Shown here: positions 1 through 46,525 of the stretch, one piece after another
How the letters are laid out: each line of letters opens with the position of its first letter
Position numbering within the stretch: position 1 is the stretch's first letter
Assembly: GCA_020692205.1 (NCBI GenBank)
Contig: JAIMKV010000036.1
Span: forward strand, 249-46,773
Direction: 5' to 3'
Origin: Myxosarcina sp. GA_180221_E-2-1-MAG-40_15
Lineage (GTDB): Bacteria > Cyanobacteriota > Cyanobacteriia > Cyanobacteriales > Xenococcaceae
DNA length: 46,525 nucleotides
Notes under the pieces: generated by a model
The model's input: the letters and a program-made list of their open reading frames with translations, nothing else
Told to the model about the DNA's origin: nothing
Database searches by the model: none
Program-made: the position numbers and the translations under genes

Positions 1-661
1 TGTGAGCAGCTTCGGTAATTGAGAATTCTGAGGTATTGCGAGTACCCTGTATCTCTGTCAATGCAGCTTCGATGCGCAGTAGCTCTTTAGCTGCAAAAGG
101 CTGCCCTGCAGGTAAAGGCAGAGGTACAAGACCTGGCTCTACCCCTATAAGCTCTACGGCAAGGGCTGGAATACCAGCGACATAGCCAGGACTTCCAGGT
201 AAAAACTCCGTTTTCAAGGTAATAGGTGATAGGTCATAGGCAATAGGTACGGACTGGAGTTCTCTTTGAATTGGTTCAACTAGCTCTATTTCTATTGCGC
301 TGGTTACGTTGGGGAGTACTTCAGTCCAACCTGATTCAATCGTAATCAGTTCGGCGACTTCGAGATTATTTCGCAGCCAATTTTTTGTAGCCCAAAGCGA
401 AGTTAATTCCAAAAATTCTTTGGTAAAAGTAAGCTCTTTCTCAACCTTAGCAATTGAAATCACCTGTGCTGCCTTTTGAGGAGTAGAGTTAGTTCTAACG
501 TCGCACTGCTCAATCTCCCCAACAAAAAGAGCGTATATTACGCTCTCTATTTCTAAATCTACTGCCTCACAAAAAAATGGCGCGATCGCAATACCAATGC
601 TGCCGTCAACAGGAGGGTCGCTAACTTGAGAAACGATACCAGCAAGAGAAAAATAACTCAT
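1..661 (-). CDS. Partial phage tail protein of unknown fold (3' end outside window)
   Basis: An uninterrupted frame starts at ATG 661 and runs off the window start, giving 220 codons. Its ATG overlaps the TGA of the upstream DUF2460/VWA gene in an ATGA junction, so it belongs to the same translationally coupled tail operon. I do not recognise the family. The product begins MSYFSLAGIVSQ, is acidic and rich in E, V, I and P, and has no signal peptide or membrane segment. Its place after the tail-tip genes suggests a baseplate or tail-tip component. Four heptamers of the form ATAGGNN lie inside it at 222-249. The frame is certain; the function is inference. Confidence 0.72.
   Translation of the reverse strand, partial: MSYFSLAGIVSQVSDPPVDGSIGIAIAPFFCEAVDLEIESVIYALFVGEIEQCDVRTNSTPQKAAQVISIAKVEKELTFTKEFLELTSLWATKNWLRNNLEVAELITIESGWTEVLPNVTSAIEIELVEPIQRELQSVPIAYDLSPITLKTEFLPGSPGYVAGIPALAVELIGVEPGLVPLPLPAGQPFAAKELLRIEAALTEIQGTRNTSEFSITEAAH
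222..249. repeat. Degenerate heptamer array (ATAGGNN, four copies) inside the partial tail gene
   Basis: ATAGGTG, ATAGGTC, ATAGGCA and ATAGGTA follow in phase on the plus strand, and the coding strand translates through them (VPIAYDLSPIT). A further case of short repeats inside a phage reading frame. Confidence 0.7.
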
Positions 662-2694
662 AGCGATTGAGTGCCAATAATATCTTGATAGTACTGTTCG
701 GCAGTAGTATTTTGCGGAATATCTAACTTAATTTGGAGTTGATAATCTTTTAAAGCAGTTTGATAGCCTTGCGTTCCCTCACTAGCAGCCACTAAATGAT
801 TTTGAAATGCCGTAAATTCAGCCGCACCAAAAATAATTGAATAGACAATCAGCTTGATTTTTTCTCTGGTGGCAAACCCAGCTAAATAATTATTCAAATC
901 CTGTAGGTAGGCAGTAGTCGGAGGCGTATAGCTACTGCTGCCGTGATACAGGGAATTAGCCTCGTTGATCCAAATCAAATAAACGGCTGAGGGCTGAAAA
1001 TAGGTTGTCGGCAGCCTCAGCCAGCGCTCGTCGCTAAAATTGAGCTGGATCACTCTTTGCTCCATTGCCTCAACGCTACCGTAGACCGAAGTAGCCAAAG
1101 TTGATTTTAAATTTGCGATCGCACTATTAATCGCAGGGATCGAAGAATTCATCGATCCAGAAGTATCGATAAAGATATAGACATAGGTTTGCGGATCGAG
1201 GAAATTTAACAGGTTATCAGCCCGAAAATCAGCCTTAAGCTTTAACCCAAATATCGAATAAAAGGCATCATTACTGCTGGCGCTCTCAAATTTAATATTT
1301 AAACTATCGCTATTGAACCGCACGTCATAAGTTTGCCCCAGATTTTTTAAATGAAACTCAGCGAAACTTCCCTTGGCGTTCCAAAAATAGCCCAGCAAAA
1401 TCTCCAGTTCCCCCAAGTCGTAAATTCTGCTGCCTAAATCAAACATGAGCCGAGCGTCTTTTACTTTGGCACTGCGTTGGGTAAAGCCTGAACTCAATCC
1501 CAGCTTGGCCGTGCTAAATTCTCTGGTTTGGCTGGTTTCGTAGACAATGCCCAAATCCAGCTCAGTGGTAATATTTGCACTCTGCCCAATCGCCCAGGGC
1601 AGGGAATAGGGGATTTGCCCCTCCACCACAAATACGCTGCCTAGTTGATAAATGTTATCCCCAGAGTCAGGATCGTATGCTTGCAGAGTTAAGCTAATTG
1701 CATCTGTTTCAAACCACACAGGCACGTCAAACTCAAAGCTCGCCGTCAGTTTTGCCCCATTGGCTAAAGGTGTGAGATTGGATAAAACTCCCGTTTCATG
1801 ATTTACCACCCAGCCATGATTTGGAGTATTGCCCACGTTAACCCCGTCAACAAATAGATCCACCGTACCAACCACAGGCTTTTGGATCGGACGATAAGTA
1901 ACCGCATTGCCCGCCAAGTAAGCTTTACGCAGTTGAAACTGAGTTTTAACCCCGTCCCCTGTCGCAATATCTTGGGCTGCCGCCTTAAAATCTGCCCAAT
2001 CTTTATAGCGAAATCCCTGCTTTGCCCCTTGACGCAATGCGTGAAACTCAACTAAATAACTTACCTCACTCAACTGATTCACCGCAGAATCAGCAATCAG
2101 GCGCTCTCCTAGCTGCCAGCGTCCTTTTGGTAGAACCAAAGTGGAATTTCTCGACTCAGACGAATCGGCCACTTCGATAATTTCCGTTTTAAACCCAGGC
2201 CCGCCAACACAGCCATAGTCATACCCCAGCTCTAATCTGACTTCGGCAAAATCAATAAATTCAGGCGCAAAAGGCGGCTTGACGTAAGGAGTTATGGCAA
2301 CAAACGTCTCTGGGTTAGGATTAACGTCACTAACTAATTGAGTTAAAGGGAAATAAGCCTCAAACCTAGTGACAGAATAGCCAAAATAATTAGGATTTGT
2401 ATTTTCGCTTTGTTGTTTGGCATTAGCGATCCAAAACTCATCGTCAATTACGGGAGTGTTTCTTAGCTGGTACTCAAGATCGGAAATATAAACCAGCTTG
2501 ACGGCAAAACTATTAGCCGTCCCCGTAACGTTAGTTAGGTAAAACCAGCCGTCAGAGTCGGTAAGTATCTGTAACCCCAAATCTAGCCGCACAGGGATTT
2601 GAGATCTAAACTTAGCCTGTACCTTGCTATAGGTGCGAGTCGGCGGGAGAGGCCGGGCGCTAAAATACAGTCCAAAAACAAAATATTGACTCAT
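658..2694 (-). CDS. Tail-tip protein: DUF2460 domain fused to a C-terminal VWA-like domain
   Basis: The 678-residue product has several parts. Residues about 147-335 match the DUF2460/TIGR02217 pattern known from gene transfer agent orfg12 and related siphophage tails: GFRYKDWADF, ATGDGVKTQFQL, then KPVVGTVDLFVDG and FEFDVPVWFETD. Residues about 370-490 look like a second, diverged module of similar layout. From about residue 503 comes YVYIFIDTSGSMNSS, which matches the DxSxS metal-ion (MIDAS) motif of von Willebrand factor A domains (D510, S512, S514). The later MIDAS Thr and Asp positions are not obvious. DUF2460 proteins are usually about 200 residues, so this is an enlarged fusion. It lies between the NlpC/P60 gene and the partial tail gene. 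Likely role: distal tail structure or adhesion; the VWA role is inference. Confidence 0.85.
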   Translation of the reverse strand: MSQYFVFGLYFSARPLPPTRTYSKVQAKFRSQIPVRLDLGLQILTDSDGWFYLTNVTGTANSFAVKLVYISDLEYQLRNTPVIDDEFWIANAKQQSENTNPNYFGYSVTRFEAYFPLTQLVSDVNPNPETFVAITPYVKPPFAPEFIDFAEVRLELGYDYGCVGGPGFKTEIIEVADSSESRNSTLVLPKGRWQLGERLIADSAVNQLSEVSYLVEFHALRQGAKQGFRYKDWADFKAAAQDIATGDGVKTQFQLRKAYLAGNAVTYRPIQKPVVGTVDLFVDGVNVGNTPNHGWVVNHETGVLSNLTPLANGAKLTASFEFDVPVWFETDAISLTLQAYDPDSGDNIYQLGSVFVVEGQIPYSLPWAIGQSANITTELDLGIVYETSQTREFSTAKLGLSSGFTQRSAKVKDARLMFDLGSRIYDLGELEILLGYFWNAKGSFAEFHLKNLGQTYDVRFNSDSLNIKFESASSNDAFYSIFGLKLKADFRADNLLNFLDPQTYVYIFIDTSGSMNSSIPAINSAIANLKSTLATSVYGSVEAMEQRVIQLNFSDERWLRLPTTYFQPSAVYLIWINEANSLYHGSSSYTPPTTAYLQDLNNYLAGFATREKIKLIVYSIIFGAAEFTAFQNHLVAASEGTQGYQTALKDYQLQIKLDIPQNTTAEQYYQDIIGTQSL

Positions 2695-2704
2695 TTTTTA
2701 TCCA

Positions 2705-3121
2705 CTAATTACCATAGTTAACCCCAGGCAAAGCGTAACAGCCGACAACTTTTCTAAGCCAGTTAGAGGTTAAGCGATGCTCAACCACCTCGCCAACCAA
2801 ATCCCAGGCATGGATCAAACCCCATCCATCCATATAGCTGCTGACTATGCCACAGTGCGCCGAAACGGTGGAAATCTCAAATACAAGCAGAGCAGAAGGC
2901 TGCAAATTGATTGGCTGACATACAGACTCAATTTTTTGCTTCATGGTACCGTCAGGACTGCGTGGGTAAGTAACTGGCAAGTCTTTTTTAATTCCTAATT
3001 GATTTAAAACATAAATCGGCACGCCAATACAGTCAACGCCCAAACCCCTTTTCCGTCCTTGATGTCGCCAGGGCGTACCAATTAACTCTCGTGCCGTTAA
3101 ATAAACCTCCACCTCGCCCAC
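2705..3121 (-). CDS. NlpC/P60-family phage tail peptidase
   Basis: At 138 residues the protein has the expected length for the NlpC/P60 peptidases of the gene transfer agent orfg14 type (TIGR02219). The N-terminal part reads ARELIGTPWRHQG, then GVDCIGVPIYVLNQLG, placing the nucleophile Cys in DCIG. The His is in the later segment AHCGIV, and HAWDL follows. Such enzymes cut peptidoglycan stem peptides and are carried at the tail tip to let the phage tail pass the cell wall. The gene sits directly between the DUF2163 and DUF2460 genes, as this set usually does. No signal peptide is seen, consistent with delivery by the virion. Confidence 0.88.
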   Translation of the reverse strand: MGEVEVYLTARELIGTPWRHQGRKRGLGVDCIGVPIYVLNQLGIKKDLPVTYPRSPDGTMKQKIESVCQPINLQPSALLVFEISTVSAHCGIVSSYMDGWGLIHAWDLVGEVVEHRLTSNWLRKVVGCYALPGVNYGN

Positions 3122-3124
3122 GCT

Positions 3125-3988
3125 CTATTTCCTGCTCGGGGTATTAATCGCCAAATCTGTAGTTGGCACGTCAGGCTCACCGACAAAGTTAGCAAAATTT
3201 CTAAACTTGGTAATACAGGCTAGCTTGGTGCCAACACAGCCAGCTACGGCGTTGAGCGTATCCCCAACGGCAATTGTTTGCTTTGCAGGCACGGACAAAA
3301 AGATTTGATTGCCTGCATAAAAGCTGACATCTTGATGCAGTCCCTGGTTTTGTCCGCTGGTAAATAATAACCGTCCCATGTCAAAATACTGATCGCTTAA
3401 AGTCCCACTAACCGAAAACACACGACGATCTACAACTGCTGTAACCGTAAGGTTATGATTAAAAGCAGCAAGATTAACACGACAATCATCGTCTCCTAAA
3501 TTGGCTCTGCAGGTTTTACTAGTTGTAGAGCCAATATTATTATTTAGCAACGAAAATAAATCCTTAACCTGTAGCTCATACCCCAGATTTGTCTGCTTAA
3601 AGCCGCCAATAAACCCAGTCGGCAGCTCGCGATGTTTGGGCGGATTCAACTCCAAACTACTCGGCAAATTAGTGTAGTCAACTAAAAATCTTCTTACCGT
3701 CGCACCGTTAAAAATCCCCGAATCTAATTCGGACTTAGATATCCCAGAGCGGTCTAAAATCCCATTGAGATTCTGCGAATCTAGCTTATCAACCCCCTGA
3801 CTTTGCTGCGCTGCCCCAGGGTCAAAACCAGTTACGCCGTAATAGGTCACGTTGCCAATGGTAATTGGCACATCTAAGCTAGTAAATCCAAGCATTTGCC
3901 CATCAAGACGGGTAATCAACCAGCACCAGCAAAAGGTCGAATTTGCAAGTGCCAAAGTAGCTTTAAAAGCTGGGTCGAGAATTAACAT
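3125..3988 (-). CDS. DUF2163 / phage BR0599-like tail-tip protein
   Basis: The 287-residue product shows the family layout. The N-terminus is a beta-rich domain with FTSLDVPITIGNVTYYGVTG. In the middle is the cysteine segment CRANLGDDDCRVNL. The C-terminus reads GCVGTKLACITKFRNFANF followed by GEPDVPTTD. These match DUF2163 (TIGR02218, gene transfer agent orfg13), a hub or tail-tip component with conserved cysteines. The start is ATG 3988, two bases after the stop of the small HTH gene, and the stop at 3125 lies three bases before the NlpC/P60 start. The tight spacing indicates one operon. Confidence 0.88.
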   Translation of the reverse strand: MLILDPAFKATLALANSTFCWCWLITRLDGQMLGFTSLDVPITIGNVTYYGVTGFDPGAAQQSQGVDKLDSQNLNGILDRSGISKSELDSGIFNGATVRRFLVDYTNLPSSLELNPPKHRELPTGFIGGFKQTNLGYELQVKDLFSLLNNNIGSTTSKTCRANLGDDDCRVNLAAFNHNLTVTAVVDRRVFSVSGTLSDQYFDMGRLLFTSGQNQGLHQDVSFYAGNQIFLSVPAKQTIAVGDTLNAVAGCVGTKLACITKFRNFANFVGEPDVPTTDLAINTPSRK

Positions 3989-3990
3989 GG

Positions 3991-4260
3991 TTAGCGTGAG
4001 AAATCACACACTAAAGAGTCGGGCAAATTTTCAAACGTTGCGCAAATGCAGGTACAAAATCTTGCCATTTGCGCCCTGGTCATTGTTGGCTCACACTGTC
4101 CTTTTTCCCAGCGCCGAACAGTAGATACAGCTACACCAATTTCCATAGCTAGTTGTTCTTGAGATAGTCTAACGTCTAGTCTTAGTTTTTTAAACGGTGA
4201 GTTGGTATGTTGGGGAACATCTTTTTTGGGTCGAGCCATAGGACAAAATAGAACGCTCAT
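3991..4260 (-). CDS. Small XRE-type helix-turn-helix protein inside the tail operon
   Basis: This 89-residue ORF contains an XRE/Cro HTH: FKKLRLDVRLSQEQLAMEIG, then VAVSTVRRWEKGQCEPTM, the usual helix 2/helix 3 pattern with RRWEKG. The C-terminus is Cys-rich (CTCICATF). A second in-frame ATG at 4239 (MARPKKDVPQ) is an equally good start and no strong ribosome binding site separates the two. The gene sits between the tape measure and DUF2163 genes, where no regulator is expected. It could be an autoregulator of late genes, a host-targeting moron, or a DNA-binding protein carried with the tail. HTH call strong, role unknown. Confidence 0.72.
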   Translation of the reverse strand: MSVLFCPMARPKKDVPQHTNSPFKKLRLDVRLSQEQLAMEIGVAVSTVRRWEKGQCEPTMTRAQMARFCTCICATFENLPDSLVCDFSR

Positions 4261-4311
4261 TCTAGGATGGCAAAGGAAACAGCGATCGCCATGGGTTAAA
4301 CCACCTAAAAA

Positions 4312-4328
4312 AATTAGTAATTAGTAAT
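4312..4328. repeat. Short heptamer repeat (ATTAGTA, about 2.5 copies)
   Basis: In the 100-base gap between the tape measure and HTH genes, the unit ATTAGTA occurs twice plus a partial third copy. It resembles other heptamer runs in this window (STRR-like). The same gap also contains a HIP1 octamer. Confidence 0.5.
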
Positions 4329-4361
4329 TATCTCGCTCACGCCAGATAAGATCGGGACTAA

Positions 4362-7300
4362 TTAAAATCTTCGCTTCAAACTTTGAATTAAATCCTGATT
4401 GCGCTGATCGGCGTTAAGCCTAAAGCTATCGGCATTGGGCGTAAATATTTGCTGGGTAAAGTTAATTGTCTTATTAGGATTCGGCTGTTTACTTCCCTGG
4501 CGCTCCAAACCAGAAAGATTCAGCCGCGCCGAACTATTGCTAAATCCAGATAGAATACTAGTACCCACGTCTGGGATAGTCCCCCCACTGCTGTAATTAT
4601 TTACTAGCTGCTGTAAAGGATTAATACCATACTTTTGTTTAAGCCCCTGGTAGCGTCCAGCTTCGCCAGTTTTACGAGATAGCAATTCCTCCCCAACGTG
4701 AAACACCCCTAGCTGCGCCCCAGATCCTTCAGCACTCCAAGCCCTTGCCACAGCAGGGATGCGACGTAAAGATTTAGTAGTGTGATCGCTTAATTTTCTT
4801 TTGCCAATAGTCGCCCCAGCGCTGGCATTGACAATTGCCCCACCACTTGGGGGTACAGTTCCGCCCTTGTTAAAATTAAGCACCGAACTAATAAACTTAG
4901 CTGCCGCCTGCTGTGCCGCCATCGCCGCTAGCTGTTTGATAAACTCTAAGATTGCCTGTTTTGCCAGATTGACCGTGCCAGAAAATAAGTTAAACTCATT
5001 TTTAATCTTGTCTAACTTCTCCTCGTTCAGCTCCCGCGCCCGATTTTTCATGTGTGCCAATTGCCCTGGAGTCTCGCGATACTGATTTTCCAGCTCTACC
5101 AGCTCCTCGGCATACCGCAGCCGTTCCTCTAGCTGGGCTTTTTCCCTCTGTCCCGCAAAGTCAAAGCCCGATTCGACAAACTTGCTAAAAAATCCCTGGG
5201 TAGAGCTGATAAACAGATCCTCAACCGTAGTCCCCAAAGATTTAAACTGATCGTCAATCGCCTGCAAATTCACCTGATTTAAGGCCTTAGCTTGCTGAGT
5301 AAATCGCTCTAGAGTTTTGGGCTTACCTTGATAAGTTTGCTCAAGTTCAAGTAATTCTCGCTGATAGCGGTTTTTTTCCGTGGCGATCGCACTTTCACGT
5401 CTGATCTTATCCGCCTGGAGGTTAAAGCCAAAGCGAGCTAAAAACCCTGCTTTCTTGTCGTCTATCGCGTGCCGATACTCTAGATCTTTGCGAAATAAAT
5501 CATTGCCCTTGAATGTCTTGTCATAGTTAATATTGCTTTGGTTAAGCAGGCTTTGACGTGTTTCCTGTTCGATCAGCTCGTCTCTTTCAGTACCAGGTTT
5601 TTGATCGCGCTTAATCTCAGCAATCCTAGTTGCCAGGCGGTTTTTTTCCTGCTCGATTTTCAAGACTCGCTCTTCTTCTAACGTTCCAGCTTGAGCGGCA
5701 ATGCTAGTTTTCAAGCCTAAAATAGCACCTTTTTTATTTAGATCTTCTACTTCAATATTTAAATCCCCCTGCTCGGTGGTAAATTCCGTTGCCTGTGTTT
5801 CTAATTCATTTGCAGCAGTCTGTAAACCTTGAATAAGTGCCAAATCACTCCGTAGCTTAGGCAAAGACTCCTGTAGCTGCGCCAAACTAGCCTCTTTGGC
5901 TGCGGCAGTTTTTAAAGCCTCTGGCGTGCCAATCGATTTTAACTGCGCGATAATTTCAGGCGCACCTGAAGTTAGCTTGGTAATGGTTGAGATCATATCT
6001 TTGAGATTCAAAATCTGATTCTCAATCGAGGTATCAGCATCGAGAAAAGCAGTAGTAAGATTGCGCAAAGCTGCCTGAGCCTCGTTACCTGCCGATTTAT
6101 AGTCATACTGGCTCTCTAGATCTGCCAGCTTGTTTTGCAGATCCAGCACCGTGCGTTGAGACTCTTTGACCCCCTGCCTGATCTGCCGCTTATTAAGCTC
6201 AGTTTTGTCGTCCACCTCAAGGTTATGAGCGTCGCGCTGCTGAGTCGTGGTGTAGCGCTGGAGCTGGAGATTCAAATTCTTGCGCTCGACCAATTCATCT
6301 CTAACTATCGGCGCAGCAGCAGCAGGATCTGCTACGGAAATGACAGGAGGCGTAATCGAAGACACAGGACTATTACTATAAAACGCCCCTGCCATTTGCT
6401 CAATCCCAGTAAACGCCCCTGCAGGCTGCTTTAGTACCCCTGTTACATACTGGTCAAACTTTTGCTTGACCGCATTGGCGTACGCCTGGGGGTCTTCGGT
6501 TATATTTGGCGGCCTGGGGGTTGGAGTTGAGGCTAAGCCAAGGAAGCTCGGCGAGCTTGGCTCGCCATGAGCAAGTCTTGCTTTAGCTACTTCTGACTTC
6601 TGACTTCTGACTTCTGACTTCGTATCGTCTCCCGTAATCCGAGCCACAAATTCTTGCAGGGCTTCTCCCGCCGAACCAATGGAGCGGATAAATTCCTGGG
6701 TTTCAATCGCCAGATTCTGCACTTCCAGTTCAAAAGATAGCTGGGCGCTCAAGTCGCCGTAGTTTTTCTCGGCTATTTGCGTCGCCGAGTCAATCAAAGA
6801 TTGAATATTTTCCACCACCCCATTGACAAAGTTATTCGACCCAGGTGCAATCGCCCCACGCAGTTTGTTTTTAATGTCGCCATACATAATTTGCGACAGT
6901 AATCTTTCGGTTTCCAGCTTGGCTTCTTTGATTTGCTGACCCATCCTCGAAAAATAGTCAGTTACGGTTTTGTTAAAGTCCCTGAGCTTACCTTGATTGC
7001 TTTTAACCAAATCGACCAAACCAGATTCAGCTTCAGCCAGCATCCCCTGATATCCATCTAAGGCAAGCAATACCTTAGCGGCTTCGGTTTCTTGGGTATT
7101 CCTGCCTTCTTCTAACATTCGCTGCAAGGTAGGGGTAGTCAATTCCAGCCCATCCGATGCGGCTGCTCTTTCTAATCCTTGTACTCCCTCTTGCAAATAA
7201 GCATTACCCAGCTTATCTTCTAAGCTTTTAATTTCCGAATTAATCAAATTAATTCGCGCTTCTAGATCGCTTGCCGAGAGATTGTCTAGTCTTAACTCCA

Positions 7301-10300
7301 AGTCAGCATCGCTTAACCCCAACGCGATCGCCTCTTTGATCGCTGCGGTACGATTAACTAGAGCGCTGTCTTCTTGGTTACCCACAAAGCCCTGAACTCG
7401 TTCATCACTGTTTCTGAGCAATTTGTCTACCTGGGCGATAAACTTGGGAATCCGCCCGTTAATCTCCTCAATTGCCTCTTTTTCAGCTTCAAGCAACTTC
7501 AATCTTTCTTCTAAAGCCGCTCTAGAGTTTTTTCTTTGAGCAATCTCCTCTTTATTCCCCCCTGTTTTGTCCAGTTCATCCAGCTCTAAAAGCGTGTCTT
7601 GAATGTCTTGAATATCCCCCTGTAAAGACTCTTGATACTGAGCGGTAAATGCCTGTAATTTATCTCGCTCCTGTAATACTGCTTTTTCGGCCGCTAGAGC
7701 GGCACGCAAGCCTTTAGTATCCCCCGAATTGATATTTAACCTTTGACTTTGTAGCTGCCTAGTCTCGGCATCAATTAGCGCGATCTCTTCTAATACCGAT
7801 TTAGCTTGAGAACCACGTTTTAAAGTGGCATCACTTTGATCGATTACTTGACTTACATTAACTACAAAATCAGCCTGTTTTGCTTCAGCTGCAGTGGTTG
7901 TTTTTCCAGCCCCATCTGGCATCAACGCGGCCAAGGGGCCAAATCTAAGATATTTACCACCTTTACCGCCGTATAATTTATTTAATCTATTTCTCAATAA
8001 ATTATCCATATTTAGGCGCTCGCCCCCAGCTAAGCCTTGCAACCATTTAGGCACTTGTGGCCCTTCGTTTAACTCCAGCGGCCTCGGTGGTTCGGGTAAT
8101 TTCGGTTGATTTTTGCCAAATTCCTTGGCCGCTAGCCCAGTTGCCTTAAATGCCTTTTCCAATGCTTCTAATCTTTTTGTCGAGGCTTCTAAGCGATCTT
8201 CCATTTCGGGGAAAAAACTGCCAAACAACAGCTTGCGATTATTATTCCAAACCTCGATCGCTGCGGTAATCAAAATAAATCTGGCTAAAAATGCTGCCAG
8301 CTTGGGCAAGATCGCCCCAAGTGCAAAGCCAAGGCGGTAAATCGCATCTCCCAGGGCAAAGGTTGCCAGCTTGGTTGCCAACAGCTTGAGGGTTAAATTC
8401 ACCAAAACCGTAACTATCAAACCACTGCTTAACTTAACCAACGTCTCACCATGCTTGCGCAATACTTCAAAAGCCGCAGCCAGACTGTCTAGTCCCAGCT
8501 TCTGCACTGGCTGAAGCTGCCGTCCCACCGCATCCTGATATTCTAAGATGGCATTATTGAGCCTAGCCCAAGACGCTGCCGCCGTGCCAGAACTATCCCC
8601 AAGCGCTGCATTTTGCGCATCAAGTAACGCCAGCAGCTTGGGCATCACTTCGGGAGCCTTGAGCGACCCTGCTTCCATTAGTTCGCTTAATTGGGACAAG
8701 GGAACACCCGTGGCTGTAGCCAGCAGGTTTTGGATATCGCCCAAGACCTCCGCTAGCTGTCCCCTAACCTCTTCACTTTTAAATTCGTTTTTGGCAATTA
8801 CCTGTTCAAAACCGAGGAACAACCGATTTGTCGCGTCTGTAGTTAGCCCTCTATTCCTGGCAGTAGCCGCCAAAGTGCTAAATATCTTTTCCGTTTGCAG
8901 CCCTTCTAAAGGCGTGTTGCGCGTCGCCCCTAAAATACGTTTATAGGCCTCTTGCGCCGACACCAAATCAATTGATAGTCTGCGCGCTTCTTCTCTAACA
9001 AAGCGGATGTTATTTGCCCCACTCTTCGCAGAATCAGAAACGGCAATAATCGATCGCTCTAGACCTTCCATCTGCATTGCCGTGGCCAAGGCAGTAGTGG
9101 AAAACTGAATCAAGGCCTCCCCAAAGCTAAATAAACCCAGTACCTGCAGTACTTCTCCGCCAATGTCCATCATCACGTCGCTAATCTTGCCCAGGATGGG
9201 AAACTTCTGTTTAAGATCGTCAAACGCTTCGCTAACTTTAGCAACTAAATCTCCAAAAAAGCTATTAACCTCCTCGTCCGCCCCTTCAGTATCTAAAACC
9301 GAATCAAGTAAACCCTGAGAGTCATCCAATCCGTGCGCCACGTTAGATACAGATTCAGCAATCCCCGCCATAGTTTCTCTGGCCGTATCAGCAGACAAGT
9401 TGAGCGAATTGGTTAAAAAGTCGCCAATCCCAGTCACTCCACCTTCAAAACCACTCTTGATCATCTCCCCAATCCATTGCCAAACCCTAGAAGGGGATTG
9501 AATATCAGCGGCATTTTGTCCCCCTTCATTGATTCCCAGCACAAACTGATAGCCAATTTCTTCACCAGTCTCGCGATTGATTATCTTTTCAACGCCAGCA
9601 CGAATATCAGAACCAAAATCAATCTGTCTAACTGTGGCTTCTAATTCTGGACTACTAGCAATTTGGGCTGGCAATCCGGTTGCCACTCTACCTCTTAAAT
9701 TAGGCTGACCAGAAGTAATTTCAGTTTGCACTCCTGTCAAATAACCCGTAAACCCGCGCATTGATTTTGCGGTGTCTTCTGAACGAATCTGCCCTACCAA
9801 TTCTCCATAAATTCTTTTAAGTGAAGCTGATTGAAATAGCAAGTTTTCAGCTAGCTCTGTGGCTAATTCACTATTGCCGTTATTTACGGCTTGCCTATAT
9901 TCTTTGGTTGCTTTTTTAAACTCTTCGTTTAATTGATTAAACTGCCTGGTAATCTCAGCTTCGTTAAAATTACCTTCAATTTCAGTCGCATTTTCTCTTA
10001 AAACATTTGTGCCATATTCTGTACCTTTTCTAATAATTTCCTGCAGATAGTCAGAAAATGCTCCCTGCAACTGCTGGGTATTTAAATTTAGTGGTTCGAC
10101 CGTTTCAACATCAATTGCGGTAATTTTTTCCCTGGCACTTGCTAAACTTTCAGCTACAGATTGCGGAGTTTTCTTCTCAGTTAAAATCTGGTCGCGATTG
10201 CGTCTTAAGGTACGCAGCTCATCTTTATACTGGTTAACGTCTATTTTTTCTTTTTGACTGCCTTCAAATTCTTTAAAAAGTAAGTTAAATTCTTTTAAAT

Positions 10301-12734
10301 CTATGCCTAGAAGCTGCTCGGCATCTCTAGCTGTAGCCAGATCGAATTGACCAGTCGAACCTGTTTCTCTGATACTGGTGGCGATCTTTTTAAGCAGATC
10401 TAAAGTTGGCTGCGCGGTCGCCATTTCCTCTTGACTTGCACCACCCAAAACATCATTTTCTAGCCAGTTAACCATGCCCTCAAAGTTGTTTGCTCGCTCA
10501 TCATATTCTTCAGGGTTGTAAAAAGAATAAATCCCTTTAGCTTCATCTTTTTTGCTAAAGTTACGACCAAGCATCGCCTGAAAAGTACGCTCGATATTAT
10601 CTTTTTGCTGCTTAACCTTGCGTTGAAAAAATACTAGCTTTTCTTTTTCGGCTGCTTCTGTTTGTGCCGCTTCTAACTGTTCTCCACTCATACTTTGATT
10701 CGTGTGTTTAGCTGCCATAGTTTCCATTACTGGAAATATCTTGGCTGCCTTAGCTAAACTTTCAAGTGGCTTATATTGTTTGCCGATTGCTGCTAACTGT
10801 TCGGCTATTTCCAATTCTTTCTGTAAGGTTTCTAAAAAATCGATATATTCGGCGTGAAACGCCTTGGTATCTTCATCTTTAAGACCCCCACTTAATCTTT
10901 TTAAATTATTGGTATAGCCTGGTAGGGTTTCCTCAGCCGAAAAAATAAAACCCTCTTTGGCATTAACCGCCCCCAGTTTACTTTCGCCCAAGTAAGTCAG
11001 CAGCGTCCTAATTAATGCCGTTTCTGCACCTAATTCCCCGACAGCGTAACCATAAGCCGAGTCATGCTTGCCATAATTCTTGTCGCTTGGCAGAGAAACG
11101 CGGTCGCCCAAAAATGCTTGCAGTCCACCCTTAAGATTATCTCCTCTGACGTAACCCTGAAGCGAGTGCAGCGCCCCCTCTTTTTCTCCCACTTCAAAAA
11201 ACTCGGGAAAATCAATATTGTCCCCTGCCAGACCAGTCAAAGCATTATAGTAATAATCTTTGTCCCCCATAAATGCCCTAAAGTTATCGGGATTAACCGT
11301 AGCATTAGCGCCAGTAATCGGCGTACCAATACTAAAGCCTTTAACCTTGTCATAGCCCATACGGTTGAGCAAATCCACTACTCCAAGGGCGTTATAGCCC
11401 CCTTGGGAAAACCCACCAATTTGTAAATCCTTGTCGGGGAATTGCTCCATCAAAGCGATCGCTTCTGCCGCCCCAGCAATATCATCAGGATTAAAACCTT
11501 TAAAAGTAGCCTGCAAAGCCTTCCCCAGAGAAAAGTCTTTATTGCTCATCAAAGACTCAACAATTTCCGCCATCCGCTCGATACTGCTTAGATCGATCTC
11601 CCCTTCAACATCCAAACCTGTCAACAGTTCAGCCTGTTCGGCTCTTCCCAAGCTGCTCAACCCATTTTCGGAGACAAACCCCTTAAAAGTCTGGGCTGCT
11701 GCTGGGTTGGAAAGAATTAGCTTAATTAGATTTTTAACATCTCCTTGAAACTCGCTATCTACCGCTGAATTAGTCCATTGTCTAGTCATGGGAATGACAG
11801 CAGAGCCTTTAAGGTACGGCTTCATCACCCTGGCCACATAATCCTTGCCGATATCTGCGCTGTCGGTATTTGCCCCGCCGTAAACTAAGCTAATAGATTT
11901 GTTTGCCTCAATATCTGCGCGTTGAGCTTCAGGCAAATCGTTGGCAATCATCCTTAACCCCGCCGCTTTACGGGCTTCGGGGATAGCCTTTTTATCAATC
12001 TGGATCCGCCGATGAGTACGCAGCGCCAAGGCTGGCAGCTCTTTGGCTAAAGTTTTGACCGTATGTTTAAAAGCGTCAATCAACGTATCGGCTAAATTAA
12101 ACTGGAGCTTGCCCTTGACATAATCATTAACCGCATCAATCGACTTTTGATAAACCTTATAAAGCGAAGTCCCAATAACCTTGCCGACATCGCCCCCAGT
12201 TTCTTCAAAACTAAGCCCTAATGCCCTTTGTAAAGACTTGTTAAACCCTTCGGAAAAGTCCTGTACCTGCACCTCCCCCATCCGCTCAAAAGCACCAGCT
12301 AAGGCAGATTGAAACGGGAATAAAATTGCATCTACGGCAAAGCCAATCGGTTTGCCAATAAAACCCAACATTTTTTCAAAAACATTGGTGTTTTGCTTGT
12401 CCTCTAAAAGTTTTTCAAGCCTAGTAAAAAAATCTTGATACGCCAGGCGAAACTCTAAAACCAAAGCTCGATTATTTTGGCTTAACTGCTTATAAGTAGA
12501 ACGTTCAGCAAACTCCCGCCTTTCTTGACGGATAGTTAAATTCTGCTTTTGAGCCGTGGTCCCAAAATTTTCGGTCTTCCATTCATTCCAACCCCGTTTA
12601 ACGTCACGTTGGTAATTCGCGATCGCCTGTTTATTCTGGTTTAAAGATTGATTAATTCCATTTCTCAAACCATTCAAACCAGCTTGAGCTTGGGGTATAC
12701 CAGCGACTTGAAACTTGATACCGAGAGTCTTCAT
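4362..12734 (-). CDS. Tape measure protein (2790 aa) with an internal alpha/beta-hydrolase-like domain
   Basis: The tape measure sets tail length and helps genome ejection. Residues about 1225-1400 match the TIGR02675 tape-measure core (MEGLERSIIAVSDSAKSG, later EVRGQLAEVLGDIQNLL). A hydrophobic stretch follows at about 1430-1500. Long coiled-coil Gln/Glu-rich segments fill the rest. The C-terminus (KGGTVPPSGG, then GVFHVGEELLSRK) is typical. Unusually, residues about 275-590 look like an alpha/beta hydrolase: strand KSISLVYGGANTDSAD, nucleophile elbow IGGFSQGGYNAL (S443), a possible Asp in FMGDKD (D491) and His in ALHSLQGY (H523). Near residues 2039-2068 the frame runs through a heptamer array and a palindrome. 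At about 0.15 nm per residue the tail would be roughly 370-420 nm. The gene follows the chaperone frameshift pair. Confidence 0.92.
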   Translation of the reverse strand: MKTLGIKFQVAGIPQAQAGLNGLRNGINQSLNQNKQAIANYQRDVKRGWNEWKTENFGTTAQKQNLTIRQERREFAERSTYKQLSQNNRALVLEFRLAYQDFFTRLEKLLEDKQNTNVFEKMLGFIGKPIGFAVDAILFPFQSALAGAFERMGEVQVQDFSEGFNKSLQRALGLSFEETGGDVGKVIGTSLYKVYQKSIDAVNDYVKGKLQFNLADTLIDAFKHTVKTLAKELPALALRTHRRIQIDKKAIPEARKAAGLRMIANDLPEAQRADIEANKSISLVYGGANTDSADIGKDYVARVMKPYLKGSAVIPMTRQWTNSAVDSEFQGDVKNLIKLILSNPAAAQTFKGFVSENGLSSLGRAEQAELLTGLDVEGEIDLSSIERMAEIVESLMSNKDFSLGKALQATFKGFNPDDIAGAAEAIALMEQFPDKDLQIGGFSQGGYNALGVVDLLNRMGYDKVKGFSIGTPITGANATVNPDNFRAFMGDKDYYYNALTGLAGDNIDFPEFFEVGEKEGALHSLQGYVRGDNLKGGLQAFLGDRVSLPSDKNYGKHDSAYGYAVGELGAETALIRTLLTYLGESKLGAVNAKEGFIFSAEETLPGYTNNLKRLSGGLKDEDTKAFHAEYIDFLETLQKELEIAEQLAAIGKQYKPLESLAKAAKIFPVMETMAAKHTNQSMSGEQLEAAQTEAAEKEKLVFFQRKVKQQKDNIERTFQAMLGRNFSKKDEAKGIYSFYNPEEYDERANNFEGMVNWLENDVLGGASQEEMATAQPTLDLLKKIATSIRETGSTGQFDLATARDAEQLLGIDLKEFNLLFKEFEGSQKEKIDVNQYKDELRTLRRNRDQILTEKKTPQSVAESLASAREKITAIDVETVEPLNLNTQQLQGAFSDYLQEIIRKGTEYGTNVLRENATEIEGNFNEAEITRQFNQLNEEFKKATKEYRQAVNNGNSELATELAENLLFQSASLKRIYGELVGQIRSEDTAKSMRGFTGYLTGVQTEITSGQPNLRGRVATGLPAQIASSPELEATVRQIDFGSDIRAGVEKIINRETGEEIGYQFVLGINEGGQNAADIQSPSRVWQWIGEMIKSGFEGGVTGIGDFLTNSLNLSADTARETMAGIAESVSNVAHGLDDSQGLLDSVLDTEGADEEVNSFFGDLVAKVSEAFDDLKQKFPILGKISDVMMDIGGEVLQVLGLFSFGEALIQFSTTALATAMQMEGLERSIIAVSDSAKSGANNIRFVREEARRLSIDLVSAQEAYKRILGATRNTPLEGLQTEKIFSTLAATARNRGLTTDATNRLFLGFEQVIAKNEFKSEEVRGQLAEVLGDIQNLLATATGVPLSQLSELMEAGSLKAPEVMPKLLALLDAQNAALGDSSGTAAASWARLNNAILEYQDAVGRQLQPVQKLGLDSLAAAFEVLRKHGETLVKLSSGLIVTVLVNLTLKLLATKLATFALGDAIYRLGFALGAILPKLAAFLARFILITAAIEVWNNNRKLLFGSFFPEMEDRLEASTKRLEALEKAFKATGLAAKEFGKNQPKLPEPPRPLELNEGPQVPKWLQGLAGGERLNMDNLLRNRLNKLYGGKGGKYLRFGPLAALMPDGAGKTTTAAEAKQADFVVNVSQVIDQSDATLKRGSQAKSVLEEIALIDAETRQLQSQRLNINSGDTKGLRAALAAEKAVLQERDKLQAFTAQYQESLQGDIQDIQDTLLELDELDKTGGNKEEIAQRKNSRAALEERLKLLEAEKEAIEEINGRIPKFIAQVDKLLRNSDERVQGFVGNQEDSALVNRTAAIKEAIALGLSDADLELRLDNLSASDLEARINLINSEIKSLEDKLGNAYLQEGVQGLERAAASDGLELTTPTLQRMLEEGRNTQETEAAKVLLALDGYQGMLAEAESGLVDLVKSNQGKLRDFNKTVTDYFSRMGQQIKEAKLETERLLSQIMYGDIKNKLRGAIAPGSNNFVNGVVENIQSLIDSATQIAEKNYGDLSAQLSFELEVQNLAIETQEFIRSIGSAGEALQEFVARITGDDTKSEVRSQKSEVAKARLAHGEPSSPSFLGLASTPTPRPPNITEDPQAYANAVKQKFDQYVTGVLKQPAGAFTGIEQMAGAFYSNSPVSSITPPVISVADPAAAAPIVRDELVERKNLNLQLQRYTTTQQRDAHNLEVDDKTELNKRQIRQGVKESQRTVLDLQNKLADLESQYDYKSAGNEAQAALRNLTTAFLDADTSIENQILNLKDMISTITKLTSGAPEIIAQLKSIGTPEALKTAAAKEASLAQLQESLPKLRSDLALIQGLQTAANELETQATEFTTEQGDLNIEVEDLNKKGAILGLKTSIAAQAGTLEEERVLKIEQEKNRLATRIAEIKRDQKPGTERDELIEQETRQSLLNQSNINYDKTFKGNDLFRKDLEYRHAIDDKKAGFLARFGFNLQADKIRRESAIATEKNRYQRELLELEQTYQGKPKTLERFTQQAKALNQVNLQAIDDQFKSLGTTVEDLFISSTQGFFSKFVESGFDFAGQREKAQLEERLRYAEELVELENQYRETPGQLAHMKNRARELNEEKLDKIKNEFNLFSGTVNLAKQAILEFIKQLAAMAAQQAAAKFISSVLNFNKGGTVPPSGGAIVNASAGATIGKRKLSDHTTKSLRRIPAVARAWSAEGSGAQLGVFHVGEELLSRKTGEAGRYQGLKQKYGINPLQQLVNNYSSGGTIPDVGTSILSGFSNSSARLNLSGLERQGSKQPNPNKTINFTQQIFTPNADSFRLNADQRNQDLIQSLKRRF
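6550..6620. repeat. STRR-like heptamer array plus palindrome inside the tape measure gene
   Basis: On the plus strand TTCTGAC is repeated four times from 6591 to 6618 and continues partially. Beside it, 6550-6566 is a perfect 7-bp stem with a 3-base loop (GGCGAGC TTG GCTCGCC). Both lie in frame and are translated as roughly residues 2039-2068, with the odd composition KSEVRSQKSEVAK then AHGEPSSPSFLG. They resemble repeats usually found between cyanobacterial genes. Confidence 0.8.
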
Positions 12735-12765
12735 CTAAAAATAAGAAATAAAAATTGAGAAATAA

Positions 12766-12806
12766 GAGTTGACATACTCCCCGACCTGAAGGTGCGGGGC
12801 AAGCCC
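12766..12806. mobile_element. Remnant of an IS200/IS605-type terminus
   Basis: The only gap between the chaperone and tape measure genes contains TTGACATACTCCCCGACC, then TGAAGGTGCGGGG. The CCCCG(ACC)/(GGT)G-CGGGG stem around a TGAA loop resembles the subterminal hairpins of IS200/IS605 elements common in cyanobacteria. No transposase is present, so this is a solo end or a relic. The assignment rests on memory of the motif, not on a search. Confidence 0.45.
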
Positions 12807-13136
12807 TTACTGCATTAACCGATCTACGGCTTTACTTATCGCCTTACTGTCCCCTTGAGATGCGATCGCCATATCCATCAAATAGCTAGCTCTCCTTTCT
12901 TGTTCAAGCTCAACCGCGTATTTAGAAAAGATTTTAATCTGCGCCAAGGTATAATCAGCGATCGCAGCATAAGCATGGCCGTGCCGAATTAAACGGCAGA
13001 TAATTTTTCCCCAGCCTTCGGTTTGTCGCTGGGAGTGGGTTCGTTTTGCATCACCTGCATTAAGTTCATCGCCTGGCTGTTCTGGGCGAAAAAATCCATA
13101 TTCAACCCCACAGTTGAACCCAGTAACACCAAACAT
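12807..13136 (-). CDS. Tail assembly chaperone, -1 frame extension (gpT-like part of a gpG/gpT pair)
   Basis: This frame overlaps the end of the gpG-like gene and is -1 relative to it. Only the part after the slip site near 13,004-13,010 is likely translated: GKIICRLIRHGHAYAAIADY to the stop at 12,807, about 66 residues. That gives a gpGT-like fusion of about 270 residues. Tailed phages commonly make such a fusion from two overlapping ORFs just upstream of the tape measure gene, which is the position here. The upstream residues read from the ATG at 13,136 are Cys/Gly-rich and look like out-of-frame translation of gpG. The position and the -1 relation are seen directly; the frameshift itself is inference. 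Confidence 0.68.
   Translation of the reverse strand: MFGVTGFNCGVEYGFFRPEQPGDELNAGDAKRTHSQRQTEGWGKIICRLIRHGHAYAAIADYTLAQIKIFSKYAVELEQERRASYLMDMAIASQGDSKAISKAVDRLMQ
12982..13010 (-). promoter_or_regulatory. Candidate -1 ribosomal frameshift signal (slippery run, spacer, hairpin)
   Basis: On the coding strand the zero-frame codons GAA AAA lie within GGAAAAA (complement of 13,004-13,010). A 5-base spacer follows, then an inverted repeat TGCCG / CGGCA with a 7-base loop (12,982-12,998) that spans the zero-frame stop. The heptamer is not the ideal X XXY YYZ form: the A-site Lys codon re-pairs fully, while GAA to GGA leaves a middle mismatch. Spacing and location are right for a gpG/gpGT switch. 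Confidence 0.55.
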
Positions 13137-13618
13137 TCCCCCCAGGTGAGATCGTCAAGTTCTGGCTCTACTGGGGTACGTTCGGTGGCACCATCAACCG
13201 TAGTTATTTGAGTCGCCTTGTAAATTGACATCTCGACAATTGCCTTAATATCCTCACCAATTCCTTCCCCGCCACTACCTAAAATGGCCTTAGCAATTTC
13301 CATCCCTTCGTTAAAAGCACCATCTAATTCAGCTAAAGCCAAATTCCTAGTAGCCTCGTCTTCGTATCGATCTAAAATTGCTTTACGCTGCCCAACATAG
13401 TTTTCGCGCACCGAATTAAACTGATCGAAATACTTGTTAATAATTGCGATCGCACTGGCAAAGTGACGCTGTTTAAACGGACGCAGCACAATCTCTACAC
13501 CCCCCTGTGTCCCCCCTGGTAGGGGGGATGCCGAAGGCAGGGGGGTTTCTAGATAAATCTTTTTAGTGGGAACGCAGATTTGAGTTAATTCGGTGTCTGG
13601 GCTGGTTTTCTTAGGCAT
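12989..13618 (-). CDS. Tail assembly chaperone (gpG-like, short form)
   Basis: The 209-residue product sits immediately upstream of the tape measure gene, the canonical place for the tail assembly chaperone that coats the tape measure before tube polymerisation. It is mainly alpha-helical (QRHFASAIAIINKYFDQF, then DLTWGECLVLLGSTVGL) with a polar tail ending at 12,989. A second ORF continues in the -1 frame. Residues about 25-40 (PLPSASPLPGGTQGG) are encoded by a G/C-run palindromic element at 13,500-13,545, so this part is probably a later insertion and not chaperone fold. The start at ATG 13,618 lies six bases after the previous gene's stop. The assignment is by position and frame pattern. 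Confidence 0.72.
   Translation of the reverse strand: MPKKTSPDTELTQICVPTKKIYLETPLPSASPLPGGTQGGVEIVLRPFKQRHFASAIAIINKYFDQFNSVRENYVGQRKAILDRYEDEATRNLALAELDGAFNEGMEIAKAILGSGGEGIGEDIKAIVEMSIYKATQITTVDGATERTPVEPELDDLTWGECLVLLGSTVGLNMDFFAQNSQAMNLMQVMQNEPTPSDKPKAGEKLSAV
13500..13545. repeat. Nested palindromic element inside the chaperone gene
   Basis: The outer arms CCCCCCTG (13,500-13,507) and CAGGGGGG (13,538-13,545) are perfect complements. Inside, CCCCCCT (13,511-13,517) pairs with AGGGGGG (13,521-13,527), and GCC-GAA-GGC follows. This is the style of G/C-run palindrome scattered between cyanobacterial genes, but here it is translated in frame. Confidence 0.8.
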
Positions 13619-13624
13619 CTTTTT

Positions 13625-14164
13625 TTAATTAAATCCAACTTCTCTATCGTTTCGTTCGTAATCAAAGCCTTCACGCCTTGCTATTTCCTCCGCTTTCTCG
13701 TAAAACTCAATCCTTTGTTTTGTGGTCACCGCAGCCTGAATCTTATAAATTGGCTTTACTCCTTCTGCAGAACGACAAAGAACCACATGACCATCTGATA
13801 CAGGTACAAAACTAAGCCGTGTTCCATAACGCCGTTTGAGAGTATCCCAATTAAACCCCTTGCCAATTCGCTTAAAACCTAACCTTGCTCCATCAGGCAA
13901 CAAAATCCAAACGTTTGGATTACCTTGGAGTTTGCTGGGTTCGGCACTCGTTGAAAGAATAGGAGAAAGCCTGACAATTGCTGTATAGTCAAACTCATAA
14001 ACCTTGACTCCACGAGCAAAAGCCGCACTTGGGTTATTAAAATTACGCCTAATTTGACGCTGAACATCGTCTTTTAATTCCTCGGCAGAACGGAGCGCGA
14101 TCGCTTTTGAATCAACCGCGATCGCTTTGGTTTCTCGGTCAAAAAACCGATCAACCTCGCTCAC
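13625..14164 (-). CDS. Phage minor tail or tail-completion protein (possibly DUF6441-like)
   Basis: The 179-residue protein lies between the tail tube gene and the chaperones. It starts at GTG 14,164, overlapping the upstream TAG by one base (TAGTG), so it is translationally coupled. The N-terminal half is helical and charged (RSAEELKDDVQRQIRRNFNN). The C-terminal half has beta-like segments (KVYEFDYTAIVRLSPILS, RLSFVPVSDGHVVLC) and ends in EEIARREGFDYERNDRE. The layout recalls DUF6441-like proteins of siphophages in this slot, but I am not sure of the family. No catalytic motif, signal or membrane segment is seen. Confidence 0.6.
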   Translation of the reverse strand: MSEVDRFFDRETKAIAVDSKAIALRSAEELKDDVQRQIRRNFNNPSAAFARGVKVYEFDYTAIVRLSPILSTSAEPSKLQGNPNVWILLPDGARLGFKRIGKGFNWDTLKRRYGTRLSFVPVSDGHVVLCRSAEGVKPIYKIQAAVTTKQRIEFYEKAEEIARREGFDYERNDREVGFN

Positions 14165-14931
14165 TACTCAACCACACGAATCCGCAAGAACCCGCCGTAA
14201 AGGCCGTTACTAGCATTAGGCGCGTCATAAAGCACGTCGCCTTTAAGTTCATAAGACGCATATTCATCGTTAATCGCCTCAACGCTGGAAGGATCGAAAC
14301 GGGTTTTATACATTTCAATTACTACTGGCAGATCGTCACTAGCGCGATTCAACCCATCAAAGCGCAGATAAAAAGATTCGTTTTTTGCAGTAAAAGCAGT
14401 AGTTAATCTTTCTTCTTTAGCTGTATAGTCAGCCTCCAATAGCTGCCCATCGGTAATGGCTCCTCCAGTAGCAGGAAAAGCGATCATCCCTGTAGGACCG
14501 ATTAAATAATCAGTACCAAGGATGTAGGTCGTTGTCCCACCAACGTTAGTTAGGGCGGTAAAAGTATCAGGTATTTGAGCAATTGGCACTTCGCGACCTA
14601 GCTTTGCCTTAACTACTTCCCCAGTCACCGTCGCCGCAGCTCTAGTAGTAGTTGTACCGTAAAGATAGCGGTTTAAAGCCTCTTTGATAATCTCATCAAA
14701 GGTAGACTCGATCGTCATTTCCTGAGCCTTTTCAAAGCGATTATCGACAGCGTTTTTTCCAGTTTGACTCTCCCTGTGTTTGACCACCTCAACAGTCGCC
14801 TGGGTCATCAGTTTGGAGCAGTTACCCAAAAACATAAACCCATCATCATCGGGTCTACCCAATTGAGTCCGACGAGCAATACTAACCCTGCCTTGCCCCG
14901 AATACAATTCCGTTCTAGTTTCTAATGCCAT
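14164..14931 (-). CDS. Major tail tube protein
   Basis: The 255-residue protein precedes the chaperone and tape measure genes and follows the tail-terminator candidate, the usual position of the siphovirus tube protein. It is beta-rich, with the N-terminal LYSGQGRVSIARRTQLGRPD and GFMFLGNCSKLMTQATVEVV. A central domain (GTTTYILGTDYLIGPTGMIA) and a C-terminal strand set (SFYLRFDGLNRASDDLPVVI) follow. The length suits a tube protein with one extra small domain. No sheath gene is found near it, so the tail should be non-contractile. The start is ATG 14,931. Role by position and composition. Confidence 0.75.
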   Translation of the reverse strand: MALETRTELYSGQGRVSIARRTQLGRPDDDGFMFLGNCSKLMTQATVEVVKHRESQTGKNAVDNRFEKAQEMTIESTFDEIIKEALNRYLYGTTTTRAAATVTGEVVKAKLGREVPIAQIPDTFTALTNVGGTTTYILGTDYLIGPTGMIAFPATGGAITDGQLLEADYTAKEERLTTAFTAKNESFYLRFDGLNRASDDLPVVIEMYKTRFDPSSVEAINDEYASYELKGDVLYDAPNASNGLYGGFLRIRVVE

Positions 14932-14980
14932 GTTAAAACTCCGTTTTCAATGAAGTCAGAAGTAAATTACTTCTTATTTC

Positions 14981-15403
14981 CTATTTATTCCTATATTCCA
15001 CACAGACAGTAAAAAAAACCCGAGCAACGGTTTTCCCTTTAGTTTCCACCCACTTATCGGATTTAAACTTAGTTGAGATCGCCCCACTTGCTCCAATAGT
15101 TTTAAATGCTTTTTCAAGGTCTGCTAGTGCTAGTGTTCCCCAAGCATGGGCGGGTTTATCTGTTGTCTCGACTAAAACCGCGTCAACCTCAAACCACAGT
15201 TTACAAGGCTGATTGCTGCCGTATTGCCCTTCTCCTTTACCGTCGCGCCAAACCAATAGATTTGTCCCATATTCAGCAGGCAGATCATTGCTATAGTCAA
15301 TTCTGGGATAGCTGGTGTAGTAGCCATTGCTGGGGCTGATCCTGTTGAGTAAGATTTCCACGGCTTCAATAATTAATTCCCGAGGTAATTTGCTATTTGA
15401 CAT
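14981..15403 (-). CDS. Tail terminator / tail-completion protein candidate
   Basis: The 140-residue product lies just upstream of the tube protein, where the tail terminator that caps the tube at the neck is normally encoded. It has an N-terminal helix with a terminator-like start (ELIIEAVEILLNRISP) and alternating strands (YGTNLLVWRDG, CKLWFEVDAVLVE, VARVFFTVCVEYRN). Its start at ATG 15,403 overlaps the 3' end of the upstream gene by 11 bases, which suggests coupling. The family is not identified by motif; the assignment is positional. Confidence 0.55.
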   Translation of the reverse strand: MSNSKLPRELIIEAVEILLNRISPSNGYYTSYPRIDYSNDLPAEYGTNLLVWRDGKGEGQYGSNQPCKLWFEVDAVLVETTDKPAHAWGTLALADLEKAFKTIGASGAISTKFKSDKWVETKGKTVARVFFTVCVEYRNK

Positions 15404-15965
15404 CCCAAGATATTAATTCAACTGACTCGATAGCCTCCGCCTGTGCAATCGCATTCCACAACCTAGACCGTTTGCCAGCAATAGCGGCCGAAGCTGCATA
15501 AAGTTGATTTGACTTATTGAGGATTTCGCCAGCTAAAAACAAGGTTGCGGCTAGAATATCTGGCTCACTAGTAGCTTGACTAAAAACCTTGGCCTCAACT
15601 TCCAAAATTGGCGCATCGGCAAGATTATTGCTTTGTAAAATAGCTTTAGATTCAGCAACTTTTCGATCCCAACTAGCCTGTTCTGCTGGGGCATAATCGG
15701 CAACTAAAGCTTCCTGCTCAAATTTAGCAATATTAATAATTTCTTGCTGCTTTTGCTGTTTGTGTTGCTCAATTGAAATCGCAGGCACAGCTTGATTAGA
15801 TAAATCTAAAGGCTCATTTTCTGCTTCCCACTGTCGCAGTTCAATAACAAGCGGGTGTTCTTCATCAAAGGCTTGAGTTTGGTTGTTCCAAGGGATTGTA
15901 GCGCCATCGGTGGTGCGATTAATTGCGTCTACTTCTCCAAATTGATTGTAAAAAAGTTTATACAT
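15393..15965 (-). CDS. Phage protein, fibre-assembly-like (DUF4376-like C-terminus)
   Basis: The 190-residue product begins MYKLFYNQFGEVDAINR, then IPWNNQTQAFDEEHPLV and LRQWEAENEPLDL. This is the layout of small tail-fibre accessory proteins, which have an N-terminal Ile-Pro/aspartate-rich segment followed by an 'x-W-x-x-GN-x-P'-like stretch. The C-terminal half (EVEAKVFSQATSEP, AATLFLAGEILNKSNQ, SRLWNAIAQAEAIES) is helical and resembles DUF4376-type proteins. It directly follows the fibre-like gene 15,969-16,784, three bases away, so it may help fold or attach that product. Low certainty on the family; a real gene by coding quality and packing. Confidence 0.6.
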   Translation of the reverse strand: MYKLFYNQFGEVDAINRTTDGATIPWNNQTQAFDEEHPLVIELRQWEAENEPLDLSNQAVPAISIEQHKQQKQQEIINIAKFEQEALVADYAPAEQASWDRKVAESKAILQSNNLADAPILEVEAKVFSQATSEPDILAATLFLAGEILNKSNQLYAASAAIAGKRSRLWNAIAQAEAIESVELISWDVK

Positions 15966-15968
15966 AGT

Positions 15969-16784
15969 TTAGATTCTTGCTTTTTGATAATACAAAGTGC
16001 TAGTAAAAATCATTTGTCCTGGATTACCAGTTCTTTGTGCGACATAAACAAAAGTCTTTAAATTTACAGCAGCAATATTAATATGCGTATTTAAAGTATT
16101 GTCAAAAGTAAAATAAACACCAGCTGTAGTATTTATAGTGTCGTTAATATTTAGGGCGGTGTAGCCATTTGTATTACTGATTCTATATAAAATTAATTGC
16201 CAATAATTACTTGTATTTTGTGTGCCGTAGGCAGCATATTCTAATTTAAAATTTGTTAAATAAAAATTAGCAGTCATATTTGATACTGCTAAAGGCGAAT
16301 CTATATTGAAACTTGTGGCTCGATCGTTGTTTTGAACGCTAAAAATTTGGTTACTTAACCAATAAGTACCGTTCCAATACCAATCTTCAATCCTAGCCCC
16401 GCCCGCTGTCTGTTCATTCCAGCGATCGCCAACATTTGGGGTCAGATTAAAGGCAGGACCTGTAACAACGCGATTGCCGCTGCTAAGAGTAAATTCGCGC
16501 ATTTGTAAAGCATCCAGCCTTTGATCGATCGCAGTAATCCCACTTTGCAAATCGGCGTTTTGATTACCGTTGACAATATTAGAGCTGCGATCGTCAAAGG
16601 TTATTGGGTTAGAAGAAATTGAACGCGGGGCTAAAACAATTGGCAAAACCGTTGCTTCTGCGCCCTCTAGTTTATGCTTATGCAGCTCAAACTGTTCGGG
16701 GGTCAAGTCAATTTGGTTGCCACCTTGATAAACAGTTGACCCTAAAGTGATCGTAAAACCCGCTCTGATTGTATAGATAGTCAA
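15969..16784 (-). CDS. Fibre-like or capsid-decorating protein
   Basis: The 271-residue product starts with a short domain ending in GNQIDLTPEQFELHKHKLEG, similar in pattern to the two small proteins encoded upstream. A helical linker follows (GITAIDQRLDALQMREF), then GDRWNEQTAGGARIEDWYW with NGTYWLS, a segment typical of phage fibres and other display proteins. The C-terminal half is a beta-rich, Asn/Thr/Tyr-rich domain (NYWQLILYRISNTNGYTALN) suited to binding. It is encoded among head-tail connector genes and not with the tail tip. It could be a head fibre or neck whisker. Function inferred from composition; no enzyme motif is seen. Confidence 0.6.
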   Translation of the reverse strand: MTIYTIRAGFTITLGSTVYQGGNQIDLTPEQFELHKHKLEGAEATVLPIVLAPRSISSNPITFDDRSSNIVNGNQNADLQSGITAIDQRLDALQMREFTLSSGNRVVTGPAFNLTPNVGDRWNEQTAGGARIEDWYWNGTYWLSNQIFSVQNNDRATSFNIDSPLAVSNMTANFYLTNFKLEYAAYGTQNTSNYWQLILYRISNTNGYTALNINDTINTTAGVYFTFDNTLNTHINIAAVNLKTFVYVAQRTGNPGQMIFTSTLYYQKARI

Positions 16785-16785
16785 G

Positions 16786-17085
16786 TTAAGTTTCTTTTAG
16801 GATGATATTGGTTAATTTGCCGTCGCCAATTGGATTAAACTCAACTATTTGATAGGCTTTGGCATCAATAATTAGGCGATCGCCCGAGCGTAGTTCAATT
16901 GCCAATTGGGTTTGCACTTTAAACACAAATTTTCTTCCAGTGGCTAGTTCCCCAAACAGATCCTCATAACTTTGGTCGAATATGCCCGACAAAGTTAGAA
17001 ACGTAGCCGTGACAGAATTAACTGCTGCCACGGTGCTAAATTCGTTCTGGGTAAAAAAATCTAAATTTTCAGACCAGGCACTCAT
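16786..17085 (-). CDS. Head-tail joining protein, lambda FII-like
   Basis: The 99-residue product has the right length and pattern for the FII/head-closure family (PF05354-like). The N-terminus has FSTVAAVNSVTATFLTLSGI, then FDQSYEDLFGE. The middle has FKVQTQLAIELRSGDRLIID. The end is AYQIVEFNPIGDGKLTNIIL. In this family the GDxLxI strand and the final 'G-x-x-x-x-x-L' strand are conserved. The protein seals the head after DNA packaging and docks the tail. Its ATG overlaps the stop of the 82-residue gene by four bases (ATGA), showing coupling. The gene order from capsid to tail tube supports the call. Confidence 0.75.
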   Translation of the reverse strand: MSAWSENLDFFTQNEFSTVAAVNSVTATFLTLSGIFDQSYEDLFGELATGRKFVFKVQTQLAIELRSGDRLIIDAKAYQIVEFNPIGDGKLTNIILKET

Positions 17086-17330
17086 TCTTCACGGACGACC
17101 TGCGAACTCTCGCGGCGCTCAACTTCTGCACTTTCGACTTTATACAAAGCATCATCCCACTCAGATTCAACTCCCGCTTCTGTCAAATCAAGAGGGGGGT
17201 CGCAGGGTTCGATCTTTTCGCCGTGAATAGCAGCTTGGGATTCAGTTAAAAAAATCTTTTTGCCAAGTTCAATACCTTGACCGCAGTGAATCAAGGTGCC
17301 AGCTTCTCTAGTCAAATACCAATTTTTCAT
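17082..17330 (-). CDS. Small phage protein between capsid and joining genes
   Basis: This 82-residue acidic protein has an N-terminal segment KNWYLTREAGTLIHCGQGIE, then LTESQAAIHGEKIEP. The 'Lte-x-qA-x-x-H-x-x-x-I' pattern recurs in the neighbouring 64- and 271-residue products, so the three may share a small domain. The start is ATG 17,330, overlapping the upstream TAA (TAATG), and the stop overlaps the next ATG. The tight coupling and position after the capsid gene suggest a head-completion or decoration role. I do not recognise a named family. Confidence 0.6.
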   Translation of the reverse strand: MKNWYLTREAGTLIHCGQGIELGKKIFLTESQAAIHGEKIEPCDPPLDLTEAGVESEWDDALYKVESAEVERRESSQVVREE

Positions 17331-17524
17331 TATTTTTTACTTTCGGTTTGTGTCTTGGTTTGGGGTTGAATCAAATGCTGATAGCGCATCGCTTCAGCTT
17401 CTGTTAACTCCACTGGTTCGTGGGGCTGATAGGTTTGTCTGGTTTTTCTGCCGAGTGCGCTAATAGTCTCTCGGTGCAGCGGAAAATCACGAACGCAGTA
17501 GGTTTGTTTAATTTCTTTTTCCAT
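17330..17524 (-). CDS. Small phage protein downstream of the capsid gene
   Basis: The 64-residue basic product begins MEKEIKQTYCVRDFPLHR and contains PVELTEAEAMRYQHLIQP, the same 'Lte-x-xA-x-x-x-x-x-I-x-P' pattern as its neighbours. It ends in a Lys/Thr/Gln-rich tail. The start at ATG 17,524 lies 35 bases after the capsid stop. It is coupled to the next gene through TAATG. Probably a capsid accessory protein; no family assigned. It is short, but packing and shared motif support it as real. Confidence 0.55.
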   Translation of the reverse strand: MEKEIKQTYCVRDFPLHRETISALGRKTRQTYQPHEPVELTEAEAMRYQHLIQPQTKTQTESKK

Positions 17525-17559
17525 TTTTGCTAAGGGCGAACGGCCGTATTATTCCGTAT

Positions 17560-19458
17560 TTAATTATTTTGAACATCAGTGGCAACTGCAAAATATTTAC
17601 CGCGCGTCAGCTCAAGATCTACAAGCTGCTTTGCGATAACTTTAACGATCGCATTAGAAGATTCTGAGTAAGGATCGACCATGACATCTAACCCGCTCCA
17701 AATCCCCAGCAGCACATTGGAAAAGTCGCCAAAAAAGATTGATGTTAGGTTATTTGCCGTTCCCTTGCTCAAATTATTGGGAATTTGATTAGAACAGCGG
17801 ACGCGATAGCCCGCAATCGATCCTTCTGTAGGAGAGGTATTTTGCCAGATCCAGCTACCCGCACCAGTTGTGGGGTCGTCTAAGGTCTTCATCAGCTTGG
17901 CTTTGGTTTTGGCGTTGACCACATAGCCAAAATTACCCCCCTTCATCGCGTTTGCCTGATCTACTTGAGCAATCAGATCGACTAATGCCGACCAGGTTAA
18001 AGCCCCACCATTTGCCCCCAAAACAATGCTTAAAACTTCTGGGTGCGAGACAATTCCTAAAGGCTCTTCGCCAATACCCGAGCCAAAGCCTATGGTGCGG
18101 TCGAGTTCTAAAGCCAGACCACGGATTAATCTAGCTCTAGCGTAGTTTTCAATATCAATACTGCTTTGATTGACCATTTCGTAGGTCATCTTAGTCAGGC
18201 AGGCAAGCTTTTTGGGCGAGAGATTGATCTTGTCAAAAGTCCCTTCATCTTCAGTAATTGGCATTCCTTCACCAATCCAATAACCTTTAGTAAAGGTTGA
18301 CTCTCTCGGAATCTCCACATTCCCCTGCAAGTCGCGCAGGTAGGTAACCCCCATGCTCAAAAACGCCGACTCGTTATAAAGCTGCTCGATAAAGCGATCG
18401 CTTAATAAGTCAGTCGAGATTAAATTACCCGCAGCGGCTGGGGTCTGAGTGTCGTATGGCGCTCGATAGGATACAAGCTGGGACTGATCGACATAGATCC
18501 CTTCAGGGGGCTTACCAATTCTAGTTTCTAACTCACGGCTAACCTCTAGCTCCAATCCTGCCTTGTCTGCCGACACTCTCCCAGCCGCGTAGCCAATTGC
18601 CCGCAAAAAAGAATACTGTCGACGCTCTTTATTGCTCATCTCCACTGGAGCTAAAGTTTTAGCCACAGGTGCAACAGCTCCTTGGGTTACCTGATCTAAA
18701 TAAAGCGACCTGGCCGCTTCAATCGAATAGCCCTCGTCAATTGCTTTTTGTCCCAACTCCCTGTGACCGTGTTTGGCAATTAGCGCGTTAATACCGCCCA
18801 CGCGATCGCGCTCTTGCTTTCTGATATCGACTTCGTTTATTATTGGTGCTTCGGGGGGCATTATCTCATTCGCCTCAATTACCTTACTCTCTGAGTTTTC
18901 CCCTTTCGGTGTGAAATACGAACGCCCAACCCCTACAGAAGCGTCGGCGGGAACGGTAACAATTGAAGTCTCAAAAGGAGTCCACTTAACCGCGCGGTAA
19001 ACATCAAAGTTATTTCGTTGCCCAATTAGTTTGATTTCATTAATCTCATAGCCAATCGAGACATTACGCACGATGCCAGCCTTGATACTTTGGTAAATCT
19101 TTTCAGCTAATTCATGTTGGTCAAACTTAATCTGGTTATGCAGTTTGTTGCTGTCTAGCCAAGCTTTTTCAATGATTCCAATATAATCATCGCGATTGTG
19201 ATTAAATAGTACATTTGCACCATCATTAAAACGCTCTAAGTTAACTGCACCTTCTGAGTGATCTAATTCCTCATAACCAAACCAGCGAAAATAAGGCGTG
19301 CTAGAACTAACTGATAGTACAATTGTTCTTTCTTCTGTTATTTGAGGTTCAAGTTCAACAAACCTTTGATTATGCTTGGGTATTTGAGCGTAAGATTTGC
19401 CTGGTTTGGGATTGGCAGGGACAAATGTTTCTCCCAAATCCTTTAATAAGATTGTCAT
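17560..19458 (-). CDS. Fused prohead protease and HK97-fold major capsid protein
   Basis: The 632-residue protein combines two normally separate genes. Residues about 30-185 match HK97-type prohead proteases (peptidase S78-like): GANVLFNHNRDDYIG gives His87, and GIVRNVSIGYEI gives Ser134, the His/Ser order of the family. A helical scaffold-like stretch follows (about 205-300). Residues about 335-632 match the Phage_capsid family: GNLISTDLLSDRFIEQLYN, GYWIGEGMPITEDEGTFDKI, LACLTKMTYEMVNQSS and IFFGDFSNVLLGIWSGLDVM. The protease would assemble with the capsid subunit and cut away the N-terminal delta region. The ATG is at 19,458, after an unusual leader with interleaved inverted repeats. It lies between the portal gene and the small head genes. 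Confidence 0.92.
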   Translation of the reverse strand: MTILLKDLGETFVPANPKPGKSYAQIPKHNQRFVELEPQITEERTIVLSVSSSTPYFRWFGYEELDHSEGAVNLERFNDGANVLFNHNRDDYIGIIEKAWLDSNKLHNQIKFDQHELAEKIYQSIKAGIVRNVSIGYEINEIKLIGQRNNFDVYRAVKWTPFETSIVTVPADASVGVGRSYFTPKGENSESKVIEANEIMPPEAPIINEVDIRKQERDRVGGINALIAKHGHRELGQKAIDEGYSIEAARSLYLDQVTQGAVAPVAKTLAPVEMSNKERRQYSFLRAIGYAAGRVSADKAGLELEVSRELETRIGKPPEGIYVDQSQLVSYRAPYDTQTPAAAGNLISTDLLSDRFIEQLYNESAFLSMGVTYLRDLQGNVEIPRESTFTKGYWIGEGMPITEDEGTFDKINLSPKKLACLTKMTYEMVNQSSIDIENYARARLIRGLALELDRTIGFGSGIGEEPLGIVSHPEVLSIVLGANGGALTWSALVDLIAQVDQANAMKGGNFGYVVNAKTKAKLMKTLDDPTTGAGSWIWQNTSPTEGSIAGYRVRCSNQIPNNLSKGTANNLTSIFFGDFSNVLLGIWSGLDVMVDPYSESSNAIVKVIAKQLVDLELTRGKYFAVATDVQNN

Positions 19459-19474
19459 TTTTTTAAGGCTCTCT

Positions 19475-19538
19475 GGCTCTAGGCTCTAAGCTAAGCGCCC
19501 TCTAAACTCTTAGAGCCTAGAGCCTATGGGCGCTTAGC
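19475..19538. repeat. Two interleaved perfect inverted repeats in the capsid-gene leader (pseudoknot order)
   Basis: Arm A, GGCTCTAGGCTCTA (19,475-19,488), is the exact reverse complement of A' (19,511-19,524). Arm B, GCTAAGCGCCC (19,490-19,500), is the exact reverse complement of B' (19,528-19,538). The order is A-B-A'-B', so both can pair at once only as a pseudoknot. The element lies 17-80 bases upstream of the protease/capsid ATG, in the transcript between portal and capsid genes. It may derive from heptamer repeats (GGCTCTA units). Confidence 0.85.
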
Positions 19539-19592
19539 CTATTGTTAGTTTTCCCGCTATTTTGTTACAATCATTAAAATTCCTCACGCCAG

Positions 19593-21122
19593 TTAACCAT
19601 CTAGGTTAATTTGAACCCCCATTTGTTTAAGCAATTCTCGTTCGCGAGCGATCGCCCTTACCGACTCTTCAAAATCTTTACCTTGTTCTGAGTAGACATC
19701 GCTAAAGGTAGTCATTCCAGCACCTAATGATGCAATAGTCGCCTGCACTTCCTTATGCGGATCGACCCAGGCCCAGCCGCGAAACTGCCACTTACAGGCT
19801 TGGTAGCGCTTAGGCCTTAACTCGTAATCGGGGAAATTTAACACCCCAGCCATAACCGCCAGATCCAGCCAGCCATCAGATTCGGGATTGCCAAAGATTA
19901 CCTCTTTTAAAAAATGTGTGGCAAACCAAACCTGCAAAACCTTATAGCGATCGCGTGCGGTAATTAAACTCAAGCGAGAAGAAGAGTAATTAGTTTTAGA
20001 ATAATCATTGCTCATCGTCTCGTAACTTACCCCTATCCCCGCCCCACTAGCCCGTAGCTGCTGCTCGATAAAGGTAACCAGATTAGCGTTAGGACGCTTG
20101 GGGTCAAAAGCTTCCATGCTTTCCCCTGGAGCAAGATAGCGCATCACCCCAGGCTCAAACTTCTCATCAGCGGGTAGTTCACTGCTGTTTTCCCCACCAG
20201 GTTCACCTAAAAGATCGCCGTAGGGCGTAGTAATCATCGCCATCACACAGCTAGCCAGCTTGGCTGCCAATAGCTCATTTTCCTCATAGTCGCCCATATT
20301 TTTGAGCCTGAGTAGAGTAGAAAACAGCAAAGGCAATCCCCTTGCCTGGTTAGGGCGATCGCTAAAATGCAGGTGAATAATTTCCGACGCAGGTATTCTT
20401 TGCAGCTCTCTGCTAGCTACCCCCGAGCGACCTACCCACGAATCCCCAGGATGCTCGCGGTAAAACCAATAGGCAACAGGACGCTGCCACTGGTCAACTT
20501 CCACTCCCATGACAATTTGATTTGTGCCATGGATGCAGTTATGCTCCTCCGCTAGCTGATCGGCCTCAATGATTTCTAGGGCAAAAGGCACAGGCGAACC
20601 GCTAAAGCTTTGTTTTACCTTGCGCACAAACACCTCCCCAGACTCCAAACAAGAGCGCAGAGCTAGCTGCTGAATTCCCGCAAAATTAAGTTTACCTGCC
20701 GTGTGACACCAAAGCTTTTCCTCCGCCCAATCTTTAAAAGCTGATTCAATTAAATTATTAACCCGATCGTCATTCCTGTCCTTTGCCTTGAGCTGCTTAA
20801 CCTGAGACTGGAAAGTAATCCCCAAGTAAACCACATTATCAACCAGCTTACCAATTACACCCCTGGCATAATCATTATTGCGAATCACGTCACGCGAGCG
20901 CCCGCGCAGAGTAGTCAGATCCGCCCAAATATCGGCATTAGCAGAATTTTGGGATACGAACCAATTGCCATAGTTGCGTCCTCGTTTTGCTCCGTCATAT
21001 CTTCTTGAGGACACGGGGCTTGAATTTAATTCAAGCCCGTGAGATGTCCGTTTAAGAACATGAGCTGGAGAATGCCTTGGTGGGGTGTTCCAAAGTTGAC
21101 GAATAAAGCTCGCTAGACCCAT
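19593..21122 (-). CDS. Portal protein, lambda gpB family
   Basis: The product (509 residues from ATG 21,122; 515 from GTG 21,140) follows the lambda-family portal pattern (TIGR01539). Seen in order: SRDVIRNNDYARGVIGKLVD, then AFKDWAEEKLWCHTAGKLNF, LALRSCLESGEVFVRKV, EIIEADQLAEEHN, RIPASEIIHLHFSDRPNQ, RGLPLLFSTLLRLKNMGDYE and VSYETMSNDYSKTNYSSSRL. The dodecameric portal forms the DNA channel and motor dock at one capsid vertex. I prefer the ATG at 21,122 (MGLASFIRQL) as start, but no clear ribosome site decides. Residues about 24-39 are encoded by a palindromic element also found in the terminase gene. Confidence 0.92.
   Translation of the reverse strand: MGLASFIRQLWNTPPRHSPAHVLKRTSHGLELNSSPVSSRRYDGAKRGRNYGNWFVSQNSANADIWADLTTLRGRSRDVIRNNDYARGVIGKLVDNVVYLGITFQSQVKQLKAKDRNDDRVNNLIESAFKDWAEEKLWCHTAGKLNFAGIQQLALRSCLESGEVFVRKVKQSFSGSPVPFALEIIEADQLAEEHNCIHGTNQIVMGVEVDQWQRPVAYWFYREHPGDSWVGRSGVASRELQRIPASEIIHLHFSDRPNQARGLPLLFSTLLRLKNMGDYEENELLAAKLASCVMAMITTPYGDLLGEPGGENSSELPADEKFEPGVMRYLAPGESMEAFDPKRPNANLVTFIEQQLRASGAGIGVSYETMSNDYSKTNYSSSRLSLITARDRYKVLQVWFATHFLKEVIFGNPESDGWLDLAVMAGVLNFPDYELRPKRYQACKWQFRGWAWVDPHKEVQATIASLGAGMTTFSDVYSEQGKDFEESVRAIARERELLKQMGVQINLDG
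21007..21053. repeat. Palindromic element, copy A (inside portal gene)
   Basis: Left arm GAGGACACGGGG (21,007-21,018) and right arm CCCGTGAGATGTCCGTTT (21,036-21,053) are identical to the arms of copy B at 22,109-22,155. The middle forms GCTTGAA / TTCAAGC with a 5-base loop. The stem has the same single extra G on the left as copy B. It is translated in frame near the portal N-terminus. Confidence 0.88.
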
Positions 21123-21158
21123 ATTAATACCATTGATCACTATTGCTAGTTTGCCCAG

Positions 21159-21458
21159 ATGACCACCAGAGAAATGTTAGAAGATCGGATTGTGGAAATG
21201 GTTTTTTGCCCTTGGCAACAATTACCAGAAAAGTTAACCAAACTAGGTTTAAAAGTAAACGTTACAGAAAAAGGAGAATCACTAGTAATCAGTAATGGTC
21301 ATCAAGTTCATGGTTTAACTGATATCGATCCATCAACAAAAGCAGTAATTATTGGTGCTGTCCTCTCAGGTTCTTTTAGAATTGGTTTCTATTTTCCTGG
21401 GTTGATGCCCAAAATTCAGAAACAATGGCAAGAAAATTCTAGGAAGAAGAAAAACTAA
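21159..21458 (+). CDS. Hypothetical protein encoded antisense to the phage operon (moron-like)
   Basis: This is a 99-residue plus-strand ORF in the gap between the portal and gpW-like genes, where all neighbours are on the minus strand. Its start, ATG 21,159, is divergent from the portal start, and its last 20 bases overlap the end of the gpW-like gene. The product begins MTTREMLEDRIVEMVFCPW and contains LVISNGHQVHGLTDIDPSTK and VIIGAVLSGSFRIGFYFPG, a credible mixed alpha/beta composition, then ends in a basic tail. I see no known family, signal or membrane anchor and no strong ribosome site. It lies between the two copies of the palindromic element, so it may have been brought in. Confidence 0.5.
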   Translation: MTTREMLEDRIVEMVFCPWQQLPEKLTKLGLKVNVTEKGESLVISNGHQVHGLTDIDPSTKAVIIGAVLSGSFRIGFYFPGLMPKIQKQWQENSRKKKN

Positions 21459-21978
21459 TCCCGATATTCCGCCCGCCGATTCCAACCTGCCTGCGCGCAT
21501 AGCGAATCCGTTTTCTCAAATATTCCTGCCGAGAAGTGAGTTCTGCTAAATCCTGATAGCGCATCATGCGATCGCCAATGCGATATTCAGCTACCGCCCC
21601 CGACACCAGACGCGCGATCGCAGCAGTAATTACCTCTAATTCCTTCTCGTCATCACTGCGAGGATCTAGTGTGGTCAAACTCTCATAGCTGCCCTTAACT
21701 TCAATCTTGGCAATTCCTAAAGTTTTACGACCACTGCCTGAGAGCATGACAAACTGTGCCTGATAAACCCCTGTGGCTAATTGGCTACAACGATCCTCGG
21801 ATAAGCTGAATTCCCACCCGTCAACCGAACCGACGGCAGTCAAGTCAACCGCTCCCCTCTGACCTCGGATAAAGCAAGACAGAGTATCAGTCAAAAAATT
21901 ATAATCAGGAAAATGCTCAAACCAGGACAAGCGATCGCCCTGTGTAAAACTTGTGGGAATATTAAAAATCAAAGGCAT
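21439..21978 (-). CDS. Head-tail connector, gpW-like C-terminal domain
   Basis: The frame is open from 22,116, but the first 46 residues are translated repeat-rich spacer; ATG 21,978 (MPLIFNIPTSFTQGDRLSWF) is the likely start, giving 179 residues. Residues about 1-110 form a beta-rich domain (VDGWEFSLSEDRCSQLATGV, KTLGIAKIEVKG). After TLDPRSDDEKELEVITAAIA comes a short helical hairpin with EYRIGDRMMRYQDLAELTSR, the gpW-like layout found in many siphophages (two helices around a small beta hairpin). gpW-type proteins stop DNA leaking and form the platform for FII. The gene lies between terminase and portal. Confidence 0.72.
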   Translation of the reverse strand: MPLIFNIPTSFTQGDRLSWFEHFPDYNFLTDTLSCFIRGQRGAVDLTAVGSVDGWEFSLSEDRCSQLATGVYQAQFVMLSGSGRKTLGIAKIEVKGSYESLTTLDPRSDDEKELEVITAAIARLVSGAVAEYRIGDRMMRYQDLAELTSRQEYLRKRIRYARRQVGIGGRNIGISFSSS

Positions 21979-22064
21979 AATTGGCAAAAATAAGAAGTAA
22001 GAAATAAGAAGTAACATATTTCTTACCGAATGGCAAGCGAGCTTAATCTCAAGAAAGTCAAAGA

Positions 22065-24011
22065 TTAATTTCTTCTCCTGCGAACATTTCCCTTGCGACT
22101 CCGAACAAGAGGACACGGGGTCTTAGCTTTGCTGCGACCCGTGAGATGTCCGTTTGGTTTGAAATTGTTCGGAGTTTTATTTATTTGCGAAGTTGCTTTA
22201 TCTGAGGTTGCCTCAGACATAAGTTGTTCCTCAAGCTCGGATTCGATCTTACCCCAGTTCATTCTGGTAACACCCGCCAAATGCGCAGCAGCTAAGGCAT
22301 AGACAAAAGTATCAAGTGGTTCATTTCTAACCCCTGCCAACTTCTCCCACACCATATAGGGCTGGCCGTTACGATGTTTAGTAACCTGTACCTCGCCACA
22401 GAAACCCTCGTACCAATCAGTATCCAAATTGTTAGGGAAGTTAATGTATTTCGCGCCTGGAGTTTCAATCTTGCTCCTTGAATACAAAGTCTCTTTAGCT
22501 AAATCCACCCCAACCTTATACAGGTTAATCCCCCGCTTGATTTTGTCTCCTTTATAGTTAATTTCTTGAGGAGAAGGACGCGAGACTAAAGGCTTGTCCC
22601 CCGACTGCCCTTTAATTGCAAACCAATGCAGATATCTATATTTACGAACATTGTGATAGACTTCTTGTGTCAGATATCCAGAATCGACACAGGTAGCCCT
22701 AATTCTAAGTTCAGCCCCATCGACACGCTGATATACTTTACCAGTCACATGAGCTAGCTGTTCCCAAGCCTGTGTAGAGAGCGGATCGCCTAAAATTTTG
22801 TGATAGTCAATTACATAAGCCTGTTCCCCCTCGCCCCAAGCCACAATTACCACTTCTAGTCGGTCGGCCTGGACATCCACCCCAGCAGTTAGAATTAGTC
22901 CGCCATTAGGAACGAAGCCGCGTTGGTAACCCGACCCAGAGCCGCGATCGCGGTATAGCTGCCAGTCAAGTTTTTCCCCTGCCACCCGTTCAAAAGGCAG
23001 ACCCAAAGTAGCGTTCCAAAAAACCTGCAGCTTTTGTGGGTCATCTCTAGATGTTTCATAATCAAGGCAAAGATCGACCCACCCCTTCCAAGGCGAGTAA
23101 AAGCGGTTGATATGGAAGCCAATATGCTTTGGATCGACCGCTACCGCCGTAGCAACCCATTGCCCTTGGCGCAGCATCTGGGATTTATATTTCTCTTCAA
23201 TCGGACTATTGCAGGACTCGCAAATATAATACACCCCTGATAGGGGATTTGCGTTTTTTGTATCCTTATCAGCATATTGAAACCGCGACCAAATCAAATG
23301 CTGTTTGTGTCCACAGTGGGGACAAGGAACAAAATAGCGCCGCTGGTCTGATACCTCAAACTCCTCTTCAATCCGAGAATTTTCCTTGATTGAAGGGGTA
23401 GAAACCAAAAAAACTAACCAGTTCCAGAAAGTTTCCGTCCGTTGAATAGCCAGCTTAACTGGATCGCCTTCCTTGCCCGCAGAGCGGGGATATTTGTCTA
23501 TCTCATCCCCAAAATATGCCCGAATGCTCATCGAAGCCAAGCTTGAGGGAGAATTAGCCCCAGCCAGTCTCAAAAATCCCCCTGCAAACATCTTCATCAA
23601 AATAGTCGAATTAGCATCTCGCGACCTTTGCGCTATCTTGGCAGTTACTGGCTTAACATGAGTAATCGCACTCGATAGTTTCTCCTTGCTAAAAATCTCC
23701 GCCATATCTGTAGTGGGCTGGGTCATCAGCATCGAGCAGGGATCGAGATCGATTAGATAGCAGATAATAATCAGCAAAATAATCGTTTTACCAATCTGGG
23801 CGCTGCACATTAGCGTAATCTTTTGTACCCCAGCTTCACAGGCAGCATCAAGTATTCCTGCCTGGTAAGGAGCGCGATCGCTGTGCCATCTTCCAGGTTC
23901 AGCACTAGTTTCAGGCAGCTCAAAATTCTCAACTGCCCATTGACTTGGCAACTGTCTTTTTGGTGGTGTAAATTCAGTAAAAGCTTGAGAGATAAGAGCT
24001 TGAGCGTCCAT
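22065..24011 (-). CDS. Terminase large subunit, lambda gpA family
   Basis: The 648-residue protein carries the ATPase and nuclease of the packaging motor (PF05876 type). The Walker A variant is CSAQIGKT (about 69-76), preceded by the adenine-side segment ELPETSAEPGRWHSDRAPYQ. Walker B is RAYFGDEIDKYP (about 164-175). A zinc-finger-like insert has CPHCGH (C230, C233) and CESC (C264, C267). The nuclease domain has LTAGVDVQADRLEVVI with Asp379, and LAGVRNEPLDTFVYALAAAH near the end. The last 30 residues are basic, and part of them is encoded by the palindromic element shared with the portal gene. It starts at ATG 24,011, 64 bases after the small-subunit stop. Lambda gpA relatives usually cut at cos sites. 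Confidence 0.94.
   Translation of the reverse strand: MDAQALISQAFTEFTPPKRQLPSQWAVENFELPETSAEPGRWHSDRAPYQAGILDAACEAGVQKITLMCSAQIGKTIILLIIICYLIDLDPCSMLMTQPTTDMAEIFSKEKLSSAITHVKPVTAKIAQRSRDANSTILMKMFAGGFLRLAGANSPSSLASMSIRAYFGDEIDKYPRSAGKEGDPVKLAIQRTETFWNWLVFLVSTPSIKENSRIEEEFEVSDQRRYFVPCPHCGHKQHLIWSRFQYADKDTKNANPLSGVYYICESCNSPIEEKYKSQMLRQGQWVATAVAVDPKHIGFHINRFYSPWKGWVDLCLDYETSRDDPQKLQVFWNATLGLPFERVAGEKLDWQLYRDRGSGSGYQRGFVPNGGLILTAGVDVQADRLEVVIVAWGEGEQAYVIDYHKILGDPLSTQAWEQLAHVTGKVYQRVDGAELRIRATCVDSGYLTQEVYHNVRKYRYLHWFAIKGQSGDKPLVSRPSPQEINYKGDKIKRGINLYKVGVDLAKETLYSRSKIETPGAKYINFPNNLDTDWYEGFCGEVQVTKHRNGQPYMVWEKLAGVRNEPLDTFVYALAAAHLAGVTRMNWGKIESELEEQLMSEATSDKATSQINKTPNNFKPNGHLTGRSKAKTPCPLVRSRKGNVRRRRN
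22100..22173. repeat. Palindromic element, copy B (inside terminase gene), with outer inverted repeat
   Basis: The left arm GAGGACACGGGG (22,109-22,120) and right arm CCCGTGAGATGTCCGTTT (22,138-22,155) match copy A base for base over 30 positions. The 17-base centre differs from A but keeps a GTC/GAC extension of the stem. Outside it, TCCGAACAA (22,100-22,108) and TTGTTCGGA (22,165-22,173) are a perfect inverted pair. It is translated in a different frame from copy A. Confidence 0.88.
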
Positions 24012-24075
24012 CTCTCAAATATAGAGCAAATCTTAAAAGCAAGCGTGTGATCTAGATCGCAACAACGAGGGCAGA

Positions 24076-24642
24076 TTACCGCAGCGCGTCGTCCGTGATA
24101 GACGACTGGGACGCGGATGCGTCCGCCCCATTACCCAATTCACTTAAAACCTCATCAATAACCCGATTAAGCAGAGCCTGAATTTCTTCTGGTTTATCTA
24201 GCCCCGAAAGTTCCAACGCCAGTTTAGCTGGAATACCAATTAATTTAGCCTTGGTTTTGGCGATCGCATTTTTCCAGGCATCCATCGCTTCCTGGGCATC
24301 AACTAATTTTCCTTCTAACAAATCCGCCTCCATAGTTTTAATCCGAGCGATCGCCCTGCGCTCAGCTACCTCTTGAGTTAATTTCTGCAATTGCAGCTCA
24401 GCCTTGGGATTATCCTTTAAACCAGCTATTTCTGCACTTAACTGGACAATACGATATGAAAGCGCAGAAATCAGCCCATATTTGCGGACGTGCGCGGTCT
24501 TGGGGGTTTCCCCCATGAGCGACTCGTCCAAGAAGCCCTCACTGCGCTGTAAATACTCTTGTGCCGCCCAATTTTCTACCGTGCGGTAGTGTACGCCGAC
24601 TATTTTAGCTACTTCTGCTGCCGATAAATACTGCTCGTCCAT
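24076..24642 (-). CDS. Terminase small subunit, Nu1-like
   Basis: The 188-residue product begins with a MerR/Nu1-like winged HTH: LSAAEVAKIVGVHYRTVENW, then AAQEYLQ. A coiled-coil region follows (QLQKLTQEVAERRAIARIKT, EADLLEGKLVDAQEAMDAW), then an oligomerisation-type segment (PAKLALELSGLDKPEEIQAL) that would contact the large subunit. This order is that of lambda Nu1 relatives, which bind the packaging start site. It is the first gene of the minus-strand virion operon. The last 18 residues (ADASASQSSITDDALR) are encoded by two GC-rich hairpins and may not be part of the original protein. Confidence 0.87.
   Translation of the reverse strand: MDEQYLSAAEVAKIVGVHYRTVENWAAQEYLQRSEGFLDESLMGETPKTAHVRKYGLISALSYRIVQLSAEIAGLKDNPKAELQLQKLTQEVAERRAIARIKTMEADLLEGKLVDAQEAMDAWKNAIAKTKAKLIGIPAKLALELSGLDKPEEIQALLNRVIDEVLSELGNGADASASQSSITDDALR
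24088..24124. repeat. Two adjacent GC-rich hairpins at the 3' end of the small terminase gene
   Basis: GTCGTC (24,088-24,093) pairs with GACGAC (24,101-24,106). GGACGC (24,109-24,114) pairs with GCGTCC (24,119-24,124). They are translated in frame. The motif CGTCTATCACGGA from the first hairpin recurs at about 42,847-42,859. Confidence 0.75.
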
Positions 24643-24819
24643 GGTCTAAATATTCCCAATCAGACCACCACCACAAGGCTTCAAAAAATTTTTAATATCT
24701 AGAAAAATCCTGCGGTTTTCCGATCCGCATTACAATAAGCCTGGGGAGGACCCGAAACATATTAGAATACAAACACAAAAGCTTTGGTAGCGCAGAAGCA
24801 AAGAGAAAGTGTGGTCAAC
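24643..24819. promoter_or_regulatory. Divergent intergenic region: late promoter and cos-site candidate
   Basis: This 177-base gap separates the minus-strand terminase operon from the plus-strand HNH gene, so it must hold both promoters. It contains TGCGG...CCGCA (a 5-bp stem, about 24,710-24,730) and the GC-rich GGGGAGGACCCG (about 24,743-24,754). The place next to the small terminase gene fits a packaging (cos) site, but no consensus can be recognised by eye. Confidence 0.35.
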
Positions 24820-25515
24820 ATGGAAAACATATCCTTATTGGATTCAGAAAGATTTTATCTTGGCTCTTTGTGTCGCAGAAGTCACGATTATCAAAATACC
24901 GACCAAAGCCTTAGAAGGAAAAGAAATGGCGACTGTGTTGAATGCCATAAGTTAAGAAGTCAAAGCAATAGGCAATCGTCAAACTATTGCCCTGATTATT
25001 TTAAATACAGAAATTGGTTAAAAAATCCTCGCATATCTTTAAAGGTTTGGGAGCTGGTCGAAAAAGAAGCAACGAGAATGCGTCAGCAGAACAGATATCA
25101 ATGGGACGAGGATTACAGAGAAAAAAAGAAATCTAACTACAGAAAAAGATACAAGATCGGTCCTGATTTAGAAAAAGAAAGGATATCAAACTGGAAAGAA
25201 AATAATCCTAAACTTGTAATACAACAGCAACTTAGAAGAAGAAAGCGTGTCAAAGAGCAATCCGATGGTTCAATTACAAATGAGTTTATAGACAAACTTA
25301 AGCTTCAATCTAAATTCTGCGCTTATTGCAAATGCGCTTTGTCTACTGAAAACAAGACAATTGACCATGCCATCCCTATTGGTATTGGTGGACCTCATTC
25401 AATCAACAACATTGTAATTTGTTGCGAGAAATGTAACTATGCTAAAGGTGATATGCCATTTGAAGAATGGGTATTAAAACCTAAGATATTTAACCCTTTT
25501 TTAGATCGAATATAG
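24820..25515 (+). CDS. HNH endonuclease
   Basis: The product (231 residues from ATG 24,820; the frame is open from TTG 24,784) has an N-terminal Cys/His segment, LGSLCRRSHDYQ, followed by RNGDCVECHKLRSQ, and a long basic middle. The C-terminal HNH nuclease reads FCAYCKCALSTENKTIDHA, then IGIGGPHSINNIVICCEKCN and AKGDMPFEEW. The DH pair, the Asn and the two CxxC pairs of the zinc-bound HNH fold are all visible. HNH proteins next to terminase genes often help genome cutting during packaging in siphophages. Orientation opposite to terminase also allows a homing endonuclease role. Its Lys/Asn-rich, AT-rich codon use differs somewhat from the virion genes. It is the last prophage gene before the att site. 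Confidence 0.82.
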   Translation: MENISLLDSERFYLGSLCRRSHDYQNTDQSLRRKRNGDCVECHKLRSQSNRQSSNYCPDYFKYRNWLKNPRISLKVWELVEKEATRMRQQNRYQWDEDYREKKKSNYRKRYKIGPDLEKERISNWKENNPKLVIQQQLRRRKRVKEQSDGSITNEFIDKLKLQSKFCAYCKCALSTENKTIDHAIPIGIGGPHSINNIVICCEKCNYAKGDMPFEEWVLKPKIFNPFLDRI

Positions 25516-25579
25516 ATCGACAACTATTGTCAATCGAGCAAGATACTAATACACATAGAGTTTAGATAACAAGATGAGT

Positions 25580-25631
25580 GACTGTAAATCCACTGGCTAT
25601 GCCTACGCTGGTTCAAATCCAGCTCGGCCCA
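25580..25631 (+). other. Prophage attachment site: orphan 3' part of tRNA-Tyr(GUA)
   Basis: From GACTGTAAATCCAC the sequence follows a cyanobacterial tRNA-Tyr: anticodon loop CTGTAAA with GTA, a class II variable arm (GGC TAT GCC), T arm GCTGG TTCAAAT CCAGC, acceptor TCGGCCC and discriminator A. The 5' half (acceptor, D arm) is absent and the anticodon stem's 5' strand does not pair, so it cannot be a working tRNA. A phage that integrates into a tRNA 3' end leaves such a copy at the far border. Confidence 0.8.
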
Positions 25632-25757
25632 CTGCTCTTTTTACTTTAAGCCAATGCTGTTAAATTTACATTGGTAGTGTATAAAGTAGCAACCAAAATT
25701 GAACGATAGTCTGCTTCATTTTCAGCGTGTATGGTTCAAGCAAGCAACAAGCTAGAA

Positions 25758-26495
25758 ATGAAGTTTATTGGTGTCGATTTTGGCTGGTCTTCTGGTGCTA
25801 GCGGACTATGCTGCTTGGTTTGGCGTAAACACCACCTAGAGATCTTAAATCTTACTACCGTCTTAGAAATAGATCGTATTTTAGCTTGGATTGATGATTG
25901 GGTATCTCCTAAGGCACCAGCTTTAATCGCTGTAGATGCACCGACAATTATTAACAACCAAACGGGAATGAGGTTAGCCGATAAATTAACCCATCAATAT
26001 TTTGGTCGCTATCACGCAGGATGCTACCCCGCTAATCTAAGTTTAAAGTTTGCTGATCGCACCATTGGTTTTAGTAAAAGTTTACTAGCGAAGAACTTTC
26101 AACACGCACCAACGATTAAACAGCAACAGCTAGGAAGATATCAAATTGAGGTGTTCCCCCATCCCGCCACGATCAATTTATTTGGTTTAAGCAGAATTTT
26201 AAAATATAAAAAAGGTAAGATAGCTGAACGCCAAAAAGAGCTAAATAAATTACGCGGCCAGATCACAAATGTTTTACCCAAGCTAGAACCTGCCTTGAAT
26301 CTAACTTGTTTAAATCAAATTCCTGTCATTCCCCTGCAACCAACAGGCAAACAATTAAAGGCGATCGAAGATCAGTTAGATAGCTTACTCTGCGCTTATA
26401 TCGCTGCTTACTGGTGGTATTGGGGAGAAGCAAAAAACCTGGTTTTGGGAGATCTCGATACTGGCTATATCGTAATTCCTAGATATCTTGAATAG
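25758..26495 (+). CDS. DUF429 family protein
   Basis: Residues from the second ATG (25,758) read MKFIGVDFGWSSGASGLCC, the RNase H-like first strand typical of DUF429. Later come PALIAVDAPTIINNQTGMR, HAGCYPANLSLKF and YQIEVFPHPATINLFGLSR, and then a C-terminal LLCAYIAAYWWYWGEA with a Tyr/Trp-rich strand. Conserved Asp residues in the first strand and in AVDAP suggest a metal-binding RNase H-like fold. Its biochemical role is not known to me. The frame is open from ATG 25,731; the second ATG fits the family start better. It is the first host gene after the prophage border. Confidence 0.82.
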   Translation: MKFIGVDFGWSSGASGLCCLVWRKHHLEILNLTTVLEIDRILAWIDDWVSPKAPALIAVDAPTIINNQTGMRLADKLTHQYFGRYHAGCYPANLSLKFADRTIGFSKSLLAKNFQHAPTIKQQQLGRYQIEVFPHPATINLFGLSRILKYKKGKIAERQKELNKLRGQITNVLPKLEPALNLTCLNQIPVIPLQPTGKQLKAIEDQLDSLLCAYIAAYWWYWGEAKNLVLGDLDTGYIVIPRYLE

Positions 26496-26661
26496 CTATT
26501 AACTACGAACCAGACTACTTTCAATCCAATACAATAACTCAACCAAGCCAAAATTGCCATAGCTGAGAAACCCTGAAACGTGGCACAATGAAATACGCTG
26601 ATTCATAAATAATTAACGGTTAATTTTACTAGCCTATCCTGTTCAAGATACAACAATTAAT

Positions 26662-27735
26662 ATGACTGCAATACTCCAAGCACCTGCTAAAACTCGTCGC
26701 CAGGTTTTTCCCTTCACGGCTATTGTGGGACAAGAAGAGATGAAACTAGCTCTCTTGCTCAACGTAATCGATCCCAAAATTGGTGGAGTGATGATTATGG
26801 GCGATCGCGGTACGGGCAAATCTACCACCATTAGGGCTTTAGCCGATCTCTTGCCAGAAATTGACGTAGTAGAAGGAGATCCCTTTAACAGCGATCCTCA
26901 TAACCCCGATCTAATGAGTGATCAAGTCAAGCAAAAAGCAGAACAGCAAGAACCAATTAAGATTATTAAACAAAAAGTCAAGATGATCGATCTTCCCCTG
27001 GGTGCGACAGAAGATCGAGTATGTGGCACGATTGATATTGAAAAAGCTTTGTCTGATGGGGTAAAAGCCTTTGAACCAGGATTATTAGCTAAGGCTAACC
27101 GGGGAATTCTTTATGTAGACGAGGTTAACCTGTTAGACGATCACCTAGTAGATGTACTATTGGACTCTGCTGCTGGGGGGTGGAACACCGTAGAAAGGGA
27201 AGGTATTTCGATTCGTCATCCCGCTCAGTTTGTGATGGTTGGTTCAGGAAACCCAGAGGAAGGAGAGTTACGTCCTCAACTTTTAGACCGCTTTGGCATG
27301 CACGCCGAGATTCGGACGGTAAAAGAGCCAAACCTCAGAGTGCAGATCGTCGAACAACGAGCCGATTTTGACAGCGATCCTCATTCTTTTGGCGAAAAGT
27401 ACGCGGAACAACAACAGGCTTTACAAGAAAAAATTATTAAAGCACAACAGTTACTGCCTGCTGTAACAATTGATTACGATTTGCGGGTCAAGATTTCCGA
27501 AATCTGTTCGGAATTAGACGTAGATGGTTTGCGAGGAGATATTGTGACTAACCGTGCTGCTAAAGCGATCGCAGCTTTGGAAGAACGTACCGAAGTAACC
27601 GTTGATGATATTCGTCGAGTGATCGTACTTTGTTTGCGCCATCGCTTGCGTAAAGATCCCTTAGAATCAATTGATTCGGGCTATAAAGTTCAAAAATCTG
27701 TGGCGCGCATTTTTGGCCTAGAGGTAGAAGAATAA
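26662..27735 (+). CDS. chlI: Magnesium chelatase ATPase subunit I
   Basis: The 357-residue AAA+ protein is of the expected length for ChlI. It has Walker A GDRGTGKS (47-54), family signature [20 protein letters not shown], Walker [12 protein letters not shown] (about 148-158), sensor segment [20 protein letters not shown] and C-terminal [20 protein letters not shown]. ChlI forms a hexameric ring with ChlD that drives Mg insertion into protoporphyrin IX by ChlH, the first committed step to chlorophyll. The gene stands alone, 166 bases after DUF429 and 72 before the ABC gene. Start at ATG 26,662. No unusual feature. Confidence 0.97.
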
Positions 27736-27807
27736 AATCAGTAGAGTGAGGGATTTTTGCGGCGAATTTGCTCGGTAAAATAACATAGTCAATTAAACTT
27801 TGAGCTT

Positions 27808-28629
27808 ATGGCAGTAACCACGGCAAACCTAGAGGTAACTAAAAGCGATCAAGAAGTCCCTTTAATTGAGCTTCGAGGAGTTAGCAAAGCTTTCGGCAAT
27901 AATGTAATTCTAGACCGGGTTAATCTGAAGATAACCCGAGGTGAAGCATTAGTTATTATCGGTCCTTCTGGCACGGGAAAGTCGACAATTCTACGCATGA
28001 TTGCTGGCTTAATGCCAATTGACCAAGGTGCGATTTATATTAATGGTCAAAAGCGCCAAGGTTTAATTGAAGATCAAAACGATCCGATTGGGATCAGTAT
28101 GGTGTTTCAGCAGGCTGCTTTGTTTGATTCTCTGACGGTAGAGCAAAATGTCGGCTTTTTACTTTACCAACATTCAAAGCTGAGTCAGCGCAGAATTAAA
28201 GAGTTAGTCGATGAAAAGCTAGAGATGGTTGGTTTATCGGGAACCAATAATCGTTTTCCTGCTGAATTATCTGGAGGAATGCGGAAGCGAGTCAGCTTTG
28301 CTCGTTCCGTGATCTTTAATCCAGACAACCCTAAAAGTAGACCAGAAATTGTTCTGTATGACGAACCTACTGCGGGATTAGATCCGATCGCCTCCACCGT
28401 GATTGAGGATTTGGTACGCGATTTACAGTGTATCAGAAAGGGGTGTGGCACTTACATCATGGTTAGTCACCAACACAGTACAATTCGTCGTACTGCTGAT
28501 CGGATTGCTTTTTTGTATGGCGGCAAGGTTCAATGGATTGGTACGGTCGCAGAAATTGATACTACCGACAACCCCTTAGTGAGGCAATTTTTTAGCGGTA
28601 GCGTGGAAGGCCCCATCCGCGTCGCCTAA
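27808..28629 (+). CDS. ABC transporter ATPase, MlaF-like (lipid transport)
   Basis: The 273-residue ABC ATPase has Walker A GPSGTGKS (52-59), Q-loop MVFQQAALFDSLTVEQNV, signature ELSGGMRKRVSFARS (LSGGM at 154-158), Walker B IVLYDEPTAGLD (181-192) and switch His in MVSHQHS. QQAALFDSLTVEQNVGF and LSGGMRKRV are typical of the MlaF/Ttg2A branch, which powers phospholipid movement between the inner and outer membranes. An MCE/MlaD gene follows after 35 bases and is surely co-transcribed. The permease (MlaE) gene is not in this window, so it must be encoded elsewhere. The plant counterparts are TGD3 and TGD2. Confidence 0.9.
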   Translation: MAVTTANLEVTKSDQEVPLIELRGVSKAFGNNVILDRVNLKITRGEALVIIGPSGTGKSTILRMIAGLMPIDQGAIYINGQKRQGLIEDQNDPIGISMVFQQAALFDSLTVEQNVGFLLYQHSKLSQRRIKELVDEKLEMVGLSGTNNRFPAELSGGMRKRVSFARSVIFNPDNPKSRPEIVLYDEPTAGLDPIASTVIEDLVRDLQCIRKGCGTYIMVSHQHSTIRRTADRIAFLYGGKVQWIGTVAEIDTTDNPLVRQFFSGSVEGPIRVA

Positions 28630-28664
28630 TTAACTAGACTATAACAGTAATTAAGAGGAGAAGT

Positions 28665-29837
28665 ATGCGATCGCGTACCCTGAGAGAAGGTTCAGTTGGT
28701 TTACTAATTATATTTGGCATTTTATTATTTGGCGGACTGGCGCTATGGATTAGAGGCTTTGCATTTGGTGCCAGAAACTACACAATTATTGCTGATTTTC
28801 CTGATGTTAACGGCATTCAGGCAGGAGATGGGGTGCGTTATCGAGGATTGCAGGTAGGCAGAGTTCAGCGAATTGAGCCTAATATTAATGGGGTAGATGT
28901 GGTAATTGAAATAGACTCTACCGATTTATTAATTCCTCAAGATGCTATCCTTATGGCAAGAAGTTCGGGGTTAATTGGCGATACTTTTGTTGATATTGTT
29001 CCCGAATCAAATTTACCTGCCGAAGCGGCTAATCTAAATCCAGTTGGTTCAGATTGTGACCCCAGCCAAATTATTTGTGATAACGCTCGCCTCCAGGGTG
29101 AAAAAGGCATTACGCTAGACGATCTGCTGCCTTATACCTATCGTTTTAGTAGAGCCTATGGTGAGCCAGAATTTGTCGCTAAGGTAGATTCTGCCGTAGG
29201 CAATACTGCCGTTGCTGCCGAAGAACTTGCCACACTTACTAGAGACACCTCGGCATTAGTCAACGATCTTCGTCAAGAAGTTGATACTACCTCTAATGAA
29301 CTAGTTGCTACGGCTCAAACATTTCAAACAACTGCTGCACAAATTAATCGCTTAACCAACAACGTCGAACAATTAATTGCTCAAAATGAGAGTAATTTAA
29401 CTACCACTTTAAACAGTATCAGTACCACAAGCGATCGCCTACAAAACTTAGTAACTAAGATAGATCGAACCGTTGATACTGCTGATACCGAACAATTGGC
29501 GAATAACTTGAATCAGCTAACTACCAATGCAGCCGTTGCTTCAGAAAACTTTAAAAATATTACTGAAAGCTTTGGTAGTGAGCAAGGTTTAGTCAGTCTA
29601 CAGCAAACCTTAGATTCAGCCAGGGTAACTTTTGATAATGCTCAGAAAATTACTGCCGATCTTGAATCAATTACTGGAGATCCTGTCTTTCTCGAAAATG
29701 TTCGCGATTTAGTTAACGGCTTGAGTAATTTGGTTTCTACTACCGAACAATTAGAACAGCAAATTCAAACTAGCCAGATCACTAAACCCAAAAACAAAGC
29801 TTCAGCTGCTGCAAATATCTCGAAGGGAGTAAAATGA
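28665..29837 (+). CDS. MCE/MlaD-family lipid-binding protein
   Basis: The 390-residue protein begins with a single membrane anchor (GLLIIFGILLFGGLALWI, residues 13-30). An MCE/MlaD domain follows (FPDVNGIQAGDGVRYRGLQV, then GRVQRIEPNINGVDVVIEI and ARSSGLIGDTFVDIVP). A long helical Thr/Asn/Gln-rich region to the C-terminus resembles the coiled-coil tail of longer MCE proteins. It should form a hexameric ring in the periplasm that receives lipid from the MlaF/MlaE transporter. A strong ribosome site, AAGAGGAG, lies four bases before ATG 28,665. It forms an operon with the preceding ATPase gene. Confidence 0.9.
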   Translation: MRSRTLREGSVGLLIIFGILLFGGLALWIRGFAFGARNYTIIADFPDVNGIQAGDGVRYRGLQVGRVQRIEPNINGVDVVIEIDSTDLLIPQDAILMARSSGLIGDTFVDIVPESNLPAEAANLNPVGSDCDPSQIICDNARLQGEKGITLDDLLPYTYRFSRAYGEPEFVAKVDSAVGNTAVAAEELATLTRDTSALVNDLRQEVDTTSNELVATAQTFQTTAAQINRLTNNVEQLIAQNESNLTTTLNSISTTSDRLQNLVTKIDRTVDTADTEQLANNLNQLTTNAAVASENFKNITESFGSEQGLVSLQQTLDSARVTFDNAQKITADLESITGDPVFLENVRDLVNGLSNLVSTTEQLEQQIQTSQITKPKNKASAAANISKGVK

Positions 29838-29877
29838 TGTCTAATTAGCTTGATTTTGTCCATTTTTTGAAAGCAGG

Positions 29878-29891
29878 TCGAGTTAACTCGA
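29878..29891. repeat. Perfect 14-base palindrome downstream of the MCE gene
   Basis: TCGAGTTAACTCGA is its own reverse complement, 41 bases after the MCE stop and 110 bases before the next start. It could be an operator half-site pair; no factor can be assigned. Confidence 0.5.
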
Positions 29892-30000
29892 TAGCTCAAA
29901 AGTGTTGTAATTATTTCTTTTGATAGATTAGCTAAAAATAGAACTAGATTATGATTTTTATGAATAATAAAAATAAAATACTATTAAGGAAAAAGCAGCA

Positions 30001-30183
30001 ATGACTACTGAAGATCAATCAAAAGAAAAATCAAAACAAATAGCTGATAATTATGGAATGAAAGCCAAAGAAGCTATGGACAAGGTGACCGATGATCAAC
30101 CAGAAGAAGTAAAAGAAAGGGTTGATAAGGTTCAAAATGCTGTAGACAAAACCATAAATGCAGCAAAAGACACTGTTAGCTAA
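30001..30183 (+). CDS. Small hydrophilic helical protein (CsbD/LEA-like)
   Basis: The 60-residue protein is made almost only of Lys, Glu, Asp, Ala, Val and Asn, with amphipathic 11-mer-like repeats (KAKEAMDKVTDDQPEEVKER, then VDKVQNAVDKTINAAKDTVS). This is the style of CsbD-type and LEA-like stress proteins, but the CsbD signature is not clearly present. No Cys, Trp, signal peptide or membrane segment is seen. A purine-rich ribosome site (TAAGGAAA) lies upstream, and a strong hairpin terminator follows 23 bases after the stop, so it is a real, separately transcribed unit. Probable role: desiccation or osmotic stress protection (inference). Confidence 0.7.
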   Translation: MTTEDQSKEKSKQIADNYGMKAKEAMDKVTDDQPEEVKERVDKVQNAVDKTINAAKDTVS

Positions 30184-30206
30184 GATTCACTTTATTTCTG
30201 TTGGAG

Positions 30207-30240
30207 AGAGAGCAAATTACTTTGCTCTCTAGTTATTTTT
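30207..30240 (+). terminator. Rho-independent terminator
   Basis: AGAGAGCAAA (30,207-30,216) and TTTGCTCTCT (30,221-30,230) form a perfect 10-bp stem with the loop TTAC, followed by AGTTATTTTT. It ends the small hydrophilic gene. Confidence 0.85.
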
Positions 30241-30418
30241 GAGCGAATTAAAATTGTAGTGTTCTAGAGTATACGGAGGTTTGATCTTAACCAAAGTGCA
30301 AATTATTCCTGATCGATAAATAGTCGATAATTTTTTGTTTTAAACCTTTTAAAACAGGTAATTCTTCTCTGAAAAAATCAAGCAAAATGGAGGAGAATCT
30401 CGCCTATTTATCGTTTAT

Positions 30419-31087
30419 TTACTGCTTGTACCAATCTTTTCTCCATTGTTTCATTAGGGCTATTTCATTCTGTTGAGAGTTCAAAACATCTTGAGATAGT
30501 TTCTTAATCTCAGGACGGTTGGTTTTACTTAAAGCATCTTGTGCCATCACCAGCGCGCCTTCGTGGTGAGGAATCATGGCATCGATAAAACGCAGATCAA
30601 AATCAGCATCAGCTTCCCCTAAATCCAGGCTCATCATCATACTTTGCTCCATATCTTCAGACATTGCCATCATGTGACCCATCTCTGCACTCCAAGCCAT
30701 AGGAGTTTGATCCGCATTGGGATACCAAGTTGTGCGCCACTGTTTCATCTGCTCGATTTCTTGTTTTTGAGCAGCAATAATATCTTGAGCTAATGTTCTC
30801 ATTTCAGGACGCTGCGATTTTGTCAACGCTTCTTCAGCCATATTGACAGCCCCTTGATGGTGCATAACCATACTATCGATGAAGCGTAAATCGTAGTCTG
30901 CATCAGCAGGCCCTATGTCCATCGACATATTGTGCTGCATCATGTCGTGCTTGTTACCAGCTTCGGTGACATTAGTATTTGAGACTGGGGTCTGGTTAGA
31001 AGTAGCGGGAGAACAGGCGACTGTCAGGGTGGTTAGACCTATTAATGTTAAGGCTACCAATCTCGTTCTAGTTAAAATTGCTTGCAT
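30419..31087 (-). CDS. Lipoprotein with two DUF305 domains
   Basis: The 222-residue protein has a lipoprotein signal, LVALTLIGLTTLTVACS, with the lipobox Cys at about residue 25. Two tandem copies of a DUF305 domain follow. Copy 1 has DYDLRFIDSMVMHHQGAVNM, then AEEALTKSQRPEMRTLAQ and IEQMKQWRTTWYP. Copy 2 has DFDLRFIDAMIPHHEGALVM, then AQDALSKTNRPEIKKLSQ and IALMKQWRKDWYK. Each has the HH pair and a Met/His-rich loop (MMQHNMSMD, MAMSEDMEQSMMM), which suggests metal (copper) binding in the ferritin-like fold. It would be anchored on the periplasmic side of a membrane. The two copies point to an internal duplication. No partner gene is next to it. Confidence 0.88.
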   Translation of the reverse strand: MQAILTRTRLVALTLIGLTTLTVACSPATSNQTPVSNTNVTEAGNKHDMMQHNMSMDIGPADADYDLRFIDSMVMHHQGAVNMAEEALTKSQRPEMRTLAQDIIAAQKQEIEQMKQWRTTWYPNADQTPMAWSAEMGHMMAMSEDMEQSMMMSLDLGEADADFDLRFIDAMIPHHEGALVMAQDALSKTNRPEIKKLSQDVLNSQQNEIALMKQWRKDWYKQ

Positions 31088-31173
31088 AGATATCGAAATC
31101 GAATTTTATTAGTCAGTAGTCTATACTTGCATACGAATATCAAATAGAGATGAAATTTGCAGATTTTAGGTAA

Positions 31174-31281
31174 AGTATCATTTGTAAATTCGCTCAGGCG
31201 ATCTCTTCTGAATTAATTTGGCTGCCAGGAGTCGGACATACAACCCACTGGGAACAACCCAAAACTGTGGCCCAGCATCTT
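31174..31281 (+). pseudogene. C-terminal remnant of an alpha/beta-hydrolase gene
   Basis: Between the DUF305 and peptidase genes a plus-strand frame reads FAQAISSELIWLPGVGHTTH, then WEQPKTVAQHL and a stop at 31,282. The GH(x)xHWEQPxxVA pattern is the catalytic-His C-terminal block of alpha/beta hydrolases. A stop lies at 31,171 and no start or nucleophile elbow is present, so about 36 codons of a dead gene remain. Confidence 0.6.
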
Positions 31282-31292
31282 TGAAGATTTAT

Positions 31293-32393
31293 TCAGTCCA
31301 CATAAGACATCAAGATCCTAATTACTGCCTCAATAGATGATAGAGAAGTAGTTTCGTCGGAAGTATGATAATCAGTGGAAGGAATTTGTAGCGTAGTGCC
31401 GTTGATCTGCCCGTCTGTTGCTGTTACGATTCGACCCAACTCAGTTCTACCCAACGAGTAGGGTTTGCTGCGTAGTTTGTTTTGAGCTTCGATGTATGCG
31501 TCTTTATAGGCATAGGAAATTTCCATCTGTTCGCACTTTTGTGCTATTTCTGCGGTTAATTCTGGAGCAAAAAAACCATTGGCATCGCGGCGACGTAATA
31601 CTATCTGTTGCGCTTCTGCTGCTTCGGTGGTCGGATAAGGGCTAGTATCTAAGACCAAAAGGCGTTGTGTGGTTAGCTGCTGACGTTGAAACCAAGAAAG
31701 AGCATAACGCCAACTTTTACCTGCTTCTTCTTGGGCGGTAAATAAGGCGGTGCCTGAAAAACCACGGCGAAACAGGTAGATGATCAAAGCTGCACTAACT
31801 ACATTGTCTATTTGAGCAGAAATACGCCCATTAGCTATTTTGAGGCGATCTAGAAAAGAAATGGGCGTACCTGGTTGTAAAAAGTCCAAACCATCTAGTT
31901 CAAAGATCAGGTTGTTTCTGGCAGGGCAAATATAAGAGTTGACGATGTATCCCTGACCTAAATAAGTTCCTGTATAGGGCAGATGCGCCTGTACCTGCTG
32001 TCCTTGAAATCGATTCTCAATGGTGTGCATCATCTGTTCAGAAACAGAGTCTCCCGTCAAATCGCTGCTATTGCCAGTAACAAAGGCTGCATATTGAAAT
32101 TCATTTGCTCCCGTACACAATAAGCCGTGACGGTCTATATGTGCTGAGAGGATTAAATCTTCTGGCTTGCTGCCCTGTGCCACCAAAACGCCGTGATAAT
32201 ATTGAACCTGAACCCCAATTTCTTCTAGTTCTCGACTAAGTACGCGAAAAAAAGAATCTTCGCAGCCCACAACAGATGGTTCGCGAATTAATAGGCGCAA
32301 AATATTCAAAAAATCATTTAGCTCTGGGTAGCTGGCTGTGGCTAAAATGGTTTGAGGAACATTTTCGGTGACGGTCAGATTAAAAGCATTCAT
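31293..32393 (-). CDS. M42-like metallopeptidase (zinc aminopeptidase family)
   Basis: The product (366 residues from ATG 32,393; the frame is open from TTG 32,417) shows the co-catalytic metal residues of the M42/M20 clan. Seen in order: LSAHIDRHG (His, Asp), QIDNVVSAALIIYLF (bridging Asp), FTAQEEAGKS (catalytic Glu pair), LVLDTSPYP (Asp) and STDYHTSDETT (His). EPSVVGCEDSFFRVLSRELE is the typical start of the catalytic domain, and an inserted beta domain lies at about residues 100-190. It probably removes N-terminal residues from peptides in the cytoplasm. It stands alone on the minus strand. Exact specificity cannot be told. Confidence 0.82.
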   Translation of the reverse strand: MNAFNLTVTENVPQTILATASYPELNDFLNILRLLIREPSVVGCEDSFFRVLSRELEEIGVQVQYYHGVLVAQGSKPEDLILSAHIDRHGLLCTGANEFQYAAFVTGNSSDLTGDSVSEQMMHTIENRFQGQQVQAHLPYTGTYLGQGYIVNSYICPARNNLIFELDGLDFLQPGTPISFLDRLKIANGRISAQIDNVVSAALIIYLFRRGFSGTALFTAQEEAGKSWRYALSWFQRQQLTTQRLLVLDTSPYPTTEAAEAQQIVLRRRDANGFFAPELTAEIAQKCEQMEISYAYKDAYIEAQNKLRSKPYSLGRTELGRIVTATDGQINGTTLQIPSTDYHTSDETTSLSSIEAVIRILMSYVD

Positions 32394-32456
32394 CAAGTTT
32401 GGCTTTGGCAGATCCAAAGAACGAGATTAAATTGTGTTATTGACGATACAACCCAA

Positions 32457-32567
32457 ATGATTAGATTTTCAGTACAACTTGATACCAGAGTCCCTTTTGC
32501 TCAATCCGACTCAGAACGTATCAGTAATGATCCAATAGCAGCAGCAAAATTAAAGCAACTTGCTTAA
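32457..32567 (+). CDS. Possible 36-residue ORF
   Basis: In the gap before the DUF1823 gene, ATG 32,457 opens a short frame reading MIRFSVQLDTRVPFAQSDSE, then RISNDPIAAAKLKQLA. Composition is protein-like, and the same frame is open upstream across the divergent peptidase start. No ribosome site is seen. It may be a small protein, or the tail of an older gene. Confidence 0.25.
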   Translation: MIRFSVQLDTRVPFAQSDSERISNDPIAAAKLKQLA

Positions 32568-32668
32568 CAATTTTTCAGAGAAAATTTTTAGTCTGGGTTT
32601 ATGCTGGATTTAGATTGATTAATTAATAACGACCTACATAGATTATTGTTATAAGAATTCAAGTGATT

Positions 32669-33052
32669 ATGTCGACCTTACCCCCTTTAAATACTGATAC
32701 AGTTTGGGCAATCCTCAATGAAGAACTAGATGATGCGATCGCTAATCAACTAGTTTGGCATTATCTAGGCTATCGCTATAATGCCACCAGCCAGACCTGG
32801 GACACAACTGCGGTGACCGACGATTGGAAAGAGAAATATCCTGAACCACCAGACTTTATTGCTAGCCGTCCACCAACGGTCAAGCTAACTCGTTCTATCC
32901 CTAAGGAAAACAAACAGCTGCTCAAAGAAAAATTGGATTTTAAAGGTTATAAGCTAGGAGAGTTTGGGCCAAGACAAACTCGCCGTGCTACTATTGCTAG
33001 CTGGTTATTGAACTATATGGAAAGCGATCAATACGCTCAGTGTCAAAGTTAA
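32669..33052 (+). CDS. DUF1823 family protein
   Basis: The product (127 residues from ATG 32,669; a GTG two codons upstream is possible) matches the cyanobacterial and plastid DUF1823 family: LPPLNTDTVWAILNEELDD, then QLVWHYLGYRYNATSQTWD, DDWKEKYPEPPDFIASRPPT, VKLTRSIPKENKQLLKEKL and GPRQTRRATIASWLLNYM. It is soluble and has no signal or known catalytic motif; its biochemical role is unknown. It converges on argF with an 17-base gap. Confidence 0.82.
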   Translation: MSTLPPLNTDTVWAILNEELDDAIANQLVWHYLGYRYNATSQTWDTTAVTDDWKEKYPEPPDFIASRPPTVKLTRSIPKENKQLLKEKLDFKGYKLGEFGPRQTRRATIASWLLNYMESDQYAQCQS

Positions 33053-33069
33053 ATTGGATTGTGATCCTG

Positions 33070-33990
33070 CTATTCCCATCCCAATAAACTAGCTAGTAAT
33101 GCTTGCTGAGCGTGCATTCTATTTTCTGCCTGCTCCCAAACTCGCGATCGCTCATCTTCAATTGCTTCCGCGGTAATTTCTTCGCCTCTGTGGGCGGGTA
33201 AACAATGGAGAATAATCGCTTCGGGGTCAGCGTGTTCTAAGAGCTGCTGATTGACTTGATAGGGCTGAAAGAGGGGAATTCTTTGATTTGCCAGCTCTTC
33301 TTGTCCCATACTTGCCCATACGTCGGTATATACTACCTGCGCTCCTTCCACCGCAGCGATCGCATCTTGGGTAACAACTATTTCTGATCTATCTCCTGCA
33401 ATTGCTTGAGCCTGTTTGACAATTTCGGGTTTTGGCTCATAACCCTGGGGTGCGGCAATTCTGATGTTTAGACCCGTCAGCGCACCACCTAACAGTAGTG
33501 AGTGAGCCATATTATTACCATCACCTAAATAGGTTAAAGTTTTCCCCTGTAGTGAGCCAAAGCATTCTTGAACCGTCATTAAGTCTGCCAAAATCTGGCA
33601 AGGATGCTCTAAGTCGGTCAAAGCATTAATAATCGGAATTTGAGCATAGTTAGCAAAGGTGGCTAAATCTTGTTGAGCAAAGGTGCGGATCGCCAAAATA
33701 TCGAGGTAACGGTCAAGAACTCTGGCGGTATCTTCTATTGGTTCACCACGACCAACCTGGGTCAAGTTAGGGTTGAGGTCAATGACTTGTCCTCCTAGTC
33801 GATACATTGCCACGGTGAAAGAAACTCGGGTACGAGTTGAAGCTTTGTAAAATAAAAGTCCTAGAACCTTATTGCACTTAATCTCTAACTCTTTGCTTTT
33901 AAGCTGTCGAGCTAATTTTAGTATATCGGTAATTTCGGCTGTATTCAAATCGGCGGTGCCGAGTAGATCTCTTCCTTTAAGCTGTTTCAT
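33070..33990 (-). CDS. argF: Ornithine carbamoyltransferase
   Basis: The 306-residue protein has the expected length for ArgF. The carbamoyl-phosphate site is YKASTRTRVSFTVAMYRLGG (STRTR at 51-55). HPCQILADL (HPCQ at 129-132) completes that site. The ornithine side is DVWASMGQE with HCLPAHRGEEI (HCLP at 262-265), which distinguishes it from aspartate carbamoyltransferase. It converts ornithine and carbamoyl phosphate to citrulline in arginine synthesis. It starts at ATG 33,990 and is transcribed alone, divergent from the alpha/beta-hydrolase gene. Confidence 0.96.
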   Translation of the reverse strand: MKQLKGRDLLGTADLNTAEITDILKLARQLKSKELEIKCNKVLGLLFYKASTRTRVSFTVAMYRLGGQVIDLNPNLTQVGRGEPIEDTARVLDRYLDILAIRTFAQQDLATFANYAQIPIINALTDLEHPCQILADLMTVQECFGSLQGKTLTYLGDGNNMAHSLLLGGALTGLNIRIAAPQGYEPKPEIVKQAQAIAGDRSEIVVTQDAIAAVEGAQVVYTDVWASMGQEELANQRIPLFQPYQVNQQLLEHADPEAIILHCLPAHRGEEITAEAIEDERSRVWEQAENRMHAQQALLASLLGWE

Positions 33991-34288
33991 TTTGCCAGTA
34001 CCAGTATTTAAGCGTAAGTTAAAAATTTGTCAGTTAAAGCTGAAATGAGAAGCATTAATTTTAAAACCAAAAGCAGGCTTTAATCAATGTCGAGTCGGGT
34101 AAAATTGATTTGAAATCGAAAGAGCCATAAACTACAAGCAATAAGCTGTATGTTTTTCCCGCCAAAATTTAGAGCTGGTTTTGCTAAAAAAAATAGGTTG
34201 AGTCCAGCCAAAATTTGTGCTAATTAAATAAATCAAGCCAAAATGTTACAACAGAGATAGTTTTAATGCTCAATTTCTATCATTTAGA
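33991..34288. promoter_or_regulatory. Divergent promoter region with three GCCAAAAT boxes
   Basis: This 298-base region lies between argF and the hydrolase gene and holds no ORF of note. GCCAAAATTT occurs at 34,161 and 34,207, and GCCAAAATGT at 34,237, all in the same orientation. They could be a regulator's binding boxes, but no factor is assigned. Confidence 0.4.
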
Positions 34289-35965
34289 ATGATTCAGGCT
34301 TCGACTAATTCAATGCCAACCCAGATTAGCTTGCAACGTAGTAAGGTCTGGACTCGTCTTGCTTTGGGAGCGTTACAGCTCGGCTGCTGCGTGAGTTTAT
34401 GGGGATATTTAAGCAAAAAAGCTGTGGGAGCAGAAAATATTATTCTTAACTATGGAGCATTAGAATTTTCGGTATCAGTTGATTCGTTAAAAACCTACAG
34501 TCAAACAGGGGAACTGGAAGGAACATTAAAAAGCTATGCCGATTTTCTGACTCCAGAACAATTAGAACAGTTGAGAGTTGGTTTGAATACTAGTGCTGAT
34601 TTTAGCCCCTTAGCGATCGCTCAATTTCTCTATTCTTACCAAGGAGAAAAAATTTTAGAGCGAGTGGCGCGGGTCATTAGAACTAAGGCTCGCCAACCTG
34701 GTTTTTATGCCCTTCGTTCTGCCCTAATTTTGGCAGCAGCAGACCAAGATGGTTTAACTCCTCTCAACGTGCTGAAGCAATTTCCCACCGAGGTGCTGCG
34801 AGTTGATTCTAAGCAGGGATTGGAAATTGTTAAAAATCTCAGTCAGGTCGTACAACAAAATAACCTAGCGATCGCTGCTATTGAGCAAGAATCAATTAGA
34901 GAACGTCAAGAAATTGCGCTGGCTACGCCTCAAGTTAGAACTTTAGATTTGTTAATTCCGGGGAAATATCGCTATCGTCAACAAATGTTGACTATGATCG
35001 ATTCAGACCGCGATCGCACTTTGCCTGTAGAGCTATATGTACCCGTCACTAAGCGCCCCAAGCTATTACCTTTGGTGGTTATTTCTCATGGTCTAGGGGG
35101 CGATCTGACTACATTTGCCTACTTTGCCCAACATTTAGCATCTCATGGCTTTGTCGTTGCTGTACCAGAGCATCCAGGCAGCAGCGCTAGACAAATTGAA
35201 GCACTGCTTAGCGGTTTAGACAGCAATGTCACTCCCCCAGAAGAATTAATTAATCGTCCCTTAGATATTACATTTTTACTCGATGAATTAGCCACGAGGT
35301 ACGGCAATCAAATCGATACCAACAACGTCGGGATGATCGGTCAGTCCTTTGGCGCATATACTACTCTGGCACTAGCAGGAGCTGAATTAAATTGGGCTAC
35401 TCTAGAACGCGATTGTCCTGATTTAGAGAACTCTTGGAATTTATCTTGGTTAATTCAATGCTTAGCCTTACAGATATCGACACCAGTCAATGGGGTGGAA
35501 CTGAAAGACGAACGAATCAAGGCAGCGATCGCCATTAACCCTTTGGTTAGTTCTGTATTTGGTCAGGAGAACTTGAGTCAGATTGATATTCCAGTGATGT
35601 TTGTCTCGGGCAGTGCTGACCCAATCACCCCTGCATTGCCCGAGCAAATTATCCCCTTTACCTGGCTGACAACTCCCCAAAAGTATTTGGTGCTGCTTGA
35701 AGGCGGGACTCACTTTTCTACCCTTAATGAATCCGCTGGGAGTATACCTGTTCCTCAACAGGCGATCGGTCCTAGTCCCAAAATTGCCCAAAATTATGTC
35801 AAACAATTAGGCTTGGCTTTTTTTGGTATTCATATCACCGAGCAAGCATTTTATGCTGATTATCTCAATGCTGAATATGGAGCGGTAATTAGTGAAAGTG
35901 AATTTCCTTTGAGATTAGTCGAATCTTTAGATCCTGAGCTTCTGAAGTTGAAGTCTAGTCAGTAA
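34289..35965 (+). CDS. Exported alpha/beta hydrolase with N-terminal DUF1400
   Basis: The 558-residue protein has an N-terminal hydrophobic export signal (LALGALQLGCCVSLWGYL). A DUF1400 domain follows at about 48-175 (ILNYGALEFSVSVDSLKTY, then SPLAIAQFLYSYQGEKIL). The catalytic alpha/beta hydrolase has the oxyanion segment VVISHGLGGD (about 263-272), nucleophile elbow GMIGQSFGAY with Ser353, Asp in MFVSGSADPITP and His in LLEGGTHFS. The pattern resembles platelet-activating-factor acetylhydrolase-like enzymes of cyanobacteria. It probably acts on an ester substrate in the periplasm; the substrate is unknown. It starts at ATG 34,289. Confidence 0.87.
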   Translation: MIQASTNSMPTQISLQRSKVWTRLALGALQLGCCVSLWGYLSKKAVGAENIILNYGALEFSVSVDSLKTYSQTGELEGTLKSYADFLTPEQLEQLRVGLNTSADFSPLAIAQFLYSYQGEKILERVARVIRTKARQPGFYALRSALILAAADQDGLTPLNVLKQFPTEVLRVDSKQGLEIVKNLSQVVQQNNLAIAAIEQESIRERQEIALATPQVRTLDLLIPGKYRYRQQMLTMIDSDRDRTLPVELYVPVTKRPKLLPLVVISHGLGGDLTTFAYFAQHLASHGFVVAVPEHPGSSARQIEALLSGLDSNVTPPEELINRPLDITFLLDELATRYGNQIDTNNVGMIGQSFGAYTTLALAGAELNWATLERDCPDLENSWNLSWLIQCLALQISTPVNGVELKDERIKAAIAINPLVSSVFGQENLSQIDIPVMFVSGSADPITPALPEQIIPFTWLTTPQKYLVLLEGGTHFSTLNESAGSIPVPQQAIGPSPKIAQNYVKQLGLAFFGIHITEQAFYADYLNAEYGAVISESEFPLRLVESLDPELLKLKSSQ

Positions 35966-35998
35966 AACTGATGACTAATTACTCTTCATAGTTCGCTG

Positions 35999-36271
35999 TT
36001 ATAAAACCCCCGCATTACCTAAACCCAGAATAATCCCCGCACCGAGAATATGTCCTAAGCTTGTAGTTGCCAATAATTCAGGAACGCCAAAATTATCCCA
36101 TACTTCGGGTTTGGGAACAGGTAAATCAGGACCTTGTCCTGAATTTTGAATTGCATAACGACCGATAACGATGCAAAACAGATTAGACATAATCATGATT
36201 ATGGCTACGCTGGGATTCCAGTCAATGGTGGAAGGAGCGTACTGAATTGCCAAAATAAAATTAGGTATCAT
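35999..36271 (-). CDS. psaK: Photosystem I subunit PsaK
   Basis: The 90-residue protein matches PsaK in length and layout. A short N-terminal extension (MIPNFILAIQYAPSTIDW) precedes transmembrane helix 1 (PSVAIIMIMSNLFCIVIG). The stromal loop reads RYAIQNSGQGPDLPVPKPEV, then helix 2 ELLATTSLGHILGAGIILGL and NAGVL. PsaK sits at the edge of the photosystem I complex near PsaA and helps bind chlorophyll, with a role in energy transfer and state transitions. It is transcribed alone and converges on the hydrolase gene with a 33-base gap. It starts at ATG 36,271. Confidence 0.95.
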   Translation of the reverse strand: MIPNFILAIQYAPSTIDWNPSVAIIMIMSNLFCIVIGRYAIQNSGQGPDLPVPKPEVWDNFGVPELLATTSLGHILGAGIILGLGNAGVL

Positions 36272-36431
36272 AATAAAGCTTTATTCCTTTGCTCTTTAAA
36301 TATTTTTAGCAGATGGTTTTGTTTATAGGAATTATAAAAATCTCTCGGTGCAAAACGGTGTTTCTTCTAAATAATTAACAGTAGTCTCAACTTTTACCAA
36401 ATAAATTCCTGGTTTAGCAGTTATAGAACAA

Positions 36432-37076
36432 ATGCGAGTTAAAATATGCGGAATTACCCAAATTATGCAGGGTCAAAAAATTGCTGCACTGGGGGCAGAC
36501 AGTATTGGATTTATCTGTGTCGAGCAATCACCTCGCTATCTGACTCCAGATAAAATTAGCGCGATCGCCGAGCATTTACCGCTCAAAACCGACAAGGTGG
36601 GTGTGTTTGCCAACCATTCTGTAGCCGAAATAACCGCAGTGGTTATGGAAGCTAAGCTCACAACAATCCAGCTTCACGGTGTCGAATCTCCTGATTTTTG
36701 CCTTCAGTTACGTCAGGCGATCGCGCCGAAAATTGAGGTTATTAAGGCGTTTCGGATTAAATCGGCGACATGTTTAGCCGCAACGGCTGCTTATACAGAT
36801 TGCGTAGATACTCTGTTACTAGATGCCTATCATCCGCAGCTGCTTGGTGGTACAGGGAAAACGATTGATTGGCAGGATTTGGCAGCGTTCCAACCAGCTC
36901 TTCCCTGGATGCTGGCAGGAGGATTAACTCCAGATAACGTTACCGAGGCTTTATCTCGCCTTAAGCCAGACGGAATTGACCTTTCTAGTGGCGTAGAGCG
37001 ATCGCCTGGAGATAAAGACTTAAACAAAGTCGCTCAACTTTTTCAACAATTAACAATTAAGCCTCAGCCGTCATGA
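36432..37076 (+). CDS. trpF: Phosphoribosylanthranilate isomerase
   Basis: The 214-residue TIM barrel begins with [14 protein letters not shown] (catalytic Cys in KICG). [17 protein letters not shown] follows, then [13 protein letters not shown] and [13 protein letters not shown]. The catalytic Asp lies in [20 protein letters not shown], and the end is [17 protein letters not shown] with [18 protein letters not shown]. It performs the Amadori rearrangement in tryptophan synthesis. It starts at ATG 36,432 and is followed by purD after 35 bases, probably in one transcript. Confidence 0.96.
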
Positions 37077-37111
37077 GATAATTACAAACCGGCAAAGTAG
37101 TTATCCAGATT

Positions 37112-38371
37112 ATGAAAGTATTAGTAGTCGGCAACGGGGGAAGAGAACACGCTTTAGCTTGGACATTGTTACAATCTCCCAACGTAGAACAAGTTATCTG
37201 TACTCCTGGCAATGGTGGTACGGCAAGTATGAACAATTGCCAAAATTTGCCCTTGGCTGTAGATGATTTTGCGGGAATTGCTCAGGCTGTGTTAAAAAAT
37301 CAGATTTCTTTAGTCGTGATCGGTCCAGAAGTTCCTTTGTCGCTAGGAATCGTTGATTATCTACGGCAGCGCAACATCGCGGTATTTGGCCCGACTAAGT
37401 CAGGAGCGAGAATTGAATCTAGCAAGTCTTGGGCAAAAGAAATTATGTCTCAAGCAAACGTACCTACAGCGGCATCTAAGACTTTTACCGATGCGGTTAC
37501 GGCTCAAGAATATCTGCAAAGAGTTGGTGCGCCGATTGTGGTTAAAGCTGACGGACTGGCGGCAGGGAAAGGAGTTGTTGTAGCTGAAACTATTGAGGAG
37601 GCGATCGCCGCAGTAGATGAACTATGGAGTCAAGATTCTGGCAAACTGGTAATTGAAGAATTTTTAAGCGGAGCGGAAATATCAGTATTAGCTCTTACCG
37701 ATGGTAAAACCATTCGCTCTCTAATTCCAGCCCAAGACCACAAACGCATTGGCGAAGGTGATACGGGTAAAAATACTGGAGGCATGGGGGCATACTCGCC
37801 CGTACCGTTGGTAACGGCAGAATTGATGGCCAGAATCGAACAAGAAGTCTTACAGCCTACCTTAGAAGCGTTAAATCAGCAAAATATTGACTATCGAGGG
37901 GTATTATACGCTGGTTTAATGATTACTCCTTTAGGCGATCCCAAAGTAATTGAATTTAACTGTCGCTTTGGCGATCCAGAAGCACAGGTGGTTTTACCTC
38001 TGCTGGATACTCCTTTAGACGAAATTTTGCTTGCCTGTGTCGAGCAAAGACTAGAGCAACTGCCACCCTTCAACTGGAAAGCTGGAAGTGCCGTATGTGT
38101 GGTGGCTGCTGCTGGTGGTTATCCCGATGCCTACGAAACAGGAAAGGCGATCGCTGGTATTAGTGAAGTTAACCAAGAAGGAGTAATTATATTTCAGGCA
38201 GGAACTAAATTACAGCAAGATCGCTTAGTTACCGATGGTGGCAGGGTGTTGGGCATTACTGCCATCGGGGATGATTTTGCTCAAGCAGTGGCGATCGCCT
38301 ATGATGCAGTAAAATCTGTGCAGTTTGAAGGAATGTATTACCGTCGTGATATCGGACACAAGTATCGCTAA
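37112..38371 (+). CDS. purD: Phosphoribosylamine-glycine ligase
   Basis: The 419-residue ATP-grasp enzyme starts with MKVLVVGNGGREHALAWTLL. Later come VVIGPEVPLSLGIVDYLRQ, FGPTKSGARIESSKSWAKEI, PIVVKADGLAAGKGVVVAET, LIPAQDHKRIGEGDTGKNTG and GVLYAGLMITPLGDPKVIEF with NCRFGDPEAQVVLPLLDT. All are hallmark PurD segments. It joins glycine to phosphoribosylamine in purine synthesis. Length is typical and no fusion partner (PurM, PurN) is attached. The kinase nblS follows after 86 bases, an order seen in several cyanobacteria. Confidence 0.97.
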   Translation: MKVLVVGNGGREHALAWTLLQSPNVEQVICTPGNGGTASMNNCQNLPLAVDDFAGIAQAVLKNQISLVVIGPEVPLSLGIVDYLRQRNIAVFGPTKSGARIESSKSWAKEIMSQANVPTAASKTFTDAVTAQEYLQRVGAPIVVKADGLAAGKGVVVAETIEEAIAAVDELWSQDSGKLVIEEFLSGAEISVLALTDGKTIRSLIPAQDHKRIGEGDTGKNTGGMGAYSPVPLVTAELMARIEQEVLQPTLEALNQQNIDYRGVLYAGLMITPLGDPKVIEFNCRFGDPEAQVVLPLLDTPLDEILLACVEQRLEQLPPFNWKAGSAVCVVAAAGGYPDAYETGKAIAGISEVNQEGVIIFQAGTKLQQDRLVTDGGRVLGITAIGDDFAQAVAIAYDAVKSVQFEGMYYRRDIGHKYR

Positions 38372-38457
38372 AATTAAACTTAACTTGAATCAAATTACCA
38401 GATTTACTCAACATCTTGTTACGCAATTGGTACACTATAATTCAGACAACTTAACAT

Positions 38458-40461
38458 TTGTTATTACTGTTGAATAAATTGCTGACCTTTATTACCAAAA
38501 TCAAAGAAATTATTGCCCTCTGGTGGTCGGAATTTACCCTCCAGACAAAACTGATGGCTGCTGCCACTTTGGTGGTTTCTTTGATTATGAGTAGTTTGAC
38601 TTTTTGGGCAGTTAATACGATTCAATTAGAATCCAATATTAATGACACTCGTTTTGGCAGCGATCTCAGTATTTTGATTGCTTCAAATGCTGCACCATTA
38701 GTGGCGGAAAACGATATGCAGGGTCTAGCTGATTTCTCGACTCGTTTCTATCGCAGCACCTCTAGCATCCGCTATTTAATCTATGCCGATCGCTCAGGCA
38801 GTATTTTTTTTGGTATTCCCTATTCTCAAGCTGAAGTTCAAAACTCGCTCACGATTAAACGTCGCATCAAGCTACCTGAAGACTACGCTCAAAACAGCGA
38901 TTTGCCCTTTGTGCGACAGCATCAGACCCCTAACGGACAAGTTACAGATGTTTTTGTGCCTCTACGTCACGATGGTCAGTATTTAGGAGTATTGGCAGTG
39001 GGAATCAATCCCAACCCGACAATTGTGGCATCATCTAATCTGACGCGAGATGTAACTATTGCCGTGTTTATTACGATTTGGGCGATGGTCATTCTGGGTA
39101 ATGTCTTTAATGCACTGATGATTACCAGACCGATTAAAGAGCTTTTGGTGGGAGTAAAAAATATTGCCGCCAAAAACTTTAAACAGAGAATCGATCTGCC
39201 TCTGCGGGGGGAATTGGGTGAATTAATCGCTAGCTTTAATTTAATGGCAGAAAAGCTAGAAAACTATGAAGAGCAAAACATTGAAGAGATAACCGCCGAA
39301 AAAGCTAAGTTAGAAACTTTAGTTTCTACCATCGCTGATGGTGCGGTACTAATCGATCCTAATATGCAGATTATTTTGGTCAACCCTACCGCTAAAAATA
39401 TTTTTGGGTGGTCAGAAAATGTGATCGGCGATAATGTGCTGCATCGACTTCCCTCAGAGTTAACCATCAAATTAACTAAACCTCTTTATCAGATGATTGA
39501 GAGAAAGGTTGAACTAGAACCTCAATCAACGTTATCTTTGCCCGAATCTGAACGGCATCATGTTAGCGATCGAGATGAATTTCGCATTACGCTGCACAAA
39601 CCCTTGCCTAGAACTATCCGCGTTTTATTAAGTCGGGTTTTGGATGGTGGTAACACCAACATCAAAGGAATTGCGATGACGGTTCAGGATATTACCCGTG
39701 AAGTAGAACTAAATGAAGCCAAAAGCCAGTTCATTAGTAATGTTTCTCACGAACTAAGAACACCTCTGTTTAACATTAAATCTTTTATTGAAACTTTATC
39801 AGAGTATGGTGAAGATTTGACCCAAGTTCAGCGTCGAGAATTTTTGGATACGGCTAACCATGAGACAGATCGTCTTACTCGTTTAGTTAATGATGTTTTG
39901 GACTTATCTCGTTTAGAATCATCCCGCACTTATAATTTGAGTGAGGTCGATTTAAATCAACCAATCGAACAGACTTTAAGAACCTGCCAATTAAACGCCA
40001 AAGACAAGGAAATTGAACTACATCAGGAATTGCAGCCTAATTTACCATCGGTCATGGGCAACTACGATCTACTATTACAAGTTTTGACCAATTTAGTTGG
40101 TAATAGTCTGAAATTTACTAATTCAGGAGGGAAGGTTACCGTTCGTGCCTACCAAACTTCAGCGCAATCTAATACTTTAAATCAACCAGCGGTAAAAATA
40201 GAAGTGGCTGATACGGGAATTGGCATTTCCGCCGAAGATAAAGAAGCTATCTTTGAACGCTTCTTTAGAGTAGAAAATCGGGTTCATACTTTAGAAGGTA
40301 CTGGTTTGGGTCTTTCCATTGTTAGGAACATCATTGAGAAGCACAACAGCCGAGTTTATATCGACAGCGAAGTAGGTGTAGGGACTACCTTTTGGTTTGA
40401 ACTGCCAGTTTATCAAGCAGAAATTGAGCAGCCAGTAAAAGCAGTTGGCGTAATTGATTAA
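38458..40461 (+). CDS. nblS: Stress-sensing histidine kinase NblS / Hik33 (DspA)
   Basis: The 667-residue kinase has transmembrane helix 1 at about 33-53, a periplasmic sensor domain (about 55-195), helix 2 at about 199-219 and a HAMP linker (ITRPIKELLVGVKNIAAKNF). A PAS domain (about 285-395) and HisKA with FISNVSHELRTPLFNI (His431) follow. The ATPase has the N box LTNLVGNSLKFTNSGG, G1 DTGIG (585-589) and G2 GTGLGL (614-619). Length and layout match NblS, which senses high light, cold and nutrient stress and acts with RpaB-type regulators. The frame has a stop two codons upstream, so the TTG at 38,458 is the earliest possible start. Downstream of purD. Confidence 0.92.
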   Translation: MLLLLNKLLTFITKIKEIIALWWSEFTLQTKLMAAATLVVSLIMSSLTFWAVNTIQLESNINDTRFGSDLSILIASNAAPLVAENDMQGLADFSTRFYRSTSSIRYLIYADRSGSIFFGIPYSQAEVQNSLTIKRRIKLPEDYAQNSDLPFVRQHQTPNGQVTDVFVPLRHDGQYLGVLAVGINPNPTIVASSNLTRDVTIAVFITIWAMVILGNVFNALMITRPIKELLVGVKNIAAKNFKQRIDLPLRGELGELIASFNLMAEKLENYEEQNIEEITAEKAKLETLVSTIADGAVLIDPNMQIILVNPTAKNIFGWSENVIGDNVLHRLPSELTIKLTKPLYQMIERKVELEPQSTLSLPESERHHVSDRDEFRITLHKPLPRTIRVLLSRVLDGGNTNIKGIAMTVQDITREVELNEAKSQFISNVSHELRTPLFNIKSFIETLSEYGEDLTQVQRREFLDTANHETDRLTRLVNDVLDLSRLESSRTYNLSEVDLNQPIEQTLRTCQLNAKDKEIELHQELQPNLPSVMGNYDLLLQVLTNLVGNSLKFTNSGGKVTVRAYQTSAQSNTLNQPAVKIEVADTGIGISAEDKEAIFERFFRVENRVHTLEGTGLGLSIVRNIIEKHNSRVYIDSEVGVGTTFWFELPVYQAEIEQPVKAVGVID

Positions 40462-40551
40462 CGCTTGAGTTTTTTACCATCAATAAACAACAGTCCTAAA
40501 TAGTAATCTGTAACCGCCGATTGATTTCGCTTTCACACAATTATTAAATCT

Positions 40552-41550
40552 ATGAAAATAGTTTTTTTTGGTACGCCTCAGTTTGCCGTCCCAACTTTAA
40601 TCAAACTGCTTGAATCTGATATCGAAGTTCTAGCTGTGGTAACGCAACCTGATAAGAGAAGAGGTCGAGGTAATCAGACTCAGTCCTCAGCCATAAAACA
40701 GATAGCACTAGAGCATAGTTTACCAATATGGCAACCTAAAAGGATTAAAAAAGAGCAAGAAACGTTGGCTCAACTTAAAGCTACTGAGGCAGATGCTTTC
40801 GTAGTTGTAGCTTATGGGCAAATTCTCTCCCTTGAAATTTTGGCTATGCCTAGATTAGGATGCATTAACGTGCATGGTTCTTTGTTACCAAGCTATCGTG
40901 GTGCTGCGCCCATTCAATGGAGTATGGTTAATGGCGATCGCACTACGGGAATTACGACGATGTTAATGAATGCGGGCATGGATACGGGAGATATCTTGCT
41001 TCAGGCCGAAACCGAAATTAAGCTGCTGGATAATGCTCATGATTTAGCGGTAATTCTGGCTAATCAAGGAGCAGATTTGTTATTAGAAACTTTATTTAAA
41101 CTAGAAGCTCAGGCAATTACGCCTACTCCTCAAGATGACCGCCTGGCTACTTATGCCAGATTAATTGAGAAATCCGACTTTGCGATCGACTGGTCACAAA
41201 GTGCGATCGCCATCCATAATCAAGTACGCGGTTTTTTTCCCAATTGTTTTGCTACCTTACAAGATCAAAAACTCAAGCTTAGTGCCACAGTGCCGATTAC
41301 TAAAAGTACGCTCAATAGCCTGCCAGAAGAATATAGCAGTCTAAAGCAGCAATATCCAGAATTAGCTTCGCTGACGGGTCAACCTGGAGCAATAGTCCAG
41401 AAGCTCAAAAACCAAGGTGCAGTAGTGCAGACAGGTTCAGGTCTGCTGCTCCTCAAACAAGTTCAGCTTGCTGGAAAACGCGCTCAATCTGGTTGGGATT
41501 TTGTCAATGGAATGCGTTTAGAGGTGGGAACTGTATTCGATAACGGATGA
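40552..41550 (+). CDS. fmt: Methionyl-tRNA formyltransferase
   Basis: The 332-residue protein begins [20 protein letters not shown], then [14 protein letters not shown]. The catalytic block is [20 protein letters not shown], with [13 protein letters not shown] following (Asn, His and Asp of the formyltransferase fold). The C-terminal OB domain, which binds tRNA, covers about 210-332 and includes [20 protein letters not shown] and [16 protein letters not shown]. It formylates initiator Met-tRNA. The C-terminal domain holds a slightly longer loop than usual. It converges on mrp across a heptamer repeat array. Confidence 0.96.
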
Positions 41551-41564
41551 GCCAAAAAAATTAT

Positions 41565-41606
41565 CTTTTAAGCTTTTAGCTTTTAGCTAATGGCTAATAG
41601 CTATTG
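41565..41606. repeat. GCT-type heptamer array between fmt and mrp
   Basis: On the plus strand five heptamers of the form GCTNNNN follow in phase from 41,572 (GCTTTTA twice, GCTAATG, GCTAATA, GCTATTG). They fill the gap between the two convergent genes and are related to the array at 45,672-45,720. Confidence 0.75.
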
Positions 41607-41609
41607 AAT

Positions 41610-42671
41610 TTATGCAAACGCCGCGATCGAGACTTTGGCAGCAATCTGTTCAGCGATCGCCACTAAAGCTTTAGCCGATGCCGACTCAGGATCAGCAACT
41701 ACAATGGGAATCCCGTTGTCTCCTCCCTCTCTTAGGGCAATTTCTAAGGGAACGCAGCCTAATAAAGGAAGATCTAATTCTCGCGCCGTTCTTTCACCAC
41801 CGCCAGAACCGAACAAATCGTAGCTTTTTTCGGGCAGATCAGGAGGAATAAAATAGCTCATGTTCTCCACAATTCCTAGGAGATTTACGCCTAACTGCTG
41901 GAACATTTTTAAACCACGACGGGCATCAATCAAAGATACAGTCTGAGGCGTGGTGACAATTACCGCCCCTGCCATCGGTACAGCCTGAGCCATAGTTAAT
42001 TGAGCGTCTCCTGTACCTGGGGGCATATCCACGATTAAATAATCTAGTTCGCCCCACTCTACCTGGTACAGAAACTGGCGAATAATACCGTTGAGCATTG
42101 GACCTCGCCAAATCACTGGCTGATCTGGGTCAATCAAAAATGCCATAGAAATTAGCTTCACACCATGATTGAACGCAGGCTCTAGTATTTCGCTATTACT
42201 GCCTTGCTTGACCGCAATTTTGGCATCAGATAAGCCAAACATATTCGGCGCGTTAGGACCATAGATATCAGCATCTAATAAGCCGACTTTAGCACCTTTA
42301 GCAGCCAAAGCCACCGCTACATTAACAGCCACAGAACTTTTGCCTACACCGCCTTTGCCGCTAGAGATGGCAATAATATTTTTGATTCCTGGAACCGAGG
42401 TGCGATCGGGTAGAGATTTTTGCTGAGGAGTTTCGGCAGTTACTTCTACTTCTACTGTTTCTACTCCTGGAAGTTTTTTGACCGCAGTTTGACAATCTTC
42501 CACAATAAATTCTCTTAGGGGACAAGCAGGAGTGGTTAAGACTAAAGTAAAGCTGACTTTTCCTCCATCTACCGTCACGTTGCGAATCATATTTAGCTCG
42601 ACAAGACTTTTGTGTAGCTCTGGGTCTTGTACGGGACGTAATACTTCTAAAATTGATTGAGTGTCCAACAT
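41610..42671 (-). CDS. Mrp/NBP35-type P-loop ATPase, Fe-S cluster carrier
   Basis: The product (353 residues from ATG 42,671) is placed by a good ribosome site, GAGG, eight bases upstream; the open frame to 42,725 is upstream leader. Residues about 1-80 form an FeS-assembly P/DUF59 domain (EVLRPVQDPELHKSLVELNM). The P-loop is IISSGKGGVGKSSVAVNVAV, typical of the MRP family, with later DADIYGPNAPNMFGL, WRGPMLNGIIRQFLYQVEW and VDMPPGTGDAQL. The CxxC motif found near ENMSYF in many Mrp proteins is absent here (ENMSYFIPPDLPEKSYDLFG), as I recall for other cyanobacterial members. It should carry or transfer Fe-S clusters. Confidence 0.9.
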   Translation of the reverse strand: MLDTQSILEVLRPVQDPELHKSLVELNMIRNVTVDGGKVSFTLVLTTPACPLREFIVEDCQTAVKKLPGVETVEVEVTAETPQQKSLPDRTSVPGIKNIIAISSGKGGVGKSSVAVNVAVALAAKGAKVGLLDADIYGPNAPNMFGLSDAKIAVKQGSNSEILEPAFNHGVKLISMAFLIDPDQPVIWRGPMLNGIIRQFLYQVEWGELDYLIVDMPPGTGDAQLTMAQAVPMAGAVIVTTPQTVSLIDARRGLKMFQQLGVNLLGIVENMSYFIPPDLPEKSYDLFGSGGGERTARELDLPLLGCVPLEIALREGGDNGIPIVVADPESASAKALVAIAEQIAAKVSIAAFA

Positions 42672-43548
42672 TTTATTATCCTCTAGAGAGCGATCGCGCT
42701 GATCGCCGTTATTGATTAAAACCAAGTATTGTTACCTACTTTTTAATTATTAACGCAAAGGGTTCATCGAAGCAATGAACAATTATTTTGGGTAGAGCTT
42801 ACAGCCGTTTTCAGTTGAATAGACTCCGTTGTTGATTAGTTAGTTCGTCTATCACGGATACCGCTCATTTGGACGCGGGGGATGCGCCACCTGCGGGCGC
42901 AGATCCAACCGTGCTGGTGAAAAGTGCAGTAAGTATTTATATCCAAAATATTAGTTAACTTATTTAAACTTTTTGACGACAAATTATCTTGATTGGCTAC
43001 TATTAAAAGTAGTAAAATATTAATTTAATAAATTTCCAGCAATATTCTGCCTGAGTGAGATAAAAGTAAATATCAAACTACAAAAGACTAAATCTGAAAC
43101 ATAGTTTTCTAGCTTGATCATTAATTTATCTACATCTTTTTTGCTAAAAACTAGTCTAAAAAGCACTTGATTGCCTTATTTTCTTATTTAATAGCTTGAG
43201 GCTTGTGGTTGAATAAGTGTCAAATCAAAGAAAAACGAAAATATTTAAGCCTCAAAAATAATCAAATAAGCTGTCCAGCTTTTGGCAGAATGTTATTAAT
43301 TTAAAGCTATCACTAAATTAATTGATTCGGTAACAAGTTATTGCTAACTTTTTGCTGAAACAGAACTACAAAATATCAGGATAAATTAATCAGACCAAAA
43401 TGGAGAATGACTGACTTTTGCTTAGCCATTCATGAAGTCTCCTTAACGTTATTTTCGGGTTGATTGCTAGTTACTTGCGATGAATAAAGATGATTTAAGT
43501 TAACTTCGTCATTTTGGCTGCATCAATACACTAGTCAGGAGAATTGAC
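42672..43548. other. 877-base gene-poor region with a GC-rich patch
   Basis: No convincing ORF is found here. Most of it is AT-rich and featureless. At about 42,847-42,910 there is a GC-rich patch containing CGTCTATCACGGA, GGACGCGGGGGATGCGCC and CTGCGGGCGCAGATCC, quite unlike its surroundings. It shares 13 bases with the hairpin element at the end of the small terminase gene. The end of the region holds the promoter and ribosome site (CAGGAGA) for the RTX gene. Confidence 0.6.
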
Positions 43549-43758
43549 ATGAGTAATTTATTGCATGAAGAACATCAATCCCATTCCTCTTCCTCATCTA
43601 TAGATCACGAAAGCGATCGCCTTAATGGCTTGAACGGTGACGATTGGATTCAAGGCGGACTCGGTGATGATTTTGCCTGGGGTGGTAATGGTAATGACTG
43701 GATTAGAGGTGATGATGATTATACTTCTGAAGGTGGCGATGATATGCTCTATGACTGA
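43549..43758 (+). CDS. Small RTX-type calcium-binding protein, N-terminal part of a split gene
   Basis: The 69-residue product has a short Ser/His-rich start, then RTX nonapeptide-like repeats: LNGLNGDDWIQGGLGDD, WGGNGNDWIRGDDD and EGGDDMLYD. The GGxGxD pattern binds calcium in a beta roll. RTX proteins normally have longer arrays and a C-terminal domain; here a stop follows GGDDMLYD. The matching C-terminal part continues in another frame (43,751-43,939). A good ribosome site, CAGGAGA, lies before ATG 43,549. Probably a remnant of a larger secreted protein, though coupled expression is possible. Confidence 0.6.
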   Translation: MSNLLHEEHQSHSSSSSIDHESDRLNGLNGDDWIQGGLGDDFAWGGNGNDWIRGDDDYTSEGGDDMLYD

Positions 43759-43939
43759 TTTTCAAATCGAGTTTGATACTTTAGTGTTTTATACTGGCAT
43801 TACTTCTGAAACTGTTTCGATTACTCAGCTAGATAATAATACGGCACTTTCTTTTGGTGATGAAACCTTAGCTATTCTCAATGAAGTCAAGGCTGAGGAT
43901 TTAATCGCTGCTGGAGGTGATGTTTTTCTAGATGCTTAA
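43751..43939 (+). pseudogene. RTX C-terminal part, displaced frame
   Basis: ATG 43,751 overlaps the TGA of the preceding ORF (ATGACTGA). The 62 residues, MTDFQIEFDTLVFYTGITSE then LDNNTALSFGDETLAILNE, match the region that normally follows RTX repeats (a 'DF-x-x-x-x-DTLVF-x-x-GI' block). So one RTX gene has lost central repeats and shifted frame. The peptide upstream of Met43,751 in this frame is hydrophobic, out-of-frame translation of the repeats and is not counted. Confidence 0.55.
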
Positions 43940-43950
43940 GCTAGTGGTTG

Positions 43951-45657
43951 TTAATTGCCCGAACCTTGACGTTGTTCAAAAGCGGCGATCGCTGTATGTA
44001 ATGTCGGATAAATATGTTCGGCGGTCATATTTTTGAGAAACTCGGCTTTTTTTAATTCCAGATACAAATCCTGTTTAACTCGCGTCATCGCAAAGATAAT
44101 ATTTTTAGCGGTTACTTCAGCTTTTAATTCTGCCAGCATATCAATAGCGGTGATGTCTATTTCGACGTTGGCTTCCATGTTTAAAACCAACCATTCAACG
44201 GGAGTTGTTTCGGCTTGAATGGCTTCGAGCGATCGCTGTTTAAAATTCTCCGCATTAGCAAAACACAAAGGCGCATCATAGCGATAGATCAACAATCCTG
44301 GGATGGTTGTTGCTCCTTCCCAGTCATCAATATCATGGAGTCCAGGTAGATCGGGAACTGTGCCTAATACGGCATCGTGGGGACGAGCAACCCGATAAAA
44401 TAGCTCAATTACCGATAAGCTAACCGCAATTCCCACGCCGACTAAAATACCAGTTGCTAGTACGGCAATGGTAGTGGCGATCGCCAAAATAAACTCACTA
44501 CGGCGAAATCGATACAGCCTAATAAATTCGGAAACTTCAATTAGTTTAGTCGCAGCATAAATAACAATCGCACCTAAAGCTGCATTGGGAAACAAGGCTA
44601 ACACAGGGCGGAGAAACAACAGGACAATAATTACTGCTACCATTGCTACTAAAGAAAACAACTGACTTTTACTACCCAAAGAATCACCAATCACGGTACG
44701 ACTGCCGCTACTGCTGATCGGGAATCCCTGCATTAATCCATTCCCGAAGTTAGCCACACCCAAAGCTAACAATTCTTGATTAGCATCAATTTTATAGTTA
44801 TTGCGATTAGCAAATGCTCTAGCTGTCAAGACGTTATCAGAATAACCGACAATCGAGATTCCTACTGCCGAAGCAACCAGAGAACTTAAATCTTGAACAG
44901 ATACTTGGGGAATAGCAAACTGAGGTAAACCAGCGGGTATTTCTCCCACTACCGCCACCCCACGATTATCTAGATTAAATATTGCCACTGCAGCGGTGGA
45001 GAGTAAAACAGCTATTAAAGGGATGGGTGCATTAGGAAAGGGACGCTGGAGAGCAAATAAAAAAACCAAAACGGCAATGCTTAAAATCAGCGTCGGAGTA
45101 TGAGCTAACTGTAGCTTACTGACAAATTCGCTAATTTGCCCAAAAAAAGCATCCGCTTCAATCTCGATCTTGCCAATCTTGCCGATTTGTCCGCCGATCA
45201 TAATTAGGGCAATACCAGCCATATAACCAATCAAAACTGGTTTGGACAGTAAGTCCGCTAAAAACCCTAGTCGGGCAACATAGGCGACAATGTACACCAG
45301 TCCCATAATAATTGCCAGCAAAGCAGCTAGACTAACATAAGTATCGCTTCTCGCTGCTGCCAAAGGTGCGATCGCCACTGCCGTCATCACGGCGGTACTG
45401 GATTCTGGACCAATGGACAGCTGGGGTGATGAACCAAATATGGCGTAAATAATCATCGGCGGTAAAATTGCCCACAAACCCGCTACAGGCTCAACTCCTG
45501 CCAACTCTCCATAGGCCATGCACTGGGGAATCAAATAAGCTGCTACCGTCAAACCCGCTAAGATATCGCCTCTGAGCCATGTCCTACGATAAGACAGCAA
45601 TTTTCTTAACCCAGGCAGTTGAATTGAAAAAGAGTTACGGGTTTTGGCTTTGGTCAT
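43951..45657 (-). CDS. SulP-family anion transporter with STAS domain
   Basis: The 568-residue protein has the SulP layout: an N-terminal signature (LPGLRKLLSYRRTWLRGDIL, then AGLTVAAYLIPQCMAYGELA), about 12-14 membrane helices, IFGSSPQLSIGPESSTAVM and GFPISSSGSRTVIGDSLGSK. A C-terminal cytoplasmic STAS domain follows (about 450-560; TTPVEWLVLNMEANVEIDIT, then AIDMLAELKAEV). Cyanobacterial relatives include the BicA bicarbonate transporter and sulfate transporters; I cannot decide the substrate from this sequence. It starts at ATG 45,657 and converges on the RTX fragment with an 11-base gap. Confidence 0.9.
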   Translation of the reverse strand: MTKAKTRNSFSIQLPGLRKLLSYRRTWLRGDILAGLTVAAYLIPQCMAYGELAGVEPVAGLWAILPPMIIYAIFGSSPQLSIGPESSTAVMTAVAIAPLAAARSDTYVSLAALLAIIMGLVYIVAYVARLGFLADLLSKPVLIGYMAGIALIMIGGQIGKIGKIEIEADAFFGQISEFVSKLQLAHTPTLILSIAVLVFLFALQRPFPNAPIPLIAVLLSTAAVAIFNLDNRGVAVVGEIPAGLPQFAIPQVSVQDLSSLVASAVGISIVGYSDNVLTARAFANRNNYKIDANQELLALGVANFGNGLMQGFPISSSGSRTVIGDSLGSKSQLFSLVAMVAVIIVLLFLRPVLALFPNAALGAIVIYAATKLIEVSEFIRLYRFRRSEFILAIATTIAVLATGILVGVGIAVSLSVIELFYRVARPHDAVLGTVPDLPGLHDIDDWEGATTIPGLLIYRYDAPLCFANAENFKQRSLEAIQAETTPVEWLVLNMEANVEIDITAIDMLAELKAEVTAKNIIFAMTRVKQDLYLELKKAEFLKNMTAEHIYPTLHTAIAAFEQRQGSGN

Positions 45658-45671
45658 GTAATGCGATTAAA

Positions 45672-45720
45672 GTTTGAAGTTTGAAGCTAAAAGCTAAAAG
45701 CTAAAAGCTAAAAGCTAATA
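45672..45720. repeat. Heptamer array (GTTTGAA / GCTAAAA), includes the regulator's stop codon
   Basis: Seven perfect-phase heptamers: GTTTGAA twice, GCTAAAA four times, GCTAATA once. They fill the gap between the regulator gene and the SulP start, and the last unit encodes the regulator's final Tyr and TAG stop on the minus strand. It is an STRR-like array. Confidence 0.85.
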
Positions 45721-46410
45721 TTTACCCTTTATTCTGGCTTGGTTGTTAATAAATTGATAGCCGACTCCTCGAACCGTGGCAATTAAATCATTGGCTAACT
45801 TTTTGCGCAAATAACCGACATAGACATCGACAATATTTGAGCCAGGATCGTAATTATATCCCCAGACATGGTCTAATAACTGTTCTCGGCTCAGTACTTG
45901 TCCTTGGTGTCGGATAAACGTTTCTAGGAGTGTAAATTCTCGTTCAGATAGTTCGACTAATTGATGTTTAAAAGTTACTTGACGAGTTAATAAATCGAGG
46001 GTCAAATTTTCGGCGGTTAAGATCGTTTGGTTGTTAGTAGTAGCTGGTTGAGCAACATTCATCCGTAGACGGATTCGTGCTAGCAATTCTTCAAAACGAA
46101 AGGGTTTGGTCATATAATCATCTGCGCCACCTTCGAGTCCAGCTAGTTTATCTTGAAGATCATCACGGGCTGTCAGAATAATAATGGGTAAAGATATTCC
46201 TTGTCCTCTTAATTCTTCAAGAACAGCTAAACCATCTTTTTTCGGCAGTCCCAAATCGAGCAAAAGCAGGTCAAAATTATGATCCAATGACATAGAAACC
46301 ACTTCCAGCCCATTGGTGGCAATTGTAATGGTATAACCTTTTGCCCGTAATCCTTTAGCTAAAAAAGAAGCAATTCGGGGTTCATCTTCAGCAATTAAAA
46401 TTCGATTCAT
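45715..46410 (-). CDS. OmpR/PhoB-family response regulator
   Basis: The product (231 residues from ATG 46,410) has a receiver domain with the acidic pair in ILIAEDEPRI, phospho-acceptor Asp52 in LLLLDLGLPKKDG, IIILTARDD and the Lys in DDYMTKPFRFEELLARIRLR. The C-terminal winged helix has LSEREFTLLETFIRHQGQVL, then SREQLLDHVWGYNYDPGSN and VDVYVGYLRKKLA with TVRGVGYQF. It binds DNA and controls transcription when phosphorylated by a kinase, but no kinase gene is next to it in the window. It is similar in style to RppA-like regulators. The TTG at 46,419 is open in frame, but ATG 46,410 is the family start. Confidence 0.92.
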   Translation of the reverse strand: MNRILIAEDEPRIASFLAKGLRAKGYTITIATNGLEVVSMSLDHNFDLLLLDLGLPKKDGLAVLEELRGQGISLPIIILTARDDLQDKLAGLEGGADDYMTKPFRFEELLARIRLRMNVAQPATTNNQTILTAENLTLDLLTRQVTFKHQLVELSEREFTLLETFIRHQGQVLSREQLLDHVWGYNYDPGSNIVDVYVGYLRKKLANDLIATVRGVGYQFINNQARIKGKY

Positions 46411-46525
46411 AACCAGCAAAATTAGCTTGAATTTCCCTTATTTATGACTTATTTAACGGTAAAATCAAGGTAAAGATGTAAGTATTCAGGTATCAAAAAG
46501 AGATAAATAGTTGCAAGAGAGAAGA

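Follow-up and report, generated by a model that had tools for sequence, protein, structure and literature searches.

The stretch of DNA analysed here (the window, 46,525 nt of Myxosarcina sp.) contains two phage genes on the minus strand, a portal gene at 19593..21140 (PF05136 Phage_portal_2, E 1.4e-105) and the gene for the terminase large subunit at 22065..24011 (PF05876 and PF20454). Each of them is host to a copy of the same 45-nt palindromic mobile element. Copy 1, at 21007..21051 on the plus strand, lies antisense in the portal gene at residues 30-45 and scores 71.1 bits with the element model described below. Copy 2, at 22109..22153 on the plus strand, lies antisense in the tail of the terminase gene at residues 620-635 and scores 64.9 bits. 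Around copy 2 there is an inverted repeat, whose left arm ACTCCGAACAA occupies 22098..22108 and whose right arm TTGTTCGGAGTT occupies 22165..22176, with the strand not assigned for either arm.

An earlier note on this DNA had described the two copies, and they are real. Comparison and folding bear out its description of identical arms and of centres that differ and nevertheless pair. The pattern CCCGTGAGATGTCCGTTT is found at two places in the window, both of them exact with up to three mismatches allowed; the mean in shuffled sequence is 0.03, and none of 100 shuffles reached two places. This result, and the other copies found both here and in other genomes, rule out a chance repeat. The DNA and RNA folds of the portal copy beat those of shuffled sequences strongly (z about -4.3 to -5.4), and those of the terminase copy less so (z -1.7 to -3.3). 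On the coding strand the first base of the element is at codon position 3 in the portal gene and at position 2 in the terminase gene, as the different reading frames of the note had implied, so that the same DNA yields different peptides. Both copies have the same orientation, yet their upper stems differ and their flanks are unrelated. The note had also seen a bracketing pair of direct repeats, and nothing was found showing that the copies bracket a unit. They appear to be two insertions into the portal and terminase genes of one prophage, probably with no function of their own there.

The length of the element is set by a gene without it. The recJ gene of the same genome is longer by 45 nt than its counterpart in the nearest relative (G397), with the adjoining sequence continuous and no target duplication; the element therefore spans 45 nt rather than the 30 nt (or 47 nt) first proposed. 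In the recJ alignment eleven further relatives also lack the element, and their linker at this place is of variable length. In recD2, the element is present in G396 and missing from the same place in the Myxosarcina genome and in G394, which have a common copy elsewhere in the same gene; the difference, which lies in an acidic stretch, is 48 nt, one codon beyond the 45 nt. Same-genus relatives of the portal are also without the peptide, the portals of G388 and G392 being 16 and 13 residues shorter there. An empty site of exactly 45 nt is thus seen once only, in recJ, and recD2 and the portal differ by other small lengths.

Of 40 genomes, 7 have terminase relatives if the Myxosarcina genome is counted, and four related terminase/prophage loci that were read give no match to the element model. 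The tails of these relatives are likewise without the insert and are too variable for an exact boundary, that of G388 diverging ahead of it. In 244 genomes of the phylum a search with the portal found distant relatives only, and among 37 relatives on viral contigs, 18 loci of which were aligned, the N-termini are too divergent to date the portal insert.

The two copies belong to a family. In the Myxosarcina genome there are three copies with exact arms and 12 places within three mismatches of the right arm, 11 of which have the left arm too; a reversed control pattern gave one place. A pattern scan of contigs from named genomes found 14 stretches, all in records with cyanobacterial titles (Moorena, Pleurocapsa, Okeania, Crocosphaera, Aphanothece, QS_4_48_99 and SU3). 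The element model (R1) was built from 20 elements, the own copies and those of the named contigs. It matches the own genome 17 times at E<=0.01, and 13 of these matches, at E<=1e-8, are counted as strong copies. Across a sample of the phylum, matches at E<=1e-6 occur in 5 of 386 genomes, the own one included, with at most 15 candidates scored per genome, so that misses are likely. Within the same genus and family 21 of the 24 other genomes match, giving 194 matches at E<=1e-4 with at most 150 candidates scored in each. Eighty of the places listed were retrieved, all of which the model recovers, and 20 more were added later. The 45-nt element is a mobile family that is well populated in a group of cyanobacteria.

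The length of the element is nearly fixed. It is 45 nt in 77 of the 80 retrieved copies (the other three have 42, 46 and 69 nt), in 15 of the 20 added later (four have 69 nt and one has 70) and in 17 of the first 20 aligned (three have 43 or 44 nt). A 44-nt copy, L026, lies within a long open frame, defined as one of at least 130 codons.

Among 119 copies there are four groups in which the same 42-nt core sits at unrelated sites in different genomes, and none in which it does so within one genome. Related forms are therefore common to several genomes, and these copies give no sign of recent hopping within one. Phages do not appear to carry the element at large. Three strict patterns found 0, 0 and 1 places in viral contigs, and the single place (L316), in a GC-rich contig, has no clear upper stem, scores 32.5 bits and is a doubtful copy; an origin as a phage-borne element was rejected on these counts. 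Two loose patterns gave at least 120 stretches in viral contigs, and the 80 places listed for one of them contained two weak model matches.

The architecture of the hairpin is well conserved. The ends of the element are near-invariant (GAGG and TCCGT, the first base being G or A), as are the lower stem and its flanks, and the upper stem is hypervariable but complementary. Some asymmetric bases are constant, one side of the stem having an extra base and the other side a longer bulge; the bulged G that the earlier note saw in both copies is the extra unpaired base of the 5' side, a one-base asymmetry kept across the family. In the alignment of 80 copies, which was fitted to the model, pairing holds in 97.9% of 1210 stem cells and 253 changes are two-sided; neither value was reached in 500 shuffles. 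The alignment of 20 copies has 58 two-sided stem changes, and none of 500 shuffles had as many. Pairing position 9 with 38 leaves 3 misfits, against 13 for the pair 9-34 drawn at first. The covariation that the note had asked about is thus present, and the signs in the pairing favour a structure of DNA, not RNA.

The following observations carry this distinction. G.T/G.U pairs occupy only 15 of the 1210 stem cells, which seems low for a helix maintained as RNA. When copies at the same site, recognised by common flanks, are compared, the element differs in 11 groups, and in four of these the loop bases are inverted. Inversion of the three-base loop is the sole change in L169/L170, L184-L185/L186 and L276-L277/L278, and L017/L060 has one more change besides it. 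No stem change in the remaining same-site groups, among which L228 is complex, is clearly compensated. Inverted loops were also seen by eye in L130/L150 and L043/L167. The scarcity of G.T/G.U pairs, the loop inversions and the uncompensated stem changes at the same site all point to a DNA structure. We infer that it is the DNA which folds, that lineages on the move renew their complementarity, and that the hairpin is not maintained by the hosts.

These signs bear on movement through an RNA intermediate, as is reportedly proposed for the small dispersed repeats of Nostoc. The hairpin does covary, and the element is nested with a 24-nt repeat of the small-dispersed-repeat kind, both of which would fit such a route. 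It is an unlikely one nevertheless, because G.T/G.U pairs are so few and because 3-nt loop inversions between same-site copies need DNA folding. The processed RNA hairpin suggested in the note fits poorly for the same reasons. A known structured RNA was rejected on Rfam scans, which gave no match at E<=1 in positions 20900-22400 of the window and none at the gathering cut-off in four further loci.

The sites of insertion were compared in a set of 94, drawn from 106 (the 80 retrieved loci plus 26 chosen from earlier loci) after removal of exact duplicates in the 12-nt flanks; near-identical related sites remain, so the 94 are not fully independent and p-values are too small. Outside the 45 nt, G is found at +4 in 68 of 94 sites (p = 4e-31, a value that the near-identical sites make too small), A or T at -5 in 80 and at -4 in 84, A at -2 in 53, and a pyrimidine at -9 in 69. 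Together these biases make up a loose target motif. The recJ and recD2 relatives without the insert have a base other than G at +4, so the G need not have preceded insertion. Direct repeats in the flanks are not above shuffles in the 94 sites (64 of 200 shuffles were as high). Complementarity between the left and right flanks is in excess, with a mean of 9.68 against 8.82 for re-paired flanks, and none of 200 shuffles was as high; a score of 18 is reached by 4 of 94 sites against 0.2% of re-paired ones. A few copies therefore sit in the loops of other inverted repeats; the terminase copy is one of them, and G400 has two more directly beyond a TnpB-type gene.

The element lies in genes about as often as random insertion would place it there. 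Forty-seven of the 94 sites are in long open frames, 36 antisense and 11 sense, and random re-insertion of the same elements nearby places 46.7% of 1814 in such frames (p = 0.54), which shows neither a preference for genes nor a clear avoidance of them. In the three antisense frames 3, 11 and 52 of 98 elements have stops, and in the three sense frames 4, 50 and 87; the antisense excess is slightly above what stops lead one to expect (p = 0.013, or p = 0.034 against the re-insertions). All three antisense frames are used by the copies in genes, which, with the 13 strong copies of the own genome and the portal relatives that lack the peptide, supports the reading of the note in which mobility concerns the nucleic acid rather than the peptide. 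The note had named a lack of further copies together with conserved peptide segments as its refutation, and the reading withstands this test. Copies in frame nearly always have a length divisible by 3 (45, also 42 and 69). As 45 nt makes 15 codons and several frames are poor in stops, about 15 residues are often simply added to proteins.

Among the 80 retrieved loci 36 frames qualify as long, 35 of them were scanned (L206 repeats L198), and 24 of the 35 pass the Pfam cut-off. They include RecD2 (twice), GTP cyclohydrolase I (twice), CobN/Mg-chelatase, two histidine kinases, a relaxase, two integrases and a DNA methylase. In the RecJ, RecD2 and chelatase of the own genome, segments that can be aligned with solved structures lie on either side of the insert, which is thus in linkers. 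The presence of the element in functional gene families might suggest that the hairpin or its peptide works in the host genes, for example as an RNA switch or a binding segment, and is selected at each site. This is very improbable: several frames and both directions are used, sites outside long frames are as many as those inside, stem changes at the same site go uncompensated, Rfam has no match, and recJ, portal and recD2 relatives do without the element. It is scarcely credible that the element is skipped by ribosomes or cut from the RNA. Bypassing elements are known in some yeast mitochondria, and here too hairpins lie within genes, the 44-nt copy of L026 included; skipping would need neither in-frame lengths in multiples of 3 nor insertion in the linkers of the three genes compared with solved structures.

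By combining these observations, the element is best explained, and with good probability, as a DNA hairpin that is mobile but not autonomous and whose length hardly departs from 45 bp. A trans-acting enzyme would recognise the folded, probably single-stranded, DNA by its asymmetric features and would then paste the hairpin into new sites. Complementarity would be renewed in the moving lineages, while inserted copies would drift and their loops flip. Genes that receive it would often gain some 15 codons, and the extra residues would be tolerated in linkers and tails. A bolder and more tentative reading is that this 45-nt hairpin, recognised by shape and settling in genes as freely as between them, is among the smallest DNA substrates of a still-unidentified transposition or recombination system.

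As a special case of this explanation, the element might be a palindrome-only derivative moved by an HUH (Y1) transposase, either the TnpA of IS200/IS605 or a REP-associated RAYT, a possibility that we regard as doubtful. HUH (Y1) chemistry works on folded DNA with asymmetric bases and leaves no target duplication, both of which fit; Y1 genes are found in all 29 genomes tested; and TnpB-type genes are close to several copies, the G400 pair lying in an inverted repeat just past one. This proximity may rather reflect a taste for inverted repeats. Against an HUH enzyme, the three near relatives that have no match are as rich in Y1 genes (8, 10 and 10 in G386, G388 and G403) as carriers are, and the own genome has a single weak Y1 match beside its 13 strong copies. 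Relatives of that match, which we take to be RAYT-like by motif, are present in 7 of 39 genomes, a distribution that does not follow that of the element, and a model scan of the 3.1-kb locus of the RAYT-like gene found no element. A RAYT or Y1 partner is therefore unsupported, as is the IS200/IS605 origin suggested in the note. The distributions of Y1 and RAYT-like genes and the scan of the RAYT-like locus revealed no moving enzyme, and no recurrent transposase sharing the element ends was seen among the retrieved loci.

The mobile hairpin can be compared with several known systems. Rickettsia is the best-known case of palindromic insertions in frame, and the note had drawn this parallel, which holds: the 45-nt element is also in frame in many unrelated protein genes (47 of 94 sites lie in long open frames). 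Rickettsia palindromic elements are described as mobile, in frame in many unrelated genes and about 150 bp long with a conserved peptide (PMC10969869). With about 100-150 bp and that peptide, they are set apart by description from an element of 45 nt in cyanobacteria whose peptides differ by frame. REPs with GTAG or CGTC ends are small palindromic repeats known in cyanobacteria, some in frame in DNA repair and other ORFs (PMC3733652). The likeness is that of a small palindromic repeat partly in frame inside genes; the 45-nt element, however, ends in GAGG and CCGT, with no GTAG/CGTC tag and no RAYT link found.

MITEs and IS200/IS605-derived palindromic elements are non-autonomous and mobile like the present one, some copies of which are in or beside IS605-type elements. 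The 45-nt element is much smaller, is a single hairpin and has no parent element among the retrieved loci, and unlike MITEs it shows no target duplication at the sole exact empty site (recJ). The small dispersed repeats of Nostoc and relatives, reportedly 21-27 nt long and described by Elhai et al. in 2008 as covarying hairpins nested with other repeats, resemble it in being very small, dispersed, covarying, nested and cyanobacterial; it differs in its 45 nt and in pairing that bears signs of the DNA level. The literature searched, outside whose coverage Elhai et al. 2008 lies, held no report of the 45-nt element. The element works like Rickettsia palindromic elements, REPs in ORFs and small dispersed repeats, yet it is a separate family by its length, its ends and the lack of a RAYT link.

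A cyanobacterial family with empty-site relatives, a target motif and signs of DNA folding is a tractable case for finding the enzyme behind tiny mobile hairpins. It also offers a way to find out how frequently proteins are lengthened by mobile DNA. If the hairpin is indeed recognised by its shape, cyanobacterial and prophage proteins would gain ready-made insertions of 15 residues in several frames.

Several copies of the 45-nt palindromic element are enclosed by a common repeat of about 105 nt (loci L036, L037, L038, L020 and L289-L294), and this longer repeat has been dispersed together with the element within it. The 45-nt element itself contains a nested 24-nt repeat, TATGCGAAGCTGTATCCTTTAGGA or close forms of it, at L160, L289-L291 and L294, the orientation in L160 being opposite to that in L294. 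With up to three mismatches allowed, the 24-nt repeat is present in 21 copies in the Myxosarcina genome and in 63 copies in its near relative G388, and it carries a paired change in which GCGAAGC becomes CCGAAGG.

In another genome, G400, the 45-nt element lies in the same inverted repeat directly beyond each of two copies of a TnpB-type gene (L130 and L150); the three loop bases of the element are inverted between these two loci. The sole Y1 match of the Myxosarcina genome is a gene that is RAYT-like by its motif (L030:1219-1758, minus strand). This gene contains an in-frame repetitive stretch, NASILLANS...NASIMLADS, which is possibly another inserted palindrome.

Between the two element copies of the window, a 99-aa open frame (21159-21458, plus strand) runs antisense to the packaging genes. 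Elsewhere, one element copy, a mobile element inside a mobile element, is hosted by a frame that encodes LAGLIDADG and intein splicing domains (L225:361-2100, minus strand). A copy in a CobN/Mg-chelatase gene is common to the Myxosarcina genome and genome G391 (L043 and L167); it is an older insertion, which has been retained in frame.
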